Below are positions 1 to 37,558 of a DNA stretch of 37,558 nt, in pieces. The notes beneath the pieces were generated by a model. It had not been told where the DNA came from, did no database searches, and saw only the letters and a list, made by a program, of their open reading frames with translations. Source of the DNA: a virus; the IMG/VR virus record IMGVR_UViG_3300025133_000305, positions 1 to 37,558 of that record. One strand, 5' to 3'. Numbering within the stretch: position 1 is the stretch's first letter; each line of letters opens with the position of its first letter. A program made the position numbers and the translations under genes.

Positions 1-468
1 TAGGAACAGCTTTGCATCGGTGTATCCTCCCCGCACATCGGCTCCCCCGTGTACCTGCAAAAGGATGTACTCCTCGTCAGTTTCCATGTTCTTGACTTCC
101 GTGAATTGAATGACCTGTGAAAGGTTAGATTCCCAGTTGTATGTATTGTGACTTTCCAGTAGCTCGAAGTCTCGTGCGTCTAGCCACTCCTGGCCAGCCT
201 TAGAAAGCCCGTACCCGTCACCTTCCCAGTCTTCCACGGGTAGCTCGTTGAACTCCTCGCAGAAGTCGTCCAGCCATAGCCTTTCCTTCAGGAAGTGGTA
301 AAGGTCGATTGTGACTTCAAAGTCCCAGCCGAACTTCTCCGAGTGTGAGATTTCCAGGGTAGCTTCATCGCGGTCTTCCAGGGCTTCCACGGTCAAGCCC
401 TGATTCCTTTGCCACATACGCCCCCTTGAGCCGCCGGAGTCGCACAGGGCTATTCCAGTAGGTTCTGT
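1..468. repeat. Left copy of imperfect terminal overlap
   Basis: Matches 37091-37558 over 468 bases with no gaps and 14 substitutions, several clustered (around 87-152, 274-276 and 369-388). The reading frame is kept in both copies. A true terminal redundancy copied during replication should be identical, so this looks more like circular closure across two strain variants, or assembly from a mixed population. A real duplicated gene end is less likely. Confidence 0.85.
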
Positions 469-510
469 GAGCATGTCGCAGATGAGTTTGTTTAGTTTGT
501 CTTGGGTCAT
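1..510 (-). CDS. Conserved phage protein, N-terminal part (cut by window start)
   Basis: Encodes the first 170 residues of a protein whose other end lies at 36830-37558. If the circle is closed at position 1/37091, the whole protein is 256 residues. The N-terminal pattern CDSGGSRGR followed by QRN resembles a family of unknown function that recurs in phages of aquatic bacteria; that assignment is from memory of the family. No catalytic motif is recognised. The ATG at 510 overlaps the stop of the upstream gene (ATGA), so translation is probably coupled. It is a soluble acidic protein with no membrane segment. This copy differs at 14 bases from the copy at the right end of the window. Confidence 0.75.
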   Translation of the reverse strand, partial: MTQDKLNKLICDMLTEPTGIALCDSGGSRGRMWQRNQGLTVEALEDRDEATLEISHSEKFGWDFEVTIDLYHFLKERLWLDDFCEEFNELPVEDWEGDGYGLSKAGQEWLDARDFELLESHNTYNWESNLSQVIQFTEVKNMETDEEYILLQVHGGADVRGGYTDAKLFL

Positions 511-845
511 GATTTTAGTTTTGGGTTAAGGGTTTGGGTTTGGTTATCCCACCACGGGCAACCATGCTCATCGTCCCAGTCATCGCAAGGCGTTTGTGGT
601 GAACACAGGACGAAGATGGGACGGTCACAGTCCTCGTCAATCAGGGCAGAGAGGGCATCGCCGTAGCGTTCAGCCGCCGTGAGTCCGTCACACCCGGCGC
701 AGGATTCGTGGATACCGTGAAGAGCGAAGTGATGCCCCTTCGGGGCTATCACCGTGACCTCTTGGTCTTCGCCCGTTCCTTCGATTTCCACCGATGCACC
801 AAGCCTCTCAGCAAGGCGCATCAGGTTTGCTTTTGTGGGTTTCAT
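507..845 (-). CDS. Small acidic phage protein, unknown function
   Basis: A 112-residue protein with six cysteines (CAGC near residue 49, then three more in the C-terminal third) and the stretch IAPKGHHFALHGIHES, which resembles small phage proteins of unknown function. The ATG at 845 follows GGAGAATCAAA, a leader that recurs before the gene starting at 36177. Its last codons and TGA overlap the ATG of the next gene. The A/C-rich DNA that looks like a leader for the next gene actually encodes this protein's tail (NPKLKS). No function can be given. Confidence 0.7.
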   Translation of the reverse strand: MKPTKANLMRLAERLGASVEIEGTGEDQEVTVIAPKGHHFALHGIHESCAGCDGLTAAERYGDALSALIDEDCDRPIFVLCSPQTPCDDWDDEHGCPWWDNQTQTLNPKLKS

Positions 846-856
846 TTTGATTCTCC

Positions 857-1072
857 TTAGTTTTGGGTTTTCGGGAAAGGGAGCTCAAGCCGCAACGCGG
901 TGATTTCCTCTGCGTATCTTTCGAGCCTGTCCATGTCGAGTTCTAGCGGAGTCTCAAGCGACTCTCTTATGGCGTAGGAGCCTAGTTTCCACAAAGCATT
1001 GCGGACAGCTTCCAACTGCTCTTTGCTTATCTCGTAAACGGCTGGGGTAGTGATTTCGTTTTTGTTTGTCAT
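857..1072 (-). CDS. Small hypothetical protein
   Basis: A 71-residue, mostly helical, acidic protein (Leu/Glu-rich middle, EISKEQLEAVRNALWKLG). I chose the ATG at 1072 because it overlaps the upstream stop (TAATG) and has GGAG about 9 bases before it. A longer in-frame version would run deep into the upstream gene. No domain is recognised. It sits in the leftward operon between the cysteine-peptidase-like protein and the 112-residue protein. Confidence 0.65.
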   Translation of the reverse strand: MTNKNEITTPAVYEISKEQLEAVRNALWKLGSYAIRESLETPLELDMDRLERYAEEITALRLELPFPKTQN

Positions 1073-1512
1073 TAGTTTTTCTCCGGGGTTGGGGGTTGGT
1101 AATAACCATAGACGCAACGAGTTTCCTCACGGCTAGGGTCATAGGTGTCTTGGATGACTCCATCCACGACAGCGCACAGGTGCTTGGAGAGGCTGGCAAT
1201 GAGCCGACCTGAGGGAAGTTCGTTCTTCCGCAGGTGAACCTTGCACCCTTGCCCAATAAACATGGTCGGAGTCCAAGTCCATCCATTAGCAAGAAGCCAC
1301 TCGTGATACACACGCTTGTTGATACCTATGGTAACTCCAGACTTCGATGCGGCTTTGTAGCCTTTGTCGTTGTAGGTCTTACATCGTGGGCGTAGGGCAT
1401 CTGCCACATCTTTGTAGGGGAGGTTTCCGGCGATGGCGATTGCTCGCACCACACAGTCCCCTTGCCCTAACACAGAGTCAGGCTTGCCGCCGTCATTGAG
1501 ATTCCAACGCAT
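1072..1512 (-). CDS. Cysteine-peptidase-like phage protein
   Basis: A 146-residue protein. Its N-terminus has GQGDCVVRAIAIA, and about 85 residues later HLCAVVDGVIQDTYD. A Cys in a GDCVxRA helix start, followed by His-x-x-Ala-Val and an Asn/Asp, is the pattern of papain-fold peptidase-like phage proteins; that fold assignment is an inference. It could be a peptidase or a deamidase-type enzyme acting in the host. The ATG at 1512 overlaps the upstream TAA (TAATG) with an embedded GGAG. It ends TPEKN-stop, the same ending as the gene upstream of it. Confidence 0.6.
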   Translation of the reverse strand: MRWNLNDGGKPDSVLGQGDCVVRAIAIAGNLPYKDVADALRPRCKTYNDKGYKAASKSGVTIGINKRVYHEWLLANGWTWTPTMFIGQGCKVHLRKNELPSGRLIASLSKHLCAVVDGVIQDTYDPSREETRCVYGYYQPPTPEKN

Positions 1513-1922
1513 TAGTTTTTCTCCGGGGTTGAGGTGCTTTGGGTTTCGTTTGGGTTGTTGAATTTCCAGCCACACGCTCCGCATTCCAACTCGTAGTTTC
1601 CTTCGGGGTCTGGCTGATTGTCTGCGCCATCGCATTGTGGGCATTCTGGTTCTTCATTCGGCATCTCAAGCCTTTTGAAGGTTTCGATTCCACAATGGCG
1701 GCAACGGTAGATGAAGGAGGAACATAGGGTGCCGATGTACACGGTCTCTCCTTGGCAGATTCGGCATTCAGGGCAACAGTCAATCTCCTTGCGGAGAGCA
1801 AACAGAAAGTCGAGTTCTGATTTGGTCATTTGCTGTAGCAAGGATTCTCCTACTCCGTACTGCTCTCCATACTTGGCAGACATCATGAGAAGGTATGCGT
1901 TTGGGTTGGTGGCTTGGGTCAT
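1512..1922 (-). CDS. Zinc-ribbon protein
   Basis: A 136-residue protein with several paired cysteines: CCPEC and CRIC near residues 49-56, CRHC around 74, CPQC around 94 and CGAC around 114. These pairs make two or more zinc ribbons likely. The ends are polar and acidic with no membrane segment. The target (DNA, RNA or protein) is not visible. The ATG at 1922 follows the leader CCCAAACGAAACA, shared with the gene starting at 2240. Neither has a Shine-Dalgarno sequence. Confidence 0.7.
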   Translation of the reverse strand: MTQATNPNAYLLMMSAKYGEQYGVGESLLQQMTKSELDFLFALRKEIDCCPECRICQGETVYIGTLCSSFIYRCRHCGIETFKRLEMPNEEPECPQCDGADNQPDPEGNYELECGACGWKFNNPNETQSTSTPEKN

Positions 1923-1961
1923 TGTTTCGTTTGGGTTGGGTTTTGCCTTTCGGCGGTTTGT

Positions 1962-2240
1962 TCAGTTCATATTCTGCGTATCACCAGCGAAAAGTTCGTC
2001 GAACTCTCGTTCGCTTATCTTTCCAAGTAAGAGGAGAACGCGGCCGCATCGCTCGTAGGTTATGCGGTTTGTCTTACAAGAGCCTCCCCTTTCCCTGTTG
2101 CCGAACTCGCAAGCGCGACCAGCGTTCTCCGAGAGAAGCACATAGGCTCTGACGATATGCTCGATGGGGTAAGCGTTCTCAACATCGGCCACGGCCTCTG
2201 CTATTTGCGCGTTTGTGATTCTGACGGGTTGGCGTTTCAT
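1962..2240 (-). CDS. Small hypothetical protein, first gene after the regulatory element
   Basis: A 92-residue protein, MKRQPVRITNAQIAEAVADV at its start, mainly helical, with two cysteines. I chose the ATG at 2240. An in-frame start further upstream would place the 51-bp repeated regulatory element (2290-2340) inside the coding region. The leader from 2241 is C/A-rich and identical over 20 bases to that at 1920-1939. No function is recognised. As the first gene downstream of the element in the leftward direction, it is probably strongly controlled by it. Confidence 0.6.
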   Translation of the reverse strand: MKRQPVRITNAQIAEAVADVENAYPIEHIVRAYVLLSENAGRACEFGNRERGGSCKTNRITYERCGRVLLLLGKISEREFDELFAGDTQNMN

Positions 2241-2289
2241 TGTTTCGTTTGGGTTGGTGCGGCCCAGAGTTGAACCGCTTGACAGGAAG

Positions 2290-2340
2290 AAGCTTATGTC
2301 ATCTGGAGACGATTGCAACAGAAACTTTATGTCAGATACC
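2290..2340 (-). promoter_or_regulatory. 51-bp repeated regulatory element, copy A
   Basis: On the + strand it carries AAGCTTATGTC (2290-2300) and AACTTTATGTC (2323-2333), two half-sites 33 bp apart, with ATTGCAA between. Copy B at 36770-36820 has the same layout with 41 of 51 bases equal and no gap. Both copies sit about 50 bases before a leftward gene, so a leftward promoter or operator is the simplest reading. The exact -35/-10 boxes are not clear, and the protein that binds is unknown. Confidence 0.6.
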
Positions 2341-2406
2341 TACGAGTCGTGGTAAGTCCTTTAAAACAAACGAGATAAAACTTTAAATTTCTTTGGCTTT
2401 TCTTGC

Positions 2407-2715
2407 CTATTCGGGCTCGATGTCGTCCAATTCTGCTACACGAGGCTCAGGCCTCGGTGGCAGTTCTAGCTTGCCCAACTTCCTCTTTGCCGCGTCTGGT
2501 AAGTCTTCAAACCAGCCCGTACTCGAATCCTGCTTCGACCTGGAACCAGCCGTTGAACTGGCAGGAACCTGACCAGCCCTCAATAGACTCACAGCCTGTC
2601 CCAGCAAGCTGGCAGATGGACTCTCTCCACTCTCCAAGGCATCCTGAATCATCTTGTTCAGAAGGGCCAATGTGTTGGCTTCAAGAAGGGCATACTCGTC
2701 TCCGACATCTTTCAC
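2407..2715 (-). CDS. Candidate small terminase subunit
   Basis: A 102-residue protein with a helical N-terminal half containing LLNKMIQDALESGE and SPSASLLGQAVSLLRAG, then a polar, Pro-rich and acidic tail (ending DDIEPE). The pattern of a helix, S-P-S-A, then a helix with a Leu-Leu pair resembles T7 gp18-type DNA-packaging proteins and related small terminases; this is a weak resemblance. No other small terminase candidate lies near the large terminase at 29712-31442, which is about 10 kb away around the circle. An alternative is an early regulatory protein. It is the first leftward gene after the divergent control region. Confidence 0.4.
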   Translation of the reverse strand: MKDVGDEYALLEANTLALLNKMIQDALESGESPSASLLGQAVSLLRAGQVPASSTAGSRSKQDSSTGWFEDLPDAAKRKLGKLELPPRPEPRVAELDDIEPE

Positions 2716-2810
2716 AGCTAGATTGTATAACGAACGGTGGGGGAAGTAGTTACGCTTAGTGGGGAATCTTTCTGCCGTCCTCCTGGCTTCAGAATCATCC
2801 AGTTTGGCAG

Positions 2811-2827
2811 GACATATGGTGTATGTC
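2811..2827. promoter_or_regulatory. Operator-like inverted repeat GACATA-N5-TATGTC
   Basis: A perfect dyad with 6-base arms and a 5-base centre. Its half-site GACATA is the complement of the TATGTC core found four times in the two 51-bp elements. It lies about 100 bases before the leftward gene ending at 2407. A dimeric regulator such as the XRE-like protein at 7263-7514 could bind here; that is inference. Confidence 0.45.
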
Positions 2828-3055
2828 TGGACAGTAGGTGATTGTTTTTAACTCCTTTCCCTTCAGGGACTTAGGTTCCCTCTCCTCTTTCTGGTGGAGG
2901 GCTGTTGAGGCAGGAGGTACCCCCTATGGGGGACTTCGCCCCGCGCACGCCTACGATTAACCCCCTTTATACAGTGGCCCCAAAAACCAATTTTGGTATA
3001 CTTCCTGTTGAATCATTTCATGGTTCTCCGTGTTACCCTCGGCATCAGGTTTTCA

Positions 3056-3073
3056 AATACTTTTTGTCGGGGG
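3056..3073. repeat. 18-base string repeated after the capsid gene
   Basis: AATACTTTTTGTCGGGGG is found here and at 14309-14326, without mismatch. Here it is followed by seven T bases and the TTGACA box; there it runs into the GC hairpin. It is far longer than chance allows in 37 kb, so the two places share an origin or a bound factor. Confidence 0.6.
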
Positions 3074-3081
3074 TTTTTTTC

Positions 3082-3111
3082 TTGACATTGCCATGCCCAC
3101 CTGAGTAGTGT
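3082..3111 (+). promoter_or_regulatory. Sigma-70-like promoter for the replication operon
   Basis: A perfect TTGACA at 3082-3087, then an 18-base spacer and TAGTGT at 3106-3111, a weak -10. The first rightward gene starts at 3127/3130, so the leader would be very short. Since no phage RNA polymerase is visible, the host enzyme is the likely user. The alternative TATACT at 2997-3002 has a poor -35. Confidence 0.4.
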
Positions 3112-3126
3112 TTTCCGTCACGGAGA

Positions 3127-3870
3127 ATGATGGCTCACGCACAGGTACAAAACGAGGTTATAGAGCGATTGTCGGGTAAGCCGACGACGTTATCGGTATA
3201 TGTATCCTTAGCTCTTCATGGTCGTCCTGGTTCGGAGATTTGGCCTAGTCTTGGTCGTCTTGTTGAGTTGACTGGATTGAGTAGGCGAACGGTTCAGCGT
3301 CACATGAAGATATTGCTTGAGATGGGGTTACTTATACGTGGCAAACGGTTGGTTCGTGGTCCAGTTGTTTACAGTTTGTATAAGGCCACCAGTGACACTA
3401 TGGGAGAGAGGTATCAGGCCACCAGTGACACAGGTAAAGTGCCACCAGTGACCTGTTGTATAAGAACAGACAATAGAAAAGACAACTTTATGAGTAAGAA
3501 GCGCAATTGGATGACGGACGAGGAGTGGTCACTTTGGTCACCTTGGTTATCTAGTTCTATGGGTCATTGGTCGGAGGAGCGTACTCAGTCGAAGGACGCG
3601 GTGGTTTGGTCATCTTTCCGCAAGGTTTCTCGTGACGGCAATGTTGCCCAGCGGGCCAAGCTCCATGACATAGAGTTCTTAGTTCAGTTACGCAAGGAGA
3701 GTACATGGTCGAAGCCATCGGATGGTTTGCGAGCGGCTGGTTATGGGAAGCGTGTGAAGATAACACTTGAGCGTTTACTGAGCGGGGTGAAGAGTCCTGC
3801 GGAGCTTGAGAGTTCACGACAAGCGGCACTTGCTCGTCGTATGAGTGAGATACGGAGGACTAACAAATGA
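3127..3870 (+). CDS. Winged-helix replication initiator protein
   Basis: A 247-residue protein. Residues about 20-85 form a winged helix: WPSLGRLVELTGLSRRTVQR is a helix-turn-helix, followed by a wing (GLLIRGKRLVRGPVVYSLY). The rest is polar and basic. Its place directly before a DnaB-family helicase matches lambda O-type initiators, which bind repeats inside their own gene and recruit the helicase. Three repeats and an inverted repeat lie inside this gene at 3384-3469. Two ATGs are adjacent (3127, 3130); GGAG at 3122-3125 fits the second better. The stop overlaps the helicase start (ATGA). Confidence 0.7.
   Translation: MMAHAQVQNEVIERLSGKPTTLSVYVSLALHGRPGSEIWPSLGRLVELTGLSRRTVQRHMKILLEMGLLIRGKRLVRGPVVYSLYKATSDTMGERYQATSDTGKVPPVTCCIRTDNRKDNFMSKKRNWMTDEEWSLWSPWLSSSMGHWSEERTQSKDAVVWSSFRKVSRDGNVAQRAKLHDIEFLVQLRKESTWSKPSDGLRAAGYGKRVKITLERLLSGVKSPAELESSRQAALARRMSEIRRTNK
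3384..3469. other. Candidate replication origin: three iterons and an inverted repeat inside the initiator gene
   Basis: GGCCACCAGTGACAC occurs at 3384-3398 and 3417-3431, and GCCACCAGTGACC at 3441-3453. The first two are read in one frame (ATSDT) and the third in another (PPVT), so DNA and not protein is conserved. CTGTT-N7-AACAG follows at 3453-3469, then an A-rich stretch to about 3500. Repeats within the initiator gene next to A-rich DNA are the architecture of lambdoid origins (established knowledge). The function here is inferred. Confidence 0.6.
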
Positions 3871-5108
3871 GGAGAGACGCGGAGAAGGGTTTTTTGGCTT
3901 GTGTTTTGCGAGGTGGTCAATTGGGTTCGCCCATACTTGGCGAGTATTTATCTCGTGGTTTGAATTCGGCTCATTTTGACACTGAGTCTCACAGGGTTCT
4001 TTTTAGGACAATTATGAAGGCTGAGGGTCGAGGGGGTCATGCGTTACGTTTAGTAGCGGCGGAGGGTTCGGAGTGGACATACGACCATCTTGAGAGTTTG
4101 ATGTTGACGGAGGGCTCGGCGGCATTTGCACAGAACTACTGGGAGATAATCAAGGAGTCTCTTCAGCACAGGTCGCGCTTATTGGCTTTGGGTACTTTCT
4201 GGGACAAGGCTCAGGAGATGGAGCCAGCGGCTCTTGTTGAGGGCATTGGTGAGTTGACGACGAGGTTGCACAGTTTGTGCCAAAAGGAGGAGAAGGGGGA
4301 GTCCAGTCTCATGGATGCCCTGAGAGCCTACTACGAGCGTCTCAGAGAGCCGAACGCTGAAATTGTGGGTACGCACTTACTTGACCTCAATGACCGCTTA
4401 GGAGGCGGCGTAAGGCCCTCTCAGCTAATCATCGTTGCTGGGCGACCTGGGATGGGTAAGAGTGCCTTTGCTATGGACCTTGCTGAGAATGCTTCAAAGG
4501 TTGGTGATGTTCTTGTTTATTCCTTGGAGATGTCTGCGGAGGATTTTGGTGAGCGGTTTGCTCGCAAGTATGAGGCGGCTTCGTTGAAGGAGGAGGGTCG
4601 TGCCAGGTCTGAGGCTATGGACAAGCGGCTACATTTACGGACGAATGCTGGGAGGACTATTGAAGATATTGTGCATGATGCGACGGCCTTTAAGGAAAGG
4701 AACCCTGAGCTGAGGATGATTCTTCTTGACCATGTTGGTCTTGTGAAGCCCTCGTCCTCTCAGAAAAATCGGAGTAGGGAGCAGGAGGTGGCTCACGTCA
4801 GCCGAACCCTTAAGGTTCTGGCGAAGGACCTTGAGGTTCCTGTTGTTGCTCTGTCGCAATTAAACCGTGGAGTTGAGCATCGTAACCATAAAGCCCCTGT
4901 GCTAAGTGACTTACGCGACTCTGGTTCAATCGAGCAGGACGCGGACATTGTGCTGGGCTTGTACCGTGCACAGTATTACGAGCCTGAAGCGTTTGAGGGG
5001 TTCCCTGATGAAGTCCATATCTTGAAATCAAGACAAGGAAAGACAGGGATTGTTTGTGCTCGCTTCATACCTGAGCGGGTAACTTGGACACATGGAGAAA
5101 AATTTTAA
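3867..5108 (+). CDS. dnaB: DnaB-family replicative helicase
   Basis: A 413-residue protein with a helical N-terminal domain (about 1-130) and a RecA-like helicase core. It shows Walker A GRPGMGKS, the DnaB signature SLEMS, a Walker B-like MILLDHVGL, and SQLNRGVE followed by DLRDSGSIEQDADIV near the C-terminus. It is somewhat short for DnaB (about 450-470 residues), mostly in the N-terminal domain. It unwinds DNA at the fork and would hand over to the host DNA polymerase, as none is encoded here. The start overlaps the initiator stop. No helicase-loader gene is recognised. Confidence 0.93.
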   Translation: MRRDAEKGFLACVLRGGQLGSPILGEYLSRGLNSAHFDTESHRVLFRTIMKAEGRGGHALRLVAAEGSEWTYDHLESLMLTEGSAAFAQNYWEIIKESLQHRSRLLALGTFWDKAQEMEPAALVEGIGELTTRLHSLCQKEEKGESSLMDALRAYYERLREPNAEIVGTHLLDLNDRLGGGVRPSQLIIVAGRPGMGKSAFAMDLAENASKVGDVLVYSLEMSAEDFGERFARKYEAASLKEEGRARSEAMDKRLHLRTNAGRTIEDIVHDATAFKERNPELRMILLDHVGLVKPSSSQKNRSREQEVAHVSRTLKVLAKDLEVPVVALSQLNRGVEHRNHKAPVLSDLRDSGSIEQDADIVLGLYRAQYYEPEAFEGFPDEVHILKSRQGKTGIVCARFIPERVTWTHGEKF

Positions 5109-5482
5109 TGCCAAAAGTAGAAATAGATGTTGAGTTGTCAGAATTCTTAAGACCTGTCGTTCACTGGAACACGAAAGAGATTCGTAGTCTGTTAACAAGG
5201 TTAAAGCCTTCGAGTGTTTGCCATGAGTTAGTTCTCTGGAAAGAGGTGGACAGGGAGCTTGCAAAATATGGAGCATATGTGTTTCACCTTGAGGTTGACC
5301 TTAAAGCGGCTCAAGCCGCAACGAATTACTATGCCAAAAAGTGGCGACGGTCAAAGAAGTTCTTTTCGGCGGCTCGTGAGGTGACCTTATCTCTTAGGAA
5401 AATGCTACGGGTTAGGGGTGTTCTTGACAGCCAGTTACCCAGAATGGAGATTGGGGCTCAAGGAGAAATGGACAATGGATAA
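5108..5482 (+). CDS. Hypothetical protein of the replication operon
   Basis: A 124-residue basic, helical protein. The start ATG at 5108 overlaps the helicase stop (TAATG). The central part is rich in Lys/Arg (YYAKKWRRSKKFF) and may form a coiled coil (LEVDLKAAQAATNYYAKKW). No domain is recognised. Its place directly after the helicase suggests a replication accessory role, such as helicase loading; this is guilt by association only. The end overlaps the next gene by 8 bases. Confidence 0.6.
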   Translation: MPKVEIDVELSEFLRPVVHWNTKEIRSLLTRLKPSSVCHELVLWKEVDRELAKYGAYVFHLEVDLKAAQAATNYYAKKWRRSKKFFSAAREVTLSLRKMLRVRGVLDSQLPRMEIGAQGEMDNG

Positions 5483-5777
5483 AAAGAACCTAGAGTTAAG
5501 TGTTGCAGAGTTATCGGAGGCGAACAGCCAGAGTTTGTTGGCAAACGGTTTTGAAGATGCGTATATTGGTTATGCGTGGCAATTCAACAACGAGCCCCTT
5601 GCCGTTTACGACATAGGTAGGTGTGTTCAAATTTTGGTAGAACGCGACGGGATGGACCTCGAAGAGGCTCAAGAGTACATCGACTTTAATGTTGCGGGGG
5701 CATGGATGGGTGAGGGCACCCCAATGCTTATTAAGACCGAGTTTGAGCCTTATGAGGGAGAAGAAGATGGGGAATAA
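5475..5777 (+). CDS. Conserved small phage protein of unknown function
   Basis: A 100-residue acidic protein. The pattern LANGFEDAYIGYAW ... VYDIGRCVQILVERDGMDLEEAQEYIDFNVAGAWMGEGTP matches a small family widespread in aquatic phages, recalled as unknown function. I chose the ATG at 5475, which has AGGAG 9 bases before it; the frame extends further upstream but into the preceding gene. The tail is strongly acidic (EGEEDGE). The 78 bases after it hold only a doubtful 19-codon frame. Confidence 0.7.
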   Translation: MDKKNLELSVAELSEANSQSLLANGFEDAYIGYAWQFNNEPLAVYDIGRCVQILVERDGMDLEEAQEYIDFNVAGAWMGEGTPMLIKTEFEPYEGEEDGE

Positions 5778-5855
5778 ATGCTTAGAAATCTGGAGAAAAA
5801 GTTCTCGAGAAAAAAGCTAGGAAAGTTTTTGCATTGACCAGAAGGGGTTGAGAGA

Positions 5856-6671
5856 ATGAGACCAATGTCGGCCACCAGTAAACCCCTACTTGGACTCTTT
5901 GACGATATCCCAAACAGCGATTATCACGCTTCGGAGGGGGTCTCAAAATCTCAGCTTGACCTCTTTCGTCGAAGTCCATACCACTACTGGTCGGCCTTCG
6001 TTGACATGTCTGCTCCGCCAAGAAAGGAATCAGAGGCCATGAAGATGGGGACGCTGGTACATACAGCGGTACTTGAACCAGAGCTCTTGGACCTCGAGTA
6101 CATTGTCGGAGAATTTAAGGACAAACGCACAAAGGCATACAAGGAAGCGGTTAAGGAGGCAAAGTCGGAAGGCAGAATCCTTTTGACAACTCCCGAAATG
6201 GACCTAGCTTGCCGATGCCGTGATGCCGTCCATGCACACCCCTGGGCCTCATCCGTCCTCGAGAGTGGCAAAGCAGAGGTGTCAATGTTCGCCGTTGACG
6301 AGGTCACTGGAGAAAAGGTTCGCTCTAGGGTTGACTGGTTGACTCCGATGGGATTGATGGTTGACCTAAAGACGACGCAAGACGCGAGCCAGTGGGGCTT
6401 TGCGAAAAGTTGTCGCCAGTTTTCTTATTACCTACAAGCCGCGATGTATCTTGAGGTTGGTCGCCTCTGTGGCCTTGGGGAAGATTATGAATTTGTGTTT
6501 ATTGCTGTTGAGCGTCAGCACCCATATGGTGTTGCAGTTTATAAGCTCGATGTCGCCTCGATGGCGAACGGACACCAAACTTTTCGTGACTTATTGGACA
6601 GATACCATGAGTGTCGCGTTACTGATTTGTGGCCCTGCTACTCAGACGAACTAGAAATGTTGAGCCTGTAA
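5856..6671 (+). CDS. PD-(D/E)XK exonuclease (RecE/RecB-like)
   Basis: A 271-residue protein. The N-terminal SDYHASEGVSKSQLDLFRRS is typical of phage PD-(D/E)XK exonucleases of the RecE C-terminal/DUF3799 kind. The core follows: MGTLVHTAVLEPE (His motif), SRVDWLTP (Asp), MVDLKTT (the D-x-K pair), then QFSYYLQAAMYL with the QxxxY helix. It would degrade one strand from double-strand ends to give substrate for the RecT-like protein encoded immediately downstream (TAATG overlap). ATG at 5856 is used; ATG at 5865 is possible. Confidence 0.85.
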   Translation: MRPMSATSKPLLGLFDDIPNSDYHASEGVSKSQLDLFRRSPYHYWSAFVDMSAPPRKESEAMKMGTLVHTAVLEPELLDLEYIVGEFKDKRTKAYKEAVKEAKSEGRILLTTPEMDLACRCRDAVHAHPWASSVLESGKAEVSMFAVDEVTGEKVRSRVDWLTPMGLMVDLKTTQDASQWGFAKSCRQFSYYLQAAMYLEVGRLCGLGEDYEFVFIAVERQHPYGVAVYKLDVASMANGHQTFRDLLDRYHECRVTDLWPCYSDELEMLSL

Positions 6672-7276
6672 TGAACATAGACGAAAAAAAAGAACTTGCC
6701 AAAATCATCGCCACGTCGAGCATTATCCCAAAGGAGTTACGAGGGAAACCCTCCGACATCTTTGTCTTACTTGACCTTGCGGAATCCATTAACGAACCCT
6801 ATTGGAAAGTGATGAATGGGGTTGGGGTTGCAATGGGGCGTTTAGTTATAAAAGCGGAGTTCCAGATAGGTCGGGCAATGGAGTCCGGCCTATTCAAAGG
6901 GCCCTTCTTGTACGAGGAAAAGGAGGAGAAGGATAATATCCGAGTTCGGGTAAAGGCTGTTTGTTCCGCAACAGGCGAAACTATTCACGGGCCGTGGGTT
7001 GACCTAGCTTTAGCGAAAGCTGAGGGTTGGACGCGGAATTCCAAGTATCAGAATAAGCCGATGGCGCGGCACATGCTGAGGTTGCGTAGTGCAACATTCT
7101 TCATTCGTCTCCATTGCCCGCAAACAACATTTGGGGGAATCACACTCGAAGAGGCCCATGACGTTGGGCAAACAGAAACCCCGCCCCTAGACATTATTTC
7201 AGAAAAGGCTAAGGCTAAAGTTAAGGCCAAAGCCAAAAAACCCGTAAATGTGGTGGCAGAAAATGCGAAAGCCTAG
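6671..7276 (+). CDS. RecT-like single-strand annealing protein
   Basis: A 201-residue protein. IPKELRGKPSDIFVLLDLAESI resembles the start of RecT-family annealing proteins, and the C-terminal block KPMARHMLRLRSATFFIRLHCP followed by TFGGITLEEAHD matches the RecT region with W/K-P, ML-R-R-A and GI-EE positions. The tail is Lys/Ala-rich. It pairs with the exonuclease upstream as a RecE/RecT-type couple: strand resection, then annealing. The start overlaps the exonuclease stop (TAATG). An Erf-type annealing protein is the alternative. Confidence 0.75.
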   Translation: MNIDEKKELAKIIATSSIIPKELRGKPSDIFVLLDLAESINEPYWKVMNGVGVAMGRLVIKAEFQIGRAMESGLFKGPFLYEEKEEKDNIRVRVKAVCSATGETIHGPWVDLALAKAEGWTRNSKYQNKPMARHMLRLRSATFFIRLHCPQTTFGGITLEEAHDVGQTETPPLDIISEKAKAKVKAKAKKPVNVVAENAKA

Positions 7277-7514
7277 AGGTGGAACATACCGATTCTCCCA
7301 CGCGAAGTTACGCAAACTCGTTCGAGAAAGCGGCTTGTCGTTGCACTCTTTGCAAACGGACTTTTTTGGCAGAGGCCACCGCACGTCGCTAAACGATTAT
7401 CTTGAGGGCAAGCGCACGCCATCCCTTGAGGTGTTTATGGACCTTGCCGAACTTCTTTATGTTGACCCAGGCGAGGTGTCCAATAACTTCTTTGACCGTC
7501 GAACGAAAAAATGA
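7263..7514 (+). CDS. Small XRE/Cro-like DNA-binding protein
   Basis: An 83-residue basic protein. FSHAKLRKLVRESGLSLHSLQ then RGHRTSLNDYLEGKRTPSLEVFMDLAELLYVDPGEV is the classic layout of a lambda Cro/CI-type helix-turn-helix domain. ATG at 7263 is preferred; an ATG at 7248 would add five residues. It overlaps the RecT-like gene by 14 bases. It may regulate the lysis-lysogeny switch or late genes. Its position inside the recombination operon, rather than next to the control region, is unusual for a repressor. Confidence 0.7.
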   Translation: MRKPRGGTYRFSHAKLRKLVRESGLSLHSLQTDFFGRGHRTSLNDYLEGKRTPSLEVFMDLAELLYVDPGEVSNNFFDRRTKK

Positions 7515-8011
7515 AAACAATCTACGCTGGCATTGACCCTGGCAAAACAGGGAGTGTGGCCTTCTTGTCGTCTGACGGTACGCCCATTGGTGCAGTTGCG
7601 AAGATGCCTTGGCAGGGTGACCGACTGCTTGCAAGGGAGTTGTTCCACGCAATGGTGGCGATGGTTTCACAAGGCGAGTTGTTAAAGGTTACGGTAGAGA
7701 AGGTTCATAGTATGCCAGGGGACAAGAAACGGTTGCGCTCGATGTGGACGTTCGCCCAGGCGTATGGCGGGATATTGGCGGTAGTGGATATGCTCGAGTG
7801 TCCTGTCCAGTTTGTAGCGCCACAGACATGGAAAAAGAAGATGGTTGTGGATATAAATAAAACGGACAAGAAGGCGGCGAGTCTTGAGGTTGCGAGGAAT
7901 TTGTTTCCCTCGATGAGTAAAGCCCTCGAGAAAAAGTCTTCACATAATCTGGCAGAAGCCGCTCTTATTTGCGAGTTCGGTAGACGCCGTTTCATCACAG
8001 GAGACGCCTAA
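7511..8011 (+). CDS. RuvC-like Holliday junction resolvase
   Basis: A 166-residue protein. The N-terminus MKTIYAGIDPGKTGSVAF carries the first catalytic Asp (residue 9, DPG). VTVEKVHSM has the Glu on the second strand. MWTFAQAYGGI and VAPQTWKKKM are typical of phage RuvC proteins. The C-terminal helix HNLAEAALICEFGRR has Glu where many have Asp. It cuts branched DNA before packaging, in line with the recombination genes around it. It overlaps its neighbours by 4 bases and 1 base. Confidence 0.85.
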   Translation: MKTIYAGIDPGKTGSVAFLSSDGTPIGAVAKMPWQGDRLLARELFHAMVAMVSQGELLKVTVEKVHSMPGDKKRLRSMWTFAQAYGGILAVVDMLECPVQFVAPQTWKKKMVVDINKTDKKAASLEVARNLFPSMSKALEKKSSHNLAEAALICEFGRRRFITGDA

Positions 8012-8397
8012 TGGCAATCAACACAGTAACTATCGTGGGTAATCTGACCCGAAAGCCGGAGCTCAAGGATGGCCCATCCATCTCAATTTGCTCCTTCACA
8101 GTAGCCGTCAACATGCGCCAGAAAGTTGGAGATGCGTATGAGGATGTTGCTCACTTCATTGACTGCACAGCATTTAAGGCCAATGCCGATTTTTTGGCAA
8201 ACTACGCCGATAAGGGAAACCTGGTCGGGGTAACTGGGTCATTGAATCAAGAGCGTTGGGAGAACCAGAACGGCCAGAAGCGGTCAAAGCTTGTTGTTCG
8301 TGCGGATAATGTAAAGCTTTACACTAGAAAGGCGGACGCGGATAAAACCCCCGATGTTCAACAGTCGTTGGACGGGATTGAAGCGGCCCCATTCTAG
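8011..8397 (+). CDS. ssb: Single-stranded DNA-binding protein
   Basis: A 128-residue OB-fold protein. MAINTVTIVGNLTRKPELK ... FTVAVNMRQK ... HFIDCTAFKANADFLANYADKGNLVGVTGSLNQERWENQNGQKRSKLVVRADNV follows bacterial SSB almost motif for motif. The tail is short and ends DGIEAAPF, a weaker version of the acidic SSB tip that recruits partner proteins. It is the last gene of the replication operon; a terminator-like hairpin follows. Confidence 0.92.
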   Translation: MAINTVTIVGNLTRKPELKDGPSISICSFTVAVNMRQKVGDAYEDVAHFIDCTAFKANADFLANYADKGNLVGVTGSLNQERWENQNGQKRSKLVVRADNVKLYTRKADADKTPDVQQSLDGIEAAPF

Positions 8398-8420
8398 TTT
8401 TGTTTTTGTTTTTTGTTTTG

Positions 8421-8451
8421 CCCTCCTGAGCCTCGGTTTGGGGGGGTTTTT
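8421..8451 (+). terminator. Rho-independent terminator after ssb
   Basis: CCCTCC (8421-8426) can pair with GGGGGG (8441-8446) with one G-U pair and a 14-base loop, followed at once by TTTTT. It lies 24 bases after the ssb stop and ends the early rightward operon. Confidence 0.5.
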
Positions 8452-8479
8452 AAAATTGGCGGGAAGATTGATTATTTCC

Positions 8480-8507
8480 ATAACATGTACTCCCAGGTAG
8501 GGTTATG
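8480..8507. promoter_or_regulatory. Inverted repeat before the late genes
   Basis: CATAAC near 8480-8485 is repeated inverted as GTTATG near 8502-8507, in the roughly 75-base gap between the terminator and the first late gene. A late promoter is expected here, but I find no good -35/-10 pair. The CATAA core recalls the GACATAA half-site of the leftward elements. Weak evidence. Confidence 0.25.
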
Positions 8508-8525
8508 TATGTGTAGAGTTTTTCG

Positions 8526-8729
8526 GTGGTGAACAAAAGTCTTGGACAGCGTGACCCAGAAGAGTGGCCTAACATTACAGAAGCCTTGCTAAAAGTGTTG
8601 CAAGAGCGTTTTCCTGAAAAGTGCATTCGGTCTGGTGAATCCCTAGAAGAGGCGCATCGCTACGCGGGGAAGGTAGAGCTTATACAGTTCCTCAAACAAG
8701 TAAGACAGTTACAAAGAGAGAGAAAATAA
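8526..8729 (+). CDS. Small protein at the head of the late operon
   Basis: A 67-residue helical, charged protein (DPEEWPNITEALLKVLQERF ... GKVELIQFLKQVRQL). Two tandem GTG codons (8526, 8529) are the only plausible starts, with no clear Shine-Dalgarno. The next gene's ATG follows the stop directly. Similar short proteins are found before structural genes in some podoviruses, but I cannot name a family. It may be a structural accessory or a chaperone. Confidence 0.55.
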   Translation: MVNKSLGQRDPEEWPNITEALLKVLQERFPEKCIRSGESLEEAHRYAGKVELIQFLKQVRQLQRERK

Positions 8730-10214
8730 ATGACGTACGGAGACAACGAGCACGGGAATCACCCACCACTCAATAACCCAAGGGGAAGACCAACGAGAAT
8801 TGGGTCCACCAAAGACATGGACATTTTTCTTTACAGCCACGTGGGCTACGGGCAGTATGGCATTGAGCAGTTTGACGCTAGTGAGTACGAGTCTATTCAA
8901 GCAGTCACCTGGAACTGGCGGTATAAGTACGGCACCATGTGGCTTACCTCCGCCCCTGGCTCAAACGACGATTGGTTCACTGCGTGGTATCGTACGCCGG
9001 GGACAAACTCTGCTTCAAGCACATCTGGCGCTGAAGGGACTCTCGGTACCAAATACGCCCACCACTTTAGGCAAAAGGACAATGCCGCTCGTGTAATGGG
9101 CAACATCTCCAACTCCCCCGCAACCATCTATGACAGAAGCGTCATTTGGCAAACGGCTACCTACAAGGACATGGAGAACGAATATACTGGGATGACAGGG
9201 CACACTGGAAATAGTACGACCATCCCCATGCGTGCAGACGCTGAAGGTGACATTATTCTTAGTGATGTCCCTGCCGACGGCGCAACGGTTACGATTACTG
9301 ACAATGCGTCCTCTGCCATTACTTATGAGTTTTACGCCTCTGACCCCTCAAACGCCAACACATGGGTTGACACGTCTGGGGGAACTGTGGCCGCAGTTAG
9401 AACGGAACTCGTAACAGCAATTGAGAGTCAAAAAGGCTCTTGCAACATTAGGGCTTATGAGTGCCCAAGGGAGTACAATACTGGTCGGGTATGGCTGTTT
9501 GCTAGCACAAATTCGCAAGAAGAGGGGAATGTAGCCATTACAAAAGCTTCTGATACAGGGAACAAGATTACTATTGTTGGCATGATGGGCGGAGCGCCTT
9601 CGGCCTACCTTAACCACACTTCCAATTACGGAAGTTACCATTATGGTACGAGTTGGATGTCCTCTCAACGAGGGGGGATTATTCTACAATCTACTGGAGT
9701 GCCCTGTGGCGGCACGAGTGGTGACTTAGTGAAGTTTGGTCACAGCAACAGCAGTACAAACAAGGACGGCTGGGGGCACAATGGAATGAGCTGTTCCAAT
9801 ACATACGGCGACCACAGTAGCGTTTTTTCTAAGTCCTTTTGTTGTAGCACATGGGCTATAGAAGCAGGGAATGGCTACTGGTGCTACCCATCCGGCAAAG
9901 GAGTAACGGACCCCCTCGACCCCCTCGGCAAATATGCACGGGGCCAATACGGCATTAACTCTCACAATCACTTCTTCCGTGCCCATACAGGCTCACAAAC
10001 AAACGCCACTCCGTTCGCACAGAACGAAACGAGCTACTCGGCGAACTCCGGCGTAACCTCTTATCGTGGACAGTCCCTTTTTGTTAAAGACCCTGGCGTT
10101 GCGTTTAGAGTCCGATTAACCGAACAACAAGGCACCCAAGGGCAAGAGCCAAGCGCATCCAACCCACCCTGCACCCTTAGCCTAATGCTGTATTGTAAGA
10201 AAAGGAGAAAATAG
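8730..10214 (+). CDS. Gly/Ser/Thr/Asn-rich virion surface protein candidate
   Basis: A 494-residue protein, low in Lys/Arg and rich in Gly, Ser, Thr, Asn and aromatic residues, as in phage fibre or head-decoration proteins. Residues about 168-290 form a beta module (GDIILSDVPADGATVTITD ... VAITKASDTGNKITIVGMMGG) that resembles a repeated module in phage structural proteins: TVTI-D, later GN-AIT and GM-GG. Cysteines cluster at CCSTW. It is first among the large late genes, before the portal. No T7 gp17-type tail fibre is present elsewhere, so it may bind the receptor. Head fibre is the alternative. Confidence 0.5.
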   Translation: MTYGDNEHGNHPPLNNPRGRPTRIGSTKDMDIFLYSHVGYGQYGIEQFDASEYESIQAVTWNWRYKYGTMWLTSAPGSNDDWFTAWYRTPGTNSASSTSGAEGTLGTKYAHHFRQKDNAARVMGNISNSPATIYDRSVIWQTATYKDMENEYTGMTGHTGNSTTIPMRADAEGDIILSDVPADGATVTITDNASSAITYEFYASDPSNANTWVDTSGGTVAAVRTELVTAIESQKGSCNIRAYECPREYNTGRVWLFASTNSQEEGNVAITKASDTGNKITIVGMMGGAPSAYLNHTSNYGSYHYGTSWMSSQRGGIILQSTGVPCGGTSGDLVKFGHSNSSTNKDGWGHNGMSCSNTYGDHSSVFSKSFCCSTWAIEAGNGYWCYPSGKGVTDPLDPLGKYARGQYGINSHNHFFRAHTGSQTNATPFAQNETSYSANSGVTSYRGQSLFVKDPGVAFRVRLTEQQGTQGQEPSASNPPCTLSLMLYCKKRRK

Positions 10215-10625
10215 ATGGCAATAATCCAACCAACAACGTCCACCATCGACCCGGAACCGGAAACGCTCGATAGTTTTGGCACAGATGACATTGACGTCAG
10301 CGCCGCCGGCGCTGACCAATACGAGTTACAGGCGCCGATTTATCGGGCTTATGAAATGCTCACATACGAGCTAGACACTGGTGACACCACCCCCTACATC
10401 AGCACTCATAAAGCGTCGCTTGTTTATGCCGTTTGTACTGCCGCCTGTAACTGGGAAGTTCCGAATGCGGACGAAACTCTTGAACGCCAGTTTGATGCTA
10501 CGGGTCTTGCTCAGAACCCTAGTGCTACCAAGTGCGGGATAATCCCAGGCGTTCTGATGCCGATGAAGGTCCGCCTTATCAGCGGTTCAGACTCGAATAC
10601 GGTTACTGTTTACGTTATTCGTTGA
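10215..10625 (+). CDS. Small structural protein candidate
   Basis: A 136-residue acidic protein with no membrane segment. Its middle, YRAYEMLTYELDTGDTTPYISTHKA, and the beta-rich end MPMKVRLISGSDSNTVTVYVIR suggest a compact beta domain. It starts directly after the surface protein's stop. By position it is a virion or decoration protein. The family is not recognised. Confidence 0.5.
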   Translation: MAIIQPTTSTIDPEPETLDSFGTDDIDVSAAGADQYELQAPIYRAYEMLTYELDTGDTTPYISTHKASLVYAVCTAACNWEVPNADETLERQFDATGLAQNPSATKCGIIPGVLMPMKVRLISGSDSNTVTVYVIR

Positions 10626-10626
10626 G

Positions 10627-10830
10627 ATGTGTTTGTTTAGTAGTCCCAAAATACCTGAAACTCCAGGCCCTCCTGCCAAAGCGCCTTTGCCGCCGGAGGA
10701 GTTGGTCCAGCGAGTTAAACGGAAGAAGGGGAAGTTGGCAAGCCTACCGCGCTCTGGGTTTAGTCTTCGGATACCAAGGAGCTCTACTCTAGGTTCAGGC
10801 GGGGGGGATGGCAGTGGCCTTGGCTACTAA
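10627..10830 (+). CDS. Proline-rich small protein before the portal
   Basis: A 67-residue protein, MCLFSSPKIPETPGPPAKAPLPPEE, then a basic part (RVKRKKGKLASLPRS) and a Gly-rich end. Proteins with this MC-x-F...P-rich start directly before the portal gene are common in T7-like and related podoviruses, with unknown function. It overlaps the portal gene by 23 bases in another frame. The start MCLF is also found in the gp14-like protein at 18335. Confidence 0.6.
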   Translation: MCLFSSPKIPETPGPPAKAPLPPEELVQRVKRKKGKLASLPRSGFSLRIPRSSTLGSGGGDGSGLGY

Positions 10831-12367
10831 CCGCGTTAGCGCCGGAAGTCTGTATAGTAAATTAGAGACTGACCGTTGGCATTACATTGAGCGGGGGCGC
10901 GAAGCCGCCGCCCTAACTATCCCACACTTGTTGCCACGAGAGGGTGCCGGTTCTTCTACGGAACTGGAGGCCCCGTTCCAGGGGATGGGGGCCAGAGGAG
11001 TTAACTCGTTAGCGAGTTCTCTGTTATTGGCTCTACTTCCACCGAACAGTCCTTTCTTCCGTTTAAAGGTTGACCCGAAGGTGTACAACGAGATTGCAGA
11101 GCTGGACTCTGCAAAAGCCGAGATAGACCTTGCTCTTGGCAACATGGAGCAAACGATTTTATCTGAGATTGAGCGGCGAAGTCTTCGGACCGCTCTATAC
11201 GGCGCAATCCGGCAGTTAATCGTTACAGGGAACACTCTTATCCAGTATTTACCTGAAGGGGGTATGAAGGTTTTTCGATTAGATTCTTACGTTGTGAAGA
11301 GAGCCCCGAATGGTTCTCCAAAGTGCATAATTATTAAGAGTCGTGTTCCTGGCGAAGAGCTTCCTAACGAGATTCGAGAGACTGCTCAACCTTCACCTGG
11401 TGAGGACGACATCTTCGACTTGTACACATCGGTGTACTTTTCAGAAGGGAAGTGTGCGATATCACAAGAAGTTGGTGGGGTAGAGGTTCCTGATTCATAC
11501 CAGGAGATGCCGGAGGAGCGTTGTCCATACTTGGCTCTACGGTTTAATCGTGTGGACGGCGAGCACTATGGCAGAAGTCATGTCGAGGAATATTTAGGTG
11601 AGCTTCAGAGTCTTGAGACTCTTCAGCAGTCTATTGTTTATGGTTCAGCGGCGGCGGCCAAGGTTCTCTTTTTAGTTAACCCAACGGGTTTGACTCGTGT
11701 TAGGACTCTGTCAGAAGCTCCGAACATGGCGGTGCGGGAAGGATTGGCGAGTGATGTGAGCGTCATGCAAGTTGGCAAGAACTCTGACTTTGCGGCGGCA
11801 TACCAAACAATTTCGGGTATCACGGACCGTTTGAGTAATGCGTTCCTCCTAGCTGAGGGGAGTATCCGTAATGCGGAGCGGGTTACTGCGGCAGAGATTC
11901 GTTTAATCGGCGACAACTTAGAGCGCCAGCTTGGTGGAACATATAGCCTCCTTTCTCAGGAGCTCCAGCTTCCGATTGTTGCTCTAGTGATGGACCAAAT
12001 GCAACGCTCAGGGTCATTGCCGGCATTACCAGGCGATTCGATTACTGCTGTTATAACAACTGGCGTCCAGGCCCTTGGTCGTTCCACCGATTCGATTAAG
12101 CTCGACGGGTTTATGGCGGCGGCTATCCAACAGCTCGGTCCCGATGTTCTTGCCAGATACTTAAATGTTGGCGAGTGGTTTACACGCAAAGCGGCGGCTC
12201 TTGGCATCGACCCGAAAGGTCTCGTCAAGACGGAAAAAGAAATCCAGATGGAGCAACAGGCGGCCCAACAACAGCAGTTGGCCATGCAAGCTAACAGCGC
12301 GGCGATTGACACTGCCTCGAATGTTATCCAAACCCAACAACCCCAACCCCAAGTAGAAAATGTCTGA
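10808..12367 (+). CDS. Portal (head-tail connector) protein, T7 gp8-like
   Basis: A 519-residue protein, close to T7 gp8 (536). SLYSKLETDRWHYIERGREAAALTIPHLLP and QGMGARGVNSLASSLLLALLPPNSPFFRLKV are the standard N-terminal signature of T7-like portals. VTAAEIRLIGDNLERQLGG appears in the C-terminal third. The Gln-rich tail (EQQAAQQQQLAMQ) is typical. It forms the ring through which DNA enters and leaves the head. It overlaps the scaffold start by 8 bases. Confidence 0.95.
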   Translation: MAVALATNRVSAGSLYSKLETDRWHYIERGREAAALTIPHLLPREGAGSSTELEAPFQGMGARGVNSLASSLLLALLPPNSPFFRLKVDPKVYNEIAELDSAKAEIDLALGNMEQTILSEIERRSLRTALYGAIRQLIVTGNTLIQYLPEGGMKVFRLDSYVVKRAPNGSPKCIIIKSRVPGEELPNEIRETAQPSPGEDDIFDLYTSVYFSEGKCAISQEVGGVEVPDSYQEMPEERCPYLALRFNRVDGEHYGRSHVEEYLGELQSLETLQQSIVYGSAAAAKVLFLVNPTGLTRVRTLSEAPNMAVREGLASDVSVMQVGKNSDFAAAYQTISGITDRLSNAFLLAEGSIRNAERVTAAEIRLIGDNLERQLGGTYSLLSQELQLPIVALVMDQMQRSGSLPALPGDSITAVITTGVQALGRSTDSIKLDGFMAAAIQQLGPDVLARYLNVGEWFTRKAAALGIDPKGLVKTEKEIQMEQQAAQQQQLAMQANSAAIDTASNVIQTQQPQPQVENV

Positions 12368-13145
12368 TAACGATACACAAATAAACTTAGACGAATCACC
12401 CAAGCCCACGCTCGAGGAGCAAGCGGCGCAGATGGCGAAAGAGTCTGGCGACCAGGTTGAGACTTCGGGGCGACCCGAGTGGCTCCCTGAAAAGTTCGAC
12501 AACCCTGAGTCTATGGCGGAGGCATACAGTAATTTAGAAAAGAAGATGGGTGCCGGTGAGCACTTAAGCGGAGAGTTAAAGATTGAGAAGGCGGACGGTT
12601 CCGCAGATGGAGAGGGTGCCGAAGGTGCCGATGCTCCTATAACGATGGAAGACTTGAAGTCTTATGGAGAGGAGTGGGCATCTAACAACGGAAGCCTAAA
12701 AGAAGAGAGTTACGATGCTCTCGAACAGCGCGGTATTACTAGGGACGTAGTACAGGCGTTTGTCCAAGCACAACTGTCTCAGACTCAGGCCGAGCACGCA
12801 CGCTCTATGGCTGAAGCTGGGATAGACACAGATGCTTGGCGGGAAATGTCGGTTTGGGCAAGCACAAACTGGTCTGAGGACCAGCAGAATGCTTGGAACG
12901 AACTTGCGGCAAATCCCAATCCGTTAAGTCGAAAGTTGGCTTTAGACCACCTAAAAAACGCCTACTCCTCTGCTCGAGGGCAGAGTTCTAGGTTGATTGA
13001 TGGTGAAGCGGCCCCCCAGGGGATGCGGCCATTTCGTTCGACGGCGGAAATGATGGAGCAGATGAAGGACCCTAGATACGACAAAGACGAAGCGTTTCGT
13101 AAAGAAGTCGATTACAGGATTCAACTCGGCCTCAACAGCCAATGA
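12360..13145 (+). CDS. Capsid assembly scaffolding protein
   Basis: A 261-residue, very acidic, helical protein. The N-terminal part has RPEWLPEKFDNPESMAEAYSNLEKKMG, the hallmark of T7-like scaffolds, and the middle TMEDLKSYGEEWASNNG resembles the family. The end (MRPFRSTAEMMEQMKDPRYDKDEAFRKEV) is the usual coat-binding region. It directs assembly of the capsid protein encoded next and is lost from mature heads. Confidence 0.92.
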   Translation: MSDNDTQINLDESPKPTLEEQAAQMAKESGDQVETSGRPEWLPEKFDNPESMAEAYSNLEKKMGAGEHLSGELKIEKADGSADGEGAEGADAPITMEDLKSYGEEWASNNGSLKEESYDALEQRGITRDVVQAFVQAQLSQTQAEHARSMAEAGIDTDAWREMSVWASTNWSEDQQNAWNELAANPNPLSRKLALDHLKNAYSSARGQSSRLIDGEAAPQGMRPFRSTAEMMEQMKDPRYDKDEAFRKEVDYRIQLGLNSQ

Positions 13146-13189
13146 TAGACGCGATTGGCCCGTATACTCGGACAACCTTTGGGGTCTAG

Positions 13190-13234
13190 AAGAACTTTAA
13201 CTTAACCAACAATTCATTAAGTTCTTTTAGGAGG
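13190..13234 (+). promoter_or_regulatory. Leader dyad and strong ribosome binding site of the capsid gene
   Basis: AAGAACTT (13190-13197) and its complement AAGTTCTT (13219-13226) form an 8-bp stem with a 21-base A/T-rich loop, ending just before AGGAGG (13229-13234), which lies 7 bases before the ATG. The stem may stabilise the messenger or mark a processing site. No sigma-70 promoter is evident in the 96-base gap. Confidence 0.45.
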
Positions 13235-13241
13235 AACTACC

Positions 13242-14306
13242 ATGACCGACGCAAGTAAACTTGCTTTTCTTGGTCAAAACAACGGAGATGGAACTTTTGA
13301 CACCACATACGGTGACCAAAACGAACTCTTCAAGTCTGTTTTTGCCGGCCTTGTAACTCGTGCATACGAGCAACAACGCAAACTTTTTCCACTGATTACT
13401 TCCCGCACCGTTCGTAATGCTCGGGGCGTTAACTTCCCCCTCATGGGTGGCGCATCTGCGAGTTTCCATACTCCAGGCGAATCAATTATCTCATCGGCTG
13501 ACGCCGCTGGCACCGACTACTTGTCTAACATTAAGGTGGCGAACAAAGAGGTCAAGTTGAACGACCTCCTGATTGCTTCTTGTATGACGGACAAGCTCGA
13601 CGAGCTAAAGAACGAGTTTGATGCTCGTGCTGACCTCGCCGCAGAGTTAGGTCGGGTTCTAGCTGACAAAGAGGATGAGCTGATTTTCCGTGCGCTTTAC
13701 GCATCGTCAGTACGTCAAACTGAGGGCGAGGGCGTCCTTTACACGGGCGAACCTGAGGAAGGTGGAGTCGTTGAACTTGAGCTGTACGGCTCTGGTGGTA
13801 CAACTCCTCTGGCCTTTGACACTGTCGCTAGCAACCTTCTTGACGGATTGTTTGCCGCCGCCAGTCGCTTGGACCAAAGGAATGTCCCAGAGAATGACAG
13901 ATACTTTGTTATTGACCCAAAGTGGTTCCATTACCTCTCAGGTAACACAACGGTTCTTAACCGTGACTGGGGCGGCTCTGGCGCTTTGGCAGACAACAAG
14001 GTGTTCCGCGTAGCGGGATTCGATGTTATTAAGTCGGCTAACGTTCCTGATACCAATATTTCCAATGAGGCTGGTGAAAATTCCGGCACTCACGGGGACT
14101 TCGAGCACGACGACGGTGCCATTAACCTCATGGGGATGTGTTTCCATAAGGGAGCCGCCGCATGTGCTAAGGCTATGGATGTCGGAGTGGAGACTTCTTG
14201 GATGCCAGAATACCAAGGCCACCTTTTGGCGGCTAAGGTTGCGGCAGGTTACGACAGTCTACGCACAGAGGGCGCGGTTGCCATCTCAGGTGTTCAAACC
14301 TCGTAG
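13242..14306 (+). CDS. Major capsid protein, T7 gp10-like
   Basis: A 354-residue protein, close to T7 gp10A (345). NELFKSVFAGLVTRAYEQQRKLFPLITSRTVRNARGVNFPLMG and YFVIDPKWFHYLSGNTTVLNRDWGGSGALADNKVFRVAGFDV are diagnostic for T7-like capsid proteins of the HK97 fold. It has the strongest ribosome binding site in the window (AGGAGG), as expected for the most abundant virion protein. A stable GC hairpin follows the gene. I see no frameshifted longer form. Confidence 0.95.
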   Translation: MTDASKLAFLGQNNGDGTFDTTYGDQNELFKSVFAGLVTRAYEQQRKLFPLITSRTVRNARGVNFPLMGGASASFHTPGESIISSADAAGTDYLSNIKVANKEVKLNDLLIASCMTDKLDELKNEFDARADLAAELGRVLADKEDELIFRALYASSVRQTEGEGVLYTGEPEEGGVVELELYGSGGTTPLAFDTVASNLLDGLFAAASRLDQRNVPENDRYFVIDPKWFHYLSGNTTVLNRDWGGSGALADNKVFRVAGFDVIKSANVPDTNISNEAGENSGTHGDFEHDDGAINLMGMCFHKGAAACAKAMDVGVETSWMPEYQGHLLAAKVAAGYDSLRTEGAVAISGVQTS

Positions 14307-14320
14307 ATAATACTTTTTGT

Positions 14321-14340
14321 CGGGGGGCTTCGGCCCCCTG
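14321..14340 (+). terminator. GC hairpin with TTCG loop after the capsid gene
   Basis: An 8-bp stem from CGGGGGGC to GCCCCCTG with one G-U pair and a TTCG loop. There is no T-run after it, so it may pause or protect messenger ends, as T7's terminator after gene 10 lowers downstream expression (established for T7). Two similar hairpins lie at 36382-36399 and 36743-36759. Confidence 0.45.
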
Positions 14341-14366
14341 GCTAACCCAATAAAGGAGGAGAATAG

Positions 14367-14954
14367 ATGGCATCATTAACTGAAGTTGAAGCTGTAAGCG
14401 AACTACTTATGGCTGTTGGGGAACAGCCCGTTACCTCGCTTGACGCACCTTTGCCCAGCGATGTTTCTATGGCCCAGAAAACATTGACATCGGTTGACCT
14501 CGAGGTTCAACTTGCGGGATACTCCTTTAATCGAGAGTTTAGCATTACTCTTAGCCCCCACAGCGGGACTGGGAAAATTGAGCTTGACGCTGACGTTGTT
14601 CACGTTGAGCCCGCACGAAGAGGCGCAGGTTTAGGGGTACGGGGCGGTTACCTTTACGATAGAATAGAGAACACAGATGTATTTACTTCGGATGTTAAAG
14701 TTCATCTTACTCGGCACCTTGCTTTTGCCGATTTGCCTTACCCTGCTCGCATGTATGTTACTAGGAAGGCCACGCGCGTTTTCGCAGAAAGGCTTTTAGG
14801 TGATGTAAACCAGGCACTGCGCTCGGATGAGGCACAGGCACGGGCACTATTTATTGACGCAGAGACGACTATCACGGACTATCGGTTTAGTGATTCCTAC
14901 GACTCTTTTCGGACAATGGGTCGTCGCTCACCGATGGATGGTTATGGAGCATAA
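14367..14954 (+). CDS. Tail tubular protein A, T7 gp11-like
   Basis: A 195-residue protein, the size of T7 gp11. TEVEAVSELLMAVGEQPVTSLD and the later DVKVHLTRHLAFADLPYPARMYVTRKATRVFAERLLGD are family signatures. It forms the ring between portal and nozzle. It has GGAGGAG before the ATG and overlaps the start of the next gene by one base. The usual partner, tail tubular protein B, follows directly. Confidence 0.93.
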   Translation: MASLTEVEAVSELLMAVGEQPVTSLDAPLPSDVSMAQKTLTSVDLEVQLAGYSFNREFSITLSPHSGTGKIELDADVVHVEPARRGAGLGVRGGYLYDRIENTDVFTSDVKVHLTRHLAFADLPYPARMYVTRKATRVFAERLLGDVNQALRSDEAQARALFIDAETTITDYRFSDSYDSFRTMGRRSPMDGYGA

Positions 14955-17875
14955 TGGGTCTAGTCTCAAGGTCTATTGGTAATCTGATTGGCGGCGTAAG
15001 CCAACAGCCGGACAGTCTCCGTTATGCCAACATGGCAAGCGAGAGTATCAATGCCTTTCCAGACCTTGCGAACGGTCTTGACAAAAGGAATCCTACCGAG
15101 CACATAACTGAGCTCATCGATTCTTCGGGCGCCGGTTTGGACACTGCGACTACGTCTAAGTTTCATGTAATAAATAGGAGCCCCAGCGAGCGTTACGCTC
15201 TTGTATTTTATAACGACAGCGGTGGCGACCCTGCTATTAAGGCGTTTAACCTTTTATCGGGCGAAGAAGTTAATATCTATAATTCCGAGTCTGTTGCTCT
15301 TTCTGCCTCGGACCTTACAGGGTATCTACCGAATGGCACGCCAATGATATCCGATGTTGACCTTTTGACAGTTTCAGACCACACGTTTGTTCTAAATAAG
15401 GAGATTGAGACCGCCCTGTCTAGTACAACTACTGATGCTCAGACAGTGGAAGCGTTTGTCTCCATTAAAGCGGGCGCATACGCTCAGAAGTATGGCTTGT
15501 TAATTGATGGTGTGGAGTACAAGATTGACATGAGCGGCACCGGCGGCAATACAACGGTTCCACCTGACTCCCCAGCGTCTAATGACCCTGTAGACGGTGA
15601 GACCCCCGATGGTTCAAACCGTCATCATGCAAAATATGTCGGGACGGATGTCATTGCAGAATACTTGAAGTATGACATATTGACCACGGCGCTTGGTTGT
15701 TCTTGTGGTACAGGCACATTTAACAACGGCTCTGGGCAAACAGTGTCATGGGAAAATGCAACCGGCGGAAGTTTTAAACTCGAGTTTCATGGAAAAGCAC
15801 CTAATAACACGAGTATGGTCGCAACAACAGGAGCGATTGCCCACGACGCAGACGCAACTGCACTTGCATCGGCTATCGAGCTTTGCAGTGACGCCTTTAC
15901 TGTTTCGACTGTTACGGACAACTCTTCGGGTGCGCTCTCTTCCTTTAAAGTAAAGACTTCGAGGTGGGGCATTATTAATACCGAAAACGTTTACGCGAAT
16001 ATAGTTGAGAACACACTGTCCGCCTCTGTCGATACCTACAACGTAAACCGCTCAGGGCACGTCCTTCATATTCAGAAGCCAGACCCAACAACAGGCGACC
16101 CCACTGATTTCTCTATAGAAATGATAGAGGGTTCTGCTGACCGAAACATGAGTATTGCGATGGGCTCTGTAGAGTCCTTGTCGGACCTACCACCACGGGC
16201 CAACCACGGGACAATCCTGAAGGTTGCTGGCCTCGTTGACGACACCGCCGACGATTACTATGTCGAGTTCATTACGGATGATGATGGCGCAAGTGGCATG
16301 TCCTCTGGGCGGTGGGAGGAGACTGTTGGTTTTGGTGTTGAAACCTCGTGGGACGCAACGACAATGCCTCACGTTCTCGAGAGTCATATTGATGACGGTA
16401 GTGGCCCTGTTGGCGAAGCAAACGCCCCATATTTTATCTGGAACACATTTCCGTGGTCTGACCGCGAGTGCGGAGACGATGAAACGAACAAGGCATCTTC
16501 GTTTAAGGATACGACCATCCAGGCTATGGTGTTTCACCGCAATCGTTTTGGGTTAATTTCAGGGGAATCGCTAGCCCTTTCGGAGGCCGGCGAGCCCGGT
16601 AACTTTTGGCGCAACACGGTTATTGATTTGTTAGACTCGGACAGGATTGACATTACGGCACGGTCTAGAAAGCTTTCTTTGATAAAGAGTGCTGTTGAAG
16701 TTCAAGAGTCTCTTGTTTTGATTGCGGACCAAGTCCAGTTTAGGCTTGACGACGGTGGGACGCTTTTGACTCCATCATCTGCTGGTCTTCGCCAGGTCTC
16801 TGCATATGAAGTAAAGTCTGGTGTTCCTCCTGTAGCTGTTGGGACTGAGGCTTTCTATGTCCAGCGTCGCGGCGACTTCTCGGGGGTCAATCGGTTTTTT
16901 AATGCAAGCACGGGTTCGGCAAACATCTTTCGCTCATTGGACGCTACCCCCCACGTTCCTCGCTACATAAAGGGGAACATTGTCGATATGACATCGTCCG
17001 AAGGGCAGGGCCTACTTGCGTGTACTACTCAGACGTCTGGCACAGGTGCGGAGGCTAATGTTGTGTACATGCACAAGTGGGCTGATATTGGTGAGAGGCG
17101 AGTTCAGTCTGCTTGGTTTAAGTTTGACTTGGGTTCTGGGGCGACTATCCGTGGCATTGAGTTTGTTGAGGACGACCTTTACTTAGCGGTTGAGCGTTCA
17201 AGCACGCTATATCTGGAGAAGATTGCCCTTGGTGGTGGAATCGCAGACTCTGGGGCATGGTATAAGGCAAGGGTAGACCGCCGAATTAGCCATGACAACG
17301 CTGATGTAACAGTAACCTGGGATTCTGGGACAGGGAAGACGACTGTTAATGTCCCCTATGTTGTGACTGACGACGTAACCCTTGTAGAAAAACACGCTGG
17401 GGCACAGGCCGGCGGCACTTACGTCACAGAGACTCCTGAAGCGGCGAGTGGCGGAACGACGGACATTATTTTTGATGGGGACTACTCGTCTAAAGATTTC
17501 TGGGTTGGTGTTGACTACGAGATGCGCCATTCAATGAGTGACCCCAAACTGGTTGGACCGACACGAGGTGGGGAGAGCCGTGTCTTGACTGGTCGTTTCC
17601 ACGTTCGCCGTGTGTTTGTTGACGTAGCGTCAGCAGGTTCTTGGTTGGCCGAGGTTACGGCTGAAGGTCGTTCCGTTGCCTCTAAAGAATATGCGGCGGA
17701 CATGACAGGTTCTAATAGCTCAGTTGTAGAGCAGGAGGGTATTAACAATGTGCCTATCTTGGCAGTCTCAGGAGGATATACATTCGACATCGTCAACAGC
17801 ACACCTTACTCCTCTAGGTTCGTGGCTCTTGAGTACGAGGGTGATTTCAAAACCAGGAGTCGGAGAGTTGGCTAA
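14954..17875 (+). CDS. Tail tubular protein B (nozzle), T7 gp12-like
   Basis: A 973-residue protein, longer than T7 gp12 (794). The N-terminus SRSIGNLIGGVSQQPDSLRY is diagnostic. FRLDDGGTLLTPSSAGLRQVSAYEV and YVQRRGDFSGVNRFF mark the conserved core in the middle. The extra length lies partly in a Gly/Thr/Ser-rich insertion around residues 190-370, whose WENATGG ... LASAIELCSDAFTVSTVTDN part resembles the beta module of the 8730-10214 protein. The insertion may add surface contacts. The stop overlaps the next start. Confidence 0.93.
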   Translation: MGLVSRSIGNLIGGVSQQPDSLRYANMASESINAFPDLANGLDKRNPTEHITELIDSSGAGLDTATTSKFHVINRSPSERYALVFYNDSGGDPAIKAFNLLSGEEVNIYNSESVALSASDLTGYLPNGTPMISDVDLLTVSDHTFVLNKEIETALSSTTTDAQTVEAFVSIKAGAYAQKYGLLIDGVEYKIDMSGTGGNTTVPPDSPASNDPVDGETPDGSNRHHAKYVGTDVIAEYLKYDILTTALGCSCGTGTFNNGSGQTVSWENATGGSFKLEFHGKAPNNTSMVATTGAIAHDADATALASAIELCSDAFTVSTVTDNSSGALSSFKVKTSRWGIINTENVYANIVENTLSASVDTYNVNRSGHVLHIQKPDPTTGDPTDFSIEMIEGSADRNMSIAMGSVESLSDLPPRANHGTILKVAGLVDDTADDYYVEFITDDDGASGMSSGRWEETVGFGVETSWDATTMPHVLESHIDDGSGPVGEANAPYFIWNTFPWSDRECGDDETNKASSFKDTTIQAMVFHRNRFGLISGESLALSEAGEPGNFWRNTVIDLLDSDRIDITARSRKLSLIKSAVEVQESLVLIADQVQFRLDDGGTLLTPSSAGLRQVSAYEVKSGVPPVAVGTEAFYVQRRGDFSGVNRFFNASTGSANIFRSLDATPHVPRYIKGNIVDMTSSEGQGLLACTTQTSGTGAEANVVYMHKWADIGERRVQSAWFKFDLGSGATIRGIEFVEDDLYLAVERSSTLYLEKIALGGGIADSGAWYKARVDRRISHDNADVTVTWDSGTGKTTVNVPYVVTDDVTLVEKHAGAQAGGTYVTETPEAASGGTTDIIFDGDYSSKDFWVGVDYEMRHSMSDPKLVGPTRGGESRVLTGRFHVRRVFVDVASAGSWLAEVTAEGRSVASKEYAADMTGSNSSVVEQEGINNVPILAVSGGYTFDIVNSTPYSSRFVALEYEGDFKTRSRRVG

Positions 17876-18377
17876 AGCCGAAGTACAAATTGCGACAAGA
17901 GCTGACTGCTTTGACGTTGGTCGTCGTTTACGCTCGGACGATTGGTTGGAGATGAGATATCTAATGGGCGAGTGCGACCCGAGTTGGTCTCTTGACCTCC
18001 AGCGCATGTCGGCACCGCAGGAAACTTTTTGTCTTCGTTTTGATGGTCGGCGAGCGGCGATTTTCGGTTGCCCCGAAGGCCAGCCTGGGGTAGGGGTTCC
18101 CTGGATGATGGGGACGGATGACCTCCTGCGGCGTCGTTTTACATTCCACCACATGTCAAAGCGTGCGGTGAGCTATTGGGCGGCACAGTATTCGGTTTTG
18201 GCAAATGTTGTCTGGGAAGGAAGTTCCTCAATACCCTGGTTGCGCCGTTTAGGCTTCAGTGTTGGCGAGGACGTTGTTAGAGAGACTCCGTCTGGCGGCA
18301 AGTTTCTTGGTTTTAACTTAAAAGGAGGAAAGGTATGTGTCTCTTCGCAGGACTCGCATCGGCAGGAACAGCTCTAG
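17868..18377 (+). CDS. Internal virion protein A, T7 gp13-like (GNAT-fold)
   Basis: A 169-residue protein read from the TTG at 17868, which overlaps the upstream stop and has AGGAG (17855-17859) 8 bases before it. The frame is open up to an ATG at 17748, but that start lies well inside the nozzle gene. GVGVPWMMGTDDLLRRRFTF and the end SSIPWLRRLGFSVGEDVV match gp13-like proteins, which share the acetyltransferase fold but may lack activity. It assists incorporation of the other internal proteins. It overlaps the next gene by 43 bases. Confidence 0.75.
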   Translation: MAKAEVQIATRADCFDVGRRLRSDDWLEMRYLMGECDPSWSLDLQRMSAPQETFCLRFDGRRAAIFGCPEGQPGVGVPWMMGTDDLLRRRFTFHHMSKRAVSYWAAQYSVLANVVWEGSSSIPWLRRLGFSVGEDVVRETPSGGKFLGFNLKGGKVCVSSQDSHRQEQL

Positions 18378-18916
18378 CCGGCGGAGCGGCTCAAGCCGCA
18401 GTGATGGATAAGTTGCTTATGGCGGGCGTTCAGGGGGCTATGCAGATGCAAGCGGCCCGGGACCAGAATCAGGCGGCAGGTCGGGCAATGGAGCAAAACA
18501 AGGCGCTTGCAGTAACCTCGGCCAACCAACAGTACCAAGATATTTTATTACGCCAGCTTGAGGAGCAAGAAGCTTCGGCTGTAGAGATTGAGCGTTTAAT
18601 GAGTGAGAGTCGTCAGGCTGGCTCCACAGCGGCGCTTGCTGGTGCGGAAGCTGGCATCTCTGGCGGTTCATTGGAGGAGAAGTTACAGGCTTTCTCTCGA
18701 GCGGAATCGCAGTACCAGCTCAACACACAAAGGAACATGTCGATGCGTCGTGCGGCTTATGGTCAACAAATGAGAGGAACTCGGAACCAAGCCGAGGCAC
18801 GCATTGAATCTTTCCGTCCCAACCTTTCTTATTACGGTCTTGATGACTTCCTCTTGGGAGTTGGTACGGCTGGTGTAGGGGCTTACTACGACTTCTTCCC
18901 TCCACCCACTGACTAG
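18335..18916 (+). CDS. Internal virion protein B, T7 gp14-like
   Basis: A 193-residue protein, the size of T7 gp14 (196). The N-terminus MCLFAGLASAGTALAGGAAQ is Ala/Gly-rich and hydrophobic. It is followed by a long Gln/Ala-rich helix (residues about 40-150) with the usual AALAGAEAGISGGSLEEKL and RAESQYQLNTQRNMSM. Such proteins form the outer-membrane part of the channel for DNA ejection. It has a strong AAGGAGGAAAGGT before the ATG. Confidence 0.85.
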   Translation: MCLFAGLASAGTALAGGAAQAAVMDKLLMAGVQGAMQMQAARDQNQAAGRAMEQNKALAVTSANQQYQDILLRQLEEQEASAVEIERLMSESRQAGSTAALAGAEAGISGGSLEEKLQAFSRAESQYQLNTQRNMSMRRAAYGQQMRGTRNQAEARIESFRPNLSYYGLDDFLLGVGTAGVGAYYDFFPPPTD

Positions 18917-18927
18917 GGTTAGAAAAA

Positions 18928-21351
18928 ATGGCTAACGAAAACTTAAGGACACGGGCTGGAACCTACGCGGCATCAAGCCGCTCTGGGTTTAGTCCATTTA
19001 AGGGGCTCCAGCCAGCGGCAGGGACTACCCCCGATGCATACTATCGCCCCGACATATCCTCTCAGCTAACCGCTTCCGAGGGACGGTTCTTGACTTTAGC
19101 GAAGACATTCTCTGGTCTATCTCCGACACTTAGTCGCATGGTTGATGTTCAGTTCAAGGGCGCTGTTGCTGGCGAACAGTCAGCCGTTGCGTCGGCGGTT
19201 GCGGGATTGGACCCAAGAGAGACAAGCCAGAAAGAATGGTCCACCCTCGTGAAAGAACATAGTGAGCTGGCGTCAACGAGCCCGTGGTCGAAAGTCTTTT
19301 TTGACGAGGAAAAAGGAAAAGCGAGGGTCTTGTTGTATCAAAACGACCTGGAAGAGGCTCGTGCAGAGCTCGAAAACCCTGATGGGGAAACTGACCTTGA
19401 GACAGTCTTTGCCGGTCTACGCGCCGAGTACCTCGAGGGTGGTTCAGTCTGGACGAAACAGAAATTTATTGCAGGTGCCTCCGCTGTTGAAGACTCGTTT
19501 AGAAGACAGGTGTCCGCAGTAAAGAACGAAAGAGTTCTACAGGAACAGGACCGAATCTTTGTAAACGGTGTGGCCACCCTTACTACTGATGCACTGGCTG
19601 GTGAACCGGGGATACCCAAAGAAGAGTTTCTAGCTCTTCTTGGAGAATACTCCACGCTCACAGGAGACCCTGGCACGGCCAGGAAATTGGCTTTAGATGC
19701 TTTTGAGTTCGCAAGCATAGCTTTTATTGAAGCTGGCGGTAGCCAAGGCGATGCAGGCACTAGGCTTGGACTTCTGTTTGCTTCCCTTGAAGAGTTAGAG
19801 GGTAAGTCGGGACCACTCTTTACAAAAACAGAGATGACAGAACTAGAGCTTAGTGTTCAACAAACACTCGACCAGAAGGAAGGTGCGGATAGCCGCATCA
19901 TAGCAAAGTACAAGGACCCAATCAACGATTTGGTGGTGAAGACCCTGGGGAAGTCAGATGAGGAAGCTCGTGCGCTTTTTGAGACACAACTCAAAACATG
20001 GTGGGCTAAAGAAGGCCAGCCAGATGGAGACACTTCGTACGAACTTCGCGGCCTTATGAAGATGCGCCAGAAAATGAAAGAAGAAGACTCGATATCGTCT
20101 CCCATTTGGAACGACATCACCGCCGAAATTGAACGTGGCGAATTTACGGAAACAAACATTTTTGAGAGCGGATATTCCATTCAGTTACAGCGCGAACTTC
20201 AGGAAATCTGGCACACCAGAGCTCCCGCAGGTTTGGCTAGAGCACATGTAAGCTCGCAATTTTTCGACGAACTTCTTAAGAGTCGTCTTGGATTCGGAGA
20301 GAAAAACCTATCTTACTTTTCGGTCTGGGCCGAGCGGGCTCGTAACCATGTGGCGACATTCATTCAAGATAAGATAGTTAGCAACACAGAAGACGTGACC
20401 AATAGTGCCTTGCTAGCCCGCGACGGCGTCTCGTGGACGAATGAAGCACTTGAGGGTTTCGACGAGCCGGTGCTTGACCAGGATGGTGGTCGGGTGGCTC
20501 CTGGTTCTAGTCAGCATGTTCCACCTGCCCACATCCCAATCGACGAGTTACCTCCCACGGAGCAAGTGAAACGGCAAGCTGTCGAGGCGGAAACCACAGA
20601 GGTGGAAAAAGGAAGGACACAGACCGCGCTCCAACTTTTTGAACCATTCTTGGAAAGCTCAGGGTTTCCCAGGACACTAAATGCTCTTCCTCCCGTTCAA
20701 AGAGTTCTGTCGTTTCTCCAGCAACCTTCAGGATTGTCCCTTGGTGGGTGGTTTGATAGAAACCGCGCTCACGATGCACAACCGGCTGAGAACATGGACC
20801 CCGGTGCAATTGCCGCCGCCTACATACTCCACAAGGATACGAGTGAGGTAGGAGGACGTGAGAAAAGTGAGGTATACCAGGAGGGAGTCGGGCCCTTACG
20901 AAAAAACCAGAAGGCTCTAACGAAGGCTTTGGTGGAAGCGGTACCCCTTATTACCGAGATGGTAGGGCGATTGAATCGTGGGAAACAGGTTTCTGGCCCA
21001 AAGTACACGACTGCTGTTGAAGTTTATCGGATGGCTGGTGGTGGTCGAGACGGTGGTCGAGGGGGTCTATCTATAGAGGAGCTAGAATCTGGCGAACTAA
21101 AGACCTTGGGTGGAACCGTAACGGTTCCACAAGAGCTCTTCCTTCCGACAAAGTGGCCTATGGTTGACTCGTGGGAAGAGCTTGAGAGAATGAAGCCGGA
21201 AGGGTGGCAAAAAATTCTAGAAGCTCTACACCCCGACATCCAAGCCCGCTTGAAGCTCGAGGCTGAAGCTTTTTCCAGGGAGCCCTGGGAAGAGCTTGAA
21301 CAGAAGCAGGGAAACCTTTTAATGCTCCTCTTAATGAGACCTTTAACCTAA
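18928..21351 (+). CDS. Internal virion protein C, T7 gp15-like
   Basis: An 807-residue protein, close to T7 gp15 (747), with a Ser/Gly-rich start and a long helical body. By order (gp14-like before, gp16-like after) it is the gp15 equivalent, part of the periplasmic ejection tunnel. Residues 650-661, YQEGVGPLRKNQ, match residues 1708-1719 of the next protein at 9 of 12 positions, although the DNA has drifted. A Gly/Arg-rich stretch (MAGGGRDGGRGG) follows. Confidence 0.8.
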   Translation: MANENLRTRAGTYAASSRSGFSPFKGLQPAAGTTPDAYYRPDISSQLTASEGRFLTLAKTFSGLSPTLSRMVDVQFKGAVAGEQSAVASAVAGLDPRETSQKEWSTLVKEHSELASTSPWSKVFFDEEKGKARVLLYQNDLEEARAELENPDGETDLETVFAGLRAEYLEGGSVWTKQKFIAGASAVEDSFRRQVSAVKNERVLQEQDRIFVNGVATLTTDALAGEPGIPKEEFLALLGEYSTLTGDPGTARKLALDAFEFASIAFIEAGGSQGDAGTRLGLLFASLEELEGKSGPLFTKTEMTELELSVQQTLDQKEGADSRIIAKYKDPINDLVVKTLGKSDEEARALFETQLKTWWAKEGQPDGDTSYELRGLMKMRQKMKEEDSISSPIWNDITAEIERGEFTETNIFESGYSIQLQRELQEIWHTRAPAGLARAHVSSQFFDELLKSRLGFGEKNLSYFSVWAERARNHVATFIQDKIVSNTEDVTNSALLARDGVSWTNEALEGFDEPVLDQDGGRVAPGSSQHVPPAHIPIDELPPTEQVKRQAVEAETTEVEKGRTQTALQLFEPFLESSGFPRTLNALPPVQRVLSFLQQPSGLSLGGWFDRNRAHDAQPAENMDPGAIAAAYILHKDTSEVGGREKSEVYQEGVGPLRKNQKALTKALVEAVPLITEMVGRLNRGKQVSGPKYTTAVEVYRMAGGGRDGGRGGLSIEELESGELKTLGGTVTVPQELFLPTKWPMVDSWEELERMKPEGWQKILEALHPDIQARLKLEAEAFSREPWEELEQKQGNLLMLLLMRPLT

Positions 21352-21360
21352 TACAGAACA

Positions 21361-24300
21361 ATGACATTTGAGTTCGACCAGAACGCATTCAATCGAGACT
21401 TCGGCCCAGGGGCCAGAGAAGAGGAAGAGAGTTTTTTCCAGCAACTGTTCCTGGCGCCATTGCGTGGTGCTGAGGGTGCCGTACAAGGTATCTACAACAT
21501 GGCCGATTGGATGACCTTTGACGCTTTGCCGGATTACGACAAGAGACTTCTTGGTCATTCATCTCACTGGGCTCCTGCTCTCGTTGAAGGGATGACTCAG
21601 TTTGTTGTTCCGTTTGCCGGACTTGGACTTGCCTCAAAAGGCTCCAAAGCGTTTACAGCATTAACTAGGGCAACGCGCCTGAGCGGGAAGCTACCAAAAA
21701 AGGCAAGTGATTACATCGGAAGATATGTTGTTGGCGGCGCTATGGCGGACATGGTTGCTTTTAACGGGGACGAGGGTCGCTTCTCAGACTTGGTTCAGCT
21801 ATACCCCGCGCTCCAGAACCCACTTACTGAGTTTCTCGCAACGGACGAGAACGACTCCTTCTTAGAAGGTCGGATGAAGAATGTTCTTGAGGGTGGGATT
21901 ATGGGTCTCGCGTTCGATGGCTTCATTGCGGCGGCAAAGGTTACGCGGAAAATCGGTTTTGACAAGGCAAAGGGTCGAACAGACGAGGCCATTGCGAAGG
22001 ACCTTGAGAACGACCCCGAGTACATGACCCAGGACAAGAAGATTAGACAAGCCCACTCCGCTATGTGGCGAGAAGAGTTTGGTTATGACCACGATGTAGC
22101 TCTCTCAACGGACGCGATGATGGACGCAATGGGGCTTGACCGCTCACGAATTGTTCACGACGCGGACTTGTCGATGTTAAACAAGGTTGCTGATGGAAAC
22201 TACACCCTGTACCAACTTCCCCCAGGCGGTTCCGAGAAGTTCGAGAAGTTCTACCATAAGACTTTGCAGGGTCTTGAGAGGTTTGACGACAATATGTCTT
22301 TAGCTCAAGTCAGGGATGCTGTTGGTGGGAAGGAACTAGAATGGGAATTTACAGGTCTTGGGGCCATGCTTGATGAGTTGCCAGATGCAACTGTGGGTGA
22401 CGCTAAGGCGGCGTTTGAGCCTGTGATGTTGAGTGAGGAGATTCGTGTATCGTCAGGAGGAAGCGAATACATTGCAGGTCTTCGTCGCAACCAACGCTAC
22501 AATCAATATGCTCTTGATGAGGTTCTTGATGTCCTTGAACTCGCCGCACAGGAAAATGTCGATGCTCACACGGCGTTGAGCAATGACTACCCCTCGTGGC
22601 AAGCTTTGCACGATGGAGGGTTTCAAGAACTGCTCGATGATGACAACTGGGCGCAGATAGTCCTAGATGACCTTGGTGTGACCAAGCCTGAGCTTTCACC
22701 AGACAGGATAACAAAGTTCGGCCAATACGTCCCTGATGATATCGAGAACTACCGTGAACTAGTCGTTAATTTTGAAAACGCAGAGGCCGGAATGGATTAT
22801 GGTCAGCACTTCGATTACAACACTGTACTTCATGCTCGCTTTGGTGACGAGACGGGCCGAGGAGGCAAAAAGATTCTCCAGGTCTTTGAGATTCAGAGTG
22901 ATTGGAGTGCAAAGGGGCGGGAATTAGGGTATGAGGGAGAATTTCAATGGGAAGGTAAGACATATAAGGAAGGAGACTTAAAGGCTGTTCAAACAAAAAG
23001 TGCCGCCGGCAGTGGCTGGCGCATCGTTGACAAAGACGGCACTCCGTTAAAGGGTGCTGATGCCACGAATTTCCCAGACTCGCTGACCACCGAGTCCGGA
23101 GGAGCGAACTACGCTTCGGTATCCACTGCGAAATCTATACTTTGGTCGTGGATTGACGGCGCAGACCAATACGGAGTACGACCTCCACGTCACCCCTTTA
23201 TGAAGTCATGGCCGGAACACGCTGTCCAGCGTATGTTTAAGTTGGCCGCAGAAGAAGGATATGACGGGATTCGTTTTGTCTCTGATGCAGAAGTAAAAGC
23301 CATCCAAGGGATTGACCCTGGTGCCACCACTTTGTACACACACCGTATTCCCAAGGCGGCAAAGGTCTACGCCAAGAAGAAGGGGTTCCATGCGCCAGAA
23401 GTTCGGCAAATAGACGATGGGTCTTGGGCTGTGTTTGAGGCCGACAAGCGTGTGACAAGCAGAACTTATGCGACAAAAGAGGGGGCTGAAAAGACCGCAG
23501 GGAAACCGCATGGGACACCCACCAAAGAGTCCACGATGGCGGGTTACCGCATTGTGCAATCTCAAGACAGTGGCCGTTACCATGTTCGGGATGAAGCAGG
23601 GTACTCTCGTGGAGGCACGACTTATGAGACTCTTAAAGAAGCGGAAGACTGGATTGCAGATAAAACGACAGTCGATACCTACCTCTTCGATGATGCTTCC
23701 CGTGCAAAGGTAGGCGAGGCAGACCCATTGTTCCAAAGGCCAGGTGCCGCAGGAATTCCAGATGGAGCTCCACGCGCCTACGTTGCATTTAAGGGTGGGA
23801 AAGCTTACATAAACGCACTTAACAACCCTAACCCATCTTCAGGCGTTCACGAGCTTGCTCATGTTGCGCGGAAGTTCCTGTTCGACCTTGAGGTTAAGCC
23901 TGACGAGCGTGCTGGGATTAGTGATGACATGATAAAGGTTGCCGGTGATTGGGCCGGTGCGAGGTTCGACGAGAACACTGGCCGATATTCGTGGGATAGG
24001 GCGGCAGAAGAAAAGTTTGCCAAGGGATTTGAGAGGTACCTGCACACAGGCAAGGCTCCGTCCTCGAAACTTAAAGAGTTGTTTTCTCGCTTTGCGTCAT
24101 GGATGCGTAGTGTTTACACTAACATAACAGGCTCCGCGATTGATGTTGACGTTTCCCCTGAGATGGAGAAAGTGTTTAACGCTCTCGTTCAGAGAGGCGA
24201 CCTTCCAGAGGTAAAGGGTCGAAGGACTAGAGCAAAAGAAGACACGGGCGGCATTGGTTTCCTGGGCCAAGAAAGCAAGTACGGAACTGGAGATGAGTTC

Positions 24301-27300
24301 GAGAAACTCACAGCGATTCCCAAGCGAGGGCCAAACGCATCGAGGTATCGTCAAGGTCGAGTGCGGCAAGGTGAAGCCGCGTTTTCCGAGGACAACATGC
24401 CAAAGACTGTTGCGCGAATTGAACAGGTTAGGGAGGAGGTTCCTGATGCTCTGAAGTCTAAGGACTCGTGGTACTCTGCGAACGTGAGACTCTTCGGGGA
24501 AGAGAGGGTACCCATCGCTCCAAGAGGTTTACTCAGCGACCTCAAACCAGGGGCTATGGCTGGCAAGTTAAGGTCGTTGACTCCGCAACAGAAGGCTTCG
24601 GTAGATGCGGGTCTTGCGTTAACGAAAGAAGTTGGGGCCTCACTCGAAGAGCCGGCTGACCTTGCGCGACTACTTTACTGGTCTACACTTTCAACAGGGA
24701 TTTCCCCATACTTCCAAGAAGCGGCGTTCCTCGACACCTTTACGCACATTGGTAGGTTTATTGACAATGCCCTTGGTGGAAGGTTCGACTTGGACGAGTA
24801 CATTGATTACTTTGACAGACTGCTTCCGGCAGGTGGCGAGAAGGTTGGGGTTTCGGGAAAGTCTAACATCAATACGTTTGGCAGGACCTTCTTGACCATG
24901 ATTAACGACTCTGCTAAAGCTGGTGACGATAAGCTCGGCAGGGTTTTTGAGTCGTGGAAGACCGAGGGTCGCTCTTCTCAAGATGTCATTACAGACTTCT
25001 GGCGCGAATTCCCGAAGAAGGAGGGAGAGGGGACCCCAGGGTTGAACAACAAGTTGCTCTTCTTTGCAAGACTAGCATCAGGGAACCACGACACCGTCGT
25101 TCTGGACCGCATCCAACTACGCGATTTCTGGGATGTTGATAGCGCGGAAAACCTACGCACACTTGTTATGGACGGGAGTGGTTTGGCTGTGTACGATTTG
25201 TTGAATCGCTCGATTGACTTACGGGTTAAAGATATTTACAAAGAAGCAGGGCGACCCGATGAGGCTTCTATTGGCCGGCTCCACTGGGAGACTTGGGTCC
25301 TTTCGGGCGAGGACGATGTGGGCCACGAGACACTCAGGGCTTTCCTTGAGGGTACTAAGTACGAGGGTGGTATTCGCCAGGGCAAGCTAGATGCGTACGA
25401 TTATGGTATAGTCTATGGCCCACGTCCTGGCGACAACCATAGGCTACTGGAAACTCCCCACGGCCATGTTGTTATGACAAGAAAGGAGTGGGACTCGGTG
25501 AAGGCCGAATTCAAAACAACGCCAGGGTTTGACCCTGGTTTCACACTAAAAAGTCGGGCAAATAAAAACTTGCCCTGGAGCGAAGATGACAGAATCTACA
25601 AAGAAGGAATCGAATTACTCGCCGCACTCAGAAGCGGACGTATCCTCGAGCGAACAGGGGGAAAGTCTGAACCAGTTGTTAGGAAACTTAGCAAAGACGA
25701 CCTCGCCGATATCAAGCGAGGCTACAACCGATGGAAATCAGGAACCGCCGTACGACGGGCTCGTTTTTCGATTATTAAGGAGACGGGCCAAGCTTTCTCC
25801 AGAACAAAAAAAAGTCTACGACTCGCAAAGCGAATACTGGCAGTAGGTGTTAAGCAGACATATGTTCCAGAAGCGGCAACGGCCACGCTCTTTAAAAGGG
25901 CTGGCATTAAGGCCAAGACTGTTGTTGAACTTGACCCATCGTCGGCAAAAGCCCGAGAGCTTTTTTCCGATGGTCTAAGTAACAAGCACCCAGATAACTG
26001 GCAGGTGAGTAACTTGTCACCCGACGAGCTTGTAGGTCACCGCATCTTTGTCTCGGATGAAGGGGGTGCCGGCATCGCCCTGCGCGGCGACGAGATTGTT
26101 GGCCTTTGGAAGCTTCCGACGGCCCCTGTGGGTGTGGCCCATTCTCTCTTGAGGGTGTGCATTGAAGAGGGTGGACGACGTGGCGACTGTTACGACACGT
26201 TCCTTATGGACATTTATTCCGCACACGGTGCGACTGTTTCAGCCAGGTTGGACTTTGACCCCGCCCTTGCCCCTGAAGGGATGCCCGACAATATACGGGT
26301 ACTCGAGCCAGACGTTGTTTCGTTCCACATAGACAATAAGCGCAGAAGTTTATACGAACAGGGCGAGGTCCGTAACAGGGTGGACGACTATGACGAGTTG
26401 CTTGATGATGCTAAAACGGATGTTGACGCTGTTGAGGCCAAACGCATTGCGGATAGCGAGGAGGGTGGACAAGAGGTGTTCTACCAGGAAGGGCAAGACC
26501 CTCTCCGCAAGGACCAGTCTGCGCCCTTTGAGCCCTTGAACATTGACAGGGTGCACACCAGTAGCGACATAGCTCGTGGGATAGATGGCTTTTTACGTCA
26601 AGAAGAGGTTGACGTACCGACTCAGAGTCTTGAGGAGGCTCACTCGGCTGGCATTGAGGCGGCGGATGAGCTTTATGGGACTCATGGTGAAACTACGCCG
26701 GACGAGTTCATTGCAAAGTTCCTCGAAAAAACAGAGGACGTACAATACTACGCTTCTCAACTTGGTGCCTTGCGAAACTATCTTGCCGGAATTGGTGAGC
26801 AATATGTGACCAAGCTTAGAGCTGGGTTCGACGAGAATACTCAGTGGGTTGGTTCTGACGCGGAGCTTGCTGAGATTTTGAGGGGGCGTGCGGTCATCTA
26901 CAATGCTTCTGAGGCCGTGAGGTTAAGACAGGCGGCGATTGCTCAAGCACTTGGGGCTCAACGGGTTCGCTACGACGGCTCTAAGGTTCCACCCATTCCG
27001 GCTAGCCGCGTAGAACCAGAGTCTTTAATCGAGGCAAATGGTGGGCGCGAGAAGGTTATCAGGATGTTAGAGCAAGACCTGGTTTCTAGGGAGATGAATC
27101 CCGCACGCACATTGCCCTTCAATCCGAAGAACCGCTCTCACGCGCTTGCCGAGTATTGGATAAACAGCATTCTCTCAGGGCCGGTTACACAGGCGGTAAA
27201 CTTGACAGGCGGCTTCATGCGTACAGTTGCCAAGCCACTTGAATTGGCATTTGGTTATGCAATGCAGGGCAAGCGAGGACAGGCGAAGCGTGAGATTTCT

Positions 27301-29190
27301 GAGCTGAGTTACATGGCTGAGTCGTTCCGTGACTCTTGCAATCTTGCCGCCCACGCGATAAGGGGTGACAAGTCCATCTTGATACCCGAGGGTGGCACGA
27401 GTCTTCACGAGTCTAGAAAGTCTACTCGTTCAATCAGTGCTAGGGGCCAGGGTCTGCGCGAGGATTCTCTTCAAGGAATTATGCTGAACTGGTTGGGCTC
27501 TTTTTTGAACCTGCCGTCCCGATTCCTGATGGGCGGTGACGAGTTCTTTAAGCAGTTAAATTACCAGGCTCACTTGCGGCGCAAGATTCATGACATTGCC
27601 GTAGAGCGTTTCGTTGACCCTGATGAGCGAGCTAGCTTTATTGAGAAGATGCGTTTGGCTGTTGGCGAGGACGGGCGTTTTTACGAGAAGGAAACTCTTC
27701 GTTCCCGTGCAGAAGCGGAAGCCAAGGGGAAGGGTCTTTCGGGTGACGAGGCCAGCGAGTTCATTTCTAGAAGGGTCAGTGATTTGTGGGATTCCGACGT
27801 ACACAAGGCGGCGGTTGAGGGCCGGCTCCAGGCGAAAGAAGGAACATACACGGAAGACATAAACACGAGTGCTGGAGAGCAGGGTTTGACCCAAATGTTT
27901 CTCGGTGGCTCGGTACGAGGGACGGTAACAAACGTCAGTGCTCGTTGGGCCAGCATGGTGTCTGCTGTTCCGGCTTTAAGATTCATCACGCCATTTGTTC
28001 GCACGCCGACTAACATCTTGAAGTTCTTTATGGACCGTTCGATAGGTGTTGTGTCTGATTCTGCTCGGCTACTTCTGGATGCAGAGATGCGGAGGGGGAG
28101 TACTCCAAAGGGTAGGGCTGACCTGATTGGACGCGCCGCGACGGGCGCAACTCTGTTTGGTACTGCGACGTTCCTTGCAATGCAGAAGGACGAGAATGGA
28201 CTTCCAATGTTGACTGGTGCTGGTCCGACGGACCCAGACGAACGCAAGATTTGGGAGAGCACGGGGTGGAAACCATACTCTTACCGCACCTCGGATGGGT
28301 ACATCGGTTACCGAAGGCTTGACCCAGCGGCGATTTTCTTTGGTCTTGTTGCGGACATGGTGCAAGAGAGTACGGTTTCAAAGTTACTGAACAAGGAGCC
28401 TGAATGGGGTAAGGCTGTGATGGTTGGCATGGTAAACAACTTAGCGTCTAAGACATACCTTTCGGGCGCACTAAACATGGCACGGATGTTCAATAACCCT
28501 GGACAAGAGTTTCAGTACATCAAAAACCAGTGGGCATCGAGTCTCGCTCCAATGTCTAACTTTGTGAACCAGGCTGTTAACCCGTCACTGAAAGGTGACA
28601 TGGTATTCCATGAGTTACGAAGTTCTGCTGATGCTTTCAGGTCAAGGTTCTTTATGTCAGACCCCTCGAAGTTACCTGTGAAGCGAAATGTTTTTGGTGA
28701 CCCTGTGAAGAGGGATACTGGTGTTGGCCCTGACTTTATGTCGCCACTTCGTTATTACGAGAGCGTTAATAGTAGGCTGACTCAAGAGATGGTTCGCATC
28801 GGAGCGGGTTTTGGCCCACCACGGAAGAGGGATTCAAGCGGGATTGACTGGACTGATTACACGAAGGGTGAGAGTGAGCAGACTGCTTATGACCGCTGGC
28901 TCGAGTTACACGGGAAGGTCAAGTTGCGTGGTCGAACACTTAAGCAAACACTGGACAGTCTAGTCCGTTCTCGCAGTTATCAGCGTCTTCCTGTTGCGGG
29001 TGCTGGTGAACTTGAGAGCCCAAGGGTTTCTTTAATGAGGAGCGTTTTGAGCAAATTTAGGGCGAAAGCCAAACAACAAACTTTGCGCGAGTTCGGTGAC
29101 CTTATTAGGGACACGAACGCCGTCAAGTATAACGAGGACGCACTCCGTAGGGGTGCGACAGAAGAACAGTTAATAAGATTGACCCGATGA
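21361..29190 (+). CDS. Giant internal virion protein D (gp16-like) with polyvalent enzyme-like domains
   Basis: A 2,609-residue protein, twice T7 gp16 (1,318), using 21% of the genome. Visible parts: a helical start; residues about 460-700 with the polyvalent-protein pattern EIQSDW (510-515) and HPFMKSWPEHAVQRMFKLAAEEGYDGIRF; the linker DPLFQRPG (788-795); a zincin-like domain with HELAH (830-834) and a candidate third ligand E891; an unassigned helical region about 1000-1450; a GNAT-like domain about 1500-1640 (AGIALRGDEIVGLWKLP); YQEGQDPLRKDQ (1708-1719); and a long C-terminal helical region with LPSRFLMGGDEFFKQLNY and FVRTPTNILKF, typical of large phage ejection proteins. No transglycosylase motif is seen. 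Confidence 0.85.
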   Translation: MTFEFDQNAFNRDFGPGAREEEESFFQQLFLAPLRGAEGAVQGIYNMADWMTFDALPDYDKRLLGHSSHWAPALVEGMTQFVVPFAGLGLASKGSKAFTALTRATRLSGKLPKKASDYIGRYVVGGAMADMVAFNGDEGRFSDLVQLYPALQNPLTEFLATDENDSFLEGRMKNVLEGGIMGLAFDGFIAAAKVTRKIGFDKAKGRTDEAIAKDLENDPEYMTQDKKIRQAHSAMWREEFGYDHDVALSTDAMMDAMGLDRSRIVHDADLSMLNKVADGNYTLYQLPPGGSEKFEKFYHKTLQGLERFDDNMSLAQVRDAVGGKELEWEFTGLGAMLDELPDATVGDAKAAFEPVMLSEEIRVSSGGSEYIAGLRRNQRYNQYALDEVLDVLELAAQENVDAHTALSNDYPSWQALHDGGFQELLDDDNWAQIVLDDLGVTKPELSPDRITKFGQYVPDDIENYRELVVNFENAEAGMDYGQHFDYNTVLHARFGDETGRGGKKILQVFEIQSDWSAKGRELGYEGEFQWEGKTYKEGDLKAVQTKSAAGSGWRIVDKDGTPLKGADATNFPDSLTTESGGANYASVSTAKSILWSWIDGADQYGVRPPRHPFMKSWPEHAVQRMFKLAAEEGYDGIRFVSDAEVKAIQGIDPGATTLYTHRIPKAAKVYAKKKGFHAPEVRQIDDGSWAVFEADKRVTSRTYATKEGAEKTAGKPHGTPTKESTMAGYRIVQSQDSGRYHVRDEAGYSRGGTTYETLKEAEDWIADKTTVDTYLFDDASRAKVGEADPLFQRPGAAGIPDGAPRAYVAFKGGKAYINALNNPNPSSGVHELAHVARKFLFDLEVKPDERAGISDDMIKVAGDWAGARFDENTGRYSWDRAAEEKFAKGFERYLHTGKAPSSKLKELFSRFASWMRSVYTNITGSAIDVDVSPEMEKVFNALVQRGDLPEVKGRRTRAKEDTGGIGFLGQESKYGTGDEFEKLTAIPKRGPNASRYRQGRVRQGEAAFSEDNMPKTVARIEQVREEVPDALKSKDSWYSANVRLFGEERVPIAPRGLLSDLKPGAMAGKLRSLTPQQKASVDAGLALTKEVGASLEEPADLARLLYWSTLSTGISPYFQEAAFLDTFTHIGRFIDNALGGRFDLDEYIDYFDRLLPAGGEKVGVSGKSNINTFGRTFLTMINDSAKAGDDKLGRVFESWKTEGRSSQDVITDFWREFPKKEGEGTPGLNNKLLFFARLASGNHDTVVLDRIQLRDFWDVDSAENLRTLVMDGSGLAVYDLLNRSIDLRVKDIYKEAGRPDEASIGRLHWETWVLSGEDDVGHETLRAFLEGTKYEGGIRQGKLDAYDYGIVYGPRPGDNHRLLETPHGHVVMTRKEWDSVKAEFKTTPGFDPGFTLKSRANKNLPWSEDDRIYKEGIELLAALRSGRILERTGGKSEPVVRKLSKDDLADIKRGYNRWKSGTAVRRARFSIIKETGQAFSRTKKSLRLAKRILAVGVKQTYVPEAATATLFKRAGIKAKTVVELDPSSAKARELFSDGLSNKHPDNWQVSNLSPDELVGHRIFVSDEGGAGIALRGDEIVGLWKLPTAPVGVAHSLLRVCIEEGGRRGDCYDTFLMDIYSAHGATVSARLDFDPALAPEGMPDNIRVLEPDVVSFHIDNKRRSLYEQGEVRNRVDDYDELLDDAKTDVDAVEAKRIADSEEGGQEVFYQEGQDPLRKDQSAPFEPLNIDRVHTSSDIARGIDGFLRQEEVDVPTQSLEEAHSAGIEAADELYGTHGETTPDEFIAKFLEKTEDVQYYASQLGALRNYLAGIGEQYVTKLRAGFDENTQWVGSDAELAEILRGRAVIYNASEAVRLRQAAIAQALGAQRVRYDGSKVPPIPASRVEPESLIEANGGREKVIRMLEQDLVSREMNPARTLPFNPKNRSHALAEYWINSILSGPVTQAVNLTGGFMRTVAKPLELAFGYAMQGKRGQAKREISELSYMAESFRDSCNLAAHAIRGDKSILIPEGGTSLHESRKSTRSISARGQGLREDSLQGIMLNWLGSFLNLPSRFLMGGDEFFKQLNYQAHLRRKIHDIAVERFVDPDERASFIEKMRLAVGEDGRFYEKETLRSRAEAEAKGKGLSGDEASEFISRRVSDLWDSDVHKAAVEGRLQAKEGTYTEDINTSAGEQGLTQMFLGGSVRGTVTNVSARWASMVSAVPALRFITPFVRTPTNILKFFMDRSIGVVSDSARLLLDAEMRRGSTPKGRADLIGRAATGATLFGTATFLAMQKDENGLPMLTGAGPTDPDERKIWESTGWKPYSYRTSDGYIGYRRLDPAAIFFGLVADMVQESTVSKLLNKEPEWGKAVMVGMVNNLASKTYLSGALNMARMFNNPGQEFQYIKNQWASSLAPMSNFVNQAVNPSLKGDMVFHELRSSADAFRSRFFMSDPSKLPVKRNVFGDPVKRDTGVGPDFMSPLRYYESVNSRLTQEMVRIGAGFGPPRKRDSSGIDWTDYTKGESEQTAYDRWLELHGKVKLRGRTLKQTLDSLVRSRSYQRLPVAGAGELESPRVSLMRSVLSKFRAKAKQQTLREFGDLIRDTNAVKYNEDALRRGATEEQLIRLTR

Positions 29191-29366
29191 AAACAGATAA
29201 CACACAAAGGTTGCACCTAATGGAACGCGCCTTACTTTCGGTAACGAGTGCATTTCTTGCACTGGCTCTTTACATAGCTGTCCAGGCTCTCGGAAAGATT
29301 GAGGGTCTTCATGGCATTGTGCAGGAACACGAAACCAGGATTACGGTGTTGGAGGGCACCAGATAA
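29187..29366 (+). CDS. Small membrane protein, holin candidate
   Basis: A 59-residue protein starting at an ATG that overlaps the gp16-like stop (ATGA). It has one membrane helix (residues about 15-36, ALLSVTSAFLALALYIAVQALG) and then a short polar helix (IVQEHETRITVLEG) suited to a coiled coil. This size, topology and place just before the terminase match class II holins such as T7 gp17.5. The identification is by position and topology, not sequence. Confidence 0.6.
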   Translation: MKTDNTQRLHLMERALLSVTSAFLALALYIAVQALGKIEGLHGIVQEHETRITVLEGTR

Positions 29367-29368
29367 TT

Positions 29369-29722
29369 ATGAGGTTGAATAGGTTCTCACGCATCCCTGC
29401 TTGGCGATTGGCGGCGGCAGAGATTTTGTTTTTAGTTTTGGTCATGATTCTTGTTATGACCTGTAGTTGCAGTATGTTGCCAGGGATGTTGGGTGGTGGC
29501 GGCGGTTCTGTTACGGAAGCATCTCCGGCGGTAGCTGAGGGTGTTGCCGGCTGGGTAAAGCCCAGTAACCTGATGCGCTTCGGATGGTTGAGCGTTATCT
29601 TGGTTCTTGTTTTTCCATCCATTCGGAAACCGATAACCTCTTTGTGGACGGCAATCTTTGGTGCACTTGCGATACCTTTCATAGAGCTTCGCCGGCGTTA
29701 CGAAGGGCACCGTGGCTCATAA
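29369..29722 (+). CDS. Membrane protein, possible lysis protein
   Basis: A 117-residue protein with two hydrophobic segments (about residues 15-38 and 70-95), separated by a Gly/Ala-rich stretch, and basic ends. The first segment ends MTCSC, only weakly like a lipobox. It starts 2 bases after the previous stop and overlaps the large terminase start by 11 bases. It may be a holin partner or a spanin-type lysis protein. It does not show the typical coiled coil of an i-spanin. Confidence 0.55.
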   Translation: MRLNRFSRIPAWRLAAAEILFLVLVMILVMTCSCSMLPGMLGGGGGSVTEASPAVAEGVAGWVKPSNLMRFGWLSVILVLVFPSIRKPITSLWTAIFGALAIPFIELRRRYEGHRGS

Positions 29723-31442
29723 GGTACCCCCAGAAATCCTTGCCTTACGGAAGGCGTTCGAGGACTTTGAGGATTTTGCTGACGCTGTTTGGAAGGCGAT
29801 TGACCTTCCCCCGTTGACGGCTAGACAGCGCGAGATTGCAAACTTTCTCCAGCATGGCCCAAAGAGGGGTTTCATCGCGGCCTTTCGGGGTGTAGGGAAG
29901 TCCTACATCTCTGCGTGCTACGCTGTGTGGCGGTTGTTTCATAACTGGGACGAGCAGGTTCTTGTTATGTCGGGCTCGAGTGCCCGTTCCGTTGACTTTA
30001 GCTTGTGGGCCAGGAAGCTTTTGGATAACCCTAAGTTGCCTTTTTTGCACCACCTGCGCCCGTCTTCTGACCAGCGTGATTCTAAGTTATCCTGGGATGT
30101 TGGACCAGCACGCCTCCAGCACTCAGCTAGCTTTGCGGCGGTGTCAGTTGGCTCGAGCATTCAGGGTCGTCGTTGCACACTAGCTATATTGGACGATGCC
30201 GAACAGGCCAACAACTCTGGCTCACAGCTACAGCGAGAAACACTACTCCGAAATGTTATGGATGTGGAGGCAATGCTCACTCCTGGTAAACAATCTCGGA
30301 TTGTGTGCCTTGGTACATTCCAGTCCTTAAACTCGGTCTATTTGACAATGGCCGCTGAGAGGGGCTACGAAGCCCTGTACATCCCCGCCAGGGTTCCCGA
30401 GGAAATAGACGAGTATGACGGCAAACTCTCGCCAGGGGTCTTAGAAATGGCTATTGGGGGTACACCAGGAGAACCCACCGACCCTGAGCGTTTTGAGGAC
30501 GCACATCTTACTCAGATGGAGGTCGGAATGGGTCAGTTGCAATGGCAGATTCAGATGATGTTGTCCACAAAAGTATCGGACAGGCTGTCTCATCCATTGG
30601 CCCTCGAGGACTTCATCGTTTGGGACGGGGTGAACCCATTTGGTGCGCCTCAAAAGATAATCGCTGGTCGTGCTTCTGAGAATAAGATTGAAGACCTTCC
30701 ATGCTACGGCCTCCCAGGTGATGCCTGGTATGCTCCAGCATTTGTTGACCAAAAGGAAATGTTGCCTTATGGACACCTGATAATGTCGATTGACCCTGCT
30801 GGCTCAAGTGGTGCTGACGAAACGGCATATGTTGTGTTGGGTGCTGTCCCTGGTGGAATTTATATTTTAGATGTTGGTGGGTTTGTAGACGGGTCGAGCA
30901 AGCAAACGCTTGAGCGGCTAGCAAAGATTGCAGAGCGGTGGAAGGTGCGAGAAATTATTGTTGAAAACAATATGCAAGCGTGGCCCCTGCTCTTTCAACA
31001 GACTCTTCACTCTGTCTACCCTTGCCAAATGACCGAAGTCAGGGCAACGAAAAACAAGGTCGAGCGTATCGCTGGCACACTTGAACCAGTCTTAAGAACA
31101 GGGCAGTTGATTATCTCTCGGCGCGTAATCGAGACCGAGTACCGAGCAAGCATTAAAACAAAAGACAATCAAAGAGCAAGAGCAAGGCTACTCCAGGTTC
31201 AGGCCGCTATGCTAAAGCGTGGCGAGAAGAACGGTGGCATTGAACACGATGACCGTCTAGACGCATTGTCCCAGGGAGTTGCCGAGTTGGCCCCTAAGTT
31301 TCTACATAGCGAAACCGAGAGAGCCGTCAAGTCAATGGTGGAAGCACGCCAAGCCGAAGAGCTTGAGAACTTTATGGCGAACTGTTTCGGGAGTCGTTTC
31401 AAAAGGAGTGGGAATGTATGGGTGAACCCGAGGAAACTCTAG
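29712..31442 (+). CDS. Large terminase subunit (T7 gp19-like)
   Basis: A 576-residue protein, close to T7 gp19 (586). ATPase part: AAFRGVGKS (Walker A, residues 56-64) and LAILDDAE (Walker B, about 157-164). Nuclease part: MSIDPAGSSGADETAYVVLG with the first catalytic Asp at 361, and EHDDRLDALSQGV near the end. It cuts and pumps DNA into the head with a small subunit, perhaps the protein at 2407-2715. The start is GTG, overlapping the upstream gene by 11 bases; the 3' end overlaps the next gene by 25 bases. Confidence 0.95.
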   Translation: MAHKVPPEILALRKAFEDFEDFADAVWKAIDLPPLTARQREIANFLQHGPKRGFIAAFRGVGKSYISACYAVWRLFHNWDEQVLVMSGSSARSVDFSLWARKLLDNPKLPFLHHLRPSSDQRDSKLSWDVGPARLQHSASFAAVSVGSSIQGRRCTLAILDDAEQANNSGSQLQRETLLRNVMDVEAMLTPGKQSRIVCLGTFQSLNSVYLTMAAERGYEALYIPARVPEEIDEYDGKLSPGVLEMAIGGTPGEPTDPERFEDAHLTQMEVGMGQLQWQIQMMLSTKVSDRLSHPLALEDFIVWDGVNPFGAPQKIIAGRASENKIEDLPCYGLPGDAWYAPAFVDQKEMLPYGHLIMSIDPAGSSGADETAYVVLGAVPGGIYILDVGGFVDGSSKQTLERLAKIAERWKVREIIVENNMQAWPLLFQQTLHSVYPCQMTEVRATKNKVERIAGTLEPVLRTGQLIISRRVIETEYRASIKTKDNQRARARLLQVQAAMLKRGEKNGGIEHDDRLDALSQGVAELAPKFLHSETERAVKSMVEARQAEELENFMANCFGSRFKRSGNVWVNPRKL

Positions 31443-31762
31443 CCCCGACCACCACGCCAAAACTAAGGAAGGAGTTGCTCTCTGTGCTGGAAATCCTCAA
31501 GTGGGAAATTCCAATTCCGACTGAGGTTAAGTTGCGCGTTGCTTTTATGAAGGATGCGTTCGGCTGTGTTGACCTTAAGGAGAAAACCAATGAGCGGTAT
31601 TTCCTTATTACAATTTGTAAGGGTATTGACTCTGTCCACGCAAAGGACACCCTCTTGCACGAATACGCACATTGCATAAGCTGGGAAACATCAGAAGAAG
31701 ACCACGGCCCAGAATGGGGACTGGCCTTTGCAAAATGTTACACCATAATCTCTGGCGACTAG
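31418..31762 (+). CDS. SprT-like zinc metallopeptidase
   Basis: A 114-residue protein. TLLHEYAHCISWE carries the HExxH zinc motif, and DHGPEWGLAFAKCY supplies a likely third His ligand, in the order seen in SprT/WSS1-like minimal peptidases. Cellular SprT-like proteins act on proteins bound to DNA; the phage role is unknown. It starts inside the end of the large terminase with AGGAG before the ATG. It could act on virion or host proteins. Confidence 0.7.
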   Translation: MGEPEETLAPTTTPKLRKELLSVLEILKWEIPIPTEVKLRVAFMKDAFGCVDLKEKTNERYFLITICKGIDSVHAKDTLLHEYAHCISWETSEEDHGPEWGLAFAKCYTIISGD

Positions 31763-31778
31763 GTTATTATGGCTGGCT

Positions 31779-32519
31779 GTGGCAATAACCAAAGGAGATG
31801 AGTGCGTCGAGGGCTGTGGGAGATACGCTCGCAAGTCTGAGAAGCGGTGTCGTCCGTGCCAACACAGAGCCGTTGTTTATGGGAGTGCCTGGTCAAACAA
31901 AGTGTTGCGTTGCCACGATGTCTACCCCTGGAATGAGCTTGTCACCCAATGGTCTTCACAAGACATTGACTACCGTGACTCCAGAGACTGGGCAATCGAG
32001 GCATTCCAAGTGTGCGCCAGAAGTCTGTTGCACGAAGCGATGGATGGGCCTGATGATTATGTGACACAGGCTCAACTGGTTTTCTTGGGGACAACAAGAA
32101 CTGTTGACTTTGCGTCGTCGTTCGTCCACCGAATGACATCCTGGACTTGTTGGGTCGAGTGCGACCCTGCCCACCCACGCCGTGAAGTGGCTAAGTCACA
32201 CGAAGGGATTGTTGCGGGTCATGCACATTGGATGCTTGAGTGTGTCAGGCTTCGCCCGATTCGTGCCTGTTGGGGAAAGAAAAAGTACAAAAGACAATCG
32301 GCAATAAACCGTAACGCCAGGGTGATACGCCAGCTCCGAGAAGTTATTTGGCCCCACCTTGAGCTAGGGATTAAGAAGGGGAAGAAGTCCCACAAATACA
32401 GGGCTACGAGAGCTAGGAACCGAGCGTTGAGAGCGGTAGGTTCAATGCCCCCTGCTGAGAAGAAGCCAAGAGGCAGAAAGAAAGATGTTGTCAGGGCATT
32501 AAAGAAAAAGAACCCTTAA
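31779..32519 (+). CDS. Basic protein with N-terminal cysteine cluster
   Basis: A 246-residue protein with a CVEGC-x11-CRPC cluster (residues about 9-28) suited to one zinc site, a middle part rich in Trp and His, and a very basic tail (GKKSHKYRATRARNRALR, RGRKKDVVRALKKKNP), so nucleic-acid binding is likely. No nuclease motif is recognised. The start is a GTG with no clear ribosome binding site; it is the only start that keeps the Cys cluster, so the N-terminus is uncertain. It is the last rightward gene, ending against convergent genes. Confidence 0.6.
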   Translation: MAITKGDECVEGCGRYARKSEKRCRPCQHRAVVYGSAWSNKVLRCHDVYPWNELVTQWSSQDIDYRDSRDWAIEAFQVCARSLLHEAMDGPDDYVTQAQLVFLGTTRTVDFASSFVHRMTSWTCWVECDPAHPRREVAKSHEGIVAGHAHWMLECVRLRPIRACWGKKKYKRQSAINRNARVIRQLREVIWPHLELGIKKGKKSHKYRATRARNRALRAVGSMPPAEKKPRGRKKDVVRALKKKNP

Positions 32520-32531
32520 GCCCAGCCCTTT

Positions 32532-32546
32532 AAACAGTTACTGTTT
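32532..32546. terminator. Hairpin between convergent operons
   Basis: AAACAG-TTA-CTGTTT is a perfect 6-bp stem with T-rich DNA on its + strand side (CTTCTTCTT). It lies 13 bases after the rightward stop and overlaps the end of the leftward gene stop at 32538. It could end transcription from either side, though the stem is weak. Confidence 0.4.
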
Positions 32547-32741
32547 CTTCTTCTTGGGTCGTCCCCCTCGTCGGCAGTCACGACATCCGAGGCTCATCCT
32601 TGCCACAAGGTTTTGCCTCAAAACAAGAACCTCTTTGCCGCATGAACACTTGCACACGAAGGCTCGCCGCCGTCGTCCTGTTGGACAAGGGACAGGCTCT
32701 GCCTCTTTCAAGACAGTCCACTCGCCGTAAGTTTTGTTCAT
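32538..32741 (-). CDS. Small zinc-ribbon protein
   Basis: A 67-residue basic protein. YGEWTVLKEAEPV, then CKCSCGKEVLVLRQNLVARMSLGCRDCRRG, is a treble-clef zinc module often found in phage DNA-binding proteins and homing-endonuclease-associated parts, with Cys pairs at both ends. It has a polylysine tail. It is coupled to the HIT gene upstream (GAGCGATGA junction). No nuclease core is present, so the DNA-binding module stands alone. Confidence 0.65.
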   Translation of the reverse strand: MNKTYGEWTVLKEAEPVPCPTGRRRRAFVCKCSCGKEVLVLRQNLVARMSLGCRDCRRGGRPKKKKQ

Positions 32742-33142
32742 CGCTCCACCTCCTCAGTATTGTTTAGTGCTTCTTTGCGATAGTCTGCTTCGTCAGGGAA
32801 AACATTCCTAACACCGCAAGGCTTTCCACCATCATCTTCTGTTCGTGGAATAATATGCCAATGCAAATGACTGATTGTTTGCCCTGCGTGTGTTCCCTCA
32901 TTTACTCCAATGTTAAAATCAGTAGCGACGCTGGACAGAGAACACAGTTGTTTTGCTTCTCTAATAGCACTTTGTAAGTCAGCCCACTCTTGAACCTCAT
33001 ACTGTGAAACATGAAGCAAGTGGCGTTTAGGAACAACAAGCAGATGTCCTTTCGTTACTGGGTATTTGTCTTTCACGATGATGTGATGGTCAGTTTTTCT
33101 GCCTGTGGCATCGCAAAATATACATCCTGTGGATTGTGCCAT
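32738..33142 (-). CDS. HIT-family nucleotide hydrolase/transferase
   Basis: A 134-residue protein. The histidine triad is HLHWHIIPR (H92, H94, H96), with the upstream KGHLLVVPKRH and TDFNIGVNEGTHAGQTI typical of the family. CIFC near the N-terminus forms half of a zinc site. HIT proteins split dinucleotide polyphosphates such as Ap4A or adenylylated intermediates. The phage use may be to change stress nucleotides or to reverse abortive ligation; this is inference. It starts 3 bases after the integrase stop with GGAG before it. Confidence 0.9.
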   Translation of the reverse strand: MAQSTGCIFCDATGRKTDHHIIVKDKYPVTKGHLLVVPKRHLLHVSQYEVQEWADLQSAIREAKQLCSLSSVATDFNIGVNEGTHAGQTISHLHWHIIPRTEDDGGKPCGVRNVFPDEADYRKEALNNTEEVER

Positions 33143-33144
33143 TG

Positions 33145-33948
33145 TTATTTCTCCGTTTTTAGTGATTGAGCTTTCGCTCTTTTTCTTGCGGCTCCGGCCT
33201 CGCTAGACCTGAACCTCGTGTAATGAATTAGTGTTGTCTCGACTCTAGAGTGCCGAGCTAACGCCCGAACTGTCTGAGGGTCTAAGCCCTGACGAAACAA
33301 TTCGGCAACAAAGAATGAGCGAAGGTCGTAAGGCGTTTTCTTCACGCCACCCTGTGTGACTGGAACCCCTGATGCTCTCATGTCAGACTCAAGCCAACGC
33401 CCAAGTTTAGAGACACAAATTGTCACCAAGGGCGCAAACTTTTTCAGCCCTTCAGCTTCCTCGTTGTCAAGTTCAATGACATCAGGTCGCCTACTCTTTT
33501 GGCATTCCGCTGGCAACCGAAGTTCCCACCGCTCACCAACCCTGACGATATGCTCAGGACGAACCCTGGATGCTTCAACAGGGCGTAAGCCAGTCCATGC
33601 CAGCACACCCCACAACACCCGTCGTCGCTCTGAGACAGCCTCTGACCTCGTCAAGCGTCGAACCTCGCTAGCAGTAAAGACTGCACGGTCACGCCCACCC
33701 TTTGAGGCACGGACTCTTTTGAGCTCTTTGTGTGGGTTTTCAAGTCCCTCCCTTTCAAGCCAACGCCCGAAAGTTCGTAACCTGTTCAAGATGTCATCGG
33801 CAGTAGCCTGGGAAACCCTGTCCCCTAATAGGCTCAAGGCTTCCTGACCTCCACCGCTGTACTTTGTTACACAGGCACGCATCTTCCCGATGTATTCGGG
33901 TGTACATCCTGCCTCAACAAGCTCGTTTAGGTACTTATTCAGGTTCAT
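33145..33948 (-). CDS. int: Tyrosine recombinase (integrase)
   Basis: A 267-residue protein with an N-terminal SAM-like core-binding domain (about 1-80) and a catalytic domain. Catalytic residues in place: R122 (TGLRPVEA), K151, R210 (YDLRSFF), H233 (ALARHSR), Y243 (nucleophile, IHYTR). The usual His before R210 (HxxR) is Tyr (207), a substitution seen in part of the family. It integrates or resolves DNA, so a temperate lifestyle is likely. The gene lies in a leftward operon directly after a tiny membrane gene, with start and stop overlapping. I could not identify an attachment site. Confidence 0.9.
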   Translation of the reverse strand: MNLNKYLNELVEAGCTPEYIGKMRACVTKYSGGGQEALSLLGDRVSQATADDILNRLRTFGRWLEREGLENPHKELKRVRASKGGRDRAVFTASEVRRLTRSEAVSERRRVLWGVLAWTGLRPVEASRVRPEHIVRVGERWELRLPAECQKSRRPDVIELDNEEAEGLKKFAPLVTICVSKLGRWLESDMRASGVPVTQGGVKKTPYDLRSFFVAELFRQGLDPQTVRALARHSRVETTLIHYTRFRSSEAGAARKRAKAQSLKTEK

Positions 33949-34066
33949 TGCCGCACTCCCGAATGACTCCTATGAGAATTAGAATGACCAGTACCCCAAG
34001 CAAGGGGTAAGCAAACAGAAGTCCACCGAGGAACCCTATTGCAAGACTAAATGTTAGCCAACTCAT
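33935..34066 (-). CDS. Tiny membrane protein, 43 residues
   Basis: Starts at the ATG at 34066, which overlaps the stop of the 80-residue gene (ATGA), with GGAGGG before it. The 43 residues are nearly all hydrophobic (FSLAIGFLGGLLFAYPLLGVLVILILIGVIR) with a Gly/Pro break and a short charged end (RECGNEPE), so one long or two short membrane helices. It overlaps the integrase start by 14 bases. The frame, coupling and ribosome site all support a real gene. Function unknown; inhibition of superinfection or of the host membrane is a possibility. Confidence 0.6.
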   Translation of the reverse strand: MSWLTFSLAIGFLGGLLFAYPLLGVLVILILIGVIRECGNEPE

Positions 34067-34305
34067 TGCTCTCCCTCCTGGAATGCCTGGTGAACTTCCC
34101 TCCAGTTAACCTTGTCAAAGTCGATGCCCTCATCGGGACACATGAAGGTGAGTCGGTTAATTGACCATTCTGTGAACTCCGATTGTCTCTGCGCTGGTGC
34201 AATCCTGAAGGCTTCGTTAGAGATAGCCTGACTCGAACCTGAAAGCCAGTTGACGGTATTCCAGGTGTGCCAATTCGACCACCCATTGTATTCCTTGTCA
34301 TTCAT
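34063..34305 (-). CDS. Small phage protein, YNGWSNWHTWN family
   Basis: An 80-residue protein. YNGWSNWHTWNTVNWLSG at the start matches a small family common in phages of aquatic bacteria (consensus close to GW-NYATWNV-LW), function unknown. I chose the ATG at 34305 because it has GGAGGG before it and overlaps the upstream stop. The second half is acidic. It is followed by a coupled tiny membrane protein gene. Confidence 0.7.
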   Translation of the reverse strand: MNDKEYNGWSNWHTWNTVNWLSGSSQAISNEAFRIAPAQRQSEFTEWSINRLTFMCPDEGIDFDKVNWREVHQAFQEGEQ

Positions 34306-34535
34306 CGCTCGCCCTCCTCGGTCAATATCCGAGCCTTGTTCTCTTCGATGAGTGCCACGCAAAGTTCTAGGACTAATCCTTCGTGCCTCATCACATCCTT
34401 CAGAATCTCGCCGCTTCCGTGGAAGTGTTCATCAAGAAGTTTCCTCGCCAAGCGCAGGGATGCCTTGTGCGACCAGTTGCTACGGGAAACGGCTGAGTCC
34501 AACAGTTCTTCAGGGAATTCAAGAAATTTGCTCAT
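34302..34535 (-). CDS. Small hypothetical protein
   Basis: A 77-residue helical protein (MSKFLEFPEELLDSAVSRSN). No family is recognised. The start ATG at 34535 is coupled to the upstream stop with GGAGGG before it. It ends EEGER-stop, where the DNA for EGER contains the ribosome site of the next gene. The same ending is used by the gene upstream. Confidence 0.65.
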   Translation of the reverse strand: MSKFLEFPEELLDSAVSRSNWSHKASLRLARKLLDEHFHGSGEILKDVMRHEGLVLELCVALIEENKARILTEEGER

Positions 34536-34801
34536 CGCTCGCCCTCCCTGGAATCGTGTTCCTGGTTTATGCAATGCGGCTCCCCATCAAGGTGTTCCGG
34601 GTCGAGAGGTTCGCCACAAGTCTGGCACTCATCCCAATCTACTGGTTCTCCTCCTGTTTCTAGGATTACACGCTCGGAAATGCTAAACATCTCCTCGTCC
34701 TTTATGTCCATGATTTCGCATAACTCGGTGAAGATATCGGCATCCGCCAGGGCGTAGCGACAAATTTCTAGCAGGTCTTGTCTGTCTACGGGTTTACTCA
34801 T
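34532..34801 (-). CDS. Small zinc-finger-like protein
   Basis: An 89-residue acidic protein. The C-terminal third has CQTCGEPLDPEHLDGEPHCINQEH, a CxxC plus C/H pair suited to one zinc ion. The N-terminal part is helical (QDLLEICRYALADADIFTELCEI). The ATG at 34801 overlaps the upstream gene by 8 bases. It ends SREGER-stop. Function unknown; a host-protein binder is possible. Confidence 0.65.
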   Translation of the reverse strand: MSKPVDRQDLLEICRYALADADIFTELCEIMDIKDEEMFSISERVILETGGEPVDWDECQTCGEPLDPEHLDGEPHCINQEHDSREGER

Positions 34802-34979
34802 CGTCGTCCTCCTCTTCAGGGAACAGTAGGGCTGAGGACTCTTCAAGTGCCATGTTCAGGTGCTTTGTGCGGTATTCATGCGGGACATCCTCATCTACCG
34901 AATAAAACAACTCCTCCAGAAGCCTTAAAGCCTTCATGAGTTTGAGTTCCAAATCGTCTGCTTGTTCGGATGCGTTCAT
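34794..34979 (-). CDS. Small acidic helical protein
   Basis: A 61-residue protein made of one long helix region (ADDLELKLMKALRLLEELFYSV) and a strongly acidic tail (PEEEDDDE). The ATG at 34979 shares a base with the upstream stop (TGATG). It has GGAGG before it. No family is recognised; an acidic DNA-mimic role is conceivable but not shown. Confidence 0.6.
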   Translation of the reverse strand: MNASEQADDLELKLMKALRLLEELFYSVDEDVPHEYRTKHLNMALEESSALLFPEEEDDDE

Positions 34980-35296
34980 CACTTCACCTCCTCTTCTTCC
35001 GCCACTTCGAGGTCATGGGGTTGCCTCTCGGCGACCCATTGAGCTAACGCTTCAGGGTCAAGGAAGTCCTCTATGTCCTCCTTCCTGAAATAGGTGGGAC
35101 AGCACTCGGAAATGTCCTTCTCTGAAACCCAGCCAGGGATTTCGTAAGAGCCTTCTCCGTTGCAGTATTCGCAAGTCTCGCTATGACCTCGCGACGATGA
35201 CTGATTTCCATTCCATGAAGTGGCAGTCCATTCTATGGAACCTTCTCCGTGGCAGTTGTGGCACTCAAGGTGCCAAGGTGTTGTTTTAAGTTTCAT
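34979..35296 (-). CDS. Protein with two DnaJ-type CxxCxGxG motifs
   Basis: A 105-residue protein. CHNCHGEG (from about residue 12) and CEYCNGEG (from about residue 42) are two CxxCxGxG motifs, as in the zinc domain of DnaJ chaperones, but without a J domain. A pair of such motifs binds one zinc. The end is acidic (EVAEEEEVK). I chose the ATG at 35296, with GGAG before it. It may bind unfolded proteins or simply be a structural zinc protein. Confidence 0.65.
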   Translation of the reverse strand: MKLKTTPWHLECHNCHGEGSIEWTATSWNGNQSSSRGHSETCEYCNGEGSYEIPGWVSEKDISECCPTYFRKEDIEDFLDPEALAQWVAERQPHDLEVAEEEEVK

Positions 35297-35318
35297 TGTT
35301 TTTCTCCGTGTTTGGGTA

Positions 35319-35402
35319 CTATGCAAGGCATAGGGCTAGAAAGAAGATGCCCAGCAAAAGTGCTTTTTTAAGGTCATCGTAAGTGTTGTCTTCGTTGTTC
35401 AT
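35319..35402 (-). CDS. Tiny membrane peptide, 27 residues
   Basis: ATG at 35402, stop TAG at 35319-35321. The 27 residues are a charged start (MNNEDNTYDDLKK) and one hydrophobic helix (ALLLGIFFLALCLA) running to the end. It lies between the ART-like and DnaJ-type genes. Its leader has the A/C-rich pattern used elsewhere in this operon but no clear Shine-Dalgarno sequence. It is short, so it could be chance. Confidence 0.4.
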   Translation of the reverse strand: MNNEDNTYDDLKKALLLGIFFLALCLA

Positions 35403-35406
35403 TGGT

Positions 35407-36177
35407 TTAGTTTTGGTTGAGGGGTTTCCCAGCAAAATGCGGGTTATCTTCTATTGAAAGGGTTGTGCGGTTTTGATTAAGATTGAATCGCATTACCGCT
35501 CTATGCTCCTCGCACTTGGTCTCCGCGAATCCTAGGCTATATTTCTCTAGGTCTGCCTCCGAAAGTTCATCGAAGAACCACTTGTTTATGGTTCGGTATT
35601 TGTCGCCGCAGAAACGGTAGTTCGCTAGGCTGATGAAAGGCTCTTGAGCCTCCATAGCCATCGCGGATGCTTTGAAGGTGCTAACCCTTCTGATTGCCTC
35701 GGCGGGGATAGTTCCCTCGTAGCAACAGTTCCCTAAGCCAGCCATGCTCGCATCTGCGTAGCCGTAGAAGCTGACCATGTTTTCACGGATGTAGGCTGTC
35801 CTCTCCGCCATGTCCTCAACCCTAGAAAGGTCTGCTACGCATTCCCCGAACACATCCTCTATTTCCTCGTAGGTGCTACCTCTCGTTGCCTGTTCGATGA
35901 AATCCTCATCGGGGTAGAACAGGTCGCTTTCGAGGAGGCTAGCATCAATCTCAAGAACGGTTCCCCAGTCAGGGTTTTTAGTGCCATCTTCAGGGGTGGC
36001 TTGGACTGCAAAGTAGGGGGCGTAGGAATCCGTCAAGTAGACCATTGTTTCTAGGCTCGGATGCTCCTCCCAATTTCCTTCTAGTTGAGTTGTAACTCTT
36101 GGCTTTATCCCCTCTCTGAGTGCTTTCTTGGCGGCTTGAGGAGAGGTGCCGTGGTATATGTATGTGTTGTCTTTCAT
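35407..36177 (-). CDS. ADP-ribosyltransferase-like protein
   Basis: A 256-residue protein. IYHGTSPQAAKKALREGIKPR (H9) then MVYLTDSYAPYFAVQA (Y47) and SDLFYPDEDFIEQATRG (about 84-100) follow the H-Y-E/D order of ADP-ribosyltransferase folds (KptA/PARP-like, with YHGT and VYLTD). Phages inject or express such enzymes to modify host RNA polymerase or ribosomal proteins; the target here is unknown. The second half has several Cys/His residues and no known domain. The start is coupled to the upstream gene by ATGA with GGAGAATCAAA before it. Confidence 0.65.
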   Translation of the reverse strand: MKDNTYIYHGTSPQAAKKALREGIKPRVTTQLEGNWEEHPSLETMVYLTDSYAPYFAVQATPEDGTKNPDWGTVLEIDASLLESDLFYPDEDFIEQATRGSTYEEIEDVFGECVADLSRVEDMAERTAYIRENMVSFYGYADASMAGLGNCCYEGTIPAEAIRRVSTFKASAMAMEAQEPFISLANYRFCGDKYRTINKWFFDELSEADLEKYSLGFAETKCEEHRAVMRFNLNQNRTTLSIEDNPHFAGKPLNQN

Positions 36178-36362
36178 TTTGATTCTCCGTTGTTGGTTGT
36201 TGGTTCTTCGGCCTTAGATAAAACCTCATAGACTTCGGCTAATGCTTCAATTTCCGCCTTAAAGTTTCCTTTGGTTCTCTTTAATTCAGAGATTACCCAG
36301 TAGACTTTTTCGGCTTCGGTTTGGCGTGATGGCCTACGTCGTTGTACTGCGGTTGGGTTCAT
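36174..36362 (-). CDS. Small hypothetical protein
   Basis: A 62-residue protein with a basic start (AVQRRRPSRQTEAEK) and a helical, charged rest (NFKAEIEALAEVYEVLSKAEEP). No family is recognised. A GC hairpin with a 4-base loop (36382-36399) lies about 20 bases upstream of its ATG, with an A/C-rich spacer. It overlaps the ART-like gene by 4 bases. Confidence 0.6.
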   Translation of the reverse strand: MNPTAVQRRRPSRQTEAEKVYWVISELKRTKGNFKAEIEALAEVYEVLSKAEEPTTNNGESK

Positions 36363-36381
36363 GATTCTAGTTTTGGTTGGT

Positions 36382-36399
36382 GGGGGGCGAAAGCCCCCC
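36382..36399 (-). promoter_or_regulatory. GC hairpin in the leader of the 62-residue gene
   Basis: GGGGGGC-GAAA-GCCCCCC on the + strand, a perfect 7-bp stem with a 4-base loop (TTTC on the sense strand). It ends about 20 bases before the ATG at 36362. No T-run follows in the direction of transcription, so it is not a normal terminator. A partner at 36743-36759 precedes the next gene up. Confidence 0.5.
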
Positions 36400-36414
36400 T
36401 GAGTTTTGGGTTAG

Positions 36415-36717
36415 TTAGTACTGCGAAAGGTTCAGGTTAGGCGCGGCGTTTTTCCCGCTCCACCATTTCATCGTCTCGTTGTCCTCGTCTGGGCTCATGC
36501 CCTCGGTAAGCCAAATGTTTTTCGGTGTGGTTCCTTCGCCTCTCTCTAATCTCGTAATGCGACTGGCAACTTTCTCGTATGAGTCAATCAGGGCGTTAGC
36601 GGTTTCGTGAACGCCAGGAAGCCCAGTTTCGTCTGCTATCTTTAAAGCCTTGTCTGCGGCCCTTTCAATGAGTGAAAGTAGTTCTGCCAGGTCTTGAAGT
36701 GTCTCGGTATTGGTCAT
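36415..36717 (-). CDS. Small helical protein
   Basis: A 100-residue protein, helical (TLQDLAELLSLIERAADKALKI and ALIDSYEKVASRITRLERGE), likely a coiled coil. I chose the ATG at 36717. The frame is open to 36798, but that would take in the hairpin at 36743-36759 and part of regulatory element B. It is the first gene after element B. No function is recognised. Confidence 0.6.
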   Translation of the reverse strand: MTNTETLQDLAELLSLIERAADKALKIADETGLPGVHETANALIDSYEKVASRITRLERGEGTTPKNIWLTEGMSPDEDNETMKWWSGKNAAPNLNLSQY

Positions 36718-36742
36718 GATTTTGCTTTGGGTTTGGGTTGGT

Positions 36743-36759
36743 GGGGGACTTGCGCCCCC
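36743..36759 (-). promoter_or_regulatory. GC hairpin in the leader of the 100-residue gene
   Basis: GGGGG-ACTTGCG-CCCCC, a 5-bp stem with a 7-base loop, about 25 bases before the ATG at 36717 and directly downstream of regulatory element B. It is followed by an A/C-rich spacer like that after the hairpin at 36382-36399. Confidence 0.4.
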
Positions 36760-36769
36760 CTGGTGTATT

Positions 36770-36820
36770 AAGTTTATGTCAGCGGTAGCCAATTGCAAGA
36801 GAAACTTTATGTCGTTTACC
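36770..36820 (-). promoter_or_regulatory. 51-bp repeated regulatory element, copy B
   Basis: The + strand holds AAGTTTATGTC (36770-36780) and AACTTTATGTC (36803-36813), with ATTGCAA (36792-36798) between. It is aligned without gaps to 2290-2340 (41 of 51 identical), and the half-site spacing (33 bp) is the same. It lies between the gene ending at 36830 and the one starting at 36717, so it would drive or control the operon toward the integrase. Confidence 0.6.
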
Positions 36821-36829
36821 TTAAAGGGT

Positions 36830-37558
36830 TTAGGACTCGTGCAAGTCTCCAGCTATTGTGACGGAGGTGCCTTCAGTTAGAGCGGCTTCACCGAACTCGG
36901 CAAAGTCCTCATCGTCTGCGCATCCACCGTCGTTGTTTATCCACTCCCCAGAATAAGACAGGTTCAACCATTCCCCTGAGTAGGGTTCAGGAAGTCCAGG
37001 TATTCCAGGAGGTGGGGTCTCAGGCAGTCCGGGTACGCTTTTGAATACGACGAAACTACAAGCCTCGTTTGGAAAGTATTCGCAGTCCTTTAGGAACAGC
37101 TTTGCATCGGTGTATCCTCCCCGCACATCGGCTCCCCCGTGTACCTGCAAAAGGATGTACTCCTCGTCAGTTTCCAAGTTCTTGACTTCCGTGAATTGGA
37201 TGACCTGGGAAAGGTTAGATTCCCAGTTGTAAGTATTGTGGCTCTCCAGTAGCTCGAAGTCTCGTGCGTCTAGCCACTCCTGGCCAGCCTTAGAAAGGCC
37301 GTACCCGTCACCTTCCCAGTCTTCCACGGGTAGCTCGTTGAACTCCTCGCAGAAGTCGTCCAGGTGTAGCCTTTCCTTCAGGAAGTGGTAAAGGTCGATT
37401 GTGACTTCAAAGTCCCAGCCGAACTTCTCCGAGTGTGAGATTTCCAGGGTAGCTTCATTGCGCTCTTCCAGGGCCTCTACGGTCAAGCCCTGATTCCTTT
37501 GCCACATACGCCCCCTTGAGCCGCCGGAGTCGCACAGGGCTATTCCAGTAGGTTCTGT
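36830..37558 (-). CDS. Conserved phage protein, C-terminal part (cut by window end)
   Basis: The right-hand copy of the gene cut at position 1; here 242 codons and the stop are visible. It reads through QRNQGLTVEALEERNEATLEISHSEKFG, a Pro-rich linker (GLPETPPPGIPGLPEP) and an acidic end (GGCADDEDFAEFGEAALTEG). It differs from the left copy by substitutions such as His for Trp in the stretch ERLHLDDF. The first 14 codons of the full 256-residue protein lie beyond the window end and are seen only in the left copy. Function unknown. Confidence 0.75.
   Translation of the reverse strand, partial: TEPTGIALCDSGGSRGRMWQRNQGLTVEALEERNEATLEISHSEKFGWDFEVTIDLYHFLKERLHLDDFCEEFNELPVEDWEGDGYGLSKAGQEWLDARDFELLESHNTYNWESNLSQVIQFTEVKNLETDEEYILLQVHGGADVRGGYTDAKLFLKDCEYFPNEACSFVVFKSVPGLPETPPPGIPGLPEPYSGEWLNLSYSGEWINNDGGCADDEDFAEFGEAALTEGTSVTIAGDLHES
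37091..37558. repeat. Right copy of imperfect terminal overlap
   Basis: Aligned without gaps to 1-468 with 14 substitutions. It extends exactly to the end of the window, as the other copy does to its start, which is the signature of an assembled circular or terminally redundant genome. The differences mean the two ends derive from different molecules or strains. Confidence 0.85.

Follow-up and report, generated by a model that had tools for sequence, protein, structure and literature searches.

A phage protein of the internal-virion-protein-D type with a variable slot of candidate polyvalent cargo

The locus considered here raises the question of what a podovirus might do with an open reading frame of 2,609 codons in the place where T7 has gp16, and whether the enzyme-like domains in the middle of the encoded protein could be carried into the host along with the DNA. 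The window, by which I mean the whole stretch of DNA analysed, is one virus record of 37,558 bases, a single contig of an uncultivated virus.

The giant frame and its conserved ends

By its gene content the window belongs to a temperate podovirus, combining a T7-like virion module with a lambda-like module for replication and recombination and with an integrase. The virion module runs in the order portal (PF12236), scaffold-like protein (phrog_1052), capsid (Gp10A-like), tube, nozzle, two small internal virion proteins, the gene in the gp15 place, the giant ORF, and the large subunit of a T7-type terminase. The two small proteins are an internal virion protein at 17748..18377 (+; phrog_308, E=4.2e-21) and a gp14-like internal virion protein at 18335..18916 (+; PF24072 T7_gp14, E=1.4e-16; phrog_805). 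The 807-aa protein that follows (18928..21351, +) is assigned to the gp15 place by position and by a weak phmmer match (1.6e-4) to the gp15-place protein of one relative (L023); it finds no match in Pfam and is without a wall-hydrolase domain. Elsewhere in the window lie a 494-aa protein upstream of the portal (8730-10214, +) without Pfam or PHROG match and, adjoining the integrase, a short SprT-like metallopeptidase match (31418-31762, +; E=1.5e-5) and a HIT-domain protein (32738-33142, −; E=1.4e-18).

The giant ORF (21361-29190, +) begins with ATG and continues without an internal stop, its base composition even across the whole gene. An earlier note on this DNA had put it in the gp16 place, and it does stand there, after the gp14- and gp15-place genes. 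That the protein ends like other phage ejection proteins, as the note also held, agrees with its match to the internal virion protein family phrog_6651 (E=1.2e-43) and with the 72 phage records matched by tblastn. Two features of that family are found here: a homologous C-terminal region of some 650-720 aa, and a place after the gp14- and gp15-place genes and before tail fibre or terminase genes. The open frame, the family match, and the relatives together lead me to describe the whole gene as encoding an ejection protein of the internal-virion-protein-D type with inserted polyvalent cargo.

Both ends of the protein match proteins annotated as internal virion protein D in pelagiphages, roseophages, and prophages of alpha- and gammaproteobacteria. 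The pelagiphage and roseophage proteins match the C-terminal 700 residues, several of them also match the N-terminal residues 55-285, and nothing between is matched. A conserved N-terminal frame (residues ~20-264; 21418..22152, +), present in all complete relatives examined, and a conserved C-terminal frame (residues ~1714-2609; 26500..29187, +; alignment A1) may thus be distinguished from a slot (residues ~290-1713; 22228..26499, +) that is missing or replaced in relatives and varies in length and content. The matches of HTVC200P, S30C28, ProddE, and CRP-114 are confined to regions outside the slot. Residues 244 and 337 of HTVC200P (1,201 aa) correspond to residues 197 and 1726 of the window protein. 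The ends of ordinary relatives come together in proteins of about 1,170-1,340 residues, whereas the window protein has about 1,420 residues inserted. End pieces, gene order, and neighbours are the same in HTVC200P, CRP-114, and S30C28; what differs is that these proteins have 1,201-1,334 aa and no cargo insert, as compared to 2,609 aa and at least three added domains.

With the whole protein as query, neither viral nor genome contigs yielded a close relative, but profiles of the C-terminal frame did find relatives: at least 526 in viral contigs confirmed by tblastn, 80 of which were retained, and 28 loci in bacterial genomes, prophages among them, including those of Azospirillum, Chelatococcus, Solimonas, Nitrincola, and Leisingera. 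The complete relatives from bacterial genomes have about 970-1,310 aa (mostly 1,170-1,310), and none carries the three cargo domains described below. In Leisingera sp. ANG-M7 two ORFs, one of 268 and the other of 912 aa, share the ejection frame between them. A contig binned as archaeal, in a metagenome-assembled genome labelled Euryarchaeota, also has a frame protein (32% identity to that of the window), probably through contamination by phage. PDB sequences gave nothing with the whole protein or with the C-frame profile.

The likeness to T7 gp16 lies in the place in the genome and in the expected role as largest ejection protein. Homology was not detected, either by profile against sequence (hmmsearch no better than shuffles) or by profile against profile (hhalign probability under 1%), and "gp16" is therefore a positional term here: the earlier attribution holds for the place and not for descent. 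The largest ejection protein of T7 is released from the virion together with the DNA, its C-terminal part extending as far as the inner membrane and the cytoplasm (PMC8954989). Given the lack of a detectable relation, transferring that mechanism to the window protein depends on position and on the gp14-like neighbour, which, rather than any proof by gp16 homology, suggest a T7-like working of this family. T7 gp16 also differs from the window protein in bearing a transglycosylase at its N-terminus and in being free of cargo. The earlier note had seen no transglycosylase, and indeed neither the giant ORF (no SLT match) nor the gp15-place protein nor any other window ORF among those scanned yielded a transglycosylase or lysozyme, but the absence is not special to this protein: ordinary relatives, by inspection, also have no transglycosylase-like N-terminus. 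A wall hydrolase occurs in only a few of 45 gp15-place relatives. A review of ejection proteins gives sizes of 609-1337 aa for gp16-like proteins and describes the swapping of wall hydrolase domains; the words cargo and effector are absent from it (PMC8954989).

Domains within the slot

The earlier note had proposed three domains within the protein, with limits close to those found here. None of the three is named by Pfam in the window protein. The first (residues ~480-690; 22798..23430, +) takes its name from the motif EIQSDW, which occurs once, at residues 510-515. A single-sequence phmmer search with it found 84 relatives (best 9e-20), and more than 580 relatives are present in viral contigs, in a family without a Pfam name. 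The domain claimed by the earlier note is thus present, its relatives above chance, but the copy no longer has the TTGxQ motif, which 70 of the 85 members retain (alignment A8). Its profile found nothing among PDB sequences. A Foldseek search, with a model that did not include the GNAT-like domain, gave weak matches of the EIQSDW region to GNATs (best E 0.37), and a comparison of EIQSDW and GNAT profiles gave no match. A limited literature search found no paper on EIQSDW phage proteins, though some may exist beyond its range. Two copies of the domain, together with ART-PolyVal, occur in a 2,387-aa protein of Dolichospermum phage Dfl-JY45 (2337-9500 of locus L005).

The second is a zincin-like metallopeptidase domain of the CLCA_X type (residues ~790-945; 23728..24195, +), with a single HELAH at residues 830-834. 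It has 62 phmmer relatives (single sequence, best 2e-39), and the residues of its HExxH helix and the downstream Glu ligand (H830, E831, H834, E884) are invariant in 29 sequences (alignment A6). An AF2 model of residues 440-962, made from a 64-row alignment, has pLDDT 87-96 over most of the domain and shows two strands, the HELAH helix, a beta hairpin, and then, as the next core helix, one bearing the conserved Glu. The zincin proposed earlier is in this way upheld by relatives and by predicted structure. The best match of its profile to PDB sequences is the zincin of lethal factor, a weak one (E=0.041), while no zincin is among the best 50 Foldseek matches of the model; a structural link to lethal factor was also reported by Iyer et al. 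for such domains (PMC5512222). Window residues 777-947 match residues 752-924 of Bbp10 from Bordetella phage BPP-1 (8e-14), a protein whose residues 700-1000 served as a seed of the CLCA_X family (PMC3650047). The domain in Bbp10 and other CLCA_X zincins is the same, but the protein that carries it differs from that of the window. In Bbp10 the zincin has LPD22 and PBECR1 beside it.

The third is GNAT-like (residues ~1510-1660; 25888..26340, +), with 48 phmmer relatives (single sequence, best 1e-16). The window copy keeps all columns invariant across 12 sequences (alignment A7), and the loop after the fourth strand, which in GNATs holds the acyl-CoA pyrophosphate with Q/RxxGxG/A, is degenerate in that alignment. 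The fold was modelled on a relative, the L098 protein with GNAT-like and EIQSDW domains, standing in for the window copy. In that model strands and helices follow the GNAT order, and the best solved matches in Foldseek are GCN5, NatB, Naa50, RimJ, and others (probability up to 0.99, with a modest best E of 0.016). The relatives and the modelled topology agree with the earlier assignment. The same domain is fused to the C-terminus of a VG15/MuF-like minor head protein in Microbacterium phage Caron (gp4), a second virion carrier, different from the frame considered here. GNATs need acyl-CoA, which is cytoplasmic, and the cytoplasm is therefore the likely site of action of this domain.

The rest of the slot is less readily assigned. 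For residues 690-790 and 950-1520 hardly any relatives could be detected; between about 960 and 1500 (24238..25860, +) there is no identified domain, and a weak match to relative L018 appears only at 1163-1272.

Turnover of the slot among relatives

Profiles of the three domains, built from the window copies, were used to search all ORFs of the loci. All 47 complete relatives from viral contigs have both ends, separated by 35 to 1,645 residues as judged by the BLAST limits. A maximum-likelihood tree of 68 C-terminal frames, made by quick search and with SH-aLRT support only, calls for at least 10 gains or losses of an insert of more than 700 aa and for at least four changes in the presence of the zincin; tree and counts, built on the relatives most similar to the C-frame of the window, describe that neighbourhood. 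A single supported clade contains both a protein with no cargo (L028) and one with EIQSDW and zincin (L045). The nearest relative (L018, 2,666 aa, C-frame 52% identical), which comes from another sample, has the same design of end, insert, and end, with a slot of similar size and a different large cargo: a zincin at another place and a methyltransferase-like match.

The zincin is found in at least a dozen other frame proteins, at differing places in the slot, and EIQSDW in two (L042 and L045); within this set all three domains occur together on the frame only in the window protein. Each of them is also met in other giant phage proteins, alone or with one of the other two. Outside the frame, EIQSDW and zincin are paired in 12 loci, GNAT-like domain and EIQSDW in four (phage proteins of L098, L101, L102, and L142), and GNAT and zincin in about 30, where many loci are close copies from one phage group and the independent events accordingly few.

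The slots of relatives also carry ADP-ribosyltransferase (ART-PolyVal), LPD37, and methyltransferase-like domains, which belong to the repertoire of polyvalent proteins, as defined, with zincin and GNAT domains, by Iyer et al. in 2017 (PMC5512222). Two features of that class are found in the window protein: disparate, putatively catalytic domains, two or more, in one large polypeptide (zincin and GNAT-like, with EIQSDW besides), and a gene encoded among virion or transfer genes. A named Pfam polyvalent domain (LPD or ART-PolyVal), common in the class and not obligatory, is absent from the window protein and present in the slots of relatives. N4 virion RNA polymerase, P1 DdrB, and giants like Bbp10 likewise combine several unrelated enzyme domains in one protein of the virion module, sharing the zincin as a common domain and GNAT and ART as partners. 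What sets the window protein apart from those described is its carrier, a frame of internal virion protein D at both ends with a swappable middle; the words ejection, gp16, and internal virion are absent from the main text of Iyer et al. (PMC5512222). The varying size and content of the insert, and the recurrence of its domains elsewhere, indicate a polyvalent protein built on the frame of an ejection protein, its cargo slot being variable.

Possible delivery of the cargo

The reading I favour, at a probability of roughly 0.6, is that this is the gene for the largest ejection protein (internal virion protein D, in the gp16 place) of a temperate T7-like podovirus, and that exchangeable cargo between its conserved ends is injected and acts in the host before phage expression. 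Presence in the virion, injection, and enzyme activity of the window protein are what I infer from its frame, place, and domains. The protein would be packed in the internal core and would refold through the tail alongside the gp14- and gp15-place proteins, its C-terminal frame reaching the cytoplasm with the slot domains travelling along. There the cargo would act prior to the expression of any phage gene, the GNAT-like domain perhaps modifying a host or defence protein with cytoplasmic acetyl-CoA, and the zincin either cutting the cargo free from the frame or cleaving a host target.

The zincin might instead act only in assembly, cutting the polyprotein before or during packaging, with the cargo processed or perhaps removed and not injected. 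Autoproteolysis by such domains has been discussed, with the processing of P1 DdrB before packaging cited as a case (PMC5512222), and the zincin is the commonest of the three cargo domains in this gp16-place set. However, many members have a large slot without a recognised zincin, so that processing by it is not general, and N4 virion RNA polymerase, which has a zincin, nevertheless enters the virion uncut (PMC5512222). An LFQ-like motif in the linkers between domains was considered as the cleavage site and dropped, since it is barely enriched (161 observed against 136 expected). I regard assembly processing as unlikely. A further suggestion places the action of the insert in the periplasm or at the envelope, where it would help passage in lieu of the transglycosylase, perhaps through cleavage of envelope proteins. 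It draws on the failure to find a wall hydrolase in the window and on the position of the insert directly after the N-terminal frame, which in the T7 model is the part closest to the periplasmic segment (PMC8954989). Ordinary relatives free of the insert are also without a transglycosylase, so nothing needs replacing, and the dependence of GNATs on acyl-CoA also tells against a role outside the cytoplasm; I consider the suggestion improbable.

Might the insert have no function at all, consisting of former effector domains that keep their folds and no useful activity? The loss of TTGxQ and the long stretches almost devoid of relatives are what one would expect of such filler, but the zincin and the GNAT-like domain retain every residue invariant in their alignments and the frame of 2,609 codons remains open, which makes degeneration a poor explanation, slightly poorer than action on the envelope. 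That assembly has wrongly joined two genes into one long frame, a worry with a record consisting of one uncultivated contig, is scarcely credible, given the same design in L018 from another sample, the even base composition, and the existence of intermediate forms.

Returning to injected cargo, polyvalent proteins are thought to be injected, their carrier mostly unclear. Here the cargo lies inside a frame whose relatives are annotated as ejection-type proteins, which makes delivery plausible by design, and a virus with enzyme-like domains between such ends may bring enzymes into the host from the very start of infection. A broader proposal, on which I would give even odds, is that the internal-virion-protein-D proteins of many temperate and lytic podoviruses serve as a general delivery vehicle, a conserved frame with a hypervariable effector slot (zincin, GNAT, EIQSDW, ART, LPD37, methyltransferase-like) exchanged between phages and pushed in with the DNA, and that EIQSDW represents an enzyme family so far unrecognised, perhaps GNAT-like, that has spread among the polyvalent proteins of phages. 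If so, the role of gp16-place proteins would widen from a conduit for DNA to one that also delivers effectors, perhaps against host defences. Close relatives with and without cargo provide natural controls.

Two minor observations may be added. Limnohabitans phage DC33 (PQ492659.1) is filed under Inoviridae, which looks wrong, yet has a 39-kb genome with a 3,125-aa polyvalent protein of tailed-phage type. Finally, a motif is shared by the gp15-place protein (EVYQEGVGPLRKNQ, at 20872-20913, residue 649) and the giant protein (EVFYQEGQDPLRKDQ, at 26479-26523, residue 1707), where it sits at the end of the cargo slot; it is perhaps a docking or processing site.
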